NCBI GenBank assembly: GCA_013821455.1
Contig: JACDGS010000022.1
Location: forward strand, 1 to 64,000
Reading direction: 5' to 3'
DNA from: Chthoniobacterales bacterium
GTDB taxonomy: Bacteria; Verrucomicrobiota; Verrucomicrobiia; Chthoniobacterales; UBA10450
Length of the DNA stretch: 64,000 bases
Shown here one piece after another: positions 1-64,000 of the stretch (position 1 is its first letter; each line of letters starts with the position of its first letter). Made by a program: the position numbers and the translations under genes. Under the pieces are notes generated by a model. The model was not told the DNA's origin, made no database searches, and saw only the letters and a list, made by a program, of their open reading frames with translations.

Positions 1-1
1 C

Positions 2-598
2 CAATGGACGCTCTCCACCGACACGCTGTCCATATTGATTCCCTGGCGCGCCGGGGCCAGCAAGATCGACGGACTCTCTGGGGAATTCGATATCGTCAAC
101 GCGCCAGACTCGAACCTGTCGAACAACGTCTCGGTCACCTACGCTCCAACGTCGGGCGTGTTGCTCACGTTTAAGCTCAAGCAGCCGCCGGATGAACCCG
201 ATGAGGACGGGACCGTGATCGAGGGTGAACTGAACATTCATTGGTCCGGCAGTCTGATCACCAAGGCTGCGGTGAGTACGCAGCCGGTGATCTTCAGCAA
301 GCGGGAGCACGACGAAAGGCCTGAAAGCCCGCTGCCGGGTTTGCTGGAAAAAATGACGCCGCAGCAGCGGACTGCGTTCATGGCGGCGATGCCCCCGAAA
401 CGGTCTCCGCGACATGGCGCCCTTGTCCAGATTGGGCCGGCGATGCAGTTGAGCGAGCTGCCTGCACGCCCCAAGAACGCAGAAGTCCCCGTGATCAGAA
501 CTGTAGTGTCAAAGCGTCGGGCACAAATGCAGAAATCCCTCCTTGACGCGCTGCATTCAGTTTTCGGCGCGACCATTCCCGGGGTCGCAGGAAAGTAA
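2..598 (+). CDS. Hypothetical protein, 5' end outside the window
   Basis: The frame is open from the first bases of the window, so the listed TTG start at 35 is probably internal and the gene begins upstream. I do not recognise the family. The N-terminal half looks beta-rich (segments such as VSVTYAPTSGVLLTFKL and VIEGELNIHWSG), and the C-terminal half is basic with no membrane segment. A coding role is supported by an open frame of about 200 codons with an ordinary amino-acid composition. It converges on the ClC remnant downstream. No function is proposed. Confidence 0.55.
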   Translation, partial: QWTLSTDTLSILIPWRAGASKIDGLSGEFDIVNAPDSNLSNNVSVTYAPTSGVLLTFKLKQPPDEPDEDGTVIEGELNIHWSGSLITKAAVSTQPVIFSKREHDERPESPLPGLLEKMTPQQRTAFMAAMPPKRSPRHGALVQIGPAMQLSELPARPKNAEVPVIRTVVSKRRAQMQKSLLDALHSVFGATIPGVAGK

Positions 599-607
599 CG
601 CGCGAAG

Positions 608-1342
608 CTAGGCACCGTTAGGCGTGAGCTCGAAAATCATGATGATCCCCATCCCGACGAGAGTGAAGGCGCTGGATTCATCGTTAGGCCGCCAGGAAAA
701 TGGAGCGCGACGAGCCCGAAGAGATAGCCCAGGCTCGCGCCGAGAAAGAGCGTGGGAGTGAATACGCCACCGACGGCTCCGGTGCCGAAGGTCGCGGCAG
801 TGGCGAGTACTTTGCAGAGGAGGACAGCGAGAACAATTTCCCAACCCCAGCCTCCGGCGAGAATTTGTGTTCACGCCTTCGCGACCAATCGACCCGCCCG
901 ACGCTACCGTGAACGCGGCCGAAAGGCACTTGATCAGACTCCGGCGCGTCGAGATTTTTCCGTCGCCGAGCACGACGGCTTCCATGTAATCGCTCGTCGT
1001 AACGCCGCCGCGCCAGCGCATGCCGAGGTAAAGGACAAGTCCGGCGAGGAATCCTCCCATCGCTGGAATCGTTAGGCGCGCCCACCACGGAAGTGCGGCG
1101 AAACTCTCGACCAGTCCGTTCTCGTCGCTGCCCGTCATCAACTTGTGCAGCCAGGAGGTGAGATAACGAAACGCGATCGAAGTTAAAGCGCCGCCGAACC
1201 CGATTGCGCCAGCCCAGGCCAGAGTGATCTGCAAGTCACTCGGGTGTACGACATCGCGAAACCACACCCACCATTTGAGTTGGCGGAGCACTTCCTGCCG
1301 AGGCAGCGCATCGGAGAGAGCTGGTTCGGTCGGCACGTTCAC
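608..1342 (-). pseudogene. ClC-type chloride channel/antiporter, internally deleted remnant
   Basis: The first ~155 residues read as the N-terminal half of a ClC protein, with membrane helices and the selectivity-filter motif GSIGREG near residue 150. Right after GREG the frame changes. A second frame continues with the typical late ClC helix text (VLATAATFGTGAVGG, then FTPTLFLGASLGYLFG), and a third frame ends in SAFTLVGMG followed at once by IIMIFELT. Intact ClC proteins have about 200 residues between GREG and GGxFxP, and roughly ten residues (the RAPLTA helix) between GMG and IIMIFELT; both stretches are missing. The gene therefore carries at least two internal deletions with frame changes and cannot make a working channel. 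An assembly artefact is the alternative. Confidence 0.8.
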
Positions 1343-1447
1343 GACCTGATCTTATCCGATGGTCCCGTCAACTCGCGCTCTTCTCTCTTAAGTCGCACAA
1401 CTTCCGGGAAGGAAAAACTCCATCCCTCTCGAAGATTCGCTGCGATC

Positions 1448-1693
1448 ATGAAAAAGACATTTCCTCTCATCCTTAGTGTGGCTGCACTTATTTTAGGCGC
1501 TTGTGCCCAAGAGAATCACCCGGTTAACGCTTACACTCCGACCGGGCCCGGCGTCGCGGACATCGCCGCGCCCGATCAGGTAGCCGTTGACCACATCGTG
1601 GCAGCCAAAGGCGGCGCCGCGACGGGCGGGAGCGGAGGTGGCGCCAACGGCGAGGCTGCGGCGGGAGGAGCCGGCGGAGGCGGTCATCGCTAG
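1448..1693 (+). CDS. Small glycine-rich lipoprotein
   Basis: The protein has 81 residues. I chose the ATG at 1448 inside the longer track ORF because it gives a clean lipoprotein signal (MKKTFPLILSVAALILGAC) with lipobox LGAC, so the mature protein starts at Cys19. The C-terminal third is a glycine/alanine run (GGAATGGSGGGANGEAAAGG) ending in His-Arg, probably unstructured. The sequence LGACAQ is shared with the other small lipoprotein at 21.1 kb. Function is unknown; an envelope location is inferred from the lipobox. An octamer copy in its extended form follows the stop at 1707. Confidence 0.6.
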   Translation: MKKTFPLILSVAALILGACAQENHPVNAYTPTGPGVADIAAPDQVAVDHIVAAKGGAATGGSGGGANGEAAAGGAGGGGHR

Positions 1694-1835
1694 CTAGTCC
1701 TTTACTCGTTAGGCAAATTTATTCGTCCGCTCTGCCTGACCTTATAAGAGACAGGCCGTCGAGTCCCGCACTTCATCCTTCAGCAACTGCCCCGTGAAGA
1801 TTGACGCGGCGGAGGATGAGTTAAAGAGTAGCGCC

Positions 1836-3007
1836 GTGTTCCACCCCCGAATCTCTCTCGTCGTCTTAGCGGCACTGTTCCTTGGCCTTTGCGCTATCAA
1901 GGGCTTGGCGGCGGAGCAGGAGTTTCGCCTCGAGAAAGCCGATGCGCAGAGTGTTGCCATCGCGGCCGAATTCAATCAATGGCACGGCCAGCAAATGTCG
2001 AAACAAGCCGACGGCACTTGGAAGATCTCCATTTCGCTTAGCGCGGGGACATACGGATACAAATTCCTAGTCAATGGATCGGACTGGCTTTTCGATCCGG
2101 CTAACTCGAAGCGCAAGACCGTCAACGGCACTGAAATTCAGCGGTCGAGGTCGGCGCGCCTAACAATGACTCCCCTGCCCCGTCCGGCACTCCGCCACCT
2201 TTGAACTCTACAACAAGCAACGCGTTGACTTCCCCGGAGCCGGCGCCCGCTCTGGCGCCGGTGCCGGGAGAACTGTTGATGACGGAGATAAAGCTATCCA
2301 AGGCGAACCGCGCGCTCGCGACGCGCGAAGGCAATGGCGCGCTAACAACCGCACGCATCACGTTGCTGGTGCCTTCAGGATTCGATCCCGCTAAGTCATG
2401 GCCGATCCTGGTCATCAATAACACTGACAACTTCAACAACGCTGATTCGTTGAATGAGTTTAAGGATTCAGCTACCGCCGCTGGCTGGATCGCCGTAGCG
2501 GGTGACGCGATCGATTCTGAAAAGGATGCGCACGGCAATTGGCGTTCGCCATGTTCGGTCGGCGCGCTCGATTATCTGGGATTAGTCTGGCCGGGAGCGA
2601 ATAAATGGCCGGTGGCCTGCGGAGGCATGTCGGGCGGAGCGAAGAACTCCGCCTTCGTCGCGGGCGAGGTAGCGAAAGCAGGTCACCCTCTTATAGGATT
2701 ACTCATGATGGGTTGTAACCAGGACATGGCGACCCGTGAATGGCGGAAGGGCTCGCCCCCACAGTTCCTCGGCGTTCCTATTTTTCTCAGTAGCGGCAAG
2801 GAGGATACCATCGCGACACCCGCTGAGAGCGAAGCGGTGCGTGACTCAATGAAACGCACTGGATTTTCAAAGGTGCGTTTGGAAAGTCATGACGGCGCCC
2901 ATGTCGTCTGCCAACCGCATGTGACTGAAGCCCTGCAATGGTTCACCTCAGCGAGCGGCGCGACACCTACCCCCTCCTCCTTCGATAGCTTCTTCAAAAA
3001 GCGATAA
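1836..3007 (+). pseudogene. Secreted CBM48-alpha/beta hydrolase, split by a single-base frameshift
   Basis: Two track ORFs (1794-2204 and 2201-3007) form one protein. The first has a hydrophobic signal (SLVVLAALFLGLCAIKGLAA) and a glycogen-binding CBM48/AMPK-like domain (VAIAAEFNQWHG, TYGYKFLVNGSDWLFDP). The second is an alpha/beta-hydrolase-like domain with a GGMSGGAK nucleophile-elbow-like site and a late DGAH motif. Adding one A to the GAAATTC run near 2133 joins the frames through a proline/serine linker (VGAPNNDSPAPSGTPPP). This is either a recent frameshift or a sequence error. The start is uncertain: GTG 1836 or GTG 1794. The hydrolase substrate is unknown. Confidence 0.7.
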
Positions 3008-3011
3008 GGAG

Positions 3012-3061
3012 AAGTCAGGTCCTATACTCGTTAGGCAAATATTATAGGACTTTCCTGACTT
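3012..3061. terminator. Long hairpin between convergent genes with the octamer in its loop
   Basis: The arms AAGTCAGG-TCCTATA and TATAGGACTTTCCTGACTT pair across a loop that contains the octamer at 3029-3036. The structure lies between the stop of the CBM48-hydrolase and the stop of nagZ, which point towards each other, so it probably ends transcription from both sides. There is no long T tract, so a purely intrinsic terminator is uncertain. Confidence 0.5.
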
Positions 3062-4160
3062 AGTAGGTCTCCACCGGCGAGCGCTTCCCGTCCTCCGCAC
3101 TGCGCTCTGCGGCGCGTTCGGTCCCGAGAACCGCGACACGCAGATTCCAGATTTCCTCGTTCAGGTCCGCGAAAGCAGTCTCGGAGAAGCGCGTCGGGGG
3201 CGAAAGCCTGGCTTTAAAGCGAGCGATATTCGCGCATGCGCGGTCGAGTGCGGCGGAGGGTAGTCTTTCCAGATGGGCCAGCGCCTCTTCGATCATCGGC
3301 ACGCGATGGCAGATCATAGCGAGATCGTTGCCAGCTCCTATCGCGCGCCGGATCGTTTCTTCGAAGCCGTATTCATTCAGGATCGCGCCCATGTCGAGAT
3401 CGTCCGTCATGACGAGACCTTGAAACCCTAACTCGCCGCGCAGAAGATCGGTCACGATACGACTGGAGAGCGACGCGGCGAGCTTGTCATCTTCCAAGGC
3501 GGGATACCAGCCGTGGCAAATCATCATGCTATCGACTTCGGATGCGAGCGCGCGGAAGACCGCCAGCTCGTTCGCATCGAGTTCCTCGCGAGAGCGTCGA
3601 ATCACGGGCAGGTCGTGGTGAGCGTCCACCGTGGCCGCGGAGTAACCGGGGAAATGCTTCCCACAACTGGCGATGCCCTGCGCGCGCATGCCCTTGTTAA
3701 AAGCGCCCGCCAGCCTGACGACTTCCTCAACGTTCGTTCCGTAGCAGCGTCCACGAAGGGAATTATCAGCCTCATCGTCGAAAGAGATATCGAGCACCGG
3801 ACAAAGATCGAGATTGAACCCGAAGAGCCGCAACAATCGCCCGGTGATCTCGCCATGTTGCCTAACGAGTAAAGGATCTCCTTTTTCGCGCAGTTGCTGC
3901 GCATTGGGCGGTTCCTGTCCGAGCAGGCGCAGGCGAGAAACGCGGCCGCCCTCCTGATCGATGGTAATGATCGGTTCGATCGCGCTGAGATCGCGCAGGT
4001 CGTCGATCAGCTTTCTCAGTTGCGACGCGCTTTCGATGTTGCGACCGAAGAGGATGTAGCCGCCGGGTTGCACCTTGCGGAAGAGCGCGGCCGTGGCGGA
4101 ATCGAGTTCAGTGCCGGGAACACCAGTAAGGATAAGTTGACCGGGGTTAGTCCCATTCAT
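3060..4160 (-). CDS. nagZ: Beta-N-acetylhexosaminidase NagZ (GH3)
   Basis: A glycoside hydrolase family 3 enzyme that removes N-acetylglucosamine from muropeptides during cell-wall recycling. Visible motifs are the (beta/alpha)8 start IDQEGGRVSRL, the NagZ loop GKHFPGYSAATVDAHHDLP that carries the catalytic His/Asp, and the nucleophile region VMTDDLDMGAI. I take the ATG at 4160 rather than the track start at 4220, because the GH3 domain begins there (MNGTNPGQLILTG) and a GAGGG ribosome site precedes it. The length, 366 residues, is normal. It has no obvious signal peptide, in keeping with the cytoplasmic location of NagZ. It is transcribed away from nadD. Confidence 0.88.
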   Translation of the reverse strand: MNGTNPGQLILTGVPGTELDSATAALFRKVQPGGYILFGRNIESASQLRKLIDDLRDLSAIEPIITIDQEGGRVSRLRLLGQEPPNAQQLREKGDPLLVRQHGEITGRLLRLFGFNLDLCPVLDISFDDEADNSLRGRCYGTNVEEVVRLAGAFNKGMRAQGIASCGKHFPGYSAATVDAHHDLPVIRRSREELDANELAVFRALASEVDSMMICHGWYPALEDDKLAASLSSRIVTDLLRGELGFQGLVMTDDLDMGAILNEYGFEETIRRAIGAGNDLAMICHRVPMIEEALAHLERLPSAALDRACANIARFKARLSPPTRFSETAFADLNEEIWNLRVAVLGTERAAERSAEDGKRSPVETY

Positions 4161-4272
4161 ACCCTCGCAAGTTAGTGCACCGGAAACTAAGAAGCGAGAA
4201 GGCTGGAGTGTCCGTTGCAATCGCCGAGGGCGCTTACCGGACGCCCCTCCGATTCGTTAGGCGAGGAACGAT

Positions 4273-4857
4273 TTGAAGAAAATCGGCATCTTCGGCGGGA
4301 GCTTCGACCCGGTTCATCACGCTCATCTCATTCTCGCGCGGGAAGCGCTGGAGATGCTGGCGCTGGACGAGATTCTGTTCATCCCGGCGGCACAGTCGCC
4401 CCACAAATCCGAGCGCGTGCCGGCGGACGCGGAGACGCGTTGGGAGATGCTGCTGGCCGCAATCGAAGGTGAGCGCGCCTTCATTGCTTCGCGCCTTGAA
4501 CTCGATCGTCCGCCTCCTTCCTATTCCATCGAAACAATCGAGCGCCTCCGCGAGCAAGATCCAAAGTCGGATTTTTTCTTTCTCGTCGGCGAAGACAATC
4601 TGCCGCTTCTCGGGAGCTGGCACCGCTTCGCTGAGCTGGAGCGACTGGTGCATTTCGTCGTGCTGGATCGCACCGATTCGAAAACAAAATATGCCTATCC
4701 CGCCGTGCGCAGACGAATCGACATTTCGGCGACGGCGATCAGAAAACGGGTTGCCAGCGGGCAGTCGATTCGGTATCTCGTGCCGGACGCAGTGGAGGAA
4801 ATCATCCGGCGCGAAACACTTTACCAAGGACCGACCGAATCGAACCCGAAGAACTAG
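4273..4857 (+). CDS. nadD: Nicotinate-nucleotide adenylyltransferase
   Basis: Transfers AMP from ATP to nicotinate mononucleotide, making deamido-NAD. The nucleotidyltransferase signature GIFGGSFDPVHHAHL is at residues 5-19, and the second ATP-binding motif DISATAIRKRV is at about 150-160. The length, 194 residues, is usual. The start is TTG at 4273, preceded by GAGGA about 5 bases upstream; that Shine-Dalgarno sequence is attached directly to an octamer copy (CGTTAGGCGAGGA), so here the octamer sits in the translation start region. Its stop lies inside the 5' end of rsfS, the common nadD-rsfS pairing. Confidence 0.92.
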   Translation: MKKIGIFGGSFDPVHHAHLILAREALEMLALDEILFIPAAQSPHKSERVPADAETRWEMLLAAIEGERAFIASRLELDRPPPSYSIETIERLREQDPKSDFFFLVGEDNLPLLGSWHRFAELERLVHFVVLDRTDSKTKYAYPAVRRRIDISATAIRKRVASGQSIRYLVPDAVEEIIRRETLYQGPTESNPKN

Positions 4858-5192
4858 CCAGGGCTTGCGCTACTCTCGCCGCCGACAAAAAGGCGGAAGG
4901 AATCGTGGTTCTCGATCTGCGAAATATTTCGACCTTTACCGATTTCTTCGTCATCTGCTCGGGGACTTCCGAGCCACAATTAAAAGCGATTGCTGGTGAG
5001 ATCGAGACGCGCCTGCGGAAGGACGATGACGTGCGGCCCGCGGCGGTGGATGGTTTTCCGGCGAGCCAATGGATCGTGCTCGATTATCTGCAAGTAATCG
5101 TGCACGTCTTCCATCGCGAAAAACGTGACTTTTACGCGCTGGAAGATCTCTGGAGTGATGCGCCGCGCCTAACGATCGCGGGCGTCACCTAG
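4839..5192 (+). CDS. rsfS: Ribosomal silencing factor RsfS, non-standard start
   Basis: Binds ribosomal protein L14 and blocks joining of the subunits under poor growth. The family text is clear: DKKAEGIVVLDLRNISTFTDFFVICSGTSEPQLKAI. The track start (GTG 4905) falls inside this conserved region and would remove the first helix. Reading upstream in frame gives IEPEELARACATLAADKKAEG, which matches the usual M-PEEL start of the family, but no ATG, GTG or TTG is present there. The codon at the expected start is ATC (4839), with AAGGA about 8 bases before it and overlap with the nadD end. An ATC start or a base error are the two explanations. I give the 4839 start as the better fit. Confidence 0.8.
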   Translation: MEPEELARACATLAADKKAEGIVVLDLRNISTFTDFFVICSGTSEPQLKAIAGEIETRLRKDDDVRPAAVDGFPASQWIVLDYLQVIVHVFHREKRDFYALEDLWSDAPRLTIAGVT

Positions 5193-5205
5193 TTAAAGAA
5201 AAGAT

Positions 5206-5220
5206 AAGCCGCAACGGCTT
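5206..5220 (-). terminator. Terminator after the FKBP gene
   Basis: A perfect 6-bp stem AAGCCG/CGGCTT with a three-base loop is followed on the minus strand by a T-rich tract (ATCTTTTCTTT). It lies 25 bases past the stop of the FKBP gene and between two convergent genes. Confidence 0.55.
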
Positions 5221-5244
5221 GCGCCCTCGCAGGAGAATCCGGTC

Positions 5245-6060
5245 TTACGGCGCTTGGGGAGACGGGCCAGTAGAAGCCGCTGGGCTCGCCGCCGGCTTCG
5301 GCGGAATCGCCGCTCCCGGCTGGCCCGCGGGACGACTCGAATCGTAGGTCGCGGGTTTCACCGGTGCCGCCGGCGGTTCGATCCCGAGCAATTCGACATC
5401 GAAAACCAATGTCGAGTCCGGTCCGATATCCTGACCCGCGCCGCGTTCGCCGTAAGCGAGATCAGATGGAATAACGAGGTGATATTTGGAACCAACCTTC
5501 ATGAGCTGCAGCGCTTCGGTCCAGCCTTTGATCACGCGATTTACCGGGAACGTCGCGGGCTCGTTGCGCTTGTAGGAACTGTCGAACTCTTTCCCGTCGA
5601 TCGTCGTCCCGCGGTAATTCACTTTCACCGTATCGGTCGCCTTCGGCAGGGGGCCGCTGCCTTCCTTTTCCACTTTGTACTGCAAACCGCTGGCGGTCGT
5701 CTTCACGCCGTCTTTGGCTTTGTTCGCCTCGAGAAATTTCTTGCCCGCGGCGCTGTTCTTCTCCCCCGAGGCCTTCTTCACCGCCGCTTGTTTCGCGATC
5801 ATGTCTTTTTGAAAAGCCGCCATCACTTCCTTCACCTGTTCGTCGGTGAGGAGCGGTTTGCCGCCGCTCAATCCATCCTTGATGCCGCGGTTCAGGAGCT
5901 CCTCGTTGACGTCGATGAGCTGTCGCTTCAAGGTGCCTCCAATGTCGAGCCCGATGCTGTAACTCACCTTTTCCTTCTGATCATTTAACTTAGGATCCTG
6001 CGCCGGAGAAAAAGGCGCAAAGGCGAGCGAGAGAGCGATGATAATAAACGATTTCTTCAT
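5245..6060 (-). CDS. FKBP-type peptidyl-prolyl isomerase, exported
   Basis: A periplasmic or outer-membrane folding catalyst of the FkpA/Mip type. The protein of 271 residues starts at ATG 6060 (MKKSFIIIALSLAFAPFSPAQ), a normal signal peptide; the track ORF runs 121 codons further upstream without a plausible reason. The N-terminal helical FKBP_N dimerisation domain (VSYSIGLDIGGTLKRQ) is followed by the FKBP domain from about residue 125 (TASGLQYKVEKEGSG, VNYRGTTIDGKEFDSSY, IPSDLAYGERGAG, LVFDVELLGIE). A proline/alanine tail of about 40 residues ends the protein. Confidence 0.88.
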   Translation of the reverse strand: MKKSFIIIALSLAFAPFSPAQDPKLNDQKEKVSYSIGLDIGGTLKRQLIDVNEELLNRGIKDGLSGGKPLLTDEQVKEVMAAFQKDMIAKQAAVKKASGEKNSAAGKKFLEANKAKDGVKTTASGLQYKVEKEGSGPLPKATDTVKVNYRGTTIDGKEFDSSYKRNEPATFPVNRVIKGWTEALQLMKVGSKYHLVIPSDLAYGERGAGQDIGPDSTLVFDVELLGIEPPAAPVKPATYDSSRPAGQPGAAIPPKPAASPAASTGPSPQAP

Positions 6061-6232
6061 AGTAAGGTGTGGTAAAACTGATCCCGCCACACTCCGAAAT
6101 GGGCTGGCCGGGAGAGATTCATCCACGGAGATTCGTTCGGCGTCAAGGGCGGCCCGGCCGCGCGGCAATCTGGCGTGGGCAAGACTCGGCCGGGTCGGCG
6201 CCGCGTTCGGCGCCCTCGTCTCGCACGCAACG

Positions 6233-6961
6233 GTGGCGGCGATTTCCCTTTCGCATCCGGAGGCGCTCAACGTTGGCCATCGTGTTTGGCAGAACGAATG
6301 TGGCGAAACTGTCTCCGGACTGACTTCGTGGAATTCGGGGGAGGATTTTGCCTCACTCGGGATCGGCCATTTCATTTGGTATCCAGCGGGTCGCGCGGGG
6401 CCGTTTGAAGAAAGCTTTCCCAAGTTCCTCGCCTATGCGCGAGGACGCGGCGCGACGTTGCCTGCGTTTGCGCCTAACGATCACTGTCCCTGGAACTCCC
6501 GTGCGGAATTTGCTTCGGCCGCGGGCAGTGAACAGATGGTACAACTGCGCCGGTTCCTTGCCGGGACGATTGATTTGCAAGCCGACTTTTTGGTTTTGCG
6601 GTTGCAGGAAGCACTTCCAAAAATGCTCGCCGTCACGCCAGCTTCAGAACGCGCGGCGATCGCAAAAAATTTCGAGCGCGTCGCGAGCAGCGCGCACGGT
6701 TGCTACGCGTTGATCGATTACGTGAACTTCAAAGGCGAAGGCGTGCTCGCAACGGAGCGCTATCGTGATCGTGGCTGGGGTTTGTTGCAGGTGCTCGAGG
6801 GCATGCCGCGCGGGGTCGGCGACGGGGCCGCGCCTGATGAATTCGCCGCGTCTGCCGCCGCCGTTTTGCGCGCGCGCGTCGCGAATGCGCCGCCGCCACG
6901 GCATGAAGCGAGGTGGTTGCCGGGATGGCTGCACCGCGTCGCTTCCTATCGCAAATCCTGA
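6233..6961 (+). CDS. Conserved hypothetical protein, lysozyme-like
   Basis: Matches my memory of a conserved bacterial family of about 250-300 residues with the pattern IWxNE-GG--LTSWN-GEDFASLGIGHFIWYPAG. Here VWQNECGETVSGLTSWNSGEDFASLGIGHFIWYP and VDYxNFKGEG are clear. The early glutamate and the layout suggest a lysozyme-like fold, but activity is not shown. The start is uncertain: the track start at 6038 overlaps the divergent FKBP gene, and GTG 6233 is the first in-frame start close to the conserved core. It converges on the next gene, with an octamer at 6965 between their ends. Confidence 0.65.
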   Translation: MAAISLSHPEALNVGHRVWQNECGETVSGLTSWNSGEDFASLGIGHFIWYPAGRAGPFEESFPKFLAYARGRGATLPAFAPNDHCPWNSRAEFASAAGSEQMVQLRRFLAGTIDLQADFLVLRLQEALPKMLAVTPASERAAIAKNFERVASSAHGCYALIDYVNFKGEGVLATERYRDRGWGLLQVLEGMPRGVGDGAAPDEFAASAAAVLRARVANAPPPRHEARWLPGWLHRVASYRKS

Positions 6962-6966
6962 GTTCG

Positions 6967-8298
6967 TTAGGCTGGGACGTGACGTTCCCGCCAACGCAGA
7001 AAGAGAACTGCCACCAGCCCGCTCCCGAGGCAGAGCAACAAGAAAAATTGCCGGCGCGATGGGGACGGCTGCGCCTCGAGCACGACGAGCGGTGATTCCC
7101 ACAAAAGCGCACCCTCGCGATTAAGCGCGGTCAACCGCAGAAAGTGCGCGTGCCGTGCATTCAATCGCGTGACCGGCGCGACGATCGGGTTGGTGGCAAT
7201 ATTCAACTTCGGTCCGGCCAATTCGTGCCAGGCAACTTTTAATTCCTCGCCCTCCAGCGAAAGCAGCCGTTCTTCCAGCCGATACATCGTGCCCGGCATT
7301 CTTTCCGCGGGCCAGCGCACTTCCCAGTTTGTTGGACTGAGGCGGCGCGTGGTAATCTTCACCGCCGTGTTCAACAACACCTGCGGAGTACCCTCCGCAA
7401 ACGGCGTGGGCGCAGGAAGAAGATTGTGTGCACGAGCGACCTCGGTCGGGTGCGGCGGCAGCCCGTTAGGCGACGGCGCCGGGGTTACTGAGAACGATGC
7501 AGGTGGATTGGGAATTGGCGTCGCGACCGCGATGCTGGTGGGCTCTTCTGCCGCGACCGCGGGCGAACCGACCGGCGTAGGAGTTGCGCTGGCCGCGGGC
7601 GCCTCGGCCACGCCGGCGGGGGCAAAACCATTTCCGCCTAACGAAATCGTCGCCGCCTCCCCGGTCTCGCCCGTCAGCGTGACCTGTCCCACGAAATCCT
7701 TGGATTCGTTAGGCTGAAAAAAGACCGTCACCTTTTGCGCAGTACCGGCCGCGACTCGATAATCGGTCGCCGAAATTTTCCATGGGCTCGAGATCGTCAG
7801 GCGACCGGAAAGAATTCCGCCGCCCGCGTTTCGGATCGTCAATTGACGACTCGAACTTTTTCCAGCGGCCACCTGCCCAAACTCCAACTGCGCCGGGACG
7901 TCCAGTCGCGCCGGCAGTTCCTCGATCTCGATCCTCACCTCCGCGACCGAAGAGACGCGGCTTCCCGCCTGCGCGAGGTAGCTGAACCCATCCACATCTT
8001 TTTTCCCCGTCCCGTCGGGCGTGTAGAAAACGCTGGCGCGGTTGTCGCCCAACTCCCGAAAGGCCGACAAATTGCCGTGCGCCGGCGGCCTAACGATGGC
8101 GAAATGCAGCAGACCGGTCCCACCGTAATGCCCGCGCAACGTAATCCTGACCTGCTCGCCGCGCCGGACCCGAGCAGCCGCGGGGTCCACTTGCGGCGGC
8201 AGTAATCCCGGGGAACCGGCACTGATATCCGCCCGCACGGACCCCGCCGCGCAAACCAAAAAGAGCGCTGCCAGGCTTCGAATCGATACGCGCATCAT
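6967..8298 (-). CDS. Exported membrane-anchored protein with Ig-like domains
   Basis: The family is not recognised by name. From ATG 8298 the protein of 443 residues has a signal peptide (MMRVSIRSLAALFLVCAAGSVRAD), a cadherin-like stretch (HGNLSAFRELGDNRASVFYTPDGTGKKDVDGFSY), an ASPM/HYDIN-like Ig domain (LEFGQVAAGKSSSRQLTIRNAGGG, FFQPNESKDF) and an alanine/proline/threonine linker. A C-terminal beta domain is followed by one membrane helix (FFLLLCLGSGLVAVLFLRW) and a basic tail. It is probably anchored with its domains outside the inner membrane. Four octamer copies fall inside it, at least one as PNE and one as PNG, mostly in linkers. Confidence 0.6.
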   Translation of the reverse strand: MMRVSIRSLAALFLVCAAGSVRADISAGSPGLLPPQVDPAAARVRRGEQVRITLRGHYGGTGLLHFAIVRPPAHGNLSAFRELGDNRASVFYTPDGTGKKDVDGFSYLAQAGSRVSSVAEVRIEIEELPARLDVPAQLEFGQVAAGKSSSRQLTIRNAGGGILSGRLTISSPWKISATDYRVAAGTAQKVTVFFQPNESKDFVGQVTLTGETGEAATISLGGNGFAPAGVAEAPAASATPTPVGSPAVAAEEPTSIAVATPIPNPPASFSVTPAPSPNGLPPHPTEVARAHNLLPAPTPFAEGTPQVLLNTAVKITTRRLSPTNWEVRWPAERMPGTMYRLEERLLSLEGEELKVAWHELAGPKLNIATNPIVAPVTRLNARHAHFLRLTALNREGALLWESPLVVLEAQPSPSRRQFFLLLCLGSGLVAVLFLRWRERHVPA

Positions 8299-8420
8299 CC
8301 AAAAGTTGCGGGCATCGCCGAGGGCTGGCAACTCGGCCACGCCTTTCGGGCCGCAAATTTGTTTTGCCTCGTGCACTCCTCGCGCTATCCATCTTTTCGT
8401 CGGCTCTCAGCGGCTTGCCT

Positions 8421-9014
8421 GTGATCGCCAAGATTTCTCATCTCATCGCTTTCGGATTTGTCATGACCGCGCCCTTCGTCGCGGGGGCGCAGGCAGCGGC
8501 TCCGCCTCCCTTAAAAAAGGCCAGGGATCTGATACATCGGCAGGAGCCAATTAATGTGTCGCCCCGATTGCTCGGGCAGGTAACGCCGGAGAATTCGCAC
8601 GTCCGTGTTTCCATCTCGAAACAACGGGCCTACCTGCTGCTCGGCGACGAAATGGTGATCGACTCACCGATTTCATCGGGCAAACGGGCGCGCCCGACTC
8701 CGACCGGCAGTTTCCATGTTTTGGAAAAAGACAAAGGACACCACTCCAGCGTATACGGGGACTTCGTGGACGGCGCGGGTCGCATCGTTAGGCGCGGGGT
8801 TAGTTCGCGCATCGATTCCGCGCCCAGCGGCACCCATTTCGTCGGCGCGGAGATGACCTGGTTCATGCGGCTGACGGATGAAGGGGTGGGCATGCATGTC
8901 GGTTTTTTGCCAGGTTACGCCGCGTCGCACGGATGCATTCGCATGCCGTCGGCGGCCGCGGAGATGTTTTTCAACCACGTTAAAGTCGGCACGCCCGTTC
9001 TGGTCGAGGAGTAG
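8421..9014 (+). CDS. L,D-transpeptidase (YkuD domain), exported
   Basis: A peptidoglycan cross-linking or lipoprotein-anchoring enzyme. The YkuD catalytic signature is clear near the C-terminus (MHVGFLPGYAASHGCIRMPSAAAEMFF), with active-site Cys and His. VRVSISKQRAYLLLGDEMVIDSPISSGK is the usual domain start. The GTG at 8421 gives a signal-peptide-like N-terminus (IAKISHLIAFGFVMTAPFVAGAQA); ATG 8463 and the track TTG 8364 are alternatives. The domain accounts for most of the ~200-residue protein. A second YkuD gene lies at 21.3 kb. Confidence 0.82.
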   Translation: MIAKISHLIAFGFVMTAPFVAGAQAAAPPPLKKARDLIHRQEPINVSPRLLGQVTPENSHVRVSISKQRAYLLLGDEMVIDSPISSGKRARPTPTGSFHVLEKDKGHHSSVYGDFVDGAGRIVRRGVSSRIDSAPSGTHFVGAEMTWFMRLTDEGVGMHVGFLPGYAASHGCIRMPSAAAEMFFNHVKVGTPVLVEE

Positions 9015-9048
9015 CAACAAGTCCGTCAGACGGGATTCGCCCTGCTCG

Positions 9049-10278
9049 TTAGGCCAGGCGCTGGCGCAAAAGATTGAGCGCGTTTTGGGAGGCGAGTTGT
9101 TTGAAAGTCTCGCGATCGGTGGGGAAGAAAAGATGCCTAACGAATGTCTCGCCGCCACCCGCAAGCGCAAGATAAGCCGTGCCCACAGGCTTCTCGGCGC
9201 TGCCGCCGCCCGGACCGGCGATGCCCGTGGCAGCCAGAGCGAAAGTTGAATTTGCTTTTGCGCGCGCCCCTTCGGCCATGGCCCGCGCGACCTCTTCACT
9301 CACCGCGCCGTGCGCGGCGATCAGCTCCGGCTCCACGCCCAGCATCGCGCTTTTCGCCTCATTCGCGTAGGTGATATAACCGGCCAGGAACACCGCCGAC
9401 GCGCCGGGCACATTCGTTAGGCGATGGGCCAGAAACCCGCCAGTGCACGACTCCGCCACCGCCAGTGTAGATTTTTTCTCGATCAGTCGCCTAACAATGA
9501 CCGCCTCCAAGCTCTCGCTCGTGGTCGAAAAGATAAAATCCGCGAGCTTTGCGCGCACGATCGCATCGGCTCGCTCGATGACTGCGGGCGAGGCGATCAC
9601 GCGCAAATCGACCTCCCCCATGCGCGCGCAATAGCCGAGCTCCAAACCCGGGAGCGCGAGCAGTTCCGTGCCCACCGCTTCCTCGACATACGACTCGCCC
9701 ATTCCGACGAGCCGATAACTGCGATAGGCGAAGGCGTCATCCTGCCTAACGATGACGCGCAGAATCGGCCGCACCGCTCGCTCGAACATCGGCTGCAGCT
9801 CCCGCGGTGGTCCGGGCAGGAGAAACAAATGGGGCGATTTTTTTTGGCCATTCGCGCGCGCGGGAAGGTAGAGCCCGGGCGCCGTCCCATGGTCGTTAGG
9901 CAAGACTTGCGCGCCGCGCGGGACCTGCGCCTGGCGAAGAATGCGATTCGTTAGGCGAATACTGCGGGTGGCGAGCCGTTCGGTGATGAGACGTTGCAGC
10001 TCAGGGTCGGTCGCCAGTTCCAAGCCCAGCATCTCGGCTGTGATCTCGCGCGTGATGTCGTCGGTCGTCGGTCCCAGCCCGCCGGTGACAAAAATGATCT
10101 CCGCCGTCTCGAAATTTTCTTCGAGCGCAGCGCGAATCGCCACGCCATCCGGCACCGCGAGTTGGCGTTCGACGCGCAAGCCTAACGGCAGGATCTGACG
10201 CGCAAGAAAAGTGAGGTGCGTATTGAGCACGTCGCCGAGCAAAATCTCGGTTCCGGTATTAATGACGACGACCCGCAC
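9049..10278 (-). CDS. cinA: CinA-like protein (NMN amidohydrolase / competence-damage family)
   Basis: Two domains: an N-terminal molybdopterin-binding-like (COG1058) domain with TGTEILLGDVLNTHLTFLA and FVTGGLGPTTDDITRE, and a C-terminal NMN deamidase domain with TLAVAESCTGGFLAHRLTNVPGASAVFLAGYITYANEAK and ATGIAGPGGGSAEKPVGTAYLAL. The length of 409 residues is normal when started at GTG 10278 (VRVVVINTGTE); the track start lies in a repeat upstream. The stop TAA is inside an octamer copy (9047). Seven copies fall in or at the end of this gene, one of the densest loads in the window. The family name links it to competence, but its known activity is in pyridine nucleotide recycling. Confidence 0.9.
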   Translation of the reverse strand: MRVVVINTGTEILLGDVLNTHLTFLARQILPLGLRVERQLAVPDGVAIRAALEENFETAEIIFVTGGLGPTTDDITREITAEMLGLELATDPELQRLITERLATRSIRLTNRILRQAQVPRGAQVLPNDHGTAPGLYLPARANGQKKSPHLFLLPGPPRELQPMFERAVRPILRVIVRQDDAFAYRSYRLVGMGESYVEEAVGTELLALPGLELGYCARMGEVDLRVIASPAVIERADAIVRAKLADFIFSTTSESLEAVIVRRLIEKKSTLAVAESCTGGFLAHRLTNVPGASAVFLAGYITYANEAKSAMLGVEPELIAAHGAVSEEVARAMAEGARAKANSTFALAATGIAGPGGGSAEKPVGTAYLALAGGGETFVRHLFFPTDRETFKQLASQNALNLLRQRLA

Positions 10279-10367
10279 GCGGCAACTTTTCGCGCGAGGA
10301 TTGCTCGGGTGCCAATGCAAAAGCAAACGTCGTGGGTTTTGGCAGACCTCAGGTAACCAAGCTCGGC

Positions 10368-10486
10368 AGGCATGCGTCTCGCGGCGACGAACTTTTGCAC
10401 GCATCCGCCCTCACACGAGTGGGAAGGCGGGATTAAAGTTCATTCTGGGAAAACACCGCAACCAGCGCGAGACGGATGCGCTACCC
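10368..10486. repeat. Inverted pair of REP-like repeats between cinA and clpX
   Basis: The left copy (10368-10402) has GCATGCGTCTCGCG followed by CGACGAACTTTT. The right copy (about 10447-10486) has, in inverse orientation, CCAGCGCGAGACGGATGCGC and TACCC. Both match the ends of the transposase element in recG; the left copy lacks the small hairpin seen there. The pair is therefore a degraded BIME-like element. It fills most of the 232-bp cinA-clpX gap. Confidence 0.65.
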
Positions 10487-10510
10487 GAAGTGCAGCTCGC
10501 CGCCTAACGA

Positions 10511-11791
10511 TCAGGCCGCGTCTTTGTCCTGCTTCTTGCGGATGAGCGGAACCTTTTTTCCTTCGACCACGGCGCGATTGATCGTCACTTCCGCGATGTC
10601 TTCGCGGCTCGGCACTTCGTACATGATGTCGAGCATGATCCGCTCGAGCATGGAGCGTAGCGCACGCGCGCCGGTGCCTTTGGTCACGGCCTGAGCCGCC
10701 AGGGCTTTCAACGCGTCCTTCGTCACGGTGAGACGCACGCCTTCCATGGCGAAGAGCTTTGTGTACTGCTTGATCATCGCGTTCTTCGTGTCGGTCAGGA
10801 TCTGCACCATCTCTTCCTCCGTCAGCGCGTCGAGCGCGCTCAAGACCGGGAGACGACCGATGAACTCGGGAATCATGCCGAAGCCTAACAAGTCTTCCGG
10901 CTCGACGTGGCGCACGGATTCTTTGCGCGCGGCTTCCTCGACTTCCAACGTCGGGCTCCCGAAGCCCATCATTTTATGCCCGATCCTTTTCTGCACGATT
11001 TTATCGAGGCCGACGAAAGCGCCGCCGCAGATGAACAAAATCTTTTCCGTGTTCACCTGGATGTATTCCTGATGGGGATGTTTGCGGCCGCCTTGCGGCG
11101 GGACATTGCAGGTGCTGCCTTCAAGAATTTTCAGCAGCGCCTGTTGCACGCCTTCGCCGGACACGTCGCGCGTGATCGAGACGTTGTCGGTTTTGCGCCC
11201 GATCTTGTCGATCTCGTCGATGTAAACGATGCCGATCTCGGCGCGCTTCACGTCGTAATCGGCATTCTGTAACAATCTCAGTATTATATTCTCGACGTCC
11301 TCGCCGACGTAGCCTGCCTCGGTCAGCGTCGTCGCATCGGCGATGCAAAACGGTACGTCGAGAATTTTCGCGAGCGTTTTCGCGAGGAGGGTTTTGCCAG
11401 AACCAGTCGGACCGATGAGCAGGATGTTGCTCTTCTCAATCTCAACATCGGCGAACGGGTCGGGCTGAAAGGCCGACGAGGTATCGTTAGGCGCGCTCGT
11501 TTGCAGGACGCGCTTGAAATGGTTATGCACCGCAACCGAAAGCGTCTTCTTCGCGAGCTCCTGTCCGATCACATATTGATCGAGCGAACGCCGGATGTCT
11601 GCCGGTTTCGGCACGCGAATATTAGATGACTGCCGCCGCGCGTCCTCGTTCAGCTCCTTATCGAGGATGCTTTTGCAAACGTTAATACAGCTATCACAAA
11701 TATAGACGCCCGGACCCGCGATGAGTTTGCGCACTTCCGCGTGGCTCTTGCCGCAGAAGGAGCACATCGTGAGGTTCGAAGCGCGTGCCAT
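10511..11791 (-). CDS. clpX: ATP-dependent Clp protease ATP-binding subunit ClpX
   Basis: A hexameric AAA+ unfoldase that feeds substrates to ClpP. It has the N-terminal zinc-binding domain ([11 protein letters not shown], then CDSCINVC), Walker [16 protein letters not shown], Walker [11 protein letters not shown], and the ClpP-docking and sensor regions including [10 protein letters not shown] and [10 protein letters not shown]. Its 426 residues are normal. One octamer (11485) encodes SAPNDTSS in the variable loop before the Walker A strand, where ClpX proteins differ in length. It is third in the tig-clpP-clpX unit, 25 bases after clpP. Confidence 0.96.
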
Positions 11792-11816
11792 ATTTCCGGC
11801 TGCTCTTGAGCAGTTC

Positions 11817-12527
11817 CTATTCCTCGACCTTTTGCGGGAGCGCGGCCTCTGCGACCGCGGTGGCGCGATCGTTCAACGCTTTATCGCCCGCGCCGTCGAG
11901 GAGTTTCAGCTCTTTGCGCGACTTAATGACTTCATCCACGAGCCCGTAAGTCTTCGCCTCGTTCGCGTTCATATAATAATCGCGATCGGAATCATGCAGC
12001 ACCTGCTCTTCCGGCCTGCCGGTGTGTTGCGAGAGAATGCGGATGAGCCGCTTCTTCAGCTTAAACATGTATTCCACCGTGCGCTCGACATCACTCGCCT
12101 GACCTTGAGCGCCTCCAGAAACCTGGTGAATCATGATGTCGGAATTCGGGAGCGCGAAGCGTTTTCCTTTCGTCCCGGCGGCCAGTAGAACCGCGCCCAT
12201 GCTCGCCGCCATGCCGAGGCAATAAGTGGTCACGTCGCAGGTGAGGAACTGCATCGTATCGTAAATCGCCAGACCCGCGGTGACGGAGCCGCCTGGTGAA
12301 TTAATGTAAATGTTGATGTCTTTTTTCCCATCTTCCATTTGCAGGAAGAGGAGCTGCGCGATGATAAGATTGGCGATGTGATCGTCGATCGGCGTGCCGA
12401 GAAAAACGATCCGATCCTTGAGCAAACGCGAGTAAATATCGTAGCTGCGTTCGCCGCGTGCGGTTTGCTCGACCACCATCGGCACGAGCACGGATTGAGA
12501 GAGATTTTCGTTACGAAGATTGGTCAT
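11817..12527 (-). CDS. clpP: ATP-dependent Clp protease proteolytic subunit
   Basis: A serine protease tetradecamer. The catalytic residues are Ser109 in GMAASMGA, His134 in IMIHQ and an Asp near 183. The start is ATG 12527 ([21 protein letters not shown]), which overlaps the end of tig by 17 bases; the track ORF extends 35 codons further into tig without cause. The length is 236 residues, slightly longer than usual because of a C-terminal tail ([18 protein letters not shown]). The overlap suggests translational coupling with tig. Confidence 0.95.
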
Positions 12528-13872
12528 TTTGATTCGGAACCGGCTCGGAAATCGCCGGTGAAGATATACCATCGATGGTAGCATTCGACCCCAGGAAAGC
12601 AACGGTCTTGGCGAGCAGGATCTGCTCGACAAGGTTATTCATGCCGTCGTTTTGCTCGATTTCCTGGCGCAATTTTTCCGGGGTTATATTCGCGTGCATG
12701 GCCTGATGGCGGAGACGTTCGTCCACGTCAGCGCGCGTCACCTTCAGCTTCTCCTTCTCCGCGATGCGGTGCAGGATGAAATTAGTTTTCAAACGATGCG
12801 CCGCCATCCCGGCCGCCGCTTCGATCAGCTCCTTTTCCTTATCCTTCAGCGCCTCGTCCGATATGCCGCGTTCACGATTGCGATGCACCAGATCGGCCAG
12901 CGTGCTGCGCGTTTCGTGCTTGAGTAAATCCGGCGGCAATTCGAATTGGATAAGGTCGTTGAGAAACTTGATCACCTGCGACTCGCGGGCGTTCTCGCGC
13001 TGATGTTCCTTATCGTGCTCGATCTGATGTTCGAGCGCGTGACGCAGCTCCTCGAGGTTTTTCTCCGGCATCCACTTCGCGGCGAACGCATCGTCCAGCG
13101 GCGGGAGCACGCGTTGTTTGATCTCGAGCAGCGTAACCGAATAGTCGGCTCCCTTGCCCGCCACCTCCGGCACCGGAAAGTCGGCGGGAAAAGGCACCCT
13201 TACGGTGCGGGTTTCGTTAGGCTGCTGCCCGATCATAGCTTCTACGAAACCGGGTAGGAAATTATCGGGCGCAACGCGCAGCCAGAATTTTTTACCGCCC
13301 TGCAGATTTTTGCTCGCGGCCGGCGCCAACTCCGAAATGGGTTTGCCCTCTACCGTCCCCTCGAAATCGATCACCGCGAAATCCTCCATCGCCACGCCGC
13401 GCGTCTCGGGCAGATCGACGAAATCCGCTGATTGCTCGCGCAACCGTTCGACCGCCGCGTCGATCTCTGCCCCCGTCACCTCTGTGCCGGGAAGCTGCAG
13501 CGGGATGCCTTTGTATTCCGGTAGCTCGAATTCCGGCGCCGTCACCACCGTCGCGCGAAAACGCATCGAGCGATCGTCGCCAAATTCAACGTCTTCGAGG
13601 TTCGTTAGGCTAACGACCCGTAGCTGCTTCTCCGCGATCGCGGCATGATAACTTTGCGAGACGAGCTTCTTCGTCAGCTCATCCTGGATGTCTTTGCGAA
13701 ACTTCGATTCGATAATGCGTTTAGGCGCTTTGCCCGGGCGGTAACCGGGAATACGGGCCTGCCGGGCGAAGCTTGTCGCGATCGCATCCCACTCCTGCGT
13801 CACCTCTTCCGGCAGCAATTCGATCTTCAGCGTCGCGACGCAATGCGGTTGAGTCTCGACTTCGACCTTCAT
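12511..13872 (-). CDS. tig: Trigger factor chaperone
   Basis: A ribosome-bound folding chaperone. The ribosome-binding tail motif appears as [17 protein letters not shown] (residues ~43-59), followed by the FKBP-like middle domain ([20 protein letters not shown]) and the helical C-terminal substrate cradle. The length, 453 residues, is normal. It is first in the tig-clpP-clpX unit. An octamer at 13613 is followed directly by CTAACG, giving an overlapping mirror CGTTAGGCTAACG inside the codons VSLTNLED. The 222 bases upstream to hutI hold no gene; the tig promoter is expected there, but I cannot point to it. Confidence 0.94.
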
Positions 13873-14094
13873 GGAGCGCCCACGTTACCGGAGCGTCGAT
13901 TCCGGCGCAAACCATCCGCGCAAACGAGCCCTTGCCGGCCGGGCGATGGACGCTTCTTGTCGGCGAAGCACGACGAGGGAGCCCTCGCTCAAACCTGCGC
14001 GTGCGGGAAAAATGAGAACGCAAATTGCATGGAGGGGTCCCTCGCCGTCTGCGCGGCTCGGGATGACAACCGGCGGCGCAGTTCCTCGAACATC

Positions 14095-15348
14095 CTACAG
14101 CTCACGCCGCCCTCGGATGTAAACGGAGTGAATCAGCGGGAGACCGAACCAATAGGCGAGCTCGCGATAATCTTCGCAATCGCAAACTACAAAATCGGCC
14201 CTCTTCCCGACTTCGAGCGACCCGATCCGTCCGCCGCGCCCGAGACTATAGGCGGCATTCACAGTTATACTCGTTAGGCATTCGGCCGGCGTCATCTTCA
14301 TCTGCGTACAGGCAAGAGACATTACCATTGGCAGCGAAGGCGTCGGAGAAGAGCCCGGATTGAAATCCGTCGCGAGGACAGCAGCGAGTCCAGCGTCGAT
14401 CATATCTCGCGCCATCGGGTAACGCGTCTTGCCTAACGAATAAACCGACGCCGGCAACAGAACCGGCTGCACGCCCGCGGCTTTCATCGCCGCAATCCCC
14501 TCCTCTTCCGTTTGCTCGAGATGATCCGCCGTCACCGCGCCCAGTTCGGCCGCGAGGGCAGCGCCGCCCGAATTCGTGAGCTGATCGGCGTGCATTCGCA
14601 ACTGCAACCCCGCCGCTCTAGCTGCGCTAAGGACACGCCGGGTCGAAACCGCGTCGAAATAACCGTGCTCGCAAAATATGTCGCAATATTCGGCCAGCTC
14701 TTGCCTAACGACTTCGGGCAGCATCTCTTCGACCAGGCAATCCGCGTACTCGTTAGGCCGATCCTCGTATTCCTCCGGCAACGCATGCGCGCCAAGGAAA
14801 GTCGCAACGAATTCTATCGGCGTTGTCTCGTTCAAGCGGCGGATGACGCGGAGCATTTTGAGTTCCTCCTCCAGCGAAAGGCCGTAGCCGGATTTCGCTT
14901 CCATTGTCGTTGTGCCGCAACGCAAAAACCACTCCGCGCGCTTCTGCGCCAGCGCGAGTAGTTCCTCCTCGCTGGCCGCGCGCGTCTTGCGCACCGTGGA
15001 ACGAATTCCCCCACCCTGCGCCGCGATCTCTTCGTAGGTCGCGCCGCGCGCGCGCATCTCAAATTCTTCCACGCGATCGCCGCCGAAAACCGGATGCGCG
15101 TGCGCATCGACGAATCCCGGGAGCACCACCCGGCCACGCGCCTCGAGGACGTCCGCGTCGTTAGGCAAATTCCGCTCGATTTCCTCCGAGGATCCGACCT
15201 GTTCGATCACGCCATCGCGCACCAGCATTCCGCCTCCGGAGATAATTCCCAGCTCGCGCATTTCCGCTCCAGAGCGCGGGCGCGCCGGTCCCGCAAGTGT
15301 CATCAGTTGCGCGCTATGCAGGACGGCGACAGAACCCATGACAATCAA
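14095..15348 (-). CDS. hutI: Imidazolonepropionase
   Basis: The third step of histidine breakdown: opens imidazolone-5-propionate to N-formimino-L-glutamate. An amidohydrolase-superfamily enzyme with the metal site LPGFVDAHAHPVFGGDR at ~75-90, MEAKSGYGLSLEEELKML, MHADQLTNSGGAALAAEL, and the late metal-binding Asp in LATDFNPGSSPTPSLPMVMSLAC. The length, 417 residues, is normal; ATG 15348 or 15339 may be the start. It is separated from the rest of the hut genes by vapBC, which lie on the opposite strand. Five octamers occur inside it. Confidence 0.93.
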   Translation of the reverse strand: MIVMGSVAVLHSAQLMTLAGPARPRSGAEMRELGIISGGGMLVRDGVIEQVGSSEEIERNLPNDADVLEARGRVVLPGFVDAHAHPVFGGDRVEEFEMRARGATYEEIAAQGGGIRSTVRKTRAASEEELLALAQKRAEWFLRCGTTTMEAKSGYGLSLEEELKMLRVIRRLNETTPIEFVATFLGAHALPEEYEDRPNEYADCLVEEMLPEVVRQELAEYCDIFCEHGYFDAVSTRRVLSAARAAGLQLRMHADQLTNSGGAALAAELGAVTADHLEQTEEEGIAAMKAAGVQPVLLPASVYSLGKTRYPMARDMIDAGLAAVLATDFNPGSSPTPSLPMVMSLACTQMKMTPAECLTSITVNAAYSLGRGGRIGSLEVGKRADFVVCDCEDYRELAYWFGLPLIHSVYIRGRREL

Positions 15349-15434
15349 TCAACCGTTCGTCGCGCGAAGCAACCGTCCACTTCTGTATTCCAAAACGGCT
15401 TGTTAAGGATTCCATATCGTGGCAAAATGGAATC

Positions 15435-15683
15435 GTGAAAACTACCGTTGATATTCCAGACAAGACCCTTCGCGAAGCGATGAAGTTCGCCAAGGCGAAG
15501 ACGAAACGCGAAGCCATCCTCGCCGCCCTTGAGGAATTCAATCGCAAACGCCGCATAGCCGCGTTGGTGAAACATTCCGGCACTTTCACTACGCTCATGA
15601 CGAACGACGAGATCGAGGGGATGGAAATAAAACGCATGAAACTTTGGGGCAAGGCGACGGTCTCGCGCACTTACAAGCCGTGA
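15435..15683 (+). CDS. vapB: VapB-type antitoxin
   Basis: An 82-residue antitoxin. The N-terminus MKTTVDIPDKTLREAMKFAKAKTKREAILAALEEF is a ribbon-helix-helix DNA-binding domain of the VapB/DUF2191 type. The C-terminal part (FTTLMTNDEIEGMEIKRMKLWGK) would wrap and inhibit the toxin. The stop TGA overlaps the GTG start of vapC (GTGA), the usual toxin-antitoxin coupling. The 86-bp upstream gap probably holds the autoregulated promoter. It carries no octamer, in keeping with a recently gained module. Confidence 0.87.
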   Translation: MKTTVDIPDKTLREAMKFAKAKTKREAILAALEEFNRKRRIAALVKHSGTFTTLMTNDEIEGMEIKRMKLWGKATVSRTYKP

Positions 15684-16048
15684 CCTTGATCGACACGTCT
15701 TCCTGGGTCGAGCAGCTCCGCATCGGTGGCAATGCAGCCGTGCGGGCACGGGTCGAATCTTTGCTTCAGACAGGCCGTGCAGCTTGGTGCGCGGCGGTAC
15801 GCCTGGAGCTGTGGGCAGGGGTAAGTAACGACAGAGAGCGCGCCATTTTACAATCCTACGCCCGGGAACTGCCTGATCTCGTCATCAATAGCCGGATCTG
15901 GCAGGAGGCCTGCGACCTGGCGAGTCGCTGCCGCAAAGCAGGCAAGCGCGCCCCAACATCCGACATCCTCATCGCCGCTTGTGCAAGACATCACGAAGTC
16001 GGGATCGAAACCGCCGACGCGCACTTTGATTTTCTCATGACGCTCTGA
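15680..16048 (+). CDS. vapC: VapC-type PIN-domain ribonuclease toxin
   Basis: A metal-dependent RNase of 122 residues. The four acidic PIN residues are visible: LIDTSSW near the start, RLELWAG, TSDILIAAC and TADAHFDF. The GTG start at 15680 is chosen over the track start at 15644, because LIDTSSW must lie at the N-terminus and GTG overlaps the vapB stop. It stands convergent to ftcD, 19 bases away. No octamer is present. Confidence 0.88.
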   Translation: MTLIDTSSWVEQLRIGGNAAVRARVESLLQTGRAAWCAAVRLELWAGVSNDRERAILQSYARELPDLVINSRIWQEACDLASRCRKAGKRAPTSDILIAACARHHEVGIETADAHFDFLMTL

Positions 16049-16067
16049 GAGCAGACGAAGAATCGGC

Positions 16068-17753
16068 CTAACCGATTTTAGTTTCAACGACTTCGCTGAT
16101 TTTCTCGAAGGCGGCTTCGGACTCGTCGCTGATCTCATGCACGCGATGACCGAGTTGAGTCTTCACCGCCTCATCCTTCAGATCTGAGAGGTTTACGAGT
16201 ACATTGAGGCCGGCTCCTTCGATGCAGCCGCGCGTCGCAATCAGGCCTACGCCGACATCGGAGATCGATGCCGGATTCCCCTGTTCGGCCATCGCCGCCA
16301 GGAGCGGGTAACTTTGCAAAGCCGTCTCCATCACCCGCAACGGAATCTCCGCGGCATGTTTGTTGGCGGCTTGAATCGCCGCAGATCGCGCCGCTTTTTC
16401 CTCAGCGGAATCCTTCGGCAGAGCGAAAGCCGCCATCACTTTGTTAAAGGCCTCGGTGTCTTCATCGACGAAAAAGAGCAACTGGTCCTTCAGCTCCTGC
16501 GCTTTCACCGCCCAACCGCTGAAGGTGTCGAGTTTCTCTTCCCAGCCTCGTTTGCCCGCGGAAAGATTCGCGACCATTCCGCCTAACGATGCTCCAAGCG
16601 CTCCCATCAGGGCCGCGGCCGAGCCCCCTCCAGGCGCGGGAGAATCGCTCAGCGTTTCATTGCAGAACTGCCGCAGATTTAGCCTCACGAGTGGCTTTTT
16701 TGCTTCCGTCGCGATCTTGAATTCGATCACCTTTTCCTTGGGATCGAACCGCTTCAGTTCGCTCAAGCCTAACGAACGAATCGCGAGATCGATCAGCTCC
16801 TCTTCCGAGCCGCCTTCCGACCATTTTTGTTTGCGCAAAAAATAGCGGCCTGCATCAAGGAGACATTTCTTCGGCAGCATGCCGACGATCTCCGAGCCGG
16901 TGACGCGCATTCCGCGCTTCGCCGCGGATTCCACGCAGGCATCGAACGCGACGTGCAATGGCGTTTCTTCGATGTTCGTGAGGTTAATCGAAACCTGCGC
17001 GATGCCATATTCCTCGACATACCAGCCGATCGCCTTGACGTGCTTCAGCATTCCTGGGACGCGGACCGGTTCGCCATTTTCATCGAGCACCTTTTTGCCG
17101 GTTGGCGTTCCGTCCTCGGTCTTGATGCGGCCGGCCTCGCGCACGTCGAACGCGACCGAGGTCGCGCGGCGCGTGGCTTTCGTGTTGAGGTTGACGTTAT
17201 AAGCGACCAGAAAATCGCGCGCGCCGATTACGGTCCCGCCGGCTCTTTCATTGAAAACAGCCGGACCAAAATTCGGCTTCCAGGCAACGCCTTTTATTTT
17301 CTCGAAGAAGCCTTCGTACTCGCCCGCGCGGATGACCGAAAGGTTCGAGCGCGTCGGGTCATTCGCCGCTTTTTCGTAGAGATAAACCGGGATGCCCAGC
17401 TCTTCGCCGACGCGTTTGCCTAACGACTTCGCGCACGCGATCGCCTCCTCCCAACTTACGTCGCTCACCGGAATGAAGGGGCAGACATCGGTCGCGCCCA
17501 TGCGCGGATGCGCGCCAGTCTGCTTGCGCATATCGATCAGTTCCGCGGCTTTTTTGATTCCGCAAAAAGCAGCTTCCACCGCGGCTTCGGGCGTGCCGAC
17601 AAAAGTGACAACGGTGCGATTGGTGCTCGCCCCGGGATCGACATCCAGCAGCGAAATGCCCTCAACCGATTCGATCGCCGCAGTGATCTGCCGGATCACG
17701 TTGAGATCGCGACCTTCCGAAAAATTGGGCACACACTCGATCAATTTTGGCAT
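16068..17753 (-). CDS. ftcD: Bifunctional glutamate formiminotransferase / formimino-THF cyclodeaminase
   Basis: The last step of histidine degradation here: moves the formimino group from formiminoglutamate to tetrahydrofolate, then releases ammonia to give methenyl-THF. The formiminotransferase domain occupies residues ~1-330 (MPKLIECVPNFSEGRDLNVI, KQTGAHPRMGATDVCPFIPV). The cyclodeaminase domain starts at ~365 (CNETLSDSPAPGGGSAAALMGALGASLGGMVANLSAGK). The ATG at 17753 follows the hutU stop closely; the track start 93 codons upstream lies in hutU. The fused form, 561 residues, is like animal FTCD and that of some bacteria, and replaces hutF/hutG routes. Confidence 0.92.
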   Translation of the reverse strand: MPKLIECVPNFSEGRDLNVIRQITAAIESVEGISLLDVDPGASTNRTVVTFVGTPEAAVEAAFCGIKKAAELIDMRKQTGAHPRMGATDVCPFIPVSDVSWEEAIACAKSLGKRVGEELGIPVYLYEKAANDPTRSNLSVIRAGEYEGFFEKIKGVAWKPNFGPAVFNERAGGTVIGARDFLVAYNVNLNTKATRRATSVAFDVREAGRIKTEDGTPTGKKVLDENGEPVRVPGMLKHVKAIGWYVEEYGIAQVSINLTNIEETPLHVAFDACVESAAKRGMRVTGSEIVGMLPKKCLLDAGRYFLRKQKWSEGGSEEELIDLAIRSLGLSELKRFDPKEKVIEFKIATEAKKPLVRLNLRQFCNETLSDSPAPGGGSAAALMGALGASLGGMVANLSAGKRGWEEKLDTFSGWAVKAQELKDQLLFFVDEDTEAFNKVMAAFALPKDSAEEKAARSAAIQAANKHAAEIPLRVMETALQSYPLLAAMAEQGNPASISDVGVGLIATRGCIEGAGLNVLVNLSDLKDEAVKTQLGHRVHEISDESEAAFEKISEVVETKIG

Positions 17754-17755
17754 CG

Positions 17756-19411
17756 TTAGTCTCGGGGTTTTGGTTCCATCGGGATCTTGACGGAGTTCTT
17801 TGCAGCGAAATCGATCGCACGAGAGTAACCGGAATCGACGTGCCGGATGATTCCCATTCCCGGGTCGCTGGTGAGAACACGTTCGAGCCGGCGCGCCGCT
17901 GAGTCGGTGCCATCGGCGACCACGACCATCCCGGCGTGCTGTGAATAGCCGATGCCGACGCCGCCGCCATTGTGAATCGAAATCCAAGACGCGCCCGCGG
18001 CCGTATTGACCAGGGCGTTGAGTAACGGCCAATCCGCGATTGCGTCGCTGCCGTCGATCATGCCTTCGGTCTCGCGGAAGGGCGAGGCGACCGAGCCGGT
18101 GTCGAGATGATCACGACCGATTACGATCGGCGCGCTGACTTTCCCTTGCCTAACGAGCTCGTTCATGGCGACGCCGAACTCGGCGCGCTCGCCATAGCCG
18201 AGCCAGCAGATGCGCGCGGGCAGTCCTTGAAACTGGATGCGCTCTTGCGCGAGCTTCATCCAGCGCGCGAGCGTTTTATTTTCGGGAAATAATTCCAGCG
18301 CCAGTTTGTCGGTCGCTGCGATATCGGCGGGATCGCCACTGAGCGCGACCCAGCGAAACGGCCCCTTTCCCTCGCAAAAAAGCGGCCGGATGTACTCCGG
18401 GACGAAGCCGGGAATATCGAACGCGTTCACGCAGCCCGCCTTTTTCGCCTGGGTGCGAATGTTGTTCCCGTAATCGAAAGTGATCGCGCCCTTCTTCTGC
18501 AACGCGAGCATTGCTTCAACGTGCTGCGCCATCGCGGCCATCGAGCGCTCGACGTATTCGTCGGGATTTCTTGCGCGCAACTCCAGCGCTTCGGCGAGCG
18601 ACATTCCGTTAGGCACATAGCCGTTGAGCGCGTCGTGGGCGCTGGTCTGGTCGGTCAAAACATCGGGCACAATTCCACGCCGCACCATTTCCGGCAGGAC
18701 GTCGGCGCAGTTGCCGACAAGTCCGACCGAGATCGCTTCGTCGGTCTCGAGCAACTCCAGCGCTTCATCCAACGAAAGGGCGATCTTGTCGCAATATCCG
18801 CTCGTCAGGCGTTTCTCGATTCGCGCCGGATCGACGTCGATGCCGAGACAACGCGCGCCTGCCATGGTCGCCGCGAGCGGCTGCGCACCGCCCATGCCGC
18901 CAAGCCCGCCGGTGACGAGCAGCTTTCCGCGTAACGAACCGCCAAAGTGCCGCTCGCCCGCGGCGGCAAAGGTTTCGAAGGTTCCCTGCACGATGCCCTG
19001 GCTGCCAATGTAGATCCACGAGCCTGCCGTCATCTGGCCGTACATCGTTAGGCCAAGTTTTTCGAGCCGGTTGAACTCCGGGAAATTCGACCAGTGGCCG
19101 ACGAGATTTGAGTTCGCGATCAAAACGCGCGGCGCGTCTTCGTGCGTCCGAAAAATTCCCACCGGTTTGCCGGATTGAATCAAAAGCGTCTCGTCGTTTT
19201 CCAGCGCGCGCAGTTCCCTCACGATCGCGTCGAACGCTGCCCAACTGCGCGCGGCGCGGCCGGTGCCGCCGTAAACGACAAGTCGATCGGGCGCTTCGGC
19301 GACTTCGGGATCGAGGTTGTTCATAAGCATGCGCAGGGCGGCTTCCTGGACCCATCCTTTGCAACTGCGTTCGCTCCCGCGTGGCGCGCGAATGATTCGT
19401 TTCTCGGTCAT
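17756..19411 (-). CDS. hutU: Urocanate hydratase
   Basis: The second step of histidine breakdown, an NAD-dependent enzyme that makes imidazolonepropionate. Family text is dense: [24 protein letters not shown]-like segment (here GTFETF), [48 protein letters not shown] and [15 protein letters not shown]. The length, 551 residues, is normal. The start overlaps the hutH stop by 4 bases (ATGA), and ftcD follows two bases after its stop, so hutH-hutU-ftcD form one transcript. Confidence 0.95.
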
Positions 19412-20913
19412 AAATCGCTGTCGAATTTTCCGGCGCGAATTGCTTCCGCCACCCTCTCGATATCGGGCGAGAGCGCGCGGTCTTCCTCGAGCCGGGGAGC
19501 GAGCGCACGTAAAGTTGCGTAGGCCCGTTCGACGCCGACACCAGCGCGGAGCGGACGACGGAATTCCAGACCTTCCGCGCCGGCGAGTAGCTCAATCGCC
19601 AAAACGTTTTCCGCGTTTTCCACGATCGTGCGCAGCTTCAGCGCGCCGGTCATACCCATGGAAACATGATCTTCTTTCCCGGCGGAGGTCGGCAAATTAT
19701 CGACGCTCGCGGGATGGGCCAGCACCTTCGCCTCGTTCAGCAGCGCCACGGCGGCGACGTGCGCGATCATGAAACCGGATTGCATCCCGGGATGTTGCGC
19801 GAGAAACGCGGGCAGGCCTTCGCTCAAATCGGGATTCGTTAGGCGATCGATCCGGCGTTCGCTAATGCTCATGAGATCGGTGGCGGCGATCGCGGCGTAA
19901 TCGAAGGCCAGCGCGAGCGGAGCGCCGTGAAAATTTCCCCCTGAAATGACATCGCCGTTATCCACAAAAACGAGCGGATTGTCGGTGGCGGAGCCGGATT
20001 CGATGGCCAGAATTTCTTCGCAGTGCGCGAGCGCGCCACGGACCGCGCCGTGCACCTGCGGCATGCAGCGCAAACTGTAGGCGTCCTGCACGCGAGGATC
20101 GCCTTCGAGGTGAGAGAGACGAATTTCGCTGTCGCGGAGCAACTCGAGCAGGTGGCGCGCGACCGCCATCTGCGCGGGATGCGGACGGGCGCGATGAATG
20201 CGCTCGTCGAAGGCAGCCGGAGTTCCGCGCAACGCCTCCAAAGTCATCGCGCCAGCGACATCCGCGACGCGCGCGAGCCGCTTGGCGCGGAGCACGGCGA
20301 GACCGCCGACGGCGTGCATCGCCTGTGTGCCGTTGAGCAACGCGAGGCCTTCTTTGGCCTGCAGCTCGGCGGGTTCGAGTCCGGCCTGACGCATCGCGTT
20401 GCCACTCGTTAGGCGATTTTCGCCGGACCAAACTTCGCCTTCTCCGATGAGAGCGAGCGCAAGATGGGCCAGCGGCGCGAGATCGCCACTCGCGCCGACA
20501 GAACCTTTTTCCGGGATCACGGGCGTAACCCCGCGGTTGAGCATTTCGACGAGCAGTTCGATCACTTCCAAACGAATCCCGCTGAAGCCAAGTGTGAGCA
20601 CGTTGGCGCGGAGGAGCATCATCGCGCGTACTTCGGGTTCGGAGAGCGGCCGGCCTATGCCGCAGGAATGGCTGCGCACCAGATTGAGCTGCAACTGCTG
20701 CGCTTGCTCGGCCGGGATGTGGACATCGGACAGCTTTCCAAAGCCGGTGCTGACACCGTAAATCACGTCGCCGCGCGCAAGGATCTGCTCCACGACGGCA
20801 CGAGACGCGGCGACCGCGGAATGTGCGCTGGTCGCGATTTTCACGGGTTCGCGGCTTCGGGCCACGCGGTCTATTTCAGCGAGAGAAAGAGACCGGCCGT
20901 CGAGCTGTAACAC
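19408..20913 (-). CDS. hutH: Histidine ammonia-lyase
   Basis: Removes ammonia from L-histidine to give urocanate. The self-processing Ala-Ser-Gly (MIO cofactor) site is visible in [14 protein letters not shown] near residue 142. Other lyase motifs are [41 protein letters not shown] and SATDNPLVF. The length is 501 residues. It is first in the hutHU-ftcD unit. No hutC-like regulator or histidine transporter is in the window. The 122 bases upstream contain the terminator of the next gene. Confidence 0.95.
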
Positions 20914-20965
20914 CCGCCTAGACTGACGCAGAATTTTCCATCCGGCAACCGTGCAGCAAACGGAA

Positions 20966-20995
20966 AAGGCCAGACCGCGTGAACGGCCTGGCCTT
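20966..20995 (-). terminator. Rho-independent terminator of the small lipoprotein gene
   Basis: The stem AAGGCCAG/CTGGCCTT with a 14-base loop is followed on the minus strand by TTTCCG. It lies 41 bases after the stop of the small lipoprotein gene and before hutH. Confidence 0.65.
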
Positions 20996-21035
20996 AGGTT
21001 AAAGTTATCCGCTGGAGGACAACCGCCGGAGAAAA

Positions 21036-21164
21036 CTATTTAGAGTATCCGGTGGTCGCAGTCGTACCGCTGGTCGTCTGCGTTTCCTTTTTCTGCGCGC
21101 AAGCACCCAGGCTCAGCACGCCGGCCGCCACGGCCACGATCATGATCATTTTCAAAAATTTCAC
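21036..21164 (-). CDS. Very small lipoprotein
   Basis: The protein has 42 residues. The GTG start at 21164 has a strong Shine-Dalgarno sequence (AAGGAGG) 11 bases upstream and gives the lipoprotein signal KFLKMIMIVAVAAGVLSLGAC. The mature peptide is only about 23 residues, polar and Thr-rich (AQKKETQTTSGTTATTGYSK). It resembles entericidin-like peptides in size but not in clear sequence. It has its own terminator downstream, so it is probably transcribed alone. Function is unknown. Confidence 0.65.
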   Translation of the reverse strand: MKFLKMIMIVAVAAGVLSLGACAQKKETQTTSGTTATTGYSK

Positions 21165-21250
21165 TATAAATCTCGCCTCCTTCCCTAGCATGTAGCTGCG
21201 ACTAGTTAGGCGGGGTTGCCAAAGCACGCAACGGATTTTTGCTCCTTTTT

Positions 21251-21712
21251 TCAGGCGGTGATGACGACCTCGGCACCCTGCGGAACACGCTCGAAAAGCG
21301 CGAGCAAATCGTCGCCTTTCATGCGGATGCAGCCGTGGCTTGCGGGCTGGCCGATGAGGTCTTCGTGCCGGGTGCCGTGGATGTAAATGTAACGCTCGCG
21401 CGTGTTGGCGTTGTGCTCTTCGAGGCCTTCGAGCCAGAGGATGCGGGTGAGAATCAGGTCTTCCGTCGGCGGTGGCTTTTCGTTAGGCGAAAGCGGCCGG
21501 CGGCCGCGGAAAATTGTCCCGACCGGCATGTCGGCACCGATTTTTTCCCCGATCCGGAAACGCCCCAGGGGCGTTTTCAGGCTTCCCGCTTCTGAGCCGA
21601 TGCCGAAGCGCGAAGTGGAAACCGGATAACTTGCGAGCACGTCCTCGCCGTCCATGAGGTCGAGTCGCTGATCACGCACGGAAACCCGGATGGTGGGAGC
21701 GGTGGTTTGCAT
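21251..21712 (-). CDS. L,D-transpeptidase (YkuD domain), short form
   Basis: The protein of 153 residues is nearly all YkuD domain: IRVSVRDQRLDLMDGEDVLASYPVSTSRFGIG at the start, YIYIHGTRHEDLIGQPASHGCIRM as the catalytic His/Cys signature. There is no signal peptide from ATG 21712, unlike the copy at 8.4 kb. The track start at 21733 adds seven residues without support. It is divergent from asd with only 31 bases between starts, so the two promoters must overlap. One octamer codes for PLSPNEKPP in a loop. Confidence 0.8.
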   Translation of the reverse strand: MQTTAPTIRVSVRDQRLDLMDGEDVLASYPVSTSRFGIGSEAGSLKTPLGRFRIGEKIGADMPVGTIFRGRRPLSPNEKPPPTEDLILTRILWLEGLEEHNANTRERYIYIHGTRHEDLIGQPASHGCIRMKGDDLLALFERVPQGAEVVITA

Positions 21713-21743
21713 CTGAAAGTGCGGGCGATACACTCCGCTCGCG

Positions 21744-22742
21744 ATGGGAAAAAAGTATCACGTGGCAATCGTCGGCGCGACTGGTGCGGTCGGTCTCGAG
21801 CTGCTGCGCGTGATGGAACGGCGGGATTTTCCGGTGGCTGATTTGCGCCTGCTGGCCTCGCCGCGTTCGGCGGGAACGAAGCTAAAATTCCGCGGCGAGG
21901 AGCGGGTCGTCGCTGTTTTGGACGAGGACTCTTTCGCCGGAATCGATCTCGCTTTTTTTAGTGCTGGTTCCGGAACGGCGAAGCAATTCGCATCTGTCGC
22001 GCAACGCGCTGGCGCCGTGGCCATCGATAATTCGTCGGCTTTCCGCATGGACGCGGAAGTCCCGCTCGTCATTCCCGAAATCAATCCAGAAGATGCGCGC
22101 ACGCATCGCGGCCTCATTGCCAACCCGAATTGCACGACCGCGGTCGCGCTCATGGCATTGCATCCGTTGCATCAGGCTTTTGGGTTGCGGCGCGTTTTCG
22201 CTTCGAGCTATCAAGCGGTTTCGGGCAGTGGCGCGCGTGCCATCGCGGAGTTGCGCGAGCAGGTGGAAGCGAGTGTGAGTAACGCGAGTGCGACCCCGCA
22301 GGTTTATCCGCACCCGATCGCGTTCAACGTCATTCCGCACGTGGACAGCTTTCTTGAGAATGGCTACACGCGTGAGGAAATGAAGCTGCAAAACGAAGGC
22401 CGCAAGATGCTTCACCTGCCTGATTTTCGCGCTTCGCTCACGTGTGTGCGGGTGCCTGTGTATCGCGCGCACTCCGTGGCTTTGAGCGCCGAATTTTCGC
22501 GTCCGATTTCCGTGGAAGCGGCGCGCGAGGTCTTGGCCAAAGCCCCCGGTCTGGATTTGATCGACGAACCTTCGGCGAATCGCTATCCGACTCCGCTCGA
22601 TGCCGCGGGCAAGGATAACTGCCAGGTCGGACGGTTACGCATCGATTGCGCGCTCGATAACGGCCTCTCGCTCTGGGTCGCCGGCGATCAGTTACTCAAA
22701 GGCGCCGCGCTGAATGCCGTGCAGATCGCGGAGCTGTTGTAG
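21744..22742 (+). CDS. asd: Aspartate-semialdehyde dehydrogenase
   Basis: Reduces aspartyl phosphate to the semialdehyde for lysine/diaminopimelate, threonine and methionine synthesis. The NADP-binding start HVAIVGATGAVGLELLRVME, the active-site cysteine in LIANPNCTT near residue 130, and SSYQAVSGSGARAI are clear. The length is 332 residues. The gene contains no exact octamer over 1 kb. It stands convergent to the W-rich protein gene, with a degenerate copy (CGTTAGGG) in the 36-bp gap. Confidence 0.94.
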   Translation: MGKKYHVAIVGATGAVGLELLRVMERRDFPVADLRLLASPRSAGTKLKFRGEERVVAVLDEDSFAGIDLAFFSAGSGTAKQFASVAQRAGAVAIDNSSAFRMDAEVPLVIPEINPEDARTHRGLIANPNCTTAVALMALHPLHQAFGLRRVFASSYQAVSGSGARAIAELREQVEASVSNASATPQVYPHPIAFNVIPHVDSFLENGYTREEMKLQNEGRKMLHLPDFRASLTCVRVPVYRAHSVALSAEFSRPISVEAAREVLAKAPGLDLIDEPSANRYPTPLDAAGKDNCQVGRLRIDCALDNGLSLWVAGDQLLKGAALNAVQIAELL

Positions 22743-22778
22743 TCGGATCGCGCTCAACCCGTGGCCCCCAAGAGTTCG

Positions 22779-24353
22779 TTAGGGGTTAGGATTTTCCTGA
22801 TCGGGACTCGGCTTCTTCTTTTTCCCTTCCGCCTCGCCGTTTTGATTGGCGCGCGCGCGTTGCGGCGGGCGCTGAACCTGGCGAGCACCCGGGGCGTTGG
22901 TATTCTGTTGCAACTGCTCCGGAACACCCGTGCGTTCCGGCGGACGCGGGACTTCACCCTGACTCGTCTGCTGAGCGCGCCTCGCCTGTTCTGGCGAGCG
23001 CGGATTCGGCTGAGCCGCCGGTTGCTCGGGCGCGCGAACACCGCGTCGTCCCTGTTGAGCTTCGGCAGCTTGCGCTTTCTGTTGTTCGTTAGCCTGAACC
23101 GGCCGTCCCTCGTCCCGAATTTCCTGCGCGCGCTCGGCTTGGGCCCGTTGCGCTGCCTGCACACGATCGGCCCGCTCTTTCTCGATCTGCTGGACGCGCT
23201 GGTTTTGTTCCTGGGAAATTTGCTGGGCACGCTGTTCGCGCGTCGTGAGCGGCCTTTCCTGATTTTCCTGATTCGACTCCACCGCAGGTTGAGCGGCGCG
23301 CACCTTCGGACGGGATACGGCGTTCACCTCTGGCCGGTTCGCATCCGTATTATTCGGTTCGTTAGGCCGAATCGCCGACGCCGGAGCAACGGCCGCTGCT
23401 TCCGGCCGACGGCCTTTCTGCGGTTGGAAACTGGGCGCGAAGATCTTCTTCGGGTCTTCCTTTTTCATCTCCGCCTGCAACTGCGCGCGATTTTCAATTC
23501 CCTGCCAACCACGCTGGATTTTTGGCTGAGCCACTTTCGTTTTGACCTGCTTCGGCGCGATCGGCTGCGACGATTTTCTGATCGTCGGAGCGACGACAAT
23601 AAGCTGGTTGCCATTTACGTGATTAAAATTACGTCCGGTCGCGGCCTGTCCGCCGCCGAAGTTGTTTTCCCGTTGCAATGAAAGCTGCGGAATTGGTCGA
23701 GCGGAATAACGATTCAGCCGGTCGTAATTAGGACCGCCATTGTAAACGAAGACCTTGTTGTAGGTAATGTTCGTGACGTTAACGGTGCGATTGATGATCG
23801 TGACGTTCCTTGCGGGCGCAAAAATGCGCTCGCGCAAAACCGGCTCACCGATGTAGCGGACATCGATGAAGTTGTAATATTGCGGCCCGATGTCGTATTG
23901 CAGATCGACCTGGCCAGTAATAGCGCTTCCCTCGTAAACCTGTTCCACATCCGGCGGCAGCGGCGCCCAGCCCACATAGTCGCCACCCGTCCGCCACGAA
24001 ACCCACGCTGGCGCCCATTCGTAGCCCGGCACCCAAACCCACCCGTAGTCATCGAGCTGCGTCCAGCGTCCGTAGTGGTAAGTGGCCCACCCAAAATCTT
24101 CGTAGGAAACCCAGGTCCAACCGGCATCGGTGTAAGCCCAGTAGCCATCCGCGTAGGGCCGCCAGTTTGGATTATCCAGTGCCACCGCGGGCTGAAAGCA
24201 GTAACCGTAATTCGCGACATCGATCCAGTCACCCTGACCGGAAAGGTTATCGTAGAAAAAATCGAGCGAGACATCGGGTGGGTCTTGCGCGCGCGCAGAG
24301 AGCGGACTCAGGAGGGCGGCCATGAGGGTGAAAGCAGAGAGCAGTTTCTTCAT
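22779..24353 (-). CDS. Exported Trp/Tyr-rich protein with long Q/R/A-rich tail (DUF6600-like)
   Basis: Signal peptide MKKLLSAFTLMAALLSPLSARAQ from ATG 24353. Residues ~30-150 hold repeated W-Y motifs (GYWAYTDAGWTWVSYEDFGWATYHYGRW, YGWVWVPGYEWAPAWVSWR), as in DUF6600-type exported proteins. The second half is low-complexity: asparagine-rich, then a coiled-coil-like run of Q, E, R and A (RVQQIEKERADRVQAAQRAQAERAQEI), then a proline-rich end. The whole protein is 524 residues. The function of this family is not known to me; an envelope role is inferred. It follows htrA by about 100 bases. Confidence 0.65.
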   Translation of the reverse strand: MKKLLSAFTLMAALLSPLSARAQDPPDVSLDFFYDNLSGQGDWIDVANYGYCFQPAVALDNPNWRPYADGYWAYTDAGWTWVSYEDFGWATYHYGRWTQLDDYGWVWVPGYEWAPAWVSWRTGGDYVGWAPLPPDVEQVYEGSAITGQVDLQYDIGPQYYNFIDVRYIGEPVLRERIFAPARNVTIINRTVNVTNITYNKVFVYNGGPNYDRLNRYSARPIPQLSLQRENNFGGGQAATGRNFNHVNGNQLIVVAPTIRKSSQPIAPKQVKTKVAQPKIQRGWQGIENRAQLQAEMKKEDPKKIFAPSFQPQKGRRPEAAAVAPASAIRPNEPNNTDANRPEVNAVSRPKVRAAQPAVESNQENQERPLTTREQRAQQISQEQNQRVQQIEKERADRVQAAQRAQAERAQEIRDEGRPVQANEQQKAQAAEAQQGRRGVRAPEQPAAQPNPRSPEQARRAQQTSQGEVPRPPERTGVPEQLQQNTNAPGARQVQRPPQRARANQNGEAEGKKKKPSPDQENPNP

Positions 24354-24429
24354 AGTCAGTCTGGCCAACTTCTTGGACTTAGCGGGCTGGCGCTTATTCA
24401 ATCAATCGCGAGCCGCGCGTCTCGCGGCT

Positions 24430-24457
24430 GCCTAACGAGTATAAGTCTCGCCTAACG
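24430..24457. repeat. Octamer doublet at the end of htrA
   Basis: Two direct copies of GCCTAACG start 20 bases apart (24430 and 24450). The second contains the htrA stop codon; the first is in the extended form GCCTAACGAGTATAAG. They lie between htrA and the W-rich gene. Confidence 0.85.
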
Positions 24458-26005
24458 AGGTTTCACGACCACGAACGAACGGCTGCGTTGCCGGCAAACC
24501 GAAAGCACCTGTGGCTGGCTCGGATCCAGATTGTCCCGCGCCGCCTCGTACTCGCGCACGTTCGCGACGGGGTTCTGGTTGACCGCTTCGATCACATCGC
24601 CAGCACGCAATTCCGCTCCCCCACTCCCGCCGTCTATCTTGGTCACGACCACTCCGCGCACGCTGGGCGGCACGCCTAACGACTGCGCAAGGCGCGGAGT
24701 CAGCTCTCGCACTTCGATGGCCGAGAGCACGCCGCCGGAAGGAGCGGCGGCCTGGTCGTGATCTTGGTTCTGATCGTCTCCGTCTGGGTCGTTAGGCGAG
24801 GGCGGCAGCGCCTGTCCCGGATTATCGGGCGGAAGCGCACGCGCCAGTTGGTAGTTCGCCGGTTGCTCCTTGATCTTCGCCGAGACTGTCACCGGCTTCC
24901 CCTGGCGGTTGACTTCGACTGCGACTTGTTTCTCGAGGTCCACTTGAGAAACAAGACGCTGCAATTCCGCGATGTTATGGACCTCTTTCCCATCGAATTT
25001 TTGAATGATATCTCCGCGTTGAATTCGCGCCACCGCTGCCGGTGAATCGGGCATGACTGCGGCGACCACCACGCCGGAGCTGTCGTTGGCGGCGAATGGG
25101 CCACCGCGAGGAGCGGGTGTTTCAATGCCGAGATAACCGCGAATAATGCGGCCTTGTTTTAACAGACTGTCGAGCGCCATCCTCACCGTGTTTGAGGGAA
25201 TGGCGAACCCGATTCCCTGCGAGCCGCCGCTCCGCGAAATGATCGCGGTGTTAATTCCGATAACTTCGCCGCGCAGATTAATCAGCGGACCACCGCTGTT
25301 CCCCGGATTGATCGCGGCGTTCGTCTGCAAAAAATCGCCGAAGCCATCGACCCGGTTGGGCCGGCCTTTCGAGCTGATGATGCCGTCGGTCACGGTTTCC
25401 TCGAAACCGAATGGATTACCCACCGCGAGCACGAAATCGCCCGCCTGCATCGCATCCGAATCGCCGAGTTGCAGCGGTTTCACGCCGGGATCGTCCACCT
25501 TCAAAACCGCGAGATCGAGCTTTGCGTCGGCGCCGATCAAACGCGCTTTGCGCACGCGGCCATCGCTCAGTTGCACCTCAATTTCGTCCACCTGATCAAC
25601 CACGTGATTATTGGTGATGATGTGACCTTCCTTGGTGACGATGACGCCCGAGCCTAACGAATTCTGCACTGTCGCCTCATCTTCCGGCCCGCGATATTGG
25701 CGGAAGTTGCCGCGGAAAAAATCGAACGGATCGAGCCCGCCATTTCGCTGCACGCGCTTCGTCGTTTTCACGCTCACGACCGATGGAATAACTCCCGCGA
25801 CCAATTTGCGCCGCTCATCGCTGAGCGAGGCCAGACTGGCCAGCGTCTTCGGATCGACCGCCGGCTCGTCCGCCAGGGTGTATTTTTCCGGCTTGGAATG
25901 CGTCGTTAGGCTGAGTCGCCCGTGATGAAGCTGGTAATCGTAGAGGAGCGAGACACCGGCGCTTAAAACCAGAACGAGGAGAAGAAATTTCAACAAATTT
26001 TTCAT
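24452..26005 (-). CDS. Periplasmic serine protease HtrA/DegP
   Basis: An envelope quality-control protease of 517 residues. An N-terminal membrane/signal segment (LLKFLLLVLVLSAGVSLLY) is followed by the trypsin-like domain with His134 (TNNHVVDQ), Asp164 (AKLDLAVLK) and Ser237 (NPGNSGGPLI). PDZ1 (RGYLGIETPAPRGG) and PDZ2 (LGVPPSVRGVVVTKI) are separated by an unusually long acidic/proline linker (SPNDPDGDDQNQDHDQ). The start overlaps the recG stop (TAATG). The stop TAG is formed by an octamer, CCT CGT TAG GC. Confidence 0.92.
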   Translation of the reverse strand: MKNLLKFLLLVLVLSAGVSLLYDYQLHHGRLSLTTHSKPEKYTLADEPAVDPKTLASLASLSDERRKLVAGVIPSVVSVKTTKRVQRNGGLDPFDFFRGNFRQYRGPEDEATVQNSLGSGVIVTKEGHIITNNHVVDQVDEIEVQLSDGRVRKARLIGADAKLDLAVLKVDDPGVKPLQLGDSDAMQAGDFVLAVGNPFGFEETVTDGIISSKGRPNRVDGFGDFLQTNAAINPGNSGGPLINLRGEVIGINTAIISRSGGSQGIGFAIPSNTVRMALDSLLKQGRIIRGYLGIETPAPRGGPFAANDSSGVVVAAVMPDSPAAVARIQRGDIIQKFDGKEVHNIAELQRLVSQVDLEKQVAVEVNRQGKPVTVSAKIKEQPANYQLARALPPDNPGQALPPSPNDPDGDDQNQDHDQAAAPSGGVLSAIEVRELTPRLAQSLGVPPSVRGVVVTKIDGGSGGAELRAGDVIEAVNQNPVANVREYEAARDNLDPSQPQVLSVCRQRSRSFVVVKPR

Positions 26006-28710
26006 TAGCTAACGTGGGAAAAGTTCTCTTCTTCGACAACCAAAGCGCGGAAACGTTGATTTTCGGGTTGGCTCAAGGTCGGGTCGTCCCGAAAAATTTT
26101 CGTCGCTGTCGCCCGCGCCTGCTGCATGAGTTTCATATCCGTGCGCAAATCGCCCAGTTTCAAATCCGGTAGCCCGCTCTGCGCGGTGCCGAGCAAATCG
26201 CCCGGGCCGCGCATCGCCCAGTCCGCTTCGGCCACCTCGAAACCGCTGCTCGTTTTCTCCAGCACCTGGAGTTTCGCCACCGTTTCTTCCGAGGGATCTG
26301 AACTGAGTAAAATGCAGTAAGACTTGTGCACGCCACGCCCGATTCTCCCGCGCAGTTGATGCAGTTGCGCCAGTCCGAAGCGCTCCGCGTTCTCGATCAA
26401 CATCACGGTAGCGTTCGGAATATCCACGCCCACCTCGATCACAGTCGTACTCACTAGTACACTCGTTAGGCCGCGGCGGAAACGCTCCATCGTTGCCTGC
26501 TTCTCCGGCGCGGGAATGCGCCCGTGCAGCAACTCGCAACTGAACGGCTGCAGGCGCTCGCGCCACTTCGCAAACTCCGCCGTGGCGGCTTTCGCATCCA
26601 GCTTTTCGCTCTCATCGATTAACGGATAGACGATGTAAACCTGCCGCCCCGCTTCGAGTTCCCGCCGCAAAAACGCAAGGACATCCGGCAGTTTTTTTTC
26701 GTCGCGCGCGGCAGTCACGATCCGGCCGCGATCAGCCGGCAGCTCGTCGATCGTCGAGACATCAAGATCACCATAAAGACTCATCGTCAGGGTGCGCGGG
26801 ATGGGCGTCGCCGTCATTACCAGCACGTCCGGCGCCAGTTCTTGAGTCGTTAGGCGGGCGCGTTGTGATACGCCAAATTTATGTTGCTCATCAATCACCA
26901 CGAGCCCGGGATTTTCGAGGCCCTCCGGTTCGTAAAGCAAGGCGTGCGTGCCGACAAAAATCTGCGGGAATCCGTTGCGTATTCCGCTTCCCATATTGTG
27001 GGACGAAACAACCTTGGCGACCTCGTTAGGTGCTCGGGTAGCGCATGCGTCTCGCGTGCTGGTCGCGCTGTTCCAGCGCGACGAACTTTTTCTTCGCGCA
27101 CCATCCTCCTGTGTCCAAAGCCATGGATAATCTTCCCCTTGCCTAACGACGTGAGACTCCCAGGGATTGCGCGTAATATAATTAAACTTCTCCTCCAGAT
27201 CGCGATCCGACCTGATGTAGCGATCAAATCGCTCCCGTTCCCACACGTTACCGGTCTTGCCTTCGAGCTTGTTGATCGCATGCGCAGAAAAAGATTTCAC
27301 GGATCGCAGCAGCTCACTGAGCGACCAGAACAACCCGTTCCCTTTTTCATCCGTCGTCGTCTTGGGCCACGGCTGAACGAGGAGATGCATATGGTCAGGC
27401 ATCACGCACGCGGCGAAGAGTTCGTAGCGCTTTTCGTGAAAGTGGCGGGCCGCCTCGAAAGCGATCGTCCGTGCTTCCGGCGACAGTACACGCTGCGACT
27501 TTGTGCCAATGGTGACCGCGTAAATCGCCCACGGTTTTTCGAAATGAGGGAGACGCCGGCGGAAGTATCGCGCGTCACCTGATGTTTCTCCCTGAGAAAA
27601 AGTTCGCGACGGTGGAACACCGTCGCCAGCACGCGAGACGCATGCGCTACCCAAATCGCCGAACAACGGGAGTGGCGCGAGGTCATCTTTGCGCGCGCCG
27701 GTTCTCAGCGAGACGGCCACGCCTAACGGCTCCAGCCAGCGCGAGAGAACCGCGTAGTGTTGCTCCGCCAGGATTTGGGTCGGGGCCATGAAGGCGGCTT
27801 GCGCGCCGCTCTCGACCGCGAGCAGCATCGCCGCGATCGCGACCACCGTTTTGCCGGAGCCGACGTCACCCTGCAGCAGACGATTCATCGGCACGGTGGA
27901 CGCGAGATCTCCACGCAGTTCTGCGATGACGCGGGATTGCGCATTCGTTAGGGCAAAAGGCAGCGCGCGGAGAAAGCGCTCGAGCAGTTCGCCTTCGCCG
28001 CAATGTGAGTCGCCGCTGCGAGAGCGCGCCCGCGCGCGGCGCGCGGCAATAGCCATCTGCATCGCTAGAAATTCTTCCAGGACCAAAGCCGCGCGCGCTT
28101 TGCCTAACGACTCCCAGGTTTCCGGAAAATGCATTTCGCGCAAGTTCGTAAGATCTCCTGACGCGCGCTCCTCGCACTCGCCGAGGAGCCGATGGATCAG
28201 GCCGCGTAAAACACGCGGCGACAATCCTTCCGTCGCGGGATAAACCGGCGTGATGCGCCGGAAATGAATCGAGATTTCATCATCGTTCTCGATGATTTCA
28301 AACTCCGGATGCTCCATGCACAAGCGCGGACCGCGCCGCCGCGGCTTGCCGAAGAACACCAGCCGCTGACCGCTCACGATCATTTTCTGCACGTAATGGA
28401 CGTTGAACCATCGGCAGATGAGCGGCTGGCTCAGAGCATGTGCGCCGCTCTCTTCCAACGTCACCTCGAAGATTTTTTTGGCGTAACCGAACCGTTTGAT
28501 CTGCGTCCTGGTCACCTCGCCGCAGAGGCAAATCGGCTGCTCGCTTTCCTCGTGCGGAAAGCCGGGAAATTCACGCCGGTCTTCGTGCCGTCTCGGATAA
28601 TGCCGGAGCAAGTCTTCGACCGTCTCGAGCCCGAGCCGGCGCAACTGGGTCAGGCGTGGACGCGGAATCCAATCGATTTCGCCTAACGAACTCTGAAACG
28701 GCCACGACAT
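26005..28710 (-). CDS. recG: RecG branch-migration helicase with an in-frame transposase insertion
   Basis: RecG remodels stalled forks and Holliday junctions. The wedge/OB domain fills residues ~50-190. The helicase motifs are LLQGDVGSGKT (~278), AAFMAPTQILAEQH, VVIDEQHKFGV (~590), MTATPIPRTL and the late HQLRGRIGRGVHKSYC. The protein is 901 residues, against about 690-700 for the family. The excess is residues ~353-558, between APLPLFG and PQIFVGTHALL, which encode a complete REP-associated Y1 transposase domain and both its end repeats. No stop interrupts the frame through the insert. The helicase halves on both sides look intact. The product may be a functional helicase with an extra domain, or the gene may be inactivated at protein level. 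Confidence 0.88.
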   Translation of the reverse strand: MSWPFQSSLGEIDWIPRPRLTQLRRLGLETVEDLLRHYPRRHEDRREFPGFPHEESEQPICLCGEVTRTQIKRFGYAKKIFEVTLEESGAHALSQPLICRWFNVHYVQKMIVSGQRLVFFGKPRRRGPRLCMEHPEFEIIENDDEISIHFRRITPVYPATEGLSPRVLRGLIHRLLGECEERASGDLTNLREMHFPETWESLGKARAALVLEEFLAMQMAIAARRARARSRSGDSHCGEGELLERFLRALPFALTNAQSRVIAELRGDLASTVPMNRLLQGDVGSGKTVVAIAAMLLAVESGAQAAFMAPTQILAEQHYAVLSRWLEPLGVAVSLRTGARKDDLAPLPLFGDLGSACVSRAGDGVPPSRTFSQGETSGDARYFRRRLPHFEKPWAIYAVTIGTKSQRVLSPEARTIAFEAARHFHEKRYELFAACVMPDHMHLLVQPWPKTTTDEKGNGLFWSLSELLRSVKSFSAHAINKLEGKTGNVWERERFDRYIRSDRDLEEKFNYITRNPWESHVVRQGEDYPWLWTQEDGARRKSSSRWNSATSTRDACATRAPNEVAKVVSSHNMGSGIRNGFPQIFVGTHALLYEPEGLENPGLVVIDEQHKFGVSQRARLTTQELAPDVLVMTATPIPRTLTMSLYGDLDVSTIDELPADRGRIVTAARDEKKLPDVLAFLRRELEAGRQVYIVYPLIDESEKLDAKAATAEFAKWRERLQPFSCELLHGRIPAPEKQATMERFRRGLTSVLVSTTVIEVGVDIPNATVMLIENAERFGLAQLHQLRGRIGRGVHKSYCILLSSDPSEETVAKLQVLEKTSSGFEVAEADWAMRGPGDLLGTAQSGLPDLKLGDLRTDMKLMQQARATATKIFRDDPTLSQPENQRFRALVVEEENFSHVS
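27036..27652 (-). mobile_element. REP-associated tyrosine transposase (RAYT, IS200-like) element inside recG
   Basis: The element is bounded by inverted copies of a 27-bp repeat that begins GGGTAGCGCATGCGTCTCGC (27036-27062 and 27626-27652). Inside each lies a small hairpin with different arms (TCGCGCTG/CAGCGCGA on the left, CGACGGTG/CACCGTCG on the right) and then CGAACTTTTTCT. Between them the minus strand encodes a Y1 transposase core: the HUH-type site VMPDHMHLLVQPW and the likely catalytic tyrosine region FDRYIRSDRDLEEKFNYITRNPW. This is the known RAYT layout of a single-copy transposase flanked by REPs. The transposase lacks its own stop and reads on into recG. One octamer (27141) lies inside it. 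Confidence 0.85.
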
Positions 28711-28742
28711 TCTCCCGCTATCTTAGCCGCTCTTGCCGGCGG

Positions 28743-30425
28743 TTAAATGGCGGCGGCGCTGCGGATCGCTTCGATCTGCATTTGCAGCCGCGTCTCGCCT
28801 TGATATTCATCCGCGCTGATCCGGAAGGCGACGTCCCAGGGAGATGGTGGCAGGGAAACCTCCGCGCCGTAAAAATAAATTGCGCGCTGGTAACGGCCGT
28901 TCTGGCGCAGTCGCAAAACCAGATGTTTCTCCTTCAAAATCTGCGGCGCGACCACTGGCTCTACTCTACGGGCGAGGAAGAGCGGTTGCGGATTGCCGTT
29001 GCCAAATGGCTGCAACAATTCATGCCAGCGCAACAGATCGCCGGTGACTTCAGCAAGCGTCAGTTCGTGGTCCAAATGCAAACGCCGCTCGAGATCTTCC
29101 TCCTTGAGTAACTTGCGGCAGCTCTCGACGAAGACCGTGCGCAAGCCTGCGAAAGAATTTTCGCGAATCGTTAGGCCAGCCGCCATTTCGTGCCCGCCAA
29201 ATTTTTCCAGCCACTCTTCGCAACGGCTGAGCGCAGCGACGATGGAAAGACCAGCAATACTTCGTCCGCTGCCTTTGCCGAGCCCGTTCTCGTCGAAGCC
29301 GATGATGAGCGTGGGCCGATGATATTTCCGGGAGATGCGCGAGGCGACGATCCCGAGCACGCCCGGATGCCAGCCGCGTTGGCCAAGAACGATCGCAGGC
29401 TCGGCGCCGAGGTTGCCAGCCGTGATTAGTTCTTCCGCCGCGAGGACGATTTGGCGTTCGAGATTTTGCCGCTCTCGATTCTGCGCGTCCAGTTCCGCGG
29501 CAAGCGCGGCGGCCTCGCTTTCCTCAGTAGTGACGAGAAGGCGGAGGGCTTTTTCCGCGCTCGTTAGGCGGCCAGCGGCATTGAGGCGCGGACCGATTCT
29601 AAAACCGATGTGCTCGGAAACGATCGGCGGCACCACCGCGGCGACATCCATCAATTTGTTCAGCCCTAACAATCGCCGGCGCGGGAGCTCCCGGACGCCG
29701 TGATGCACGAGAATGCGGTTTTCTCCTTCGAGCGGCACGATGTCGGCGACCGTACCGAGGGCGACCAAGTCGAGGCGACGACGCAGATCGAAGTCGGGAA
29801 GCGGCGAAGTTTTGAGGAGCGCGTGACAAAGTTTGAAAACGAGACCGACGCTGCAGAAATAACGGAAATCGCCGGCCTCGTTTGTCTTCGGATTCACGAG
29901 CGCGACGCAGGTCGGCAATTGCGCTTTTGGCTCGTGATGATCGATGACGATGACATCGACGCCGCGCGCGGTGAGTCCGGCAATTTCGGTACAGGAGGAG
30001 GTACCGCAGTCCACCGCGATGAGCAGTTGCGGCTGATACAGTTGGCAGCAGCGCTCGATGCCTTCAGATGTGAGGCCGTAACCCTCGTCGATGCGCGATG
30101 GAAGAAAGAGCGAGGGCGGCGCGCCGTAAGCCGAGAGCATTTCGTGCAGGAGGGCGAGCGAGGTGACGCCATCAACGTCGTAGTCACCATAGAGAACGAC
30201 GCGTTCCCGATTCGTTAGGGCGAGCAGGATGCGATCGACCGCGATGCGCATTTGCGGAAGGGCGAAGGGGTCGCTCAGCCGTTTCAGGAGCGGTCGCAGG
30301 AATTCGTGGGCGGCTTCCGTGGTCGTTAGGCCGCGACTTTGCAGAATCCGGCTGATACAGGCCGGCCCGCAGAGTTCGTTAGGCGAAACGGTTTCGGCGA
30401 GAATCCAACGTGTCGGGGAGATCAT
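28743..30425 (-). CDS. recJ: Single-stranded-DNA exonuclease RecJ
   Basis: A 5'-3' exonuclease of the DHH phosphoesterase family, used in recombination and mismatch repair. Motifs are VVLYGDYDVDGVTSLAL, IAVDCGTSS, VIVIDHHEPK (DHH) and FRIGPRLNAAGRL. The DHHA1 domain has GWHPGVLGIVASRI and GSGRSIAGLSIVAAL with FGGHEMAAGLTI. The start is ATG 30425 (MISPTRWILAE), just after the mqnA stop; the track start lies inside mqnA. The length, 560 residues, is normal. recG follows 32 bases later, so two recombination genes are co-transcribed. Octamers at 30324 and 30377 fall in its variable N-terminus. Confidence 0.93.
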   Translation of the reverse strand: MISPTRWILAETVSPNELCGPACISRILQSRGLTTTEAAHEFLRPLLKRLSDPFALPQMRIAVDRILLALTNRERVVLYGDYDVDGVTSLALLHEMLSAYGAPPSLFLPSRIDEGYGLTSEGIERCCQLYQPQLLIAVDCGTSSCTEIAGLTARGVDVIVIDHHEPKAQLPTCVALVNPKTNEAGDFRYFCSVGLVFKLCHALLKTSPLPDFDLRRRLDLVALGTVADIVPLEGENRILVHHGVRELPRRRLLGLNKLMDVAAVVPPIVSEHIGFRIGPRLNAAGRLTSAEKALRLLVTTEESEAAALAAELDAQNRERQNLERQIVLAAEELITAGNLGAEPAIVLGQRGWHPGVLGIVASRISRKYHRPTLIIGFDENGLGKGSGRSIAGLSIVAALSRCEEWLEKFGGHEMAAGLTIRENSFAGLRTVFVESCRKLLKEEDLERRLHLDHELTLAEVTGDLLRWHELLQPFGNGNPQPLFLARRVEPVVAPQILKEKHLVLRLRQNGRYQRAIYFYGAEVSLPPSPWDVAFRISADEYQGETRLQMQIEAIRSAAAI

Positions 30426-30426
30426 C

Positions 30427-31188
30427 TCACACGACCGCAATGTCAGGCGGCGCGGCGGGCAGCAGATGGTGCTGAGCGCAGAGTTCGCCAAATTTTTTGA
30501 AGCCGTTTTTCTCGGACTCGCCGAAACCGAAGCGCAGGCATTCTCGAAAGTAAAATTCGCAAAACGCGGGATCGGCTTCGGGTTGCGCGGCGATGACGGC
30601 CTCGAGGTTGGCCAGATTTTTTTCGCCTAACGAACGCAAAGCGGCGGCGACTTTTTCCTTCCTGGCGAACTCGGGGCGAATCAACCAAAGCGCGTAAACG
30701 AAAGGCAAACTGGTTTGTTCCTGCCAGGCCGCGCCGAGATCATAATAGCGATGACGGCCATCCGATTCTTCGCGAAAACGAATCGCCTGGTCGCCGATGA
30801 GGAGTTGCCCGCGCTCGGTCGTGATCTCTCCTTCGCGCACCAAAGCGGGAGCGAGTTCGCGTTCGCCTAACAAACATTGCAGGAGATTAATCGAAGTCTC
30901 CGAGGCCGGATCGACGACGACTTCGCGCATGAAATTCAGCGGGGCGAGATGGGCGACGATCACGCTGTAAACCGGGCCGTCGGAAGCGATCGCGACGCCA
31001 TCGACTGCGGCATAAATCGGGTTGCGCAGATATTCGAAACTGGAAACAAGCGCGATGTCGAGTTCGCCCGAAGCGAGTTGTCGGCAGAGCGCAGATGGGT
31101 GATCGAACTGCACCGGCCCGTCCCACCCGTGAATAAGCGGACGGGCGTTGAGATACTTGACGCAGCCGAGGCGAACCGGGGCCGCCAC
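30427..31188 (-). CDS. mqnA: Chorismate dehydratase (menaquinone, futalosine pathway)
   Basis: Converts chorismate to 3-enolpyruvylbenzoate, the first futalosine-pathway step. A periplasmic-binding-protein-like fold of 253 residues with LGCVKYLNARPLIHG, LCRQLASGELDIALVSSFEYLRNP and the later PFVYALWLIRPEF. The gene lies one base downstream of mqnE and abuts recJ, so the pathway genes are at the head of a longer unit mqnE-mqnA-recJ-recG-htrA. Confidence 0.9.
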   Translation of the reverse strand: MAAPVRLGCVKYLNARPLIHGWDGPVQFDHPSALCRQLASGELDIALVSSFEYLRNPIYAAVDGVAIASDGPVYSVIVAHLAPLNFMREVVVDPASETSINLLQCLLGERELAPALVREGEITTERGQLLIGDQAIRFREESDGRHRYYDLGAAWQEQTSLPFVYALWLIRPEFARKEKVAAALRSLGEKNLANLEAVIAAQPEADPAFCEFYFRECLRFGFGESEKNGFKKFGELCAQHHLLPAAPPDIAVV

Positions 31189-31189
31189 T

Positions 31190-32332
31190 TCAGGCGCAGA
31201 CCAGTTCGCCTTCGGACTGCGGCGCGGAAGTCGCCGCCACCGGAGTCAGATGATTGTAATAGCTGTCGCGCTGGACCGGATCCCGGCCCGCTTCGCGAAT
31301 GACGCGACGGAGCGACTGCACCGTTTGTTCCTGAGGCGTTTTCGCACCGGCCATGTGGAAGATTTTTTCTTCCATGATCGTGCCGTGCAAATCATCGACG
31401 CCGTAGCTGAGCGAAATCTGCGCAAGCGGCAGTCCCATGCTCACCCAGTAGGCGGTGAGATGTTCGATGTTATCGAGGTAAATGCGGCTGACGGCGAGGT
31501 TGCGGAGCTGATGGAAAGCGGTCGCGGGTTGAATGTGCGCGAGGATGGTGGTTTGCGGCTCGAAGGCGAAGGGGATGAAGCCAGTGAAACCGCCAGTCTC
31601 GTCCTGCAATTCGCGTAGCTGACGAAGATGATCAACGCGTTGTGCGTCGGATTCGATATGCCCGTAAAGCATGGTGCACGTGCTGCGGCCGCCCATTTCG
31701 TGCCAGGTGCGATGGACCTCGAGCCATTCCGCGGCGCTTTCTTTTCCGCGGCAAAGCTCGTCGCGTACGATCGGGTCGAAGATTTCCGCGCCACCGCCGG
31801 TGAGCGAGCTCAGGCCGACAGCGCGAAGCTGCGCCAAAGTATCGGCGATCGAGGTTTTGAAAATGCGCCGAGCGAGATGGCGAATTTCAATCGCGGTGAA
31901 TGCCTTTAGCTGCAGTGCGGGATCGAGCGCGCGCAGGGTTGATAGCAGGTCGAGATACCATTGGCGGTTGAGCGTGGGATGGAGTCCTCCGACCATGTGG
32001 ACTTCGGTGATTCCCTCGGCGAGGGCACTCTGCACCGCGGCGACGATCTCATCGATCGAGCTTTGGAACGCGTGCGGATCGCGCTTCTTCGCAGCAAAGG
32101 CGCAGAACTGACAGGAGAGCACGCAGACGTTCGAGTAGTTAATGTAGCGGTTGAGAATGTATGTCGCGACGTTGCCGTTCTTCCGCTGGCGCACCGCGCT
32201 GGCCATAATTCCGAGAGCGTTGAGTTCATGCGAACGATAAAGCCGGAGAGCATCCTCATCGGTAATCCGCTCTGCGTTTTCGATCTTCTCAGCGATCGAA
32301 CGGAGCGATGGCGGGATGAGGGATAATTTCAT
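31190..32332 (-). CDS. mqnE: Aminofutalosine synthase (radical SAM)
   Basis: Joins 3-enolpyruvylbenzoate with a SAM-derived radical to make aminofutalosine. The radical-SAM cluster motif is CVLSCQFC (Cx3Cx2C), followed by EVHMVGGLHPTL, the SSLTGGGAEIFD motif and STCTMLYGHIE, which fit MqnE better than the related MqnC. The length is 380 residues from ATG 32332 (MKLSLIPPSLR). No exact octamer occurs here or in most of mqnA, a 2.4-kb octamer-free stretch that reaches into the secretin gene. Confidence 0.88.
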   Translation of the reverse strand: MKLSLIPPSLRSIAEKIENAERITDEDALRLYRSHELNALGIMASAVRQRKNGNVATYILNRYINYSNVCVLSCQFCAFAAKKRDPHAFQSSIDEIVAAVQSALAEGITEVHMVGGLHPTLNRQWYLDLLSTLRALDPALQLKAFTAIEIRHLARRIFKTSIADTLAQLRAVGLSSLTGGGAEIFDPIVRDELCRGKESAAEWLEVHRTWHEMGGRSTCTMLYGHIESDAQRVDHLRQLRELQDETGGFTGFIPFAFEPQTTILAHIQPATAFHQLRNLAVSRIYLDNIEHLTAYWVSMGLPLAQISLSYGVDDLHGTIMEEKIFHMAGAKTPQEQTVQSLRRVIREAGRDPVQRDSYYNHLTPVAATSAPQSEGELVCA

Positions 32333-32573
32333 CAAGAATGACTCTGAAACAGAGAGCAAGCGCGCATAGGATGCACAGGAGGATGCGTCCGCGCAAGTGC
32401 AGCGGATGCCGTGTTCGTCCTTCCAATCCTGCTCCTGCTCCTAATCCGGATAGGTGGTTGTTCGGGTAAGAGTAGGAGCAAGATTAGGATTAAAGAGCGG
32501 CGCGACAGATCAAGGGGGCGAGCACCTTGCGATGTCCGCCCCCTCTCAACCCCACAACACAAATCTGTTTCAG
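32333..32573. other. Intergenic region with GC-rich hairpin
   Basis: The 241-bp gap between the secretin end and the mqnE start holds no gene. A stem AGGGGGCG/CGCCCCCT (32513-32520 with 32537-32544) lies 30 bases past the secretin stop and may end its transcript, though no T tract follows. An imperfect inverted repeat built on CTCCTAAT/ATTAGG lies between 32420 and 32490. Confidence 0.4.
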
Positions 32574-34448
32574 CTATTGGTCGCGATCTTTCGCCGTGCT
32601 CATGTAACGCAGCTCTGTCGGCGCCGGAGCGACTCCAGGTTTTGGATAATCAGCCGCAAGCTGCCGGTTCGAAGTGGGCACCAAACGCACGGCGCCTTTG
32701 GCATTATTCCGCCAGCCGTTCGGGTCGGCATATTCTTCGCCGCTGTTATGCAAGCCGCTCACCTGATCTTCCAAACCGGTGCCGTAATGTTGGTCGATGA
32801 TCGTAGGCGTGACGAAGACGAGCAGGTTGCGTTTCGTGCGCGCATTCAGTCGTTCCTGAAAAAGAGAACCAAAGATCGGGATGTCGCCCAAGACCGGAAC
32901 TTTGGTGCGGCTCTTCGTCACTTCATCCTGCAGCAAACCGCCGATCGCGAGAGTGTCACCGCTCTTGATGAGAACGTTGGAATCAAGCGTGCGTGTGTCG
33001 ATCACCGGGCTGGCCACCGTCGCACCCGCAAAGGTGAAGAGTGCGTCGGCCACCTTGTTGCTGATCTCGGGCTTGACGCTCAACGTGATGAAATCGTCTT
33101 TGTTGACCAGTGGCCTAACGACCAGGGTGTTACCGAACTTTTTATCCTGAAAACCGCCGAAGACCGCGGTAGCCGTCTGCTCGTTGAAGTTCAATTGCGG
33201 CACCGGCTGATTGCGAATGATCTCGATTTTTGCCTGCATGTTGTCCGCCGTCACGATGCGCGGATTAGCGAGGAACTCGGCGTCAGCATCTTCGTTCAAG
33301 AGCCGCAAAGTAAGCGAGAGCGCGGGCGCGGAAAGAATGGCGAACTGTCCGCCTAATGCGGTGAGTCCTGCGCTGGCGTTCCTCAGAAAATCCTGGGGAA
33401 CGAGCCCTCCGGTCGCGTCTGTGACCACTGCGGGCAAAGTGGATGCTTGGGTTATCTGGATCGGGACGCCGTCGGGACCGAGCCTTGGCGTCGTTGTCAC
33501 GGCCCCGGTCACTGGGTCCGTCGTCGTCGTCTGCGCAGTCGTGATCGAGCTGCTGCCTAGAGTTGAACCGCCATATTTGAGAGTCTGTGGGCTGGTCGAG
33601 CTGCCGACCACGCCGGCCCAGTTAATGCCGTAACTCTGCCGCGGATTTGCGTTCACCTCGACCAAACGCGCTTCGATCATGACCTGTTTGGTCGGCTTAT
33701 CGATTAACTTCAAGGTCTTGCGAATCGCATCGATATTGCTGCGAGTTTCGCGAAAGAAAACGGTGTTGGTGCGCTCATCCACTTGCGGCGCGTCCTTGCT
33801 CGAGAGTTGCGAAGCGAGCAGCGGGGCGATGTCTTTGGCGCGCGCGTAGCTGAATTGAAAGCTGTCGCTTTCAGTTGGCTCGGCGGTGCGTTCGGCGCCG
33901 GTCTTGATGTAGTAAACGTTGTCGATCTGGTCCATGAAAAGGCTCTTCGCTTTCACGATGATCGCGATCGCCTGGAGCGCGGTGACGTCTTCCAGCCGCA
34001 TCGTGACGGTGCCGGTGACGGCTTCGCTCACGACCATGTTGATCTTCGCCTGACGCGCGAGGAGCCGCAGCACCTGGCCGACGTCGTCACCCTGAAATTC
34101 TCTTACGCCGATTCCGCCATTGGCTGTCGCCGAATTCGCATCGGTCGTGCTGGCACTGGTCGCGACCGGTTGCGCGCCGGGCGCGGCCGCAGCGGAGACG
34201 GGGGATGAAGAAACGTTAGGCGCGACAGCGGGCGTTGCGGTCAAAGGCGCCACGGGGGCGGCCTGCACCAGCGTCATCGGCGCGAGCTCCGAACTGTGCG
34301 CATTTGCGGCTCCAGCCGCATCGCGCGCGGAGACGATGACCTGACCCGGAAAGGAATGGGCTGTGCCCGCTTCCTGCGCCGAGGCGGCCGACGTGATCGC
34401 CAGCAAAGCTGAGAGGACGCAGACTGAAGGTTTTGTCAGAGTTAACAT
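32574..34448 (-). CDS. Secretin (PilQ/GspD-type outer-membrane pore)
   Basis: The start ATG 34448 gives signal peptide MLTLTKPSVCVLSALLAITSAASA; the track TTG at 34463 adds five residues. A linker rich in A/P/V/S is followed by an STN/N0-like domain (VREFQGDDVGQVLRLLARQAKINMVVSEAVTGTVTMRL), an N1-like ring (APQVDERTNTVFFRETRSNIDAIRKTLKLIDKPTKQVMIEARLVEV) and the beta-barrel core (ANPRIVTADN, SNVLIKSGDTLAIGGLLQDEV, VPVLGDIPIFGSLFQ, NLLVFVTPTII). It stands alone: no pilM-P or gsp genes are beside it, so I cannot say which system it serves. Type IV pilus, type II secretion and DNA uptake all use such pores. Confidence 0.88.
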   Translation of the reverse strand: MLTLTKPSVCVLSALLAITSAASAQEAGTAHSFPGQVIVSARDAAGAANAHSSELAPMTLVQAAPVAPLTATPAVAPNVSSSPVSAAAAPGAQPVATSASTTDANSATANGGIGVREFQGDDVGQVLRLLARQAKINMVVSEAVTGTVTMRLEDVTALQAIAIIVKAKSLFMDQIDNVYYIKTGAERTAEPTESDSFQFSYARAKDIAPLLASQLSSKDAPQVDERTNTVFFRETRSNIDAIRKTLKLIDKPTKQVMIEARLVEVNANPRQSYGINWAGVVGSSTSPQTLKYGGSTLGSSSITTAQTTTTDPVTGAVTTTPRLGPDGVPIQITQASTLPAVVTDATGGLVPQDFLRNASAGLTALGGQFAILSAPALSLTLRLLNEDADAEFLANPRIVTADNMQAKIEIIRNQPVPQLNFNEQTATAVFGGFQDKKFGNTLVVRPLVNKDDFITLSVKPEISNKVADALFTFAGATVASPVIDTRTLDSNVLIKSGDTLAIGGLLQDEVTKSRTKVPVLGDIPIFGSLFQERLNARTKRNLLVFVTPTIIDQHYGTGLEDQVSGLHNSGEEYADPNGWRNNAKGAVRLVPTSNRQLAADYPKPGVAPAPTELRYMSTAKDRDQ

Positions 34449-34557
34449 AATGAGTTTCGGCAAGGGTTGGTTTCGCTGCGAATTCCCTCAAAGCAGGAAC
34501 CAGACCAGCGCTCGCCGTTTGCCGAAAAAGTGTTCTCCCCCGGATGAATAATGGGGC

Positions 34558-34706
34558 CGTTAGGCAAAACGGCGCTCAGCGGCGCGTCGTTAGGCACAAC
34601 CTCGCCCTCCACGGCGCCGGGGGAACGGCGACGCCTCGTTCGTTAGGCGGCGGTCGCGAAACCGAGCGAAGTCTTGGTGAAATCGGCGCTCGGCATTTGC
34701 CTAACG
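34558..34706. repeat. Cluster of four octamer copies between secretin and Anbu genes
   Basis: Exact copies start at 34558, 34588 and 34641 (CGTTAGGC) and 34699 (GCCTAACG). The first two are 30 bases apart in non-coding DNA. The third supplies the stop codon of the Anbu gene, and the fourth codes inside its C-terminus (RLVRQMP). Confidence 0.85.
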
Positions 34707-35413
34707 AGTCGGACAATGCCGTCCTGCCACTTCTGACCGATTTCCTGCAGATACGGATCGTTCTGCTGGAGACGAGTCCGCATTTTTACCTGCAAGGAAT
34801 CGGTCTTGTAACAGAGAATGTCGATCGGCGGCCCGACCGCGACGTTGCTCTTCATTGTCGCGTCGATCGAGATCACGCCGAACTTCACCGCATCGGTCAG
34901 GCTGCTTTCGTAACTGAAGCCGCGATCCAGAATCGGCTTCCCATATTTCGTTTCGCCGATCTGAAGGAACGGGCTATCCGGGCTCGCGTGAATGCTGTTG
35001 CCCTGCGGATAAATTAGATGCACTTCCGGCGCGAGGCCGGCGATCTGCCCGCCGACGATCAGGTGCGTATTGAAACTAAAACCGTCTGCCTCGAGCGCGA
35101 CGCGATCGCGTTGCTCGACCTCACGTACTTTCGAGCCGACGTAGCGGACCGTCTCATACATCGTCTCGCGATTGAGCAGATGCTTCCGCGCGGGATGGCT
35201 TTCGTTGAGATGGAGATCGTCGTCGATCAACGCGAGCGTGGCCTGCGAGAGCGAGAGATTGCCCGAGCTCATGATGCAGATCACGCGCTCGCCCGGCTTT
35301 TCGAAGACGCGCATTTTGGAGCGAACGCCGACGTTGTCCATTCCCGCGCTCGTGCGCGAATCGGAAAGAAACACGGCGCCTTTGCTGCAAAGCATCCCGA
35401 GGCAATAAGTCAT
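34643..35413 (-). CDS. Anbu-type proteasome homologue
   Basis: The protein starts MTYCLGMLCSKGAVFLSDSRTSAGMDNV, the hallmark of the ancestral-beta-subunit (Anbu) family of Ntn hydrolases related to HslV and the 20S proteasome. After removal of Met the N-terminal Thr2 would be the nucleophile. VICIMSSGNLSLSQATLAL and VGGQIAGLAPEVHLIYPQGN are further family stretches. The length, 256 residues, is usual. ATG 35413 overlaps the stop of the upstream membrane gene (ATGA). Anbu operons often also hold a transglutaminase and an alpha-E/ATP-grasp pair; these are not seen here. The stop TAA is inside an octamer. Confidence 0.85.
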   Translation of the reverse strand: MTYCLGMLCSKGAVFLSDSRTSAGMDNVGVRSKMRVFEKPGERVICIMSSGNLSLSQATLALIDDDLHLNESHPARKHLLNRETMYETVRYVGSKVREVEQRDRVALEADGFSFNTHLIVGGQIAGLAPEVHLIYPQGNSIHASPDSPFLQIGETKYGKPILDRGFSYESSLTDAVKFGVISIDATMKSNVAVGPPIDILCYKTDSLQVKMRTRLQQNDPYLQEIGQKWQDGIVRLVRQMPSADFTKTSLGFATAA

Positions 35414-35838
35414 GGTGGCCCAATTTTGCTGCTGACGACGCGGCCTTCCACCTGCCGGATGCGCGTGTGGTGCGTGAGCGGATAAACCTTGCCGTCGTGC
35501 CCGCGAAAAAATGCGCTCAGCATCCAACTCACGATGCTGATAAGAATCGCGCCCCAAAATGCGCTGCCGAAATGGTCCACGTGAAACCCGTGTACGAAAT
35601 CATTCACGAGCAGCAGCATGAGACCGTTCACAACGAAAATAAAAAGTCCCAGCGTTAGAATAATTAGCGGCGCCATGAGCAGAAGAAGGATCGGCCGGAG
35701 GAAGGCGTTGAAGATGCCGAGCAGCAGGGAAGCACAGGTGAGCGCGCCCACGCTGTCATAACGAATGCCCTGGATGACGAACGCCGCGACCATGACGGCG
35801 ACGGTGGTAATCGCCCAGCGAAAAACAAAATGCCTCAT
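35410..35838 (-). CDS. Phage-holin-4-like small membrane protein
   Basis: The protein of 142 residues from ATG 35838 (MRHFVFRWAITTVAVMVAAFVIQGI) has four predicted membrane segments and the family pattern LLGIFNAFLRPILLLLMAPLIILTLGLFIFVVNGLML, typical of the YvlD/phage holin 4 superfamily of chromosomal membrane proteins. It is not evidence of a prophage. A basic C-terminal tail follows. It is translationally coupled to the Anbu gene by an ATGA overlap. Confidence 0.82.
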   Translation of the reverse strand: MRHFVFRWAITTVAVMVAAFVIQGIRYDSVGALTCASLLLGIFNAFLRPILLLLMAPLIILTLGLFIFVVNGLMLLLVNDFVHGFHVDHFGSAFWGAILISIVSWMLSAFFRGHDGKVYPLTHHTRIRQVEGRVVSSKIGPP

Positions 35839-35937
35839 CGTTAGGTATGATCGGACGCAGGAGCGGTTTTCATGCCGTTTCCACTTGCGCGGCCGTGCTC
35901 TGCGAGTAAAGGCTTGGCCGACCAAAAGCAAAAGTAA

Positions 35938-36294
35938 ATGCCGAAAAGTTCAAAAAAATCGAAGGACGCGGGCCTCAGCGAGAGCATCGCGCAAGAACCA
36001 AAAAACGGAGACACCCCGAAAGTTTCTGAAAATGCCGTGGCCGCCAAACGCGCGAAAGCGCCCGTGAGCACTACGCGGAAAAGACTCGCTAAAGCGCCCG
36101 GCAAAGACCTCACCGGCGACAAGCCGCGTAAAGTCGCCGCCCGGAAAAAAGCGGCGCCATCCGCCAGGGCCGTCTCGGACAACGACATCCGTTTGCGCGC
36201 TTATTTCATCGCGGAAAAACGCGCTGGTGATACCGCGAGCGATTGGCTGGAAGCTCGCCGGCAACTGCTCGCGGAGTCGGCCGCGCGCGCCTAA
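35938..36294 (+). CDS. Small basic protein with C-terminal DUF2934 motif
   Basis: The protein has 118 residues. The first 75 are lysine/alanine-rich and probably disordered. The end, NDIRLRAYFIAEKRAGDTASDWLEARRQLLAE, fits the DUF2934 pattern. The family function is unknown to me. The stop TAA is supplied by an octamer copy at 36289. The next ORF starts three bases later on the same strand. Confidence 0.68.
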   Translation: MPKSSKKSKDAGLSESIAQEPKNGDTPKVSENAVAAKRAKAPVSTTRKRLAKAPGKDLTGDKPRKVAARKKAAPSARAVSDNDIRLRAYFIAEKRAGDTASDWLEARRQLLAESAARA

Positions 36295-36297
36295 CGA

Positions 36298-36531
36298 GTG
36301 AGCTCGCCCGCAGACGAATTGGCCTTGGCGTTGCGCCGGCGGCGCGTTCTCATCGTCGATGAAAACAGCCGTCGCGATTCAGAGCAGCATCTGGCAAAAC
36401 TTAAAGCGGTTTCCGAAGAAATAGAGCGGTTAGGAAAGCAGCTACCGCAGCCGATCGATCCGCAACTCGCGCATTTCCTGACGCGTTGCAGCTACGACAA
36501 AGCTCTCGAGTTCCTCGAAGGAGCTGTTTGA
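36298..36531 (+). CDS. Small hypothetical protein
   Basis: The protein has 77 residues from GTG 36298, directly behind the DUF2934 gene. It is charged, mostly helical (RDSEQHLAKLKAVSEEIERLGKQ), with no signal or membrane segment. I do not recognise it. The tight spacing to the upstream gene and a sensible composition support it. It converges on rpsD. Confidence 0.5.
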   Translation: MSSPADELALALRRRRVLIVDENSRRDSEQHLAKLKAVSEEIERLGKQLPQPIDPQLAHFLTRCSYDKALEFLEGAV

Positions 36532-36552
36532 GGCAACGGCGCGGAAAGTTGC

Positions 36553-37164
36553 CTAACGAGAATAAAGCTCGACGATCAATTGCTCGTTGACCATCGGCTG
36601 CATCTCTTCGCGCGACGGGATGTGTGCCACTTTCCCGGTGAGGGCATCGCGATCGACCGTTAGCCAATCAGGAACAGGTGCGATCTGCGTCAATTCCATA
36701 TTGCGCAAGGCAAGCTGCCGCGACTTCGGCTTGTCCTTCACCGTGATCTCATCGCCTGCCTTCACGTTGAAGGAAGAGATGTTCACGTTGCGACCGTTCA
36801 CCTGCACGTGACCGTGCGAAACAAGCTGCCGCGCTCCGCTGCGCGTATTCGCGAGACCGAGGCGGAAGACAACGTTATCGAGTCGAGTTTCCAGGAGTTG
36901 CAAAAGAGTTTCGCCCGTCACACCGCGCTTTTGCAGAGCGGTTTCAAAAATGCGACGGAACTGCTTTTCCATCAGACCGTATTGGAAACGCAGCTTCTGC
37001 TTTTCGCCGAGCGCGATCGCGTAATCGGACTGCTTCCGGCGCGAGCCTTTCGGCCCATGCATCCCCGGCGGATAGTTTTTGCGTTCGAGCGACTTGGAGG
37101 GTCCGAAAAGTGGCACGCCATAACGACGCGCGATTTTAGTTTTGGGTCCGGTGTATCTGGCCAT
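36553..37164 (-). CDS. rpsD: 30S ribosomal protein S4
   Basis: A primary 16S rRNA-binding protein of 203 residues. MARYTGPKTKIARRYGVPLFGPSK at the start and the S4 RNA-binding domain (RLDNVVFRLGLANTRSGARQLVSHGHVQVNGR) are diagnostic. No zinc-binding cysteines are present in the N-terminus. It is the last gene of the ribosomal cluster; rpoA and rplQ, which usually follow, are missing. The stop TAG is made by an octamer (CGT TAG GC). Confidence 0.97.
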   Translation of the reverse strand: MARYTGPKTKIARRYGVPLFGPSKSLERKNYPPGMHGPKGSRRKQSDYAIALGEKQKLRFQYGLMEKQFRRIFETALQKRGVTGETLLQLLETRLDNVVFRLGLANTRSGARQLVSHGHVQVNGRNVNISSFNVKAGDEITVKDKPKSRQLALRNMELTQIAPVPDWLTVDRDALTGKVAHIPSREEMQPMVNEQLIVELYSR

Positions 37165-37204
37165 CTGAAAAAGTTAAGAGCTAGAAATTGATTGTTAGGC
37201 CGAC

Positions 37205-37837
37205 TCAAACACGACGCTGTTTCGGCGGCCGGCAACCGTTGTGCGGCACGGGGGTGACGTCGCGGATAATTGTTAAATCGAGACCGATGGCTTGCAGCGC
37301 GCGAACGGCTGACTCGCGGCCGGCTCCCGGTCCCCTAACGAGAACTTCCACCTCCTTCAGACCATGTCCCATCGCCTGGCGGGAAGCATCCTGTGCCACC
37401 ATTTGTGCGGCGTAAGCAGTGCTTTTGCGGGAGCCTTTGAATCCTACTTTGCCGGCGCTCGACCAACCAATGACGTTACCGCTCAGGTCGGTGATGGTAA
37501 CGATCGTGTTATTGAAGGTCGAGAGAACGTGCGCGAAACCAGAGTAGATGTTCTTACTCCCTTTCGCTTTAACGATCTTCGGTTTCTCGACGTCGTTAGG
37601 ATCGAGCGAAAGGTTTTCCTTCGGCGCTTCCGCGACCGGCGCTTCCGCCTTCTTCGGTTTTTTAGCCGCCTTAGGCTTAGCTTCCTTCTTCGCTGGGGCT
37701 GTAACAGGCGCGGGCTGCTCGGCTACCGGCGCGGCAGCGAGTTCGTTTTCAGGAGCAGTCGGCACCGCTGGTGCAGTGTTCGTCTCTTCAGCCGCCGGTG
37801 TCTCCGCTGCAGGTTGGTTCTCAGAATCTTCAGCCAT
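37205..37837 (-). CDS. rpsK: 30S ribosomal protein S11 with long N-terminal extension
   Basis: The conserved S11 body begins at about residue 90 ([53 protein letters not shown]) and ends normally ([16 protein letters not shown]). The first ~85 residues are an A/P/E/K-rich extension ([22 protein letters not shown]..., [19 protein letters not shown]) not found in most bacteria. The ATG at 37837 has no better internal replacement before the body. The total is 210 residues, compared with about 128. Confidence 0.93.
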
Positions 37838-37853
37838 GTCTTATACTCGTTAG

Positions 37854-38249
37854 TTAAACTTTCCCTGCCTTCGCATCCTTGTTACGGATAACACCAACCG
37901 TCTTCCGCGGCCCTTTGCGTGTCCGCGCATTCGTTGAGGTTCGCTGACCGCGCACCGGCAAACCGCGGCGATGACGAATCCCGCGATAACAGTTGATCGC
38001 TTGTAAGCGCTTCAGGTTGCTCTGCAACTCGCGACGAAGATCGCCTTCGATGGGCAACTTATTGTTCGTGATCGTCTGAATGATCTCGTTGATCTGTTGC
38101 GGGCTCAGATCCTTTGCACGCGTGTTGGGATCGATGTTCGTTTGTTCGAGGACACGCTTCGCGGTGCTCGGGCCAACGCCGTAGATGTAAGTCAGGGACG
38201 CTTCAATGCGTTTATCGGCGGGAATCTCTACTCCAAGTAATCGAGGCAT
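37854..38249 (-). CDS. rpsM: 30S ribosomal protein S13
   Basis: The protein has 131 residues: [34 protein letters not shown] at the start (helix-two-turn-helix domain), and [19 protein letters not shown] at the end, contacting 16S rRNA and the P-site tRNA. It lies between rpmJ and rpsK in the standard order. Confidence 0.97.
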
Positions 38250-38279
38250 ATATTATTTCAGCGTTTCAGCTTTTTGCTC

Positions 38280-38396
38280 CTACCCCTGCCGCTGCTTATG
38301 GCGCGGATTTTTGCTGCAGATCACGCGCACAACGTTCTTGCGCTTCACGATCTTGCACGCTTCACAAAGTCTTTTTACTGATGGTCGCACTTTCAT
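38280..38396 (-). CDS. rpmJ: 50S ribosomal protein L36 (too short for the ORF track)
   Basis: I translated it directly: [21 protein letters not shown] followed by [17 protein letters not shown], 38 residues. This is the zinc-binding L36 form with C11, C14, C27 and H33. It stands between infA and rpsM, as in most bacteria, and is absent from the supplied ORF list because of its length. Confidence 0.95.
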
Positions 38397-38433
38397 AAAT
38401 CACGAGACGAAAAACGCGGAGCTTATCTCCGCG

Positions 38434-38652
38434 CTACCGATGGCGGAATGTAATCCGCCCTTTCGACAAATCGTAGGGCGAAACTTCTAGCATAACTTTG
38501 TCCCCTGGCAAGATGCGAATGAAGTGCATCCGCATCTTTCCCGAGGTGTGCGCGAGGACGCTGTGTCCGTTAGGCAGTTCCACCCGAAACATGGTGTTGG
38601 GCAGCAGCTCGACCACCGTTCCCTCTACCTCAATTGCGTCTTTGCGCGCCAT
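38434..38652 (-). CDS. infA: Translation initiation factor IF-1
   Basis: An OB-fold protein of 72 residues: [49 protein letters not shown]. It closes the A site during initiation. It overlaps the end of map by 28 bases. The octamer at 38568 codes for LPNGHS, a native IF-1 turn, so here the motif coincides with a conserved protein sequence. Confidence 0.97.
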
Positions 38653-39401
38653 GTCAGGATCTCGGGTTCCTCTTTCGTTATCAAAACCGTGTGTTCAAAA
38701 TGGGCTGAGGGCAAGCCGTCCGCCGTGCAAACTGTCCAGCCATCTTCCAATAAACGGACCGCGGAACCGCCGAGATTAATCATCGGCTCGATCGCCAGAG
38801 TCATGCCGGCTTTCAAACGCGGACCGCTGCCGCGTTTGCCATAGTTAGGCACTTGTGGCTCTTCATGCAGTTTCCGGCCAACGCCGTGACCGACAAACTC
38901 GCGCACGACGGAAAACTGGTGCCGCCTTGCTTCGTCTTCGATCGTTGCGCATAGGTCGCCCAGCCGTTCGCCAGCGTGTGCATATTCAATCGCGCTCTGC
39001 AGCGCGCTCTGCGTGACCGCGAGCAACTTTTCCACACGCTCGTCGATCATTCCCACCGGAATAGTGGCCGCAGTATCGCCGACCCAACCATCCTGAATGA
39101 CACCTATATCCAGTTTCACGATATCGCCGTATTGAATGCGGCGTTGACTCCCGATGCCGTGAACAATCTCGTCATTTAGCGAGATGCAGATGTTCCCAGG
39201 AAAAACGCGATGCCCGAGCCGATAACCCAGAAAAGCACTACGAACTCCAGCCTCTTCCATCAGATCAGCCGCGGCTTGATCGATCTCCTTCGTCGAAATG
39301 CCAGGGCGAATCATCTCGCTCACGCGCTCGAGCACGTCGCTCGCGGTCCGGCAGGCGAGCCGCATTTTGTCGATCTCCCGCGCCGACTTGATCGGGATCA
39401 T
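38625..39401 (-). CDS. map: Methionine aminopeptidase, type I
   Basis: Removes N-terminal methionine. Metal ligands appear in [19 protein letters not shown] (two Asp), [19 protein letters not shown] (His) and LAIEPMI (Glu). The length, 258 residues, is normal, with no N-terminal SH3/zinc extension. It overlaps adk (ATGA) upstream and infA downstream. No octamer is inside it. Confidence 0.95.
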
Positions 39402-40054
39402 TTCGAGTGGTTCTCGATCAGCGCGGCGATGTCGGCAAAGACCGCGTCACGATCTCTATTTCCATCGATGCGATGCAGCGCGTCGTTCTTTTCGTAGTAG
39501 GAAAGGAGCGGTTCGGTCTTGTTTTTGAATTCCGTTAGGCGCGTCTGCAGCACCGACGCATCATCGTCGTTGCGGCGAATGAGTGGACCGTCGCAATACG
39601 GACACACTGAACGTGCGGCAAAACCAGCACTCGTTAGGCTGGTCGTGAAACCGCAACGGCGGCATTGCAAACGCCCGGCGATACGATCGTGCACCGTCTC
39701 CTCCGAGACCTCGAGCCAAAGGACGAGATCCAGTGTGGTCTCGCGTTTCGTCAGAATCTCTTCCAAGCGCTGCGCCTGCGTCAGCGTGCGCGGAAAACCG
39801 TCGAAAACGAAACCGTCTTGGCCATGAAGATTAAGCCAGTCTTCGATCAGATGAATGATGATCTCATCCGAAACGAGACCGCCTTGTTTGGAAGTTTCAT
39901 CTGCTTGCAAACCCAGCGGAGTTTCCAGATCGCGCTCGCGCCGCAGGATCATGCCCGGCGAAGTCACCGCGATGGCGAAGTGCCGCGTGATCATTTCCGC
40001 TTGAGTTCCCTTGCCGGAACCGGGAGCGCCAAGAAGAACGATGCGACGTTTCAC
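39398..40054 (-). CDS. adk: Adenylate kinase with zinc-binding lid
   Basis: Interconverts ATP+AMP and 2 ADP. The P-loop GAPGSGKGTQ follows the start at once when GTG 40054 is used (VKRRIVLLGAPGSGKG); this GTG overlaps the secY stop (GTGA). The FDGFPRTLTQA motif is clear. The lid has four cysteines (CRRCGF...CPYCDGP), so it probably binds structural zinc. The length is 218 residues. Two octamers at 39533 and 39632 are inside. Confidence 0.95.
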   Translation of the reverse strand: MKRRIVLLGAPGSGKGTQAEMITRHFAIAVTSPGMILRRERDLETPLGLQADETSKQGGLVSDEIIIHLIEDWLNLHGQDGFVFDGFPRTLTQAQRLEEILTKRETTLDLVLWLEVSEETVHDRIAGRLQCRRCGFTTSLTSAGFAARSVCPYCDGPLIRRNDDDASVLQTRLTEFKNKTEPLLSYYEKNDALHRIDGNRDRDAVFADIAALIENHSK

Positions 40055-41556
40055 CGGGCGCCGTAGAGGAAGATTGCCACACCGCCGATGACGAGCACCG
40101 CGATGCCGACGTAAAGCCACATCAGCGTTCCCTGCTCCGCTGCTTCGCCGCGCGCGCCACCGCGATCAAAGGCGCGACCGCGAATCCGGCCCTTGCGCAG
40201 GAATCCATCGTAGTGACGCTGGATCAGATGGGTTTCCACCTGCCGCATCGTGTCGAGCATTACGCCCACGATAATGAGAAGGCTGGTGCCGCCGAAAAAT
40301 TGCGCGGTGATCACGGGCACGTGCATAACCTGACTAAGAAGACTCGGCAGGATTGCAATCGCCGTAAGGAAGATCGCCCCCGCAAACGTGAGGCGAGTCA
40401 TGGTGAAATCAAGGAAGTCCGCGGTCGGTTTGCCAGGACGTACGCCCGGAATGTAGCCGCCGTATTTCTTCAGATCGTCGGCGATCTGCGCAGGCTGGAA
40501 CTGCGTTGCAACCCAGAAATAACTGAAGAAGAAAATCAGCGCCGCGAGAATCGTGTAATGTTCCCAGCCGGTTGAAAGATGATCGGCAATGACCTTGGCC
40601 ATCCGGCTATCTTTGAAAGCGAGGCCAACAATCGTAGTCGGGAAAAGTAAGAGCGCCCACGCGAAAATGATCGGCATCACCCCCGCGTAGTTAACTTTCA
40701 ACGGCATATACTGCGTCTGGCCCCCGTACATTTTTCGGCCGACAACACGCTTCGCGTACTGCACCGTGATCTTTCGCACGCCTTGAGTCACCGCGATGAC
40801 CGCCGCAATTACGATGAAAAGAAACGCTACCATCAGGACGAGAATTGCCGGACTGACCTGGCTTGTCCCCGTCTCAGCCGACGGAACAAACGTTTTCCAC
40901 GCTTGCGCCAAAGCCGCGGGCAAGCGCGCAATGATGCCGATCGTGATAATCAGCGAGATACCGTTGCCAATCCCGCGGTCCGTAATCTGATCGCCTAACC
41001 ACATCAGGAAAAGCGTTCCCGACGTCAAAGTCAGGACCGTGATCACGCGAAAAGACCAACCGAGATTGTCCACCAACGGTATGCCCAGCTTAGCGGTCGT
41101 CTCCGTGATGCCCGGCAACATCGTGTGATACGACTCTGGATGCTGAAAGGACACCGCGAGCAGATAGCCTTGAAAAATGCAGAGCACGACCGTCGCATAA
41201 CGCGTGTACTGCATGATCTTTTGCCGCCCGCCATCTTCCCGGGAGAGACGGCTGAGCGACGGAATGACTGCTGTGAGCAACTGCAGCATGATCGACGCAC
41301 TGATGAAAGGCATGATGCCTAACGAGAAGATGGCGCAGTTCTCGAGCGCGCCGCCGCTGAAAAGATTAAAGAGCGCTGCGACGCCGCCGCCGGCGCTCTG
41401 CGAGGAAGTGCGAAACCAATCTTGCAGCACTGCCGGATTGACGCCCGGAGTCGTGATGGCAGCGCCCATGCGCACCACGACGATGACCGCCAGGGTAAAC
41501 AAAATTCTCCGACGCAGCTCGGGAATTTTAACCGTGTTTAGAAAAGCCGAGACCAT
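40051..41556 (-). CDS. secY: Protein translocase subunit SecY
   Basis: The channel of the Sec translocon in the inner membrane, 501 residues with ten membrane helices. TM1-2 have FSGGALENCAIFSLGIMPFISASIMLQLL, the plug region follows, and the C-terminal signature is LIIVGVMLDTMRQVETHLIQRHYDGFL. It has a C-terminal extension of about 45 residues with one more hydrophobic helix (LMWLYVGIAVLVIGGVAIFLY), unusual for SecY; a fused SecE-like or extra anchor helix is possible. Confidence 0.95.
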   Translation of the reverse strand: MVSAFLNTVKIPELRRRILFTLAVIVVVRMGAAITTPGVNPAVLQDWFRTSSQSAGGGVAALFNLFSGGALENCAIFSLGIMPFISASIMLQLLTAVIPSLSRLSREDGGRQKIMQYTRYATVVLCIFQGYLLAVSFQHPESYHTMLPGITETTAKLGIPLVDNLGWSFRVITVLTLTSGTLFLMWLGDQITDRGIGNGISLIITIGIIARLPAALAQAWKTFVPSAETGTSQVSPAILVLMVAFLFIVIAAVIAVTQGVRKITVQYAKRVVGRKMYGGQTQYMPLKVNYAGVMPIIFAWALLLFPTTIVGLAFKDSRMAKVIADHLSTGWEHYTILAALIFFFSYFWVATQFQPAQIADDLKKYGGYIPGVRPGKPTADFLDFTMTRLTFAGAIFLTAIAILPSLLSQVMHVPVITAQFFGGTSLLIIVGVMLDTMRQVETHLIQRHYDGFLRKGRIRGRAFDRGGARGEAAEQGTLMWLYVGIAVLVIGGVAIFLYGAR

Positions 41557-41584
41557 GCCCTAAACTCGCTCTTTGCCCACCAGA

Positions 41585-42136
41585 TTACTTCGCAGACTTC
41601 TTTTTGGCTGCGGTTTTTTTGGCCTTCGGTTTGGTCGCCGGCGCTTCCGACTGCGGCGCGGGATGTCGCGGTCCATTCGCGGCGCGCGGCTCTTTCAAGT
41701 TCACAGTGCCGCCCGCTTTCTCGATCTTCGCCCGCGCGGACTCGCTCACCTTATCAGCTTCAATCGTTAGGCCATGGGCCAGTTCGCCGCGGCCGAGAAT
41801 TTTCAGACCGACCACCTTACCGCGCACGTGTCTGGACTCGCGGAGCATCTGCTCGTTGATCAACGTACCGGCCTCAAACTGACTGAGGTCGTCGAGATTG
41901 ATGATGGCGTAATGCTTCTTGAAAGCGGCGTTGTTAAATCCACGTTTGGGCAAGCGGCGAATGAGAGGCATCTGGCCGCCTTCGAAGCCTAACCGAATGC
42001 TGCCGCCGGATCGCGCTTTCTGGCCCTTATGACCCTTGCCGCTCGTCTTACCGTGGCCAGAACTCTCGCCAATGCCAAGACGCTTCGTCCGATGCCGTGC
42101 GCCGGGACGCGGACGAAGATTGTGCAACCGGATCAT
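41585..42136 (-). CDS. rplO: 50S ribosomal protein L15 with basic tail
   Basis: The body is standard ([62 protein letters not shown]). The last ~35 residues are an alanine/lysine tail ([15 protein letters not shown]). The length is 183 residues. Its start overlaps the rpsE stop by 4 bases, so there is no room for rpmD (L30), which usually lies between them. Confidence 0.96.
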
Positions 42137-42696
42137 GACTGCTGCGCCCCTCCGTTGTCACCGTTGTTCATCCGTACACCGCGCACTTTAAAAATTTCAT
42201 CACGCCGGCGCAAAGAGCGCAGCGCTTCGATCGTCGCCTTGACCACGTTCGCGTGATTGCTCGAGCCTAACGACTTTGCGAGCACGTCGCGAATACCAAC
42301 CGCCTCCACCACCGCACGCACTCCGCCACCGGCGATAACGCCAGTCCCAGGCGAGGCCGGACGCAGCAGCACTCGGCCGCCGCCGAACTCGCCGATCACT
42401 TCGTGCGGAATAGTGTTGTCGCGCAGCGACATTTTCTCCATCGACTTGCGCGCTGCGTCGGAAGCTTTGCGAATCGCTTCCGCGACTTCGTTCGCCTTGC
42501 CAAAGCCGCAGCCGACTTTGCCATCATGATCGCCCGCGACGATGAGCGCGCTAAAGCTAAAACGGCGTCCGCCTTTCACGACCTTTGCGCATCGATTAAT
42601 GAAGACGACTTTCTCAGTCGTGTCTCCTCTTGCCGGAGGCGTCCGGTCCGTCGTGCGCGAGTCGCTTCGTCTGCCTTGGTTACCTGCGTATGCCAT
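42133..42696 (-). CDS. rpsE: 30S ribosomal protein S5
   Basis: The protein has 187 residues. The double-stranded RNA-binding domain [47 protein letters not shown] and [36 protein letters not shown] are diagnostic. A short polar N-terminal extension ([17 protein letters not shown]) is present. Confidence 0.97.
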
Positions 42697-42702
42697 GAAT
42701 AG

Positions 42703-43062
42703 TTAGAGTTTAAGTCCGCCCTCGCGCGCCGCGTCTGCCAGCGCTTTCACTTTGCCGTGATATAAGAATCCGCCGCGATCAAATACTGCCTTATCGATAT
42801 TCTTTGCCAGCAAACGTTCGGCGATAAGCTTGCCGACCTTTTCAGCCGTAGCCCTGTTCGCCGCGCCCTTGCCGTTTAATTCCTTCTCCGTCGTCGTCGC
42901 AGAAACGAGAGTCTTACCAGCATCATCGTCCACGACCTGAGCATAGACATGCTTGCCCGAAAAATAGACACACAAACGCGGACGCTCCGCCGTCCCGGAA
43001 ACTTTGCGGCGAATACGATTGTGAATACGCCCGCGGATGGCTTTGCGATTGATCGTAGGCAT
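42703..43062 (-). CDS. rplR: 50S ribosomal protein L18
   Basis: Binds 5S rRNA; 119 residues from ATG 43062 ([46 protein letters not shown]). The track start 49 codons upstream lies in rplF and is discarded. The C-terminus [27 protein letters not shown] is typical. Confidence 0.96.
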
Positions 43063-43063
43063 A

Positions 43064-43603
43064 TTACTGGACGGTCTTTCCTTCCTTGCGTCGCACGAGT
43101 TCGCCGGCATAACGAACACCCTTACCCTTATAAGGCTCGGGCGGGTAGTAACCGCGAATATCTGCTGCGACTTGACCGACAGTCTTCTTATCAGCGCCGG
43201 CAATAGCAATCTTCGTATTCTCCGTCACCGTGATTTTGATGTCCTTTGGAATGGGAAAGAGAATAGGGTGCGAAAATCCAAGACTAAGATTTAGGTTGCT
43301 TCCCTGCACCGCGGCTTTGAAACCAACGCCTTCGATCTCCAGGTTTTTCGTAAACCCTTCGCTCACTCCGATGACCATGTTATTGATCAAAGCCCGCGAA
43401 AGACCGTGTAAAGCTTTGAGGCTGCGCGTCTCGGCATCGCGGACTAACGAGACTTGGTTATCGGCGACGTTCGCCTTCACGCCCTTCGGCAGCGTCCAAT
43501 CCAACTTACCCTTGGGACCTTCGACTGCGACCTTGCCGTTCCCGTCAATGTTTACCGTGACCTTGCTGGGAATGGCGACCGCCTTTTTTCCGATACGTGA
43601 CAT
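43064..43603 (-). CDS. rplF: 50S ribosomal protein L6
   Basis: The protein has 179 residues: [21 protein letters not shown] at the start and the C-terminal signature [26 protein letters not shown]. It sits between rpsH and rplR in the standard spc order. The gene carries no octamer. Confidence 0.97.
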
Positions 43604-43613
43604 AGCTCTTGGG

Positions 43614-44012
43614 TTACCAGACGAAAGCCAGTAACTCTCCTCCTACTTTTTGTTTCTTCGCTTCTCTACCAGACATCACACCGCGCGAAGTAGATAGGAT
43701 CGCCGTGCCCATACCGCCGAGCACGCGCGGAATTTCATCGGCCGCCACATAGCGTCGCAGACCAGGACGGCTAACTCGTTTCAGCCCGGTAATCGCGCTC
43801 GTGCGGTTCGAAATCTTGTTCGTAATTTTAATCCGAGGATGCGCGGCCGTAGTATCAAGCACGAAATCGGTGATATAACCTTCCTCCTTCAAGATACGAA
43901 CGATCTCGCTCTTGACCTTTGAGTAAGGAACGAACATCTCCAGCTTCTGCGCCTGCGTGCTGTTACGCACACGCGCCAGAAGGTCGGCAATAGGATCAGT
44001 GACAGTACTCAT
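43614..44012 (-). CDS. rpsH: 30S ribosomal protein S8
   Basis: The protein has 132 residues: DPIADLLARVRNSTQAQKLEMFVPYSKVKSEIVRIL and the C-terminal STSRGVMSGREAKKQKVGGELLAFVW signature. It begins only 5 bases after rplE, so rpsN (S14), normally between them, is absent here. Confidence 0.97.
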   Translation of the reverse strand: MSTVTDPIADLLARVRNSTQAQKLEMFVPYSKVKSEIVRILKEEGYITDFVLDTTAAHPRIKITNKISNRTSAITGLKRVSRPGLRRYVAADEIPRVLGGMGTAILSTSRGVMSGREAKKQKVGGELLAFVW

Positions 44013-44017
44013 GTTCG

Positions 44018-44590
44018 TTAGGCTGCGGCGGCGACGGGTTTCTTCGGCCGGTCGCTGAAGGGCATCCCCATTTCGCTCAGAAGCGATTTCGCCTCTTCGT
44101 TCGTCCGCGCAGTGGTCACAATGGTAACATCAAAACCGATGTTGCGCTTGATTTTGTCCAGCTCGACCTCGGGAAAAATCGACTGGTCCGAAACACCCAG
44201 TGTGTAGTTACCGTTTCCATCGAAGCCCTTCGGGGAAACGCCACGAAAGTCACGAATGCGCGGGAGCGCAGCTTTGATCAGGCGCTCCATGAACTCATAC
44301 ATGTGCGACCCGCGCAGAGTGACCTTGGCGCCGATGGCCTGTTCTTTGCGCAACTTAAAGTTAGAAATGCTCTTCTTCGCGCGGGTCTCCGCCGGCTTCT
44401 GACCGGTGATAAGTGCCAGCTCGGCCTTCGCTTCTTCCAGCGCCTGCTTAATGTCCGACTGCGAGCCGACCGAAGTGTTAATGACCACCTTCTCGAGCTT
44501 CGGAACTTGGTTCAGGTTTTTATAACCATTCTGCTCCCGCAATGCCGGGATCACGCGTTCTTTGTAATCGCGATAAAATTCGTTTTCCAT
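44018..44590 (-). CDS. rplE: 50S ribosomal protein L5
   Basis: The protein has 190 residues and binds 5S rRNA. Diagnostic text: [68 protein letters not shown]. The stop TAA falls inside an octamer at 44016 (GCC TAA CG). Confidence 0.97.
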
Positions 44591-44593
44591 GAC

Positions 44594-44884
44594 CTAGCTC
44601 TTCTTTTTCTTCTTCTCGCCGGAAGATTTCTTTTTCGCTTTCTTCTCTGTGCGCTCGACCACTTTCACATTCGAGATGTGAATGGGACCTTCACGTTCTG
44701 CGATCGATCCCTGTGGATTATCCTGCGACTTGCGCAGGTGTTTCTTAATCAGCCGCACACCTTCCACCAGGACACGCTGCTTGCGCGATATTACTTCCAG
44801 AACTTTGCCGGACGATCCGCGAAAGTTCCCGGAGATGACGGTGACCTGATCACCCTTCTTCACATGATTCTTAACCCGGTTCAT
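44594..44884 (-). CDS. rplX: 50S ribosomal protein L24
   Basis: A KOW-domain protein of 96 residues: [55 protein letters not shown]. It ends in a lysine-rich tail ([16 protein letters not shown]). It overlaps the rplN stop by 4 bases. Confidence 0.97.
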
Positions 44885-45249
44885 AACACTTCGGGCGCAA
44901 GCGAGACGATCTTCATGAAATTGCGCTCGCGCAGTTCGCGCGCGACCGGCCCGAAGATGCGCGTCCCGCGCGGGTTCAAATCTTTGTCGATAATGACGAT
45001 CGCGTTGTTATCGAAACGCAGCAGCGAGCCGTCGTCGCGTTTGATCGGGTGACGCGTACGCACGAGGACAGCACGAACCACTTCGCCTTTTTTCACCGTG
45101 CCGGTCGGGCTCGCTTCTTTCACGTTCGCGGTGATGACATCGCCGATGCCAGCGCATTGCGCGCTGCCTTTGCCAATGACGCCGATCATTGTCGCCATGC
45201 GCGCGCCGCTATTATCCGCTACGTCCAATCTTGATCTCAGGTAAACCAT
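44881..45249 (-). CDS. rplN: 50S ribosomal protein L14
   Basis: The protein has 122 residues: [20 protein letters not shown] and [51 protein letters not shown]-type text. It is the docking partner of RsfS, whose gene is at 4.8 kb in this window. Confidence 0.97.
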
Positions 45250-45257
45250 AAGAGCCT

Positions 45258-45545
45258 CTATTTCTGGAAAACTTCCACGAGACGCCAGCGTTTCGTTTTA
45301 CTCAGCGGGCGTGTCTCCATGATGCGCACAGTGTCGCCAGCCTTGGCTTTGTTCTCTTCATCGTGCGCGTAGAATTTCTTCTTTTGCTTCACGATCTTGC
45401 CAAACTTCGCGTGCGGCACGCGCGTGACCGTGCGAACGACGATGGTCTTATTCATCCCGTCGGAAATGACTTCGCCGACACGCGTCTTCCGCGTGCTCCT
45501 ACTCTCGTTAGGCGCGTCCTGCGTAGTGGTGGTTGCTTCGTTCAT
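45258..45545 (-). CDS. rpsQ: 30S ribosomal protein S17
   Basis: The protein has 95 residues. The OB-fold body is [44 protein letters not shown]. The first ~18 residues are a non-conserved polar extension ([19 protein letters not shown]) that carries an octamer as APNES. Confidence 0.96.
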
Positions 45546-45551
45546 GAATAC

Positions 45552-45758
45552 TTACTTCTTTACCGCGGTCTTATTATTGCGCTCGGTCAACACCGTTTCC
45601 ACGCGCGCGACTTCGCGCCGGAGAAGTCGCAGCCGGCTCGGTTGTTCGAGCTGACCACTCTGTTGTTGCAGCCGCAGGTGCAGACTCTCCTGTCGTAGGT
45701 CGCGCTTTTTCGTCAGGAGCTCATCCGTACTCATTTCCAGGATTTCTTTGAATTTCAT
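45552..45758 (-). CDS. rpmC: 50S ribosomal protein L29
   Basis: A two-helix protein of 68 residues: MKFKEILEMSTDELLTKKRDLRQESLHLRLQQQSGQLEQPSRLRLLRREVARVETVLTER. It lies at the exit of the ribosomal tunnel. The order rplP-rpmC-rpsQ is standard. Confidence 0.95.
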   Translation of the reverse strand: MKFKEILEMSTDELLTKKRDLRQESLHLRLQQQSGQLEQPSRLRLLRREVARVETVLTERNNKTAVKK

Positions 45759-45772
45759 GGCGTCGTTAGGAT

Positions 45773-46198
45773 TTAGGTGGCGGCGACGTGGTGCCGGGTG
45801 AGGAACTTCGTTCTCACCGGTAACTTATCTGCGGCGAGACGCAGTGATTCGCGCGCGACGGATTCTGGCACGCCATCAAGCTCGAATAGGATGTTACCAG
45901 GTCGCACTGTCGCGACCCAATACTCCGGCTGGCCTTTGCCTTTACCCATTCGTGTTTCCGGCGGACGACCAGTAACAGACTTATCCGGGAAAATGCGAAT
46001 CCAAAGCTTGCCTTTACGTTTCATGTTGCGGGTTAAAGCGACACGGGCGGCTTCTATCTGCGTGTTGGTGATCCAGGCGCGTTCCAAGGTCTGGAGGCCG
46101 AATTCACCAAAATCGATCCGGAGATTACGCGAAGCCATGCCCTTGCGGCTTCCCCGCTGGGTCTTGCGATACTTAACGCGCTTGGGTAACAGTGGCAT
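45773..46198 (-). CDS. rplP: 50S ribosomal protein L16
   Basis: The protein has 141 residues: [22 protein letters not shown] at the start, [41 protein letters not shown] as the core. The length and ends are normal. Confidence 0.97.
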
Positions 46199-46239
46199 GA
46201 CGATTTCTCCTTCTTAAAGTTTTGCGAGTCCTATACTCG

Positions 46240-46911
46240 TTAGGCTGTGGCTGGCTCGGGCGCGGGGGCTGGCGTTGCAGCAGGCGCTTCTTCTTTCTTA
46301 CAGATCCAGCACTTCACTCCGATTTTACCGTAAACGGTATTCGCTTCGGCAAACCCGTAGTCGATCGGGGTGCGTAAAGTATGCAGCGGCACCTTGCCTT
46401 CACGGTACCATTCGGACCGGGAAATTTCCGCTCCGTTCAACCGGCCGGAACTCCGCAGACGAATTCCCTGCGCACCGAAATCCATCGCGATCTGGACCGC
46501 CTTCTTCATGGCGCGGCGGTAAGCAATCCGGCGCTCGATTTGCAGCGCGACGTTTTCCGCGACGAGCTGCGCGTCTAACTCAGGCGTTTTGATTTCCTGA
46601 ATGTCGATCTTGATCTGCTTGCCTTGCGCCATCTTAGAAATCTCTTCGGTCATCTTCTCGATCTCGGCACCTTTGCGACCGATAACGATACCTGGTCGGG
46701 CAGTATGAATAGTGACGCGGATGCTGTTCCAAGCGCGCTCGATGATGATCTTCGCGACGGCGGCAAATTGCAGCTTCTTCTTCACGTAATTGCGAATCTC
46801 AATGTCGCTGTGCAGGAAGCCCGGCATATCCTGCGGCGAAGCATACCAGCGCGAACGCCAGTCGCGGTTCACTCCAAGACGAAAACCAATAGGATTAACT
46901 TTCTGGCCCAT
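46240..46911 (-). CDS. rpsC: 30S ribosomal protein S3
   Basis: The protein has 223 residues with the KH domain ([24 protein letters not shown]) and C-terminal domain ([48 protein letters not shown]). It ends in a short A/P tail ([15 protein letters not shown]). The stop TAA is inside an extended octamer copy (GCC TAA CGAGTATAGG). Confidence 0.97.
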
Positions 46912-46914
46912 GAA

Positions 46915-47424
46915 TTAACTTTCCGCTTTCTGTTCGTTAGGCTCCGGCTGTGCCGATTCGTTAGGCTCGGTCGCCGGCGGTTCGTTAGGCGTTTCTTTCA
47001 TCGCCTTGGCCGGAGTCTTATGAGCGTTCTTTTTCTTGTTAGTACCCCGGTTCTTCTTACCGCCTGATTTCTTCTCGCGCTTTTTAATTTCGATTTCGTC
47101 CGTCAGAACGATGCGGATGTGACTGCTGCGTTTGCGAATCGTACTGCCGCTACCGCGCGCGCGCGTCATCATCCGCTTCATCGTCGGGCCTTCGCCCACG
47201 ATGGCTTCTTTTACGACCAGGCCATCCACGCGCAGGTTGGCGTTGTTCTCCGCATTGGCGATCGCGCTCTTGAGCGTCTTACCAATCATCAGCGCGGCCT
47301 TCTTCGGGCTGAAAGCAACGAGATCAAGCGCCGCCGAAACCGGCAGCCCTTGAATGGCGCGCGTGACTTCGCGCGCTTTGAACGCCGAAATCTTCGCGTA
47401 ACGATATGTCGAGGTAACTTGCAT
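46915..47424 (-). CDS. rplV: 50S ribosomal protein L22 with octamer-bearing C-terminal tail
   Basis: The body (residues 1-~112) is standard: YRYAKISAFKAREVTRAIQGLPVSAALDLVAFSPKKAA, ending SSHIRIVLTDE. A ~55-residue tail follows, first lysine-rich, then ETPNEPPATEPNESAQPEPNEQKAES. The three PNE triplets are coded by three octamers exactly 24 bases apart (46935, 46959, 46983). L22 is about 110-120 residues in most bacteria, against 169 here. It follows the inserted coiled-coil gene, not rpsS directly. Confidence 0.95.
   Translation of the reverse strand: MQVTSTYRYAKISAFKAREVTRAIQGLPVSAALDLVAFSPKKAALMIGKTLKSAIANAENNANLRVDGLVVKEAIVGEGPTMKRMMTRARGSGSTIRKRSSHIRIVLTDEIEIKKREKKSGGKKNRGTNKKKNAHKTPAKAMKETPNEPPATEPNESAQPEPNEQKAES
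46935..46990. repeat. Three octamer copies at exact 24-bp spacing
   Basis: CGTTAGGC starts at 46935, 46959 and 46983, all in the same orientation and frame, inside the 3' end of rplV. The bases between copies differ, so only the octamer and the spacing are shared. Confidence 0.9.
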
Positions 47425-48276
47425 TTAATTCTGACTTACTTCGGGCCGCGCATCCACCTGGAGGCGATCGCCCACTTTTATTGTGTCCTTCTCTGAATCC
47501 AACTCCTGCACGACCGCGCCACTGATCCTATCGCGCACGTCCACCACGCGCAGGGTCGCGATGTTACGCCCGCCTCGCACCACGCGCAACGGCATCCCGA
47601 TTTTTACTCCCTCCTGCGCGCCGAGGTTGCCTACGACGAGCGACCACTCTTCTTTCACACTCAGGACTTTTCCGTCGAGCAGGCTGGGAGCTATCGCATC
47701 GTTAGGCTGACCGGCGGTCTTCTCTTCGACGAGGTGATTTGTCGCGCGCAACTGTGTTTCCACATCCATGCGCGCTTCGGCATCGCCGCTCGGAGTTGTC
47801 TTCACGTAACGCAAAACAACCTCGGTCAATCGCAGCAGTTGCTCGCGATACGCGACGTTCTCTTTCTGCAAAATCTGCAAGTCGCTCACCGCTTTCAAAA
47901 GCCGCTGCGCGAGCTTGGCGCGATTCTTATCGGCCGACTCGATCCCAAGCGCGTCCATGCGTAACTGCAGCTCGGAATATTTGCGGCGAAATAACTCCGC
48001 TTCCGAGTTCGAAACGACAAGGCTATCGGTCATCGTTTTCACCGTCTCGCGATCGAGTGAAAGCTGTTTGCGCATAAGATCGTTCTGCGAAAACAAGGTC
48101 TCGGCGGTCACCTTCGCTTCCGCTACTTCTAAGTTGGATTCTGACAAAGAACTGTTTTCCGCGTGCACGTTTACGAGCGCGACCGCGTTGCTTACTGCTA
48201 CCAGGATCGCCAACGACCAGCGATGTCTTGCCGAATTCGACAAGCATCTCGAGCCGATTGGAAATCCGAAATTCAC
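47425..48276 (-). CDS. Exported coiled-coil protein inserted in the S10 operon
   Basis: The protein of 283 residues is not ribosomal. It has a signal-like N-terminus (HRWSLAILVAVSNAVALVNVHAE), then a long predicted coiled coil to about residue 185 (heptad-like runs such as ELFRRKYSELQLRMDALGI and KAVSDLQILQKENVAYREQLLRL). A small C-terminal beta domain follows (DGKVLSVKEEWSLVVGNLGAQEGVKIGMPLRVVRGGRNIATLRVVDVRD), resembling FlgT-C-like domains that read 'V..V.....VV.N.G...GV..G'. It starts right after the rpsS stop and ends directly before rplV. Its role and its link to the ribosomal operon are unknown. Confidence 0.72.
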   Translation of the reverse strand: MNFGFPIGSRCLSNSARHRWSLAILVAVSNAVALVNVHAENSSLSESNLEVAEAKVTAETLFSQNDLMRKQLSLDRETVKTMTDSLVVSNSEAELFRRKYSELQLRMDALGIESADKNRAKLAQRLLKAVSDLQILQKENVAYREQLLRLTEVVLRYVKTTPSGDAEARMDVETQLRATNHLVEEKTAGQPNDAIAPSLLDGKVLSVKEEWSLVVGNLGAQEGVKIGMPLRVVRGGRNIATLRVVDVRDRISGAVVQELDSEKDTIKVGDRLQVDARPEVSQN

Positions 48277-48277
48277 A

Positions 48278-48556
48278 TCATTTCGTCACCTTTGCGGTGT
48301 GCGAACCGTGTTTCTTAAAGATCCGCGTCGGTGAAAACTCGCCGAGCTTATGCCCAACCATGTTTTCCGTAACGAAGACTGACTGAAAAATTTTGCCGTT
48401 ATGGACGAGGAAAGTATGACCTACGAAATCAGGTGTTACCATCGAACGGCGCGACCAGGTCTTAACCGGTTTTTTAATGCCGGTGTTATTCATCTTATCG
48501 ATCTTCTCGAGAAGATGAGGTTCGACGAACGGTCCTTTTTTTAACGATCTACCCAT
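48278..48556 (-). CDS. rpsS: 30S ribosomal protein S19
   Basis: The protein has 92 residues: [72 protein letters not shown]. It lies after rplB in standard order but is separated from rplV by the inserted gene. Confidence 0.97.
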
Positions 48557-48566
48557 AGGTCAAAAA

Positions 48567-49415
48567 TTACTTCTTCTTCTTGCGCCGCTCGATGATGAAG
48601 CGGTCGCTTGCTTTACGCTTGGTCCGGGTTTTAAAACCTTTGGCTAGCTGTCCCCAGGGACTAACGGGATGATGGCGGCCACCACCACCTTTGGACTTGC
48701 CCTGCCCGCCACCCATCGGATGATCGATCGGATTCATCACCATGCCCCGCACATGCGGACGCTTACCTAGCCAGCGCGTGCGACCGGCTTTGCCACTGGA
48801 AACATTCATGTGATCGACGTTGCCGACCTGGCCAATCGTCGCGTAAGCGCTCTCGTGAATACGACGAATTTCACCAGACGGTAACTTCACCAGCGCATAA
48901 CCACCTTCGCGGTTATTAAGGGTCGCCTGCTGGCCCGCGCTACGAGCAATCTGACCGCCACGTCCGGGCATAATCTCGATACAATGAATGTTCGCGCCTA
49001 ACGGAATCGCGCGCAGAGGAAGAGCGTTGCCAATGTTAGGCGGAGCGTTTTCACCCGCGGTAACCTTGGCGCCTACACCGAGGCCATCCGGAGCCAGGAT
49101 ATAACTCTGTTCGCCGTCGGCATACTTAATGAGAGCTATGCGCGCAGTGCGATTCGGATCGTACTCGATTGCGGTCACTTCCGCCGCGACGTCGTGCTTG
49201 CGCCGTTTGAAATCGACTTTGCGATACTTTTGCTTGTGACCTCCGCCGATGTGCCGGGAAGTAAGACGACCGCGGTTGTTCCGGCCTCCGCTACGCTTCT
49301 TCGGTTCGGTAAGACTCTTAACCGGTTTGGAAGCCGACTTAGTGACCTCCTGAAACATCGGAAGCTGCGTGAAACGCAACGTCGGTGTAAGTGGGCGAAA
49401 TTTTCTCAGTGCCAT
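48567..49415 (-). CDS. rplB: 50S ribosomal protein L2
   Basis: The protein has 282 residues from ATG 49415 ([25 protein letters not shown]); the track ORF extends another 53 codons into the upstream repeat element and should be trimmed. [42 protein letters not shown] and the peptidyl-transferase-region motif [34 protein letters not shown] are clear. Confidence 0.97.
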
Positions 49416-49435
49416 AAACTTATTGTGCGCGCGAG

Positions 49436-49602
49436 CGCAGAGTCTGGGGAGCGCACGCACCCGGCGTGCTGGTGGAGGCGCCCTCGCCTCGACGAACTTG
49501 GCTGCGCGACGTCGCAAGATAGAAAAGCGGCGCGTTCCCCAAAGCCTGTTTCGGCGAGGCGCCGAAACCAGCACGCGAGGCGCGTGCGCTCCCCAGATTG
49601 CT
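49436..49602. repeat. BIME-like inverted repeat pair between rplW and rplB
   Basis: The left unit (from about 49446) begins GGGGAGCGCACGC, reaches GGCGTGCTGG, then a hairpin of GGAGGC/GCCTC type and CGACGAACTTGG. The right unit (to about 49601), in inverse orientation, has the same GGGGAGCGCACGCGCCTCGC start, GTGCTGG, then a hairpin TTTCGGCG/CGCCGAAA. The plan (27-bp head, small hairpin, CGAACTT tail) matches the recG RAYT ends with sequence changes. It fills the 204-bp gap between two operon genes. Confidence 0.7.
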
Positions 49603-49619
49603 TCTTCGCAAATAGTACA

Positions 49620-49904
49620 TCATACCAAATCGATCTTCTCGCCTTTCTTCAGGGTGACGATGGCTTTTTTCCAATGCGCTTTGCGGCCGAAACTTGCCGT
49701 GCGCTCACGCTTCTTTTTCCCGGCATAGTTACAAGTGTTCACGGCGACGACCTTCTTCTTGAAGAGTAATTCAACCGCCGCTTTGATCTGCACCTTGTTC
49801 GCGCGCGGGCTCACCCGGAAGACATACTTGTTAAGCTTCTCACTCAGGAGCGAAGCCTTCTCGGTTAACTGCACCGTCTGGATTAAATCGTACGGTTCGT
49901 TCAT
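49620..49904 (-). CDS. rplW: 50S ribosomal protein L23
   Basis: The protein has 94 residues: LIQTVQLTEKASLLSEKLNKYVFRVSPRANKVQIKAAVELLFKKKVVAVNTCNYAGKKKRERTASFGRKAHWKKAIVTLKKG. It lies near the tunnel exit. It overlaps the rplD stop (ATGA). The repeat pair follows it. Confidence 0.96.
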   Translation of the reverse strand: MNEPYDLIQTVQLTEKASLLSEKLNKYVFRVSPRANKVQIKAAVELLFKKKVVAVNTCNYAGKKKRERTASFGRKAHWKKAIVTLKKGEKIDLV

Positions 49905-50512
49905 GAATTAATCCTTGCGGCCAACTTCGCGAGCGCGCCGTCGGTGACGATAATCTTGTCGAAGGCAAGTAACTGCTCGGTGTTCACATCGGTTGCAGTC
50001 GCGAGTAAGACAGGTTTCACATTGCGCGCGGAACGATAGAAGTTCTCGTCGAAGGAGTCGGAGATGAGTAGCACCTTCTTCGCGTCGGTATGACCCTTAA
50101 CCAGACTTAGGAAGGACTTAGTCTTCGCTTCCTTGACGGTGAAAGCATCCACGGTCATCACGTCGCCGGCACTTATCCGCTCGCTGAGTGCTTTCTGAAA
50201 AGCCAGGCGCCGCGTAGTCTTGGAAATCTTCTTCGTGTAATCGCGAGGCTTCGGTCCAAACACGACACCACCACCACGCCAGACCGGCGATGACTTATAG
50301 CCCGCACGCGCACGACCGGTTCCCTTCTGACGCCATGGTTTGGCGCCGGAGAGATTTACATCAGCCTTACTTTTAGTATTCGCGGAGCCGGATCGACGCG
50401 CCGCGCGCATTGCGACAACTGCGTCGTGCATCGCTTGGGTGCCACGACCATTCTCAATCAGGTTAAGCTTCGCTTCCTTGGCGGCCGCGACAGTCAGAAC
50501 AGTTGCACTCAT
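49901..50512 (-). CDS. rplD: 50S ribosomal protein L4
   Basis: The protein has 203 residues. The extended loop KPWRQKGTGRARAGYKSSPVWRGGGVVFGPKPRDY is diagnostic. It overlaps rplC by 4 bases (ATGA). Confidence 0.97.
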   Translation of the reverse strand: MSATVLTVAAAKEAKLNLIENGRGTQAMHDAVVAMRAARRSGSANTKSKADVNLSGAKPWRQKGTGRARAGYKSSPVWRGGGVVFGPKPRDYTKKISKTTRRLAFQKALSERISAGDVMTVDAFTVKEAKTKSFLSLVKGHTDAKKVLLISDSFDENFYRSARNVKPVLLATATDVNTEQLLAFDKIIVTDGALAKLAARINS

Positions 50513-51153
50513 TTAGCGGCCTCGGCTGGTTTCTTAAGTGCTGGCCTAACGACGACATAACTGCCAGTCGCGCCCGGAACGGCGCCGCTGATTAGAATGA
50601 CTTTATCGGCCTCACGCACTTGTAGCACTTGCAGGTTTTGCACAGTTACCCGCTCGTCACCCATGTGGCCGGCCATGCCCATGTTTTTCCAAATACGACC
50701 CGGAGTAGAACGATTGCCGATGGCGCCGTTGCGCCGATGAGTCTTAGAGCCATGCGCCGCCCCTTGTCCGTGGAAGTTATGCTTCTTCATTACGCCCTGA
50801 AAGCCTTTGCCTTTGGAGCGTCCCACCACATCCACCCAGTCGCCCGCTTGGAACTGAGTTACCGCAAGGTCTATGTCGCCTTCCGGCGCATCTTCTTTCA
50901 GTCGAAACTCGCGCACGAGTTTTTTCGGCTCCGAGCTAGCCTTGCCGAAGCCGCCCATCAAAGCCTTAGTTACCCGCGATTCCTTCTGCGCATCGAAGCC
51001 AACCTGGATTGCAGAGTAGCCGTCGTTCTCGCTCGTTAGGCGACGGAGTAACGTGTTATCGCCCGCGGCAATGACAGTAACCGGACGCATCTTGCCGTTC
51101 GCATCATAGATGCTGGTCATGCCGATTTTCTTTCCTAAAAGTCCGATGCTCAT
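50509..51153 (-). CDS. rplC: 50S ribosomal protein L3
   Basis: The protein has 214 residues: MSIGLLGKKIGMTSIYDANGKMRPVTVI, VVGRSKGKGFQGVMKKHNFHGQGAAHGSKTHRRNGAIGNRSTPGRIWKNMGMAGHMG. Two octamers at 50544 and 51034 are in less conserved parts. Confidence 0.97.
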   Translation of the reverse strand: MSIGLLGKKIGMTSIYDANGKMRPVTVIAAGDNTLLRRLTSENDGYSAIQVGFDAQKESRVTKALMGGFGKASSEPKKLVREFRLKEDAPEGDIDLAVTQFQAGDWVDVVGRSKGKGFQGVMKKHNFHGQGAAHGSKTHRRNGAIGNRSTPGRIWKNMGMAGHMGDERVTVQNLQVLQVREADKVILISGAVPGATGSYVVVRPALKKPAEAAK

Positions 51154-51162
51154 GAGTTGAAG

Positions 51163-51254
51163 AAATTTGAATTAGGAAACCAGGAAACCAAAAAGAGTCA
51201 GAAAACGGTTCATTGTTAGGCAGATCGATTCCTGGTTTTCTGGCTTCCAAATTT
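51163..51254. repeat. Inverted repeat element between rplC and rpsJ
   Basis: Arms AAATTTG...AGGAAACCAGGAA (51163-51186) and TTCCTGGTTTTCT...CCAAATTT (about 51229-51254) pair imperfectly. The middle holds a one-base variant of the octamer (TGTTAGGC). Words such as GGTTTTCTGGCTTCCAAATT resemble the duplicated element at 62.5-63.0 kb, so both may belong to one family of small non-coding elements. Confidence 0.55.
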
Positions 51255-51564
51255 AAATCTTAATCGTGATATCCACGCCAGCTGGTAAGTTGAGTTTCTT
51301 TAACTCATCCACTGTTTTCGCCGTCGGCTCGATGATGTCGAGCAAACGTTTGTGGGTGCGGATTTCAAATTGATCCATCGACTTCTTGTCGACGTGGGGA
51401 GAGCGATTGACCGTAAATTTTTCAATCAAGGTCGGCAGCGGAATTGGACCCGCCACGCGCGCACCCGTGCGCTTGGCCGTCTCTACGATATCGATCGCAG
51501 ATTGATCGAGCATTCGATGATCGAATGCCTTTAAGCGAATACGAATGCGTTGCGCGTCGGCCAT
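51253..51564 (-). CDS. rpsJ: 30S ribosomal protein S10
   Basis: The protein has 103 residues: [72 protein letters not shown]. It starts 3 bases after the fusA stop, so the str and S10 units are joined. tuf, which usually lies between fusA and rpsJ, is absent. Confidence 0.97.
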
Positions 51565-51567
51565 AAG

Positions 51568-53742
51568 TTACTTCGTCTCCTTCTGGTCGAGCACGGCGGC
51601 GACGAGCTGCTGCGGGACTTGTTCGAAATGTGACGGCTCCATCGAGTAACTCGAACGGCCTTTGGAAAGTGAGCGGATCGCGGTCGCATACCCGAACATT
51701 TCCGCGAGCGGAACCTCGGCCTGGACCATTGTTAGGTTCCCTTTCACTTCAATGCTGGCGATCTTGCCACGACGACGGTTTAAGTCACCCATGATGTCGC
51801 CCTGATACTCTTCCGGAGTAGCATTCTCTACCTTCATGATCGGCTCGAGTAGGATCGGCTTCGCTTTCTTGAAAGCATCCTTCACCGCAAAAATTGCCGC
51901 GAGCTTAAACGCCATTTCGTTCGAATCGACGTCGTGATAAGAGCCATCGACGATATCGACATTGGCATCGATCACTTGGTAGCCGCCGATAACTCCGTTA
52001 AGCATCGCTTCTTCGATGCCCTTCTTACAGGCCGGGATGTATTCCTTCGGGATGTTACCGCCGACAACCCTATTCTCGACCGTGATACCCTTCCCACGCT
52101 CGTTAGGCTGGACCTTGATAATAACGTGACCGTATTGGCCGCGACCGCCTGATTGCTTGATCAACTTACCTTCGCCATCGGCCGGCGCAGTGATGGTTTC
52201 GCGATAAGCGATCTGCGGCTTACCGGCATTCGCATCGACCTTGAACTCACGCAGCATGCGATCACGAATGATCTCGAGATGTAACTCTCCCATGCCAGCG
52301 ATAATGGTCTGTCCGGTGTCTTCGTGGGTGAAGACTTTGAAGGTAGGATCCTCTTCGGACAAGCGCTGCAAGGCGACACCCATCTTTTCCTGGTCCTGCT
52401 TAGTCTTCGGCTCGATCGCCATGGAGATAACCGGGTCCGGGAAGGATGGTGGCTCGAGGAGGATAGGGAAATCCTCGTCACATAAAGTATCGCCCGTAGT
52501 AATGTTCCTAATGCCGACAATGGCCGCGATATCGCCGGAGTAACAGGTATCAATATCTTCGCGCTTATCCGCCTGAATCTGGATAAGTCGTGAGATACGT
52601 TCGCGCTTGTTTGTCCTGGGGTTATAGACGTTATCGCCCTTACTTAGGGAACCCGAATAGACACGGAAGAAAACAAGCTTCCCGACGAAAGGATCGCTCC
52701 ACAACTTAAAGGCTAAGGAACAAAACTTCCCGTTATCGTCGGTCGGCGCTTCCATCCGTTCATGAGTGTCGGGTTCCATGCCGACCGCAGGCGGAATATC
52801 GAGCGGACCAGGCAGATAATCGATCACCGCATCAACGAGATACTGCACGCCTTTGTTCTTAAAGGCCGAGCCACCAACGACCGGCACGAATTTGTTCGCA
52901 ATCGTCTGCCGGCGAATACCCGCCTTCAGCATTTGCGGCGTAACTTCCTTCTCTTCGAGGACAGCCTCAGCAATCTCGTCGTCGATGTTGGAAATCTGCT
53001 CGACCAAAGTGGCGTAAGCCTTCTCGACCTGTTCTTTATTCTCGTCCGGGATTTCGCGCACTTCGTAGATCGAGCCCATCGAGTCGTCGTCGAGATAGAA
53101 AATCGCCTTGCGATTAACGACGTCGAGTTGGCCCTTGAGGTAATCTTCTTTCCCGAGCGGAATCAGAATCGGCCAGGCATTCGCGGCGAGCTTCTTGTGC
53201 ATCGAGTCGATCGACGCATCGAAATCCGCGCCCACGCGATCCATCTTGTTAATGAACGCGATGCGCGGGACGAGATATTTGTTCGCCTGACGCCAGACAG
53301 TCTCAGATTGAGGCTGCACACCCGCGACCGCGTCGAAAACGGCGATCGCGCCATCGAGCACGCGCAACGACCGCTCCACTTCCGCGGTGAAATCTACGTG
53401 ACCCGGAGTATCGATGATGTTCACGCGCATTTTCAGCCCGTCGAACATCTTGTAAACGCCCGGCTCCGACTTCTGCTGCCACGCGCAAGTGGTCGCGGCG
53501 GACGTGATCGTAATGCCGCGCTCGCGCTCCTGTTCCATCCAATCGGTCACGGTCGTGCCTTCGTGCACTTCGCCGATTTTGTGGATCATGCCGGTGTAAA
53601 AAAGGATGCGCTCGGTCAGAGTCGTTTTGCCGGCGTCGATGTGCGCGGCGATGCCGATGTTCCGCGTTCTCTCGAGCGGGAATTTGCGATCAGGCGAATT
53701 CGGATTCGTGCTCACAGGTTTCTCTAAAGTCGCGGAAGGCAT
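51568..53742 (-). CDS. fusA: Elongation factor G
   Basis: The translocation GTPase, 724 residues. G1 [20 protein letters not shown]3 [23 protein letters not shown]4 [11 protein letters not shown]. Domain IV has [22 protein letters not shown], which carries an octamer in the loop (VQPNERG), and the C-terminal domain V text [32 protein letters not shown]. The N-terminus is extended by about 15 residues ([20 protein letters not shown]). Confidence 0.97.
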
Positions 53743-53753
53743 GACGAAAAATG

Positions 53754-54227
53754 TTACCAGCGGAAATGGGCAAAGGCGCGGTTCGCCTGCGCCATCTTAT
53801 GGGTGTCGTCGCGTTTCTTAATCGCGTTGCCCTGCCCAGCGGCCGCATCGCGCAGCTCATGCGCAAGCGCTTCCGCCATCGGCATACCGCGGCGGTTGTC
53901 GGCGTAAGTCACGATCCAACGCATCGCGAGTGAGACCTGGCGCGAAGCCGTCACTTCCATCGGCACTTGGTAAGTGGCACCGCCGACGCGGCGCGATTTC
54001 ACTTCGAGACGGGGACGCACATTCTCCAGCGCTTTGTTCACGACTTCGAGCGGATCGACCGCGTCGGAACCTTCGCGCGACTTATCGATCGCGGTATAAA
54101 CAATCCGTTCCGCGAGCGACTTCTTGCCGCGCTTCATGACGGTGGAAATCAGGCGCGCGACCGCGGCGCTACCGTAACGCGAATCGACCTTCTCTTCTTT
54201 TTTGTAAGTTCTACGACGACGAGACAT
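53754..54227 (-). CDS. rpsG: 30S ribosomal protein S7
   Basis: The protein has 157 residues: [85 protein letters not shown]. It is a standard str-operon member between rpsL and fusA. Confidence 0.97.
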
Positions 54228-54267
54228 TTCTGAAATCCTGAAAAACTAAAATGCTGAAAATCTGAAA

Positions 54268-54684
54268 TTACTTCTTCTTCTTTGCGCTCTTGGCATCGGC
54301 CGCTTCGGCACCGGCCTTCGGACGTTTGGCGCCGTACTTGGAACGGCTGCGGCGGCGCCCATCCACGCCTAACGAGTCGAGCGTTCCCCTAACGATGTGA
54401 TAACGCACCCCCGGCAAATCTTTCACGCGCCCACCGCGCACGAGGACGATGGAATGTTCCTGTAAATTGTGACCTTCGCCCGGAATGTAGGCGATGATTT
54501 CCTGGCCGTTCGTTAGGCGAACTTTCGCCACTTTGCGCAAGGCGGAATTCGGCTTCTTCGGCGTGCGCGTCATCACCTGCGTACAGACGCCGCGCCGCTG
54601 CGGACAATTCTTCAGCGCCGGTGATTTTGATTTCACCGAAACCTTCTTTCGTCCCTTGCGAATAAGTTGATTAATCGTTGGCAT
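54268..54684 (-). CDS. rpsL: 30S ribosomal protein S12
   Basis: The protein has 138 residues: [100 protein letters not shown]. The decoding-centre lysines (TPKKPNSA) are intact, the usual streptomycin-sensitive form. It has a short C-terminal A/K tail. It is the first gene of the 18-kb ribosomal run. Confidence 0.97.
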
Positions 54685-54703
54685 TTCTATGCATTCCAGC
54701 CGC

Positions 54704-54811
54704 GAAACCGGGAGGTTTCAGACGACAAAAAAACCGTTCAAGCCGCGTCCACCTGCATCACGCACCTGATACGGAGAGCGCGCAATATAGGAACAAATAT
54801 TTAGGTCGCAA
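54704..54811 (-). promoter_or_regulatory. Candidate promoter and leader hairpin of the str operon
   Basis: On the minus strand, TTGCGA (54811-54806) and TATATT (54789-54784) stand 16 bases apart, a fair sigma-70-like -35/-10 pair about 100 bases before the rpsL start. In the leader a hairpin GAAACC/GGTTTC (54704-54719) lies 20 bases before the start codon. The rest of the 227-bp gap shows only an octamer at 54874. Confidence 0.4.
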
Positions 54812-54911
54812 GATTATTTTCCTGCGAGAGATGCAGTTGGGTAGAGGAGCGAGCACAAAGCCTTTCGTCCATTCGTTAGGCGATTAATTTCAGCAGCCGG
54901 TCGCTTGCGTC

Positions 54912-56792
54912 CTATGCACCTGCGAGGGCGATTGCGCCCAGCTCTTCCCAACGCTCGTAAAGTCCGGCGACCTGCGCTCGCGCAGCTTCCAAGGCGACGC
55001 CGAGCTCTGCGTATTCAGCGGCGCTTTTCGGCGGTGTGACGGAGTTGAGTGCTGCTTCCAGCCTAACGACTTCCCTTTCGGCCGCGAGGATGGCGGCCTC
55101 CATGCCTGCGAGTTCGCGTTCTTCTTTCCATTTCAGTTTGCGCGGTTTCCCTGTGGGCTTGGGCAATTCGTTAGGCGCGGTCGCAACTGCAAATGGCGGT
55201 GTCTCCGCGACGGCTCGTTTCTCGAGATAATAATCGTAATTCCCGACCGCGTGCCTAACGACTCCATCGCCTTCGAAAGCTAGAATCGCCGTGCAGACGC
55301 GGTTCAAAAAATAGCGGTCGTGACTAACGACGATGACGTTGCCCCTGAACGCGACGAGCGCTTCTTCGAGCAGCCGGAGCGTCCCGAGATCGAGATCGTT
55401 CGTCGGCTCATCGAGAATGAGGACGTTGCCGCCGCGTTTCAGAATTTTCGCCAGGAGCACGCGGCTGCGTTCGCCGCCGCTGAGCTGGTTGATCTTCGTA
55501 TTGATCCGCTCTTCGGTAAAAAGAAACCGCCGCAAATAACTGCGCAGCGTGATCGACTCCTCCCCCAGCCTAACGAACTCACTCCCCTCGCCCACTTCTT
55601 CGAAAACCGTCTTCGCGTCGTCGAGCAGCAGCCGGTTTTGATCGACGTAATTGATCTCGGTCCGCGCACCGATCTCGACTTCGCCGCGCGTCGGCGCGAT
55701 CTCGCCGAGCATGATTCTCAGCAAGGTCGATTTCCCGAGCCCGTTGCGGCCGACGATCCCGAGCCGTTCGTTAGGCGCGAGATTGAGCGACAGATTTTCG
55801 ATCAACGCCCGGCCGCCGAGTTCCATCGAAACCTTCCGCAGCTCGATCACGCGATTCGCCAGTTTCGGCGCGGGCGGAATGATCAGCTCGACATCAAGCT
55901 CCGCTTCGGGCGTTTCCTGCGCGGCCATCTCAAAATAACGCTCGACCCGATCGACCGATTTCGTCCGCCGCGCGCGCGGCGCTTTGCGCACCCAGGCGAG
56001 TTCGCGTTTAAGAAATTTCTGCCGCTTGTGCTCCTGCATCTCCTCGACCGACGCACGGGCCGCTCGCGCCAAAAGGTAGTCGGTGTAGTTCCCGTCGTAG
56101 CTGTAGAAATCGCCGTGCGATAATTCCACCACCCGAGTCGCGATGCGATCGAGGAAATAGCGATCATGCGTGACGAAAAGACAGGTGCCGGCATAGCGCG
56201 CGAGAAAATCCTCCAGCCATTCGATCGACTCCGTGTCGAGATGGTTCGTCGGTTCGTCGAGAATTAAAAAGTCCGGCCGCGCGAGCAGCGCGCGACAAAG
56301 AGCGACCCGCCGTTTTTCGCCGCCGGACAAAGTCGAGACGATGCGTTCCTCGTTAGGCGCGTGCAGATTCGTGATCAAACTTTTGCTGCGATGCTCGAGA
56401 TTCCAGCCGTCGAAGTGCTCGATCTGTTCGAGCAGTTGTCCGCTGCGCGTACCTTCCGGCGGCGCGGTTTCATATTCCGCTACCAGATCGAGCACGCGCT
56501 GCGCGCCGGCGAGAATGTTCGCATGCACCGTCGCGCTTTCCTCCAGCGCGAACATCTGCGGCATATAGCCCACGACGAGATCGCGCCGGGAATTCATCTC
56601 GCCCGCGTCCGGCAGCAGCACGCCGGCCGCGATCTGGAGAAAGGTCGATTTCCCTGAGCCGTTGCGTCCGACCAGTCCGACGCGTTCGCCTTCGAGAATG
56701 GTGAGCGAAGCGTGATCGAGCACGACCTGATGGCCGAACCTAACAATCAGCTCGGTTGCGCTCGCGATGGCATTGGGAGCGGTCTCCGGCAT
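54912..56792 (-). CDS. ABC-F family ATPase (Uup-like)
   Basis: A soluble twin-ATPase protein acting on the ribosome or in DNA repair, not a transporter. ABC1 has Walker A GLVGRNGSGKSTFLQ, signature STLSGGEKRRVAL and Walker B FLILDEPTNHLD. ABC2 has GIVGRNGLGKSTLLR, NQLSGGERSRVLLAKIL and VLILDEPTNDLD. The C-terminal coiled coil (ELAGMEAAILAAEREVVRLEAALN...) is the Uup feature. ATG 56792 (MPETAPN) is preferred over the track start. The length is 626 residues. Six octamers lie inside. Confidence 0.9.
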   Translation of the reverse strand: MPETAPNAIASATELIVRFGHQVVLDHASLTILEGERVGLVGRNGSGKSTFLQIAAGVLLPDAGEMNSRRDLVVGYMPQMFALEESATVHANILAGAQRVLDLVAEYETAPPEGTRSGQLLEQIEHFDGWNLEHRSKSLITNLHAPNEERIVSTLSGGEKRRVALCRALLARPDFLILDEPTNHLDTESIEWLEDFLARYAGTCLFVTHDRYFLDRIATRVVELSHGDFYSYDGNYTDYLLARAARASVEEMQEHKRQKFLKRELAWVRKAPRARRTKSVDRVERYFEMAAQETPEAELDVELIIPPAPKLANRVIELRKVSMELGGRALIENLSLNLAPNERLGIVGRNGLGKSTLLRIMLGEIAPTRGEVEIGARTEINYVDQNRLLLDDAKTVFEEVGEGSEFVRLGEESITLRSYLRRFLFTEERINTKINQLSGGERSRVLLAKILKRGGNVLILDEPTNDLDLGTLRLLEEALVAFRGNVIVVSHDRYFLNRVCTAILAFEGDGVVRHAVGNYDYYLEKRAVAETPPFAVATAPNELPKPTGKPRKLKWKEERELAGMEAAILAAEREVVRLEAALNSVTPPKSAAEYAELGVALEAARAQVAGLYERWEELGAIALAGA

Positions 56793-56861
56793 GCGATGAC
56801 ATAGCACAGAGGCTGCGCGCGACCAGATGACAAACGCGCGATTACCTCCAACTTCCCGCGA

Positions 56862-58025
56862 ATGTTTGCGCTCCTGAAAACGGACCCAAATTCCAAGGCG
56901 CGGCGTGGTCGCCTAACGACTGCGCACGGCGTGATCGAGACGCCGGCGTTTATGCCCGTTGGCACTCAGGGGTCGGTCAAAGGCGTGAGCCCGCGTGAGC
57001 TGCGCGCGCTGGAGGCACAGGTGATCCTCGCGAACACCTATCACCTTTTCGTTAGGCCGGGGATGGAGGTGATGCGGCATTTCGGTGGGCTGCACCGCTT
57101 CATGAATTGGGACGGGCCGATTCTCACCGACTCCGGCGGCTACCAGATTTTCTCGCTCGCAAAAATTCGGAAGATCACGGAGGAGGGCGCGCGCTTTCAG
57201 AATCATCTCGATGGCACGCCGACGTTCATCTCGCCGGAGATCGCGATGGAGATTCAGGCGTCGTTAGGCAGCGACATCGCGATGGTGCTGGATGAATGCC
57301 TGCCGTATCCGTGTGATTACGATTATGCCGCGCGGAGTTTGGAGCTGACGGCACGTTGGGCGAAACGGTGCGCTGTAGCGTCCGCTGTCGCAGCGGATAA
57401 CCCGCGCCGATCCGCTGCGACAGCGGACACTACAGGGCGACTCGTGTTTGGCATCGTGCAGGGCGGGACCTTTGAGGATCTGCGGCGGCGGAGCGCAGAG
57501 GCGACGGTGGCCATCGGCTTCGATGGATATGCGATCGGCGGCGTGAGCGTGGGCGAGCCGGAGCCGGAGATGATGCAAGCCGTGGAATGGAGTGAGCCTT
57601 TTTTGCCTAACGACAAGCCGCGTTACGCCATGGGGCTCGGCACTCCGCCACAACTGCTGGAGCTGATCGCACGCGGGGTGGACATGTTCGATTGCGTCCT
57701 CCCAACGCGGCTGGCACGGAATGGAACTGCCTTTACCGCGCGTGGCACTCTGAATCTCAAGAACGCTGAGTTCATCATGGAGAAAGGCCCCATCGAAGAA
57801 GGCTGCGCTTGTCCGGCATGTTCGGAGTTTTCCCGCGGCTATATTCGGCATCTGCTTAAAGCCGAAGAAATCCTCGGGCTGCGTCTAATCACCCTGCACA
57901 ACCTCCACTTCTATCTCGGCCTAACGAAACGCGCCCGCTCCGAAATCGAGGCCGGCACGTTCGACGGTTTCCGCCGCGAGTTCGTGGCCGGCTACCGCTC
58001 CGGGAGTGAGAAAATTCTTGATTAG
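56862..58025 (+). CDS. tgt: tRNA-guanine transglycosylase with inverted-repeat insertion
   Basis: Exchanges G34 for preQ1 in queuosine tRNAs. The catalytic aspartates are in TDSGGYQIFSL and MFDCVLPTRLARNGTAFT, and the zinc site is CACPACSEF...LHNLHFYL. The length, 387 residues, is a little long. Between AKRC and GRLVFGIVQGG there is an insertion of about 20 residues (AVASAVAADNPRRSAATADTT) that comes from a palindromic repeat element; the frame is kept. Four to five octamers lie inside. The start at ATG 56862 is divergent from the ABC-F gene. Confidence 0.93.
   Translation: MFALLKTDPNSKARRGRLTTAHGVIETPAFMPVGTQGSVKGVSPRELRALEAQVILANTYHLFVRPGMEVMRHFGGLHRFMNWDGPILTDSGGYQIFSLAKIRKITEEGARFQNHLDGTPTFISPEIAMEIQASLGSDIAMVLDECLPYPCDYDYAARSLELTARWAKRCAVASAVAADNPRRSAATADTTGRLVFGIVQGGTFEDLRRRSAEATVAIGFDGYAIGGVSVGEPEPEMMQAVEWSEPFLPNDKPRYAMGLGTPPQLLELIARGVDMFDCVLPTRLARNGTAFTARGTLNLKNAEFIMEKGPIEEGCACPACSEFSRGYIRHLLKAEEILGLRLITLHNLHFYLGLTKRARSEIEAGTFDGFRREFVAGYRSGSEKILD
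57373..57435. repeat. Palindromic REP-like insertion inside tgt
   Basis: Two 26-bp arms that begin CTGTAGCGTCCGCTGTCGCA (57373-57398) and its inverse (57410-57435) pair with one mismatch around an 11-base loop. The unit is 63 bp, 21 codons, so the tgt frame is preserved. A related copy lies at 60.15 kb. Confidence 0.88.
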
Positions 58026-58052
58026 ATTTGGCCAACTGCCTAACCCATAGGC

Positions 58053-58994
58053 ATGAAAACTAGCCAACCGATTCTTCGCTCGTGCCTTGTCGCTCTCTTC
58101 GTCCTCGGCGGATTTTTCCTTTCGCCGGCCTATGGCCAAAATCAGCACGTGCCCAGTCCGAGACAGGACTTTCCTGCCGGCCCTCTTCCAAACGCGCTGG
58201 CCTTCGACGGCAGCAACATCTGGGTGACTAATCAAAACGCCGCGACGGTCACCAAGTTGAGAGCGAGCGATGGCGTGATTCTCGGCACCTTTCCCGTTGG
58301 CGATACCCCTCTCGACATCGTCTTTGATGGGACCAACATCTGGGTGAGTAACTTTTACGGCGGCACCGTGACCGAACTCAGGTCCAGCGACGGCGCAGTC
58401 CTCGGTACCTTCGCCACCGGCAACAACCCGGCCGGTCTGGCCTTTGACGGAACCAATATCCTGGTGGCGAATTACAGCGACTTCACCATCACCAAACTGC
58501 GCGCGAGCGATGGGGCAAACCAGGGGAGTTTCAGCGTCGGCTTCTTTCCCCTCTTTCTCGTGGTCGCCGGGGAGAATCTCTGGCTGACGAACTATCAGAC
58601 CAACACGGTACAGGAAGCCCGTCTGAGCGACGGTGTCGTTCTCGGCACTTTCCCCGTGGGATCGAGCCCACAGGGCATCGCGTTCGATGGGAAAAAGATC
58701 TGGGTGGCAAACATTGGGGAGTCTAACATCACCGTCTTATCAGCGCGGGATGGCAGCCTGATCGAGACGATTCCGACGATCGGATATCCTTACCGCCTCG
58801 TCCAGCTCGGCACCGGCATGTGGGCGACCATATATAACATCAATAAAGTCACGCGCTTCGATACCCGGCTCAAGGGACCGGACCGGACGACGCGGGTAGG
58901 AAACAGTCCTGTCGGCATCACCACGGATGGCAGCTCCATCTGGGTCGCCAATAGTGGCGACGGCACGGTGAGCAAACTCAGCTTCGGGCCTTAG
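58053..58994 (+). CDS. Exported YncE-like beta-propeller protein
   Basis: Signal peptide MKTSQPILRSCLVALFVLGGFFLSPAYGQ. The remainder is about six repeats of ~42 residues of the type AFDGSNIWVTNQNAATVTKLRASDGVILGTFPVG, each with an FDGxNIWV-N and an SDG-LGTF core, as in YncE/NHL propellers. The length is 313 residues. It starts 28 bases after tgt on the same strand but is probably not functionally linked. It has no octamer, unlike tgt. Confidence 0.78.
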   Translation: MKTSQPILRSCLVALFVLGGFFLSPAYGQNQHVPSPRQDFPAGPLPNALAFDGSNIWVTNQNAATVTKLRASDGVILGTFPVGDTPLDIVFDGTNIWVSNFYGGTVTELRSSDGAVLGTFATGNNPAGLAFDGTNILVANYSDFTITKLRASDGANQGSFSVGFFPLFLVVAGENLWLTNYQTNTVQEARLSDGVVLGTFPVGSSPQGIAFDGKKIWVANIGESNITVLSARDGSLIETIPTIGYPYRLVQLGTGMWATIYNINKVTRFDTRLKGPDRTTRVGNSPVGITTDGSSIWVANSGDGTVSKLSFGP

Positions 58995-59147
58995 CTTGCG
59001 CGCGCAGAGACGCGGCCTAACGAGCAGGTGTTTGCTCAACCGGACGCGATCCCCAGGGTAAAATCGGCCGCGAATCGCGGACAATTGGCGTATCGCGGCG
59101 AAGGGCGTGCACAGCGAAGCGGCCACAGCCGCGCACGGGGAGTCTTA

Positions 59148-59213
59148 GACAGGATTGACGAGCTTCCGGGAATCCGTCCCTCTTAAAATCCAGTAAATCC
59201 TGTTAATCCTGTC
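59148..59213. repeat. Inverted repeat between the propeller and redoxin genes
   Basis: GACAGGATT (59148-59156) and AATCCTGTC (59205-59213) form the ends, with internal words AATCCAGTAAATCCTGTT. I recall this 'GTTAATCCTGTC' word from intergenic DNA of several bacterial groups. It lies at the convergent gene ends in a 224-bp gap and may act as a terminator. An octamer at 59015 is the only one between 58 and 62.4 kb. Confidence 0.5.
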
Positions 59214-59218
59214 AAAAG

Positions 59219-60103
59219 TTATTTGCCCGCTTGGGCGACGGGCGCGCTCACGCCTTGCGCGAAGATTTTGTCCAGTGCTTCCAGGGTGTTTTGCGGGCCG
59301 AGATACCCATCTCCGTGGTAGCTGCTCGCCAGGACGTGACCCGCAGCGTCCATCACGACGAGCGAGGGAATGCCGGGGCCGCCGAGCTGCTTGAGGTCGT
59401 TGAAGTTTCCGAGCTGGTCGTAGTCGATTGCGGGCCAGGGCATTTTGTCGTCGTGCATGTAGGTTTCCCAGTTGAAGCGCGAGCGATCGTGGCTGACGAA
59501 GATCAACTCGAACTCCGGATGCTGCGGCGCGACGCGGTGGTAGTATTCGACCAGCTCCGGGGTGAATTTCCGGCAGGGCGGACACCAATGGGCTGAGAAG
59601 TAGAAGGCGATGAGCTTCTTGTTTTCCTCCGTCGCGGGATCGACTGGGGTGATGATGCCGTCGCGGGAGAGGACGAGCTTGCCGGCGAGCGCGGTTAGGA
59701 GCGGTGTGCCCGCGGGAATGCGCGCCGCGGCGGTGGTCTGCGCGCGCTGCGCTTTGATTGTCGCCGTGGCGCTGCGGTAGATTTTTTCGGCCTGCTGTTC
59801 CTGACTCGCGGAAGCGGCGGCGGCGGCCTCGCGCGCAGCCGCGGCGGTGGCGTCGTCCACGCGGTATTGGCCGCTCTCCAAAGCGGTAAGCAGTTGCGGG
59901 CTCGCGCCGGCATCGGCGAGGCTCTTGCGAATGGCCGGATGGAGCGGGTCGAGGACGCGCCGCTCAGTGATCTCATGCAAAACGCTCTCGCTGGAATAAC
60001 CGGACCGCAGCATGAGCGACACCTCTTTCATCGAAAGGGGGCGGAGCGTTCCCGCGGCTGTGGCGGCGAGACTGAGGGCGACGAGGAAAAGGAGAGCGCG
60101 CAT
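59219..60103 (-). CDS. Exported thioredoxin-like protein
   Basis: Signal peptide MRALLFLVALSLAATAAG from ATG 60103. Residues ~20-130 are helical and Ala/Gln-rich (KSLADAGASPQLLTAL, EAAAAASASQEQQAEKIY). The C-terminal half is a thioredoxin/tryparedoxin-like domain with LIAFYFSAHWCPPCRKFTPELVEYYHRV (active site WCPPC), FVSHDRSRFNWETYM and a cis-proline segment GPGIPSLVVMDAAG, nearest to nucleoredoxin-like TlpA relatives. The length is 294 residues. A periplasmic thiol-disulfide role is inferred. Confidence 0.83.
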   Translation of the reverse strand: MRALLFLVALSLAATAAGTLRPLSMKEVSLMLRSGYSSESVLHEITERRVLDPLHPAIRKSLADAGASPQLLTALESGQYRVDDATAAAAREAAAAASASQEQQAEKIYRSATATIKAQRAQTTAAARIPAGTPLLTALAGKLVLSRDGIITPVDPATEENKKLIAFYFSAHWCPPCRKFTPELVEYYHRVAPQHPEFELIFVSHDRSRFNWETYMHDDKMPWPAIDYDQLGNFNDLKQLGGPGIPSLVVMDAAGHVLASSYHGDGYLGPQNTLEALDKIFAQGVSAPVAQAGK

Positions 60104-60145
60104 GGCTCTTCCCGGAGCATATGATACGCCAGACCTTGCCCCCGC

Positions 60146-60228
60146 GCTGTAGCGTCCGCTGTCCTCAGCGGATTTCCGGGCGACGACATGGTTCGCGCAA
60201 ATGCGCTGGGGACAGCGCACGCTACAGG
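60146..60228. repeat. REP-like inverted pair upstream of the redoxin gene
   Basis: CTGTAGCGTCCGCTGTCCTC and, inverted, CTGTAGCGTGCGCTGTCCCC (end at about 60228) face each other around a 30-base centre. The words match the insertion in tgt (CTGTAGCGTCCGCTGTCGCA). The pair fills most of the 147-bp gap between the kinase end and the redoxin start. Confidence 0.8.
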
Positions 60229-60250
60229 GAGCAGCCTCCGGTGCCGGACG

Positions 60251-62389
60251 CTATTTTTTCGCGTCGGGGAAATAGCGCGCTAGCAGGTCGCGAAATTCAG
60301 ACTTCGCGGCGGCAGCTTTTTGGGCGAGGTCCCTGGCCGCTTCCGCCTGACCGGTCTGTTGGGCGAAGATCGCGCAGAGCCATTGCCGTTCGGGGACGTT
60401 GGACGCTGCCGCACGAATGAAGGCCGTGGACATGCTGAGAAGCACTTGCGGCGAGAGATTGCGCCAATCAGTCATGACGCTGCCATAGCGAGTCTTCAGC
60501 TCGAACTTTTCCGCGGTCGCGCGGTGGATCGGTCCATCGTAGCGCACGCCGTGGATGTCGGTGACGGCGCCGCCGAAACCGGTGCCGTTGATGTCGCCGA
60601 TCAGTTTCGCCTTCCAGGCAGCGAGCCAGCGCTGGCGCTGTAACTCGTTCGCGCGAGCAGCGCGCAAAACGGTCGATTGCAGCTCCACCTTGTCGAGTGG
60701 CGCGACCGCATTCTCGAATTGGTAGGCGGCGTTATCGTGCTGCGCGGCTGTGAGCGCGGCTTTCCACTTCGGCGTTTCGACGGCCTCGCGAGCTTTGTCT
60801 TCTTCGGCGTGTTGCGCCGCTAGTTGCGCAATCTGTGCGGTGAGTTTCGTCTCCTCATCCGCGAGCTGGAAAGAGAGCGCGCCTTGTGTTTTCAAGTTGC
60901 CCTGGATTTGGTGCAGTTCCCTTAAGAGCGCTTCCGGATCTTTGGCGGCATCCCGCGTTTTTTGCCAGTGTTCATAGCGCTCGAAATCCGCCAGCCTCTC
61001 CTGCGCGAGCGGCTTCGACTGGTTCATCCAGGAAAACTTCGTCGCCGGTTTGAAGTCGCGGAATTTCCTAAAAGCCTCGGCTGCCTGCGCGAACTCGCCG
61101 CTTTCCCAAAGCTGCAGGCCCGCACAGAGATCGACCATCGGTTGAACCTCCGGCGCGCTCACCGCGATCTCGCGAAATAGCGCCTCCGCCGCGCCGTAGT
61201 GTCCGGCTTGGAATTCGCGCCGCGCCGGCGGGATCTGCGCCGCGACATCGACCACCGGCGTCGCCTCCCCATCCGCGACGGCGACTGTCTTGGTTCGCTT
61301 GTCGCCCGGCAGGAGAAAGTGCGAACGCCAATCTGGCAAATGATGCAAACCAACGTAGATCCCGTAGCCCAGGCCGGCGAGCGCGAGGAGCATGCCTGAC
61401 AATGCCAACAACTGCACAGGCAGACTCCAGCGGGCGCGTAATTCCTCATCGCGCGCGATCATGGCGGCGCGCGCCGCCTGCAAATCTCTGATCAATTCCT
61501 TGTAGGAACTGTGACGATCCGCCGGATTGGATTGCAGCATCTTATCGATGACCGCAGCCGTCTGGTCGGACACGTCGGGCACGACTTCTTTCAACTTCGG
61601 CGGGTTGTCCTTCAGCTCTTTCAGCTCCGCCGCCGATTGCGTCTCGACCGAAAAAGTCGGCCGGCCCGCGATGGCGTGAAAAAGCGTTGCACCCAGACTG
61701 TAGAGATCGCTTCGGAAATCTTCCGGCTGCCCCGTGAGGCGCTCCGGCGCGATATAATAAGGAGTGCCCCAGATTTCGCCCTCGGCTTCCGCCTTTTGCT
61801 CAGCGAAAAGAGCGAGCCCGAAATCCACGATCTTCGCCGTCTCCGCGTCGGAGAAGAGGATATTACCGGGCTTGATATCGCGATGGATCAGCCCGGCTTT
61901 GAGCGCGGCCTGCAAGCCCTTTGCAACCTGTAGCCCGACCTCCAGCGTCCGCATTTCCGAGAGATGCTTCTGGTCTTCAATGCGGTCGTCGAGACTGCCG
62001 CGATCGACCAACTCCATCACGACGTAGAACTGCCCGTGATCTTCACCCACCGAAAAAACCTCGACCACATGCGGGTGCTTGATCGAGCCGGTGATGCGCG
62101 CTTCTTTCTGCAGGTTTTCGGTGAAAGACTGGTCGCCCGCGAACTCACGGCGCAACAATTTCAGCGCGACGAAACGATGCAGATTCGTGTCGTGCGCTTT
62201 AAAGACCGAGCCCATCCCCCCAGCCCCGAGAGGCTCCACCACCTTGTAGTTTTCAAACGTGCGCTCGACCCGAACTTGCGCGCCACAACCTGGGCATTCG
62301 ACTTTGCTGAACGGCTCCAGACCGGCCGTTGCGAGAAGGTGCCCGCAACTTGGACAAGCCTGTTCTGGCGCGTCGTCAGTCGAGGACAT
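60251..62389 (-). CDS. Membrane Ser/Thr protein kinase with N-terminal zinc ribbon
   Basis: The protein has 712 residues. A zinc ribbon (C12PSC15...C32PGC35) precedes a Hanks-type kinase: GAGGMGSVFKAHD glycine loop, VALKLL lysine, GLIHRDIKPGNILF catalytic loop, IVDFGLAL and the activation end GTPYYIAPERL. A single membrane helix follows at ~325-350 (LLALSGMLLALAGLGYGIYVGL). The outer part has helical/TPR-like text (HYGAAEALFREIAVSAPEVQPMVDLCAGLQLWESGEFAQAAEAFRKF) and a coiled-coil-like end. Such kinases are frequent in Verrucomicrobiota and Planctomycetota. The 2.1-kb gene has no octamer. Confidence 0.9.
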   Translation of the reverse strand: MSSTDDAPEQACPSCGHLLATAGLEPFSKVECPGCGAQVRVERTFENYKVVEPLGAGGMGSVFKAHDTNLHRFVALKLLRREFAGDQSFTENLQKEARITGSIKHPHVVEVFSVGEDHGQFYVVMELVDRGSLDDRIEDQKHLSEMRTLEVGLQVAKGLQAALKAGLIHRDIKPGNILFSDAETAKIVDFGLALFAEQKAEAEGEIWGTPYYIAPERLTGQPEDFRSDLYSLGATLFHAIAGRPTFSVETQSAAELKELKDNPPKLKEVVPDVSDQTAAVIDKMLQSNPADRHSSYKELIRDLQAARAAMIARDEELRARWSLPVQLLALSGMLLALAGLGYGIYVGLHHLPDWRSHFLLPGDKRTKTVAVADGEATPVVDVAAQIPPARREFQAGHYGAAEALFREIAVSAPEVQPMVDLCAGLQLWESGEFAQAAEAFRKFRDFKPATKFSWMNQSKPLAQERLADFERYEHWQKTRDAAKDPEALLRELHQIQGNLKTQGALSFQLADEETKLTAQIAQLAAQHAEEDKAREAVETPKWKAALTAAQHDNAAYQFENAVAPLDKVELQSTVLRAARANELQRQRWLAAWKAKLIGDINGTGFGGAVTDIHGVRYDGPIHRATAEKFELKTRYGSVMTDWRNLSPQVLLSMSTAFIRAAASNVPERQWLCAIFAQQTGQAEAARDLAQKAAAAKSEFRDLLARYFPDAKK

Positions 62390-62440
62390 TAAAGGGAGAA
62401 TAACATTCTGTGTCGGCGCGGCAATGGCCTCCCGGCGATT

Positions 62441-62448
62441 CGTTAGGC
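62441..62448. other. Intergenic octamer upstream of the kinase gene
   Basis: An exact CGTTAGGC lies about 50 bases before the kinase start and 20 bases before the first copy of the duplicated element. It ends the long octamer-poor stretch. Confidence 0.8.
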
Positions 62449-62468
62449 GCAGCGCGGAAGCGGAGGGC

Positions 62469-62739
62469 GGAGGACAGGTTTAAGGAATGAGGAAAGCAGA
62501 AAGAATTTGAAAACCAAAAAGCCAGAAAAGGAGATCATTCCAAGCTTTCCGCTTCCTGGTTTTGAAAGCCCGGGCTCATCTTCGATTTCGTTACGGCTGG
62601 CTTCCAAATTCATCTTTCCTTCCTGCTTTCCAGCTTTCCTGATTCAAATAATCGCTCCGCTGTCCCGACAAAAAAAAGGCCGGCGCGCCCTCCTCAGAGC
62701 GCGCCGGCCTTCCGGAAACAATTCCTTTACTCGTTAGGC
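62469..62739. repeat. Duplicated non-coding element, copy 1
   Basis: This and the next copy (62763-63042) are direct repeats offset by about 294-303 bases with small indels. In order each has GGACAGGTTTAAGGAAT, an A/G-rich stretch with GAATTTGAAAACCAA, CCTGGTTTTGAAAGCCCG, TTCGTTACGGCTGG, a GC-rich hairpin, and TTTACTCGTTAGGC at the end. The 76-codon ORFs in them are repeat-derived and lack protein features. The 684-bp gap 62390-63073 is thus filled by the two copies. Confidence 0.85.
62676..62711 (-). terminator. Strong terminator hairpin in copy 1
   Basis: The 13-bp stem AAGGCCGGCGCGC/GCGCGCCGGCCTT with a 10-base loop is followed on the minus strand by a run of T (the A tract at 62670-62677 on the plus strand). 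Confidence 0.8.
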
Positions 62740-62762
62740 ATGAACGATCGTCCCCCTCGCCC

Positions 62763-63042
62763 GGAGGACAGGTTTAAGGAATCAGGAAAGCAGGAAAACA
62801 GGAAAGAATTTGAAAACCAAGAAGCCAGAAAAGGAGATCGTTCCAAACTTTCCGCGTCCTGGTTTTGAAAGCCCGGCCTCATCTTCGATTTCGTTACGGC
62901 TGGTTTCCAAATTCATCCCTCCTTCCTGCTTTCCAGCTTTCCTGATTCAAATAATCCCTGCACGCTCCCCGACAAAAAAAAGGCCGGCGCGCTCTCCCCA
63001 GAACGCGCCGGCCTTCCGGAAACAATCCTTTACTCGTTAGGC
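62763..63042. repeat. Duplicated non-coding element, copy 2
   Basis: The second copy of the element described at 62469. It ends with TTTACTCGTTAGGCA, so the octamer in its extended form is part of the duplicated unit. Differences from copy 1 are point changes and an added GGAAAACA word near its start. Confidence 0.85.
62980..63015 (-). terminator. Strong terminator hairpin in copy 2
   Basis: The 12-bp stem AAGGCCGGCGCG/CGCGCCGGCCTT is followed on the minus strand by eight or nine T. It lies 59 bases past the stop of the hypothetical gene at 63.1 kb and probably ends its transcript. Confidence 0.8.
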
Positions 63043-63073
63043 ACGAATGATCGCCAACATTGCGCCGCCGTAT

Positions 63074-63778
63074 CTAGCTCACCGTCACCTGCGTGCTTTG
63101 GCTGATCTGGCCGACCTGCTCGTCGTTGATCACCGGCCAGTAAGTGTAAGTGCGCACTTCCGGCACATTCGCCACCTTCAGCGGCGTCGTATCGATAAAA
63201 GTCCGCATGCTGAAAAAGCGCACGAAAGTCGGCTGCGAATCGCCATTGCGCTGCAGATAGAGATTGCCGCCGTCGATGTTGCCCTGGGCGAGACGCACCG
63301 TAAACTTCACCTGCTCGTGGCCGACTGCTTTGGCGTTGACGATTTCGCCCGTGTAGGTGTTGGGATCGAACGGCGTGCCTGTGGGCGTGAGCCGCATGGC
63401 CGCGCCAATCACATCCGGAGTATATTGCGGCGCACCGGTCACCTGTTTCACCCAGCCGACGCGGCGGGTATCGATCCCTCCGTGCAGCGGGCCCGCGGGC
63501 ACGGACGGCATCCAGCTCGGCCAGCTCGGCAGCGTCATGGTATCGGGCCCGCCCTTTAACGCGGAATCGACGAAGCCAAAAATGGTCGAGGCAAAATTGG
63601 AAGCCTGCGCGCGGGCGATTTGCAAAAGGTAAACCGCCCAGCCTGCATCGTTAAGCACGTCGCTCACCTCGCCCGGATTGAAGCCGACCTGCGGCAGATA
63701 AGTCGACGCTTCGTTCTGCACATTGCTCCACCAACTGATCTGCCCCGAGATGTCATCTGGATAATAAGTCTTTTTCAT
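63074..63778 (-). CDS. Hypothetical protein
   Basis: The protein has 234 residues from ATG 63778 (MKKTYYPDDISGQISWWSNVQNEASTYLPQVG); ATG 63787 and the longer track start are possible but less natural. The first half looks helical (DVLNDAGWAVYLLQIARAQASNFASTIFGFVD), the second half beta-rich and fibronectin-like (VKFTVRLAQGNIDGGNLYLQRNGDSQPTFVRFFS, TYTYWPVINDEQVGQ). No signal peptide is seen. I do not recognise a named family; similar helix-plus-Fn3-like proteins occur in Verrucomicrobiota. No octamer lies inside. Confidence 0.65.
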   Translation of the reverse strand: MKKTYYPDDISGQISWWSNVQNEASTYLPQVGFNPGEVSDVLNDAGWAVYLLQIARAQASNFASTIFGFVDSALKGGPDTMTLPSWPSWMPSVPAGPLHGGIDTRRVGWVKQVTGAPQYTPDVIGAAMRLTPTGTPFDPNTYTGEIVNAKAVGHEQVKFTVRLAQGNIDGGNLYLQRNGDSQPTFVRFFSMRTFIDTTPLKVANVPEVRTYTYWPVINDEQVGQISQSTQVTVS

Positions 63779-63906
63779 ACGCGGCATTATTAAGCAGCCT
63801 TTATGCCAGCTCTGCCCGCAACAAAGTTTCAATCCTTTCCTGAAATCTCGACAGCCCGCTGTGCGAGCGAATTTTTCAGCGAGCAAGAGATTCAATTTCT
63901 TCGCTG

Positions 63907-64000
63907 GAGAATGCCAATCCCTGGCTAGGGATTGGCATTTCCCCGCTGGGAATTTGCATTCCCCGGCCAGGGATTTGGGTTCCCTGACGAGAGATTTCGA
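63907..64000. repeat. 21-bp degenerate tandem repeat array, cut by the window end
   Basis: About four and a half units of 21 bp follow each other, each built like GGCATTTCCCCGCTGGGAAT (a TCCC and an AGGGATT core). The first two units face each other as a perfect hairpin, ATGCCAATCCCT/AGGGATTGGCAT with a GGCT loop. In one frame the plus strand reads heptads of the type SLARDWH-FPAGNLH-SPARDLG-SLTRDF. The array continues past the window. Confidence 0.75.

Follow-up and report, generated by a model that had tools for sequence, protein, structure and literature searches.

Reading frame at the rpsS-rplV junction

The stretch of DNA analysed here, referred to as the window, covers 64,000 nucleotides of a contig (JACDGS010000022.1) from the genome of a Chthoniobacterales bacterium (GCA_013821455.1). 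An open reading frame on its minus strand (47425..48276) encodes an exported-type protein of 283 amino acids, here called X, a call based on the reading frame, its sequence and homologues at the same place in other genomes. Upstream of X lies rpsS (uS19; 48278..48556, minus strand) and downstream rplV (uL22; 46915..47424, minus strand), the latter assigned from its reading frame and the loci of relatives. The surrounding S10 string is otherwise normal, with the order rplC-rplD-rplW-rplB-rpsS-[X]-rplV-rpsC-rplP. As the original prediction had it, there is almost no spacing at this junction: the GTG start codon of X at 48276 is placed 1 nt past the rpsS stop codon (TGA, 48278-48280), and its stop codon (TAA, 47425-47427) abuts the rplV ATG at 47424. 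X is a single-copy gene; one distant paralogue that shares its barrel is encoded elsewhere in this genome. None of the families in Pfam and NCBIfam reached its cut-off against the X of the window, and a literature search retrieved nothing on X or on the rpsS-rplV junction in Verrucomicrobiota; X is an undescribed gene.

No promoter-like site was found across positions 46200-49700, an interval that covers rpsS-X-rplV, and X is therefore likely to be co-transcribed with rpsS and rplV as part of the S10 ribosomal operon, in line with the co-expression with ribosomal proteins that had been proposed. Codon usage carried no mark of special adaptation or high expression, the codon adaptation index (CAI) of X being 0.656, compared with 0.707 for the ribosomal genes and 0.708 for the rest.

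The 5' end of X has a peculiar composition in family f1. At these loci (for example L003, L012, L015, L016, L018, L019 and L059), heptanucleotide repeats located just past the rpsS stop codon form the first codons of X and encode the start of its signal peptide in frame. Several units pair as inverted repeats (GTTGAGA/TCTCAAC, GATTTTC, CAGATTT/AATCTGC), and they differ between genomes while occupying the same junction. A period-7 signal was seen at the 5' end of X in 20 of 83 f1-like loci as compared to 0 of 30 loci in other families, and GTTGAGAGTTGAGAG is dispersed in 42 of the 61 genomes of family f1. Positions 48240-48276 of the window hold a decayed remnant of the heptanucleotide repeat. 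Judged from these sequences, the 5' repeats look like a dispersed palindromic repeat that was reused as coding sequence.

Domain architecture and fold of X

The N-terminal export signal of X (residues 1-39; 48160..48276, minus strand), delimited from the hydropathy of homologues and from alignment A1, contains the h-region ILVAVSNAVALV followed by VHA/EN. The first 35 residues are poorly conserved in alignment A1, and a simple hydropathy test identified a hydrophobic N-terminal segment in 45 of 47 X homologues. We consider the export-type signal to be well supported and, given its occurrence in nearly all members, X would be exported via Sec.

In the full-length AlphaFold2 model, long helices (residues 46-109, 119-160 and 166-188) are followed by a confidently modelled C-terminal beta domain (about 200-277). 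The helical part corresponds to a coiled coil (residues about 46-188; 47713..48141, minus strand) that is optional in the family. The C-terminal domain is a six-stranded beta barrel (residues about 199-278; 47443..47682, minus strand), defined from an AlphaFold2 domain model and from alignment A2 of 50 sequences; for the barrel alone, modelled with 50 diverse sequences, the pLDDT was 94 and the pTM 0.84. This 80-aa barrel, the conserved core, and the N-terminal export signal are the constant parts of the X family, and the C-terminal tail is variable and absent in most families (alignments A1 and A2). Each element of the predicted architecture, a signal peptide, a long coiled coil and a C-terminal beta domain, is present in X, but the coiled coil is not conserved. 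It is absent from one clade with proteins of 111-130 aa, and the existence of this short form rules out a functional core in the coiled coil.

To place the barrel, we searched with Foldseek and with sequence profiles. The structures nearest to the domain model were those of FlgT (8z5n at TM 0.71, 3w1e at TM 0.70), together with the barrels at the N-termini of F1/V1 ATPase subunits and EscN (TM 0.65-0.71); the E-values were all above 1e-3 for the domain alone. The full-length model matched Listeria MreC (2j5u) with an E-value of 7e-4. By sequence, the nearest family was FlgT_C (PF16538), matched weakly by 14 of 50 X-family members (best E 1.6e-5), followed by TsaP and MreC (E about 0.04). The earlier suggestion of a FlgT-C-like domain was thus borne out at the level of fold, FlgT being the best match at a TM of 0.70, while the X of the window scored 10.6 bits over its full length and 16.6 bits for the domain against the Pfam gathering cut-off of 27 bits. 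Fold matches of so small a barrel do not fix a function for X.

Distribution and descent

X is not confined to this assembly, since homologues were identified in 51 of 58 related genomes, between rpsS and rplV at the loci inspected, and the locus is embedded in contigs of Mb size elsewhere (genomes G132, G080, G077, G089 and G167). An assembly artefact or a gene unique to one metagenome-assembled genome (MAG), uniqueness having been named at the outset as grounds for refutation, is ruled out by these contigs and by the homologues at the same place. A scan of the contigs of named genomes with the X alignment recovered MAGs of Chthoniobacterales, Spartobacteria and Udaeobacter, with only Chthoniobacterales-type loci in the best 80 of 104 matches; the same contigs gave no match when a single X protein was used as the query. 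The order rpsS-X-rplV was found in all 77 Chthoniobacterales loci that show the three genes; 73 of these passed a strict between-genes test and the other 4 failed solely from the alignment overrunning the end of rpsS. For close pairs, dN/dS values estimated pairwise with NG86 were mostly 0.05-0.14, with one pair at 0.29, and by this measure X is under purifying selection. Together with the number of homologues and their shared position, these values place X far beyond what chance would give.

To examine the gene order in other Verrucomicrobiota, we mapped rpsS and rplV in a phylum-wide sample of 145 genomes, which was also queried with a profile built from the X barrel. Among the 141 genomes in which rplV could be placed, 78, representing 29 families, have X as the gene immediately upstream of rplV. 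Three arrangements were observed. In the first, the operon is intact apart from a full-length X that separates rpsS from rplV. In the second, a short X of 111-130 aa, with the signal and the barrel but without the coiled coil, occupies the same place (L200, L202-L209). In the third, the S10 operon is split: rpsS is the last gene of its string, with unrelated genes beyond it, while X heads the rplV half. The operon was intact in 46 of the 78 genomes and split between rpsS and X in 29 genomes from 9 families. X has often remained next to rplV where the ribosomal operon broke apart, and what is conserved is its linkage with rplV, not with rpsS and rplV as a pair.

In the sample as a whole, rpsS and rplV were far apart or on different contigs in 47 of 145 genomes, which include a large clade; examples of split loci are L181-L187, L190 and L192-L197 on the rplV side and L151-L165 on the rpsS side. 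Naturally empty sites are seen within the order of the window itself, in family f5 (L243 and L244 in G049 and G040), where the gap between rpsS and rplV is about 10-30 nt. At another junction (L241 in G039, family f4), about 550 nt separate the two genes and contain no recognisable X domain; this segment may represent a decayed or replaced gene.

X is neither always beside rplV nor always present. In genus g81 of family f24, orthologues that resemble the linked form over their full length are located at a separate locus away from rplV. The retention of X after its detachment suggests that the protein itself is under selection, and its persistence outside the operon points to a function of the protein and speaks against a role exerted purely in cis. 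X has been cleanly lost in family f5 and also in f8, f16, f31, f32, f43 and f44, and hence it is not universally needed.

We also compared the divergence of X with that of its neighbours. The distances for the X barrel were strongly correlated with those for rplV and rpsC (Mantel r 0.903 within the order and 0.918 within the phylum), and none of 2000 permutations reached these values. In a maximum likelihood tree of rplV and rpsC, full-length X is present on either side of the midpoint root. Split operons fall mainly into one clade (support 99/94), and the short X forms one clade (100/99); row L010 of this tree is labelled NONE, but the corresponding genome, G026, bears a full-length X. These comparisons indicate that X is inherited vertically, and a recent horizontal insertion is ruled out by the congruence with the rplV-rpsC tree and distances. 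In the simplest reading, X would have been positioned before rplV already in the ancestor of the phylum; thereafter the operon would have undergone a single main break, the coiled coil would have been lost once and the gene several times. The ancestral placement is based on the breadth of X, the tree being rooted at its midpoint only.

Possible roles of X and comparison with known systems

Few gene strings in bacteria are as conserved as the ribosomal operons, whose additional genes usually function in translation, secretion (secY) or transcription. It is unusual that a gene for an exported protein is kept directly before rplV over 29 families of one phylum, and in many genomes even where the operon broke exactly there. 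This position suggests an envelope component made in step with ribosomes. We put at about even the chances that X is an ancestral exported envelope scaffold of Verrucomicrobiota, co-transcribed with the S10 ribosomal proteins. A scaffold is favoured because those relatives of the barrel whose roles are known, in FlgT, MreC and the F1 crown, are modules for structure or assembly. In most lineages the helices would pair as a coiled coil and so allow dimerisation, and the conserved job would be performed by the barrel, of the FlgT-C or F1-ATPase-crown type, which by analogy with the barrels of FlgT and MreC most likely self-assembles or docks on a periplasmic partner. Being translated from one message with uS19 and uL22, X would be supplied in proportion to ribosome production. 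Both the scaffold role and the growth coupling are inferences from these observations.

A broader version of this proposal, in which the verrucomicrobial ancestor already made an envelope scaffold inside the S10 operon and most of its descendants thereby scale envelope construction with ribosome synthesis, we regard as unlikely, if worth stating. We know of no such hard-wired growth-rate coupling between translation and the envelope in other bacteria. X is a concrete and testable candidate for tying envelope growth to ribosome synthesis, and the Verrucomicrobiota include cultured and genetically tractable members. For Verrucomicrobium spinosum, a saturated transposon library with an essentiality table is described (PMC12283558).

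The position of X in the ribosomal operon could, against the scaffold proposal, be historical. An ordinary exported protein may have landed before rplV in the ancestor of the phylum and remained there, with steady high expression and no coupling to ribosomes or growth. We hold this reading to be tentative, yet it is a serious rival because the position of X follows descent, as seen in the Mantel correlations, and because the gene can be lost cleanly. Its departure from the operon in genus g81, where it was nevertheless kept, and its ordinary codon usage are also compatible with a mere passenger. On the other hand, the link to rplV has outlasted many deep splits in the phylum and, in 9 families, the breakage of the S10 operon itself, a persistence that might exceed the expectation for neutral linkage, although selection against breaking an essential operon could equally keep X beside rplV.

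We consider it improbable that X is an elongasome protein of the MreC type, either a second MreC or a divergent one, with a scaffolding role in cell-wall synthesis. MreC shares with X the plan of a membrane-directed N-terminus, a coiled coil and a beta barrel, as well as a short motif (V.N.G...GV..GMP), and the Foldseek match to Listeria MreC is accompanied by a PDB profile match of the X family to the MreC-type structure 9dvb (E 0.039). However, a canonical MreC separate from X was found in 23 of 24 relatives, including one genome without X and the genome of the window (G000:C109:31401-31847), and the probability in a profile-profile comparison with hhalign was only 7%; X as the MreC of this genome is ruled out by these two results. 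The Pfam core of MreC (PF04085) was not matched by X, and 2 of 50 domain members matched it at E 0.036 or weaker. MreC is encoded at its own locus and has two barrel domains according to PMC8804602, whereas X is located in the S10 operon and has a single barrel in the model.

Very improbable is a monitor of the kind represented by SecM, which regulates secA in cis: an exported-type protein does lie immediately upstream of rplV, even in split operons, with its stop codon abutting the rplV start in the window, but the spacing between X and rplV varies from 0 to more than 100 nt, the conserved part of X is a folded domain, no SecM-type arrest sequence is conserved near the variable or absent C-terminal tail (alignments A1 and A2), and the orthologues away from rplV in genus g81 break the constant adjacency that such regulation in cis would involve.

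Returning to X as a candidate envelope scaffold, other proteins resemble it in part. The C-terminal part of 3jc8, assigned to TsaP, a LysM protein in the secretin ring of type IV pili, matches X weakly and without significance (E 0.037), and no LysM domain was found in X. The crown domains at the N-termini of F1/V1-ATPase subunits and EscN have a six-stranded fold like that of the modelled X barrel, but X lacks an ATPase domain and is predicted to be exported. Paralogues within the phylum have a hydrophobic N-terminus, a coiled coil and a barrel as in X; in contrast to X, they are unlinked to rplV and form a separate subfamily, which is in tandem in family f15 (L223:5101-5952 and 6000-6815) and single in the genome of the window (L221:8829-9719). 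Closest in modelled fold is FlgT, the H/T-ring protein of the Vibrio flagellum, with which X has the C-terminal barrel in common. FlgT is exported to the periplasm, and X likewise carries a predicted export signal. Where FlgT has the FlgT-N and FlgT-M domains, X has a coiled coil or nothing, and FlgT belongs to a flagellar context whereas X is encoded in the S10 ribosomal operon.
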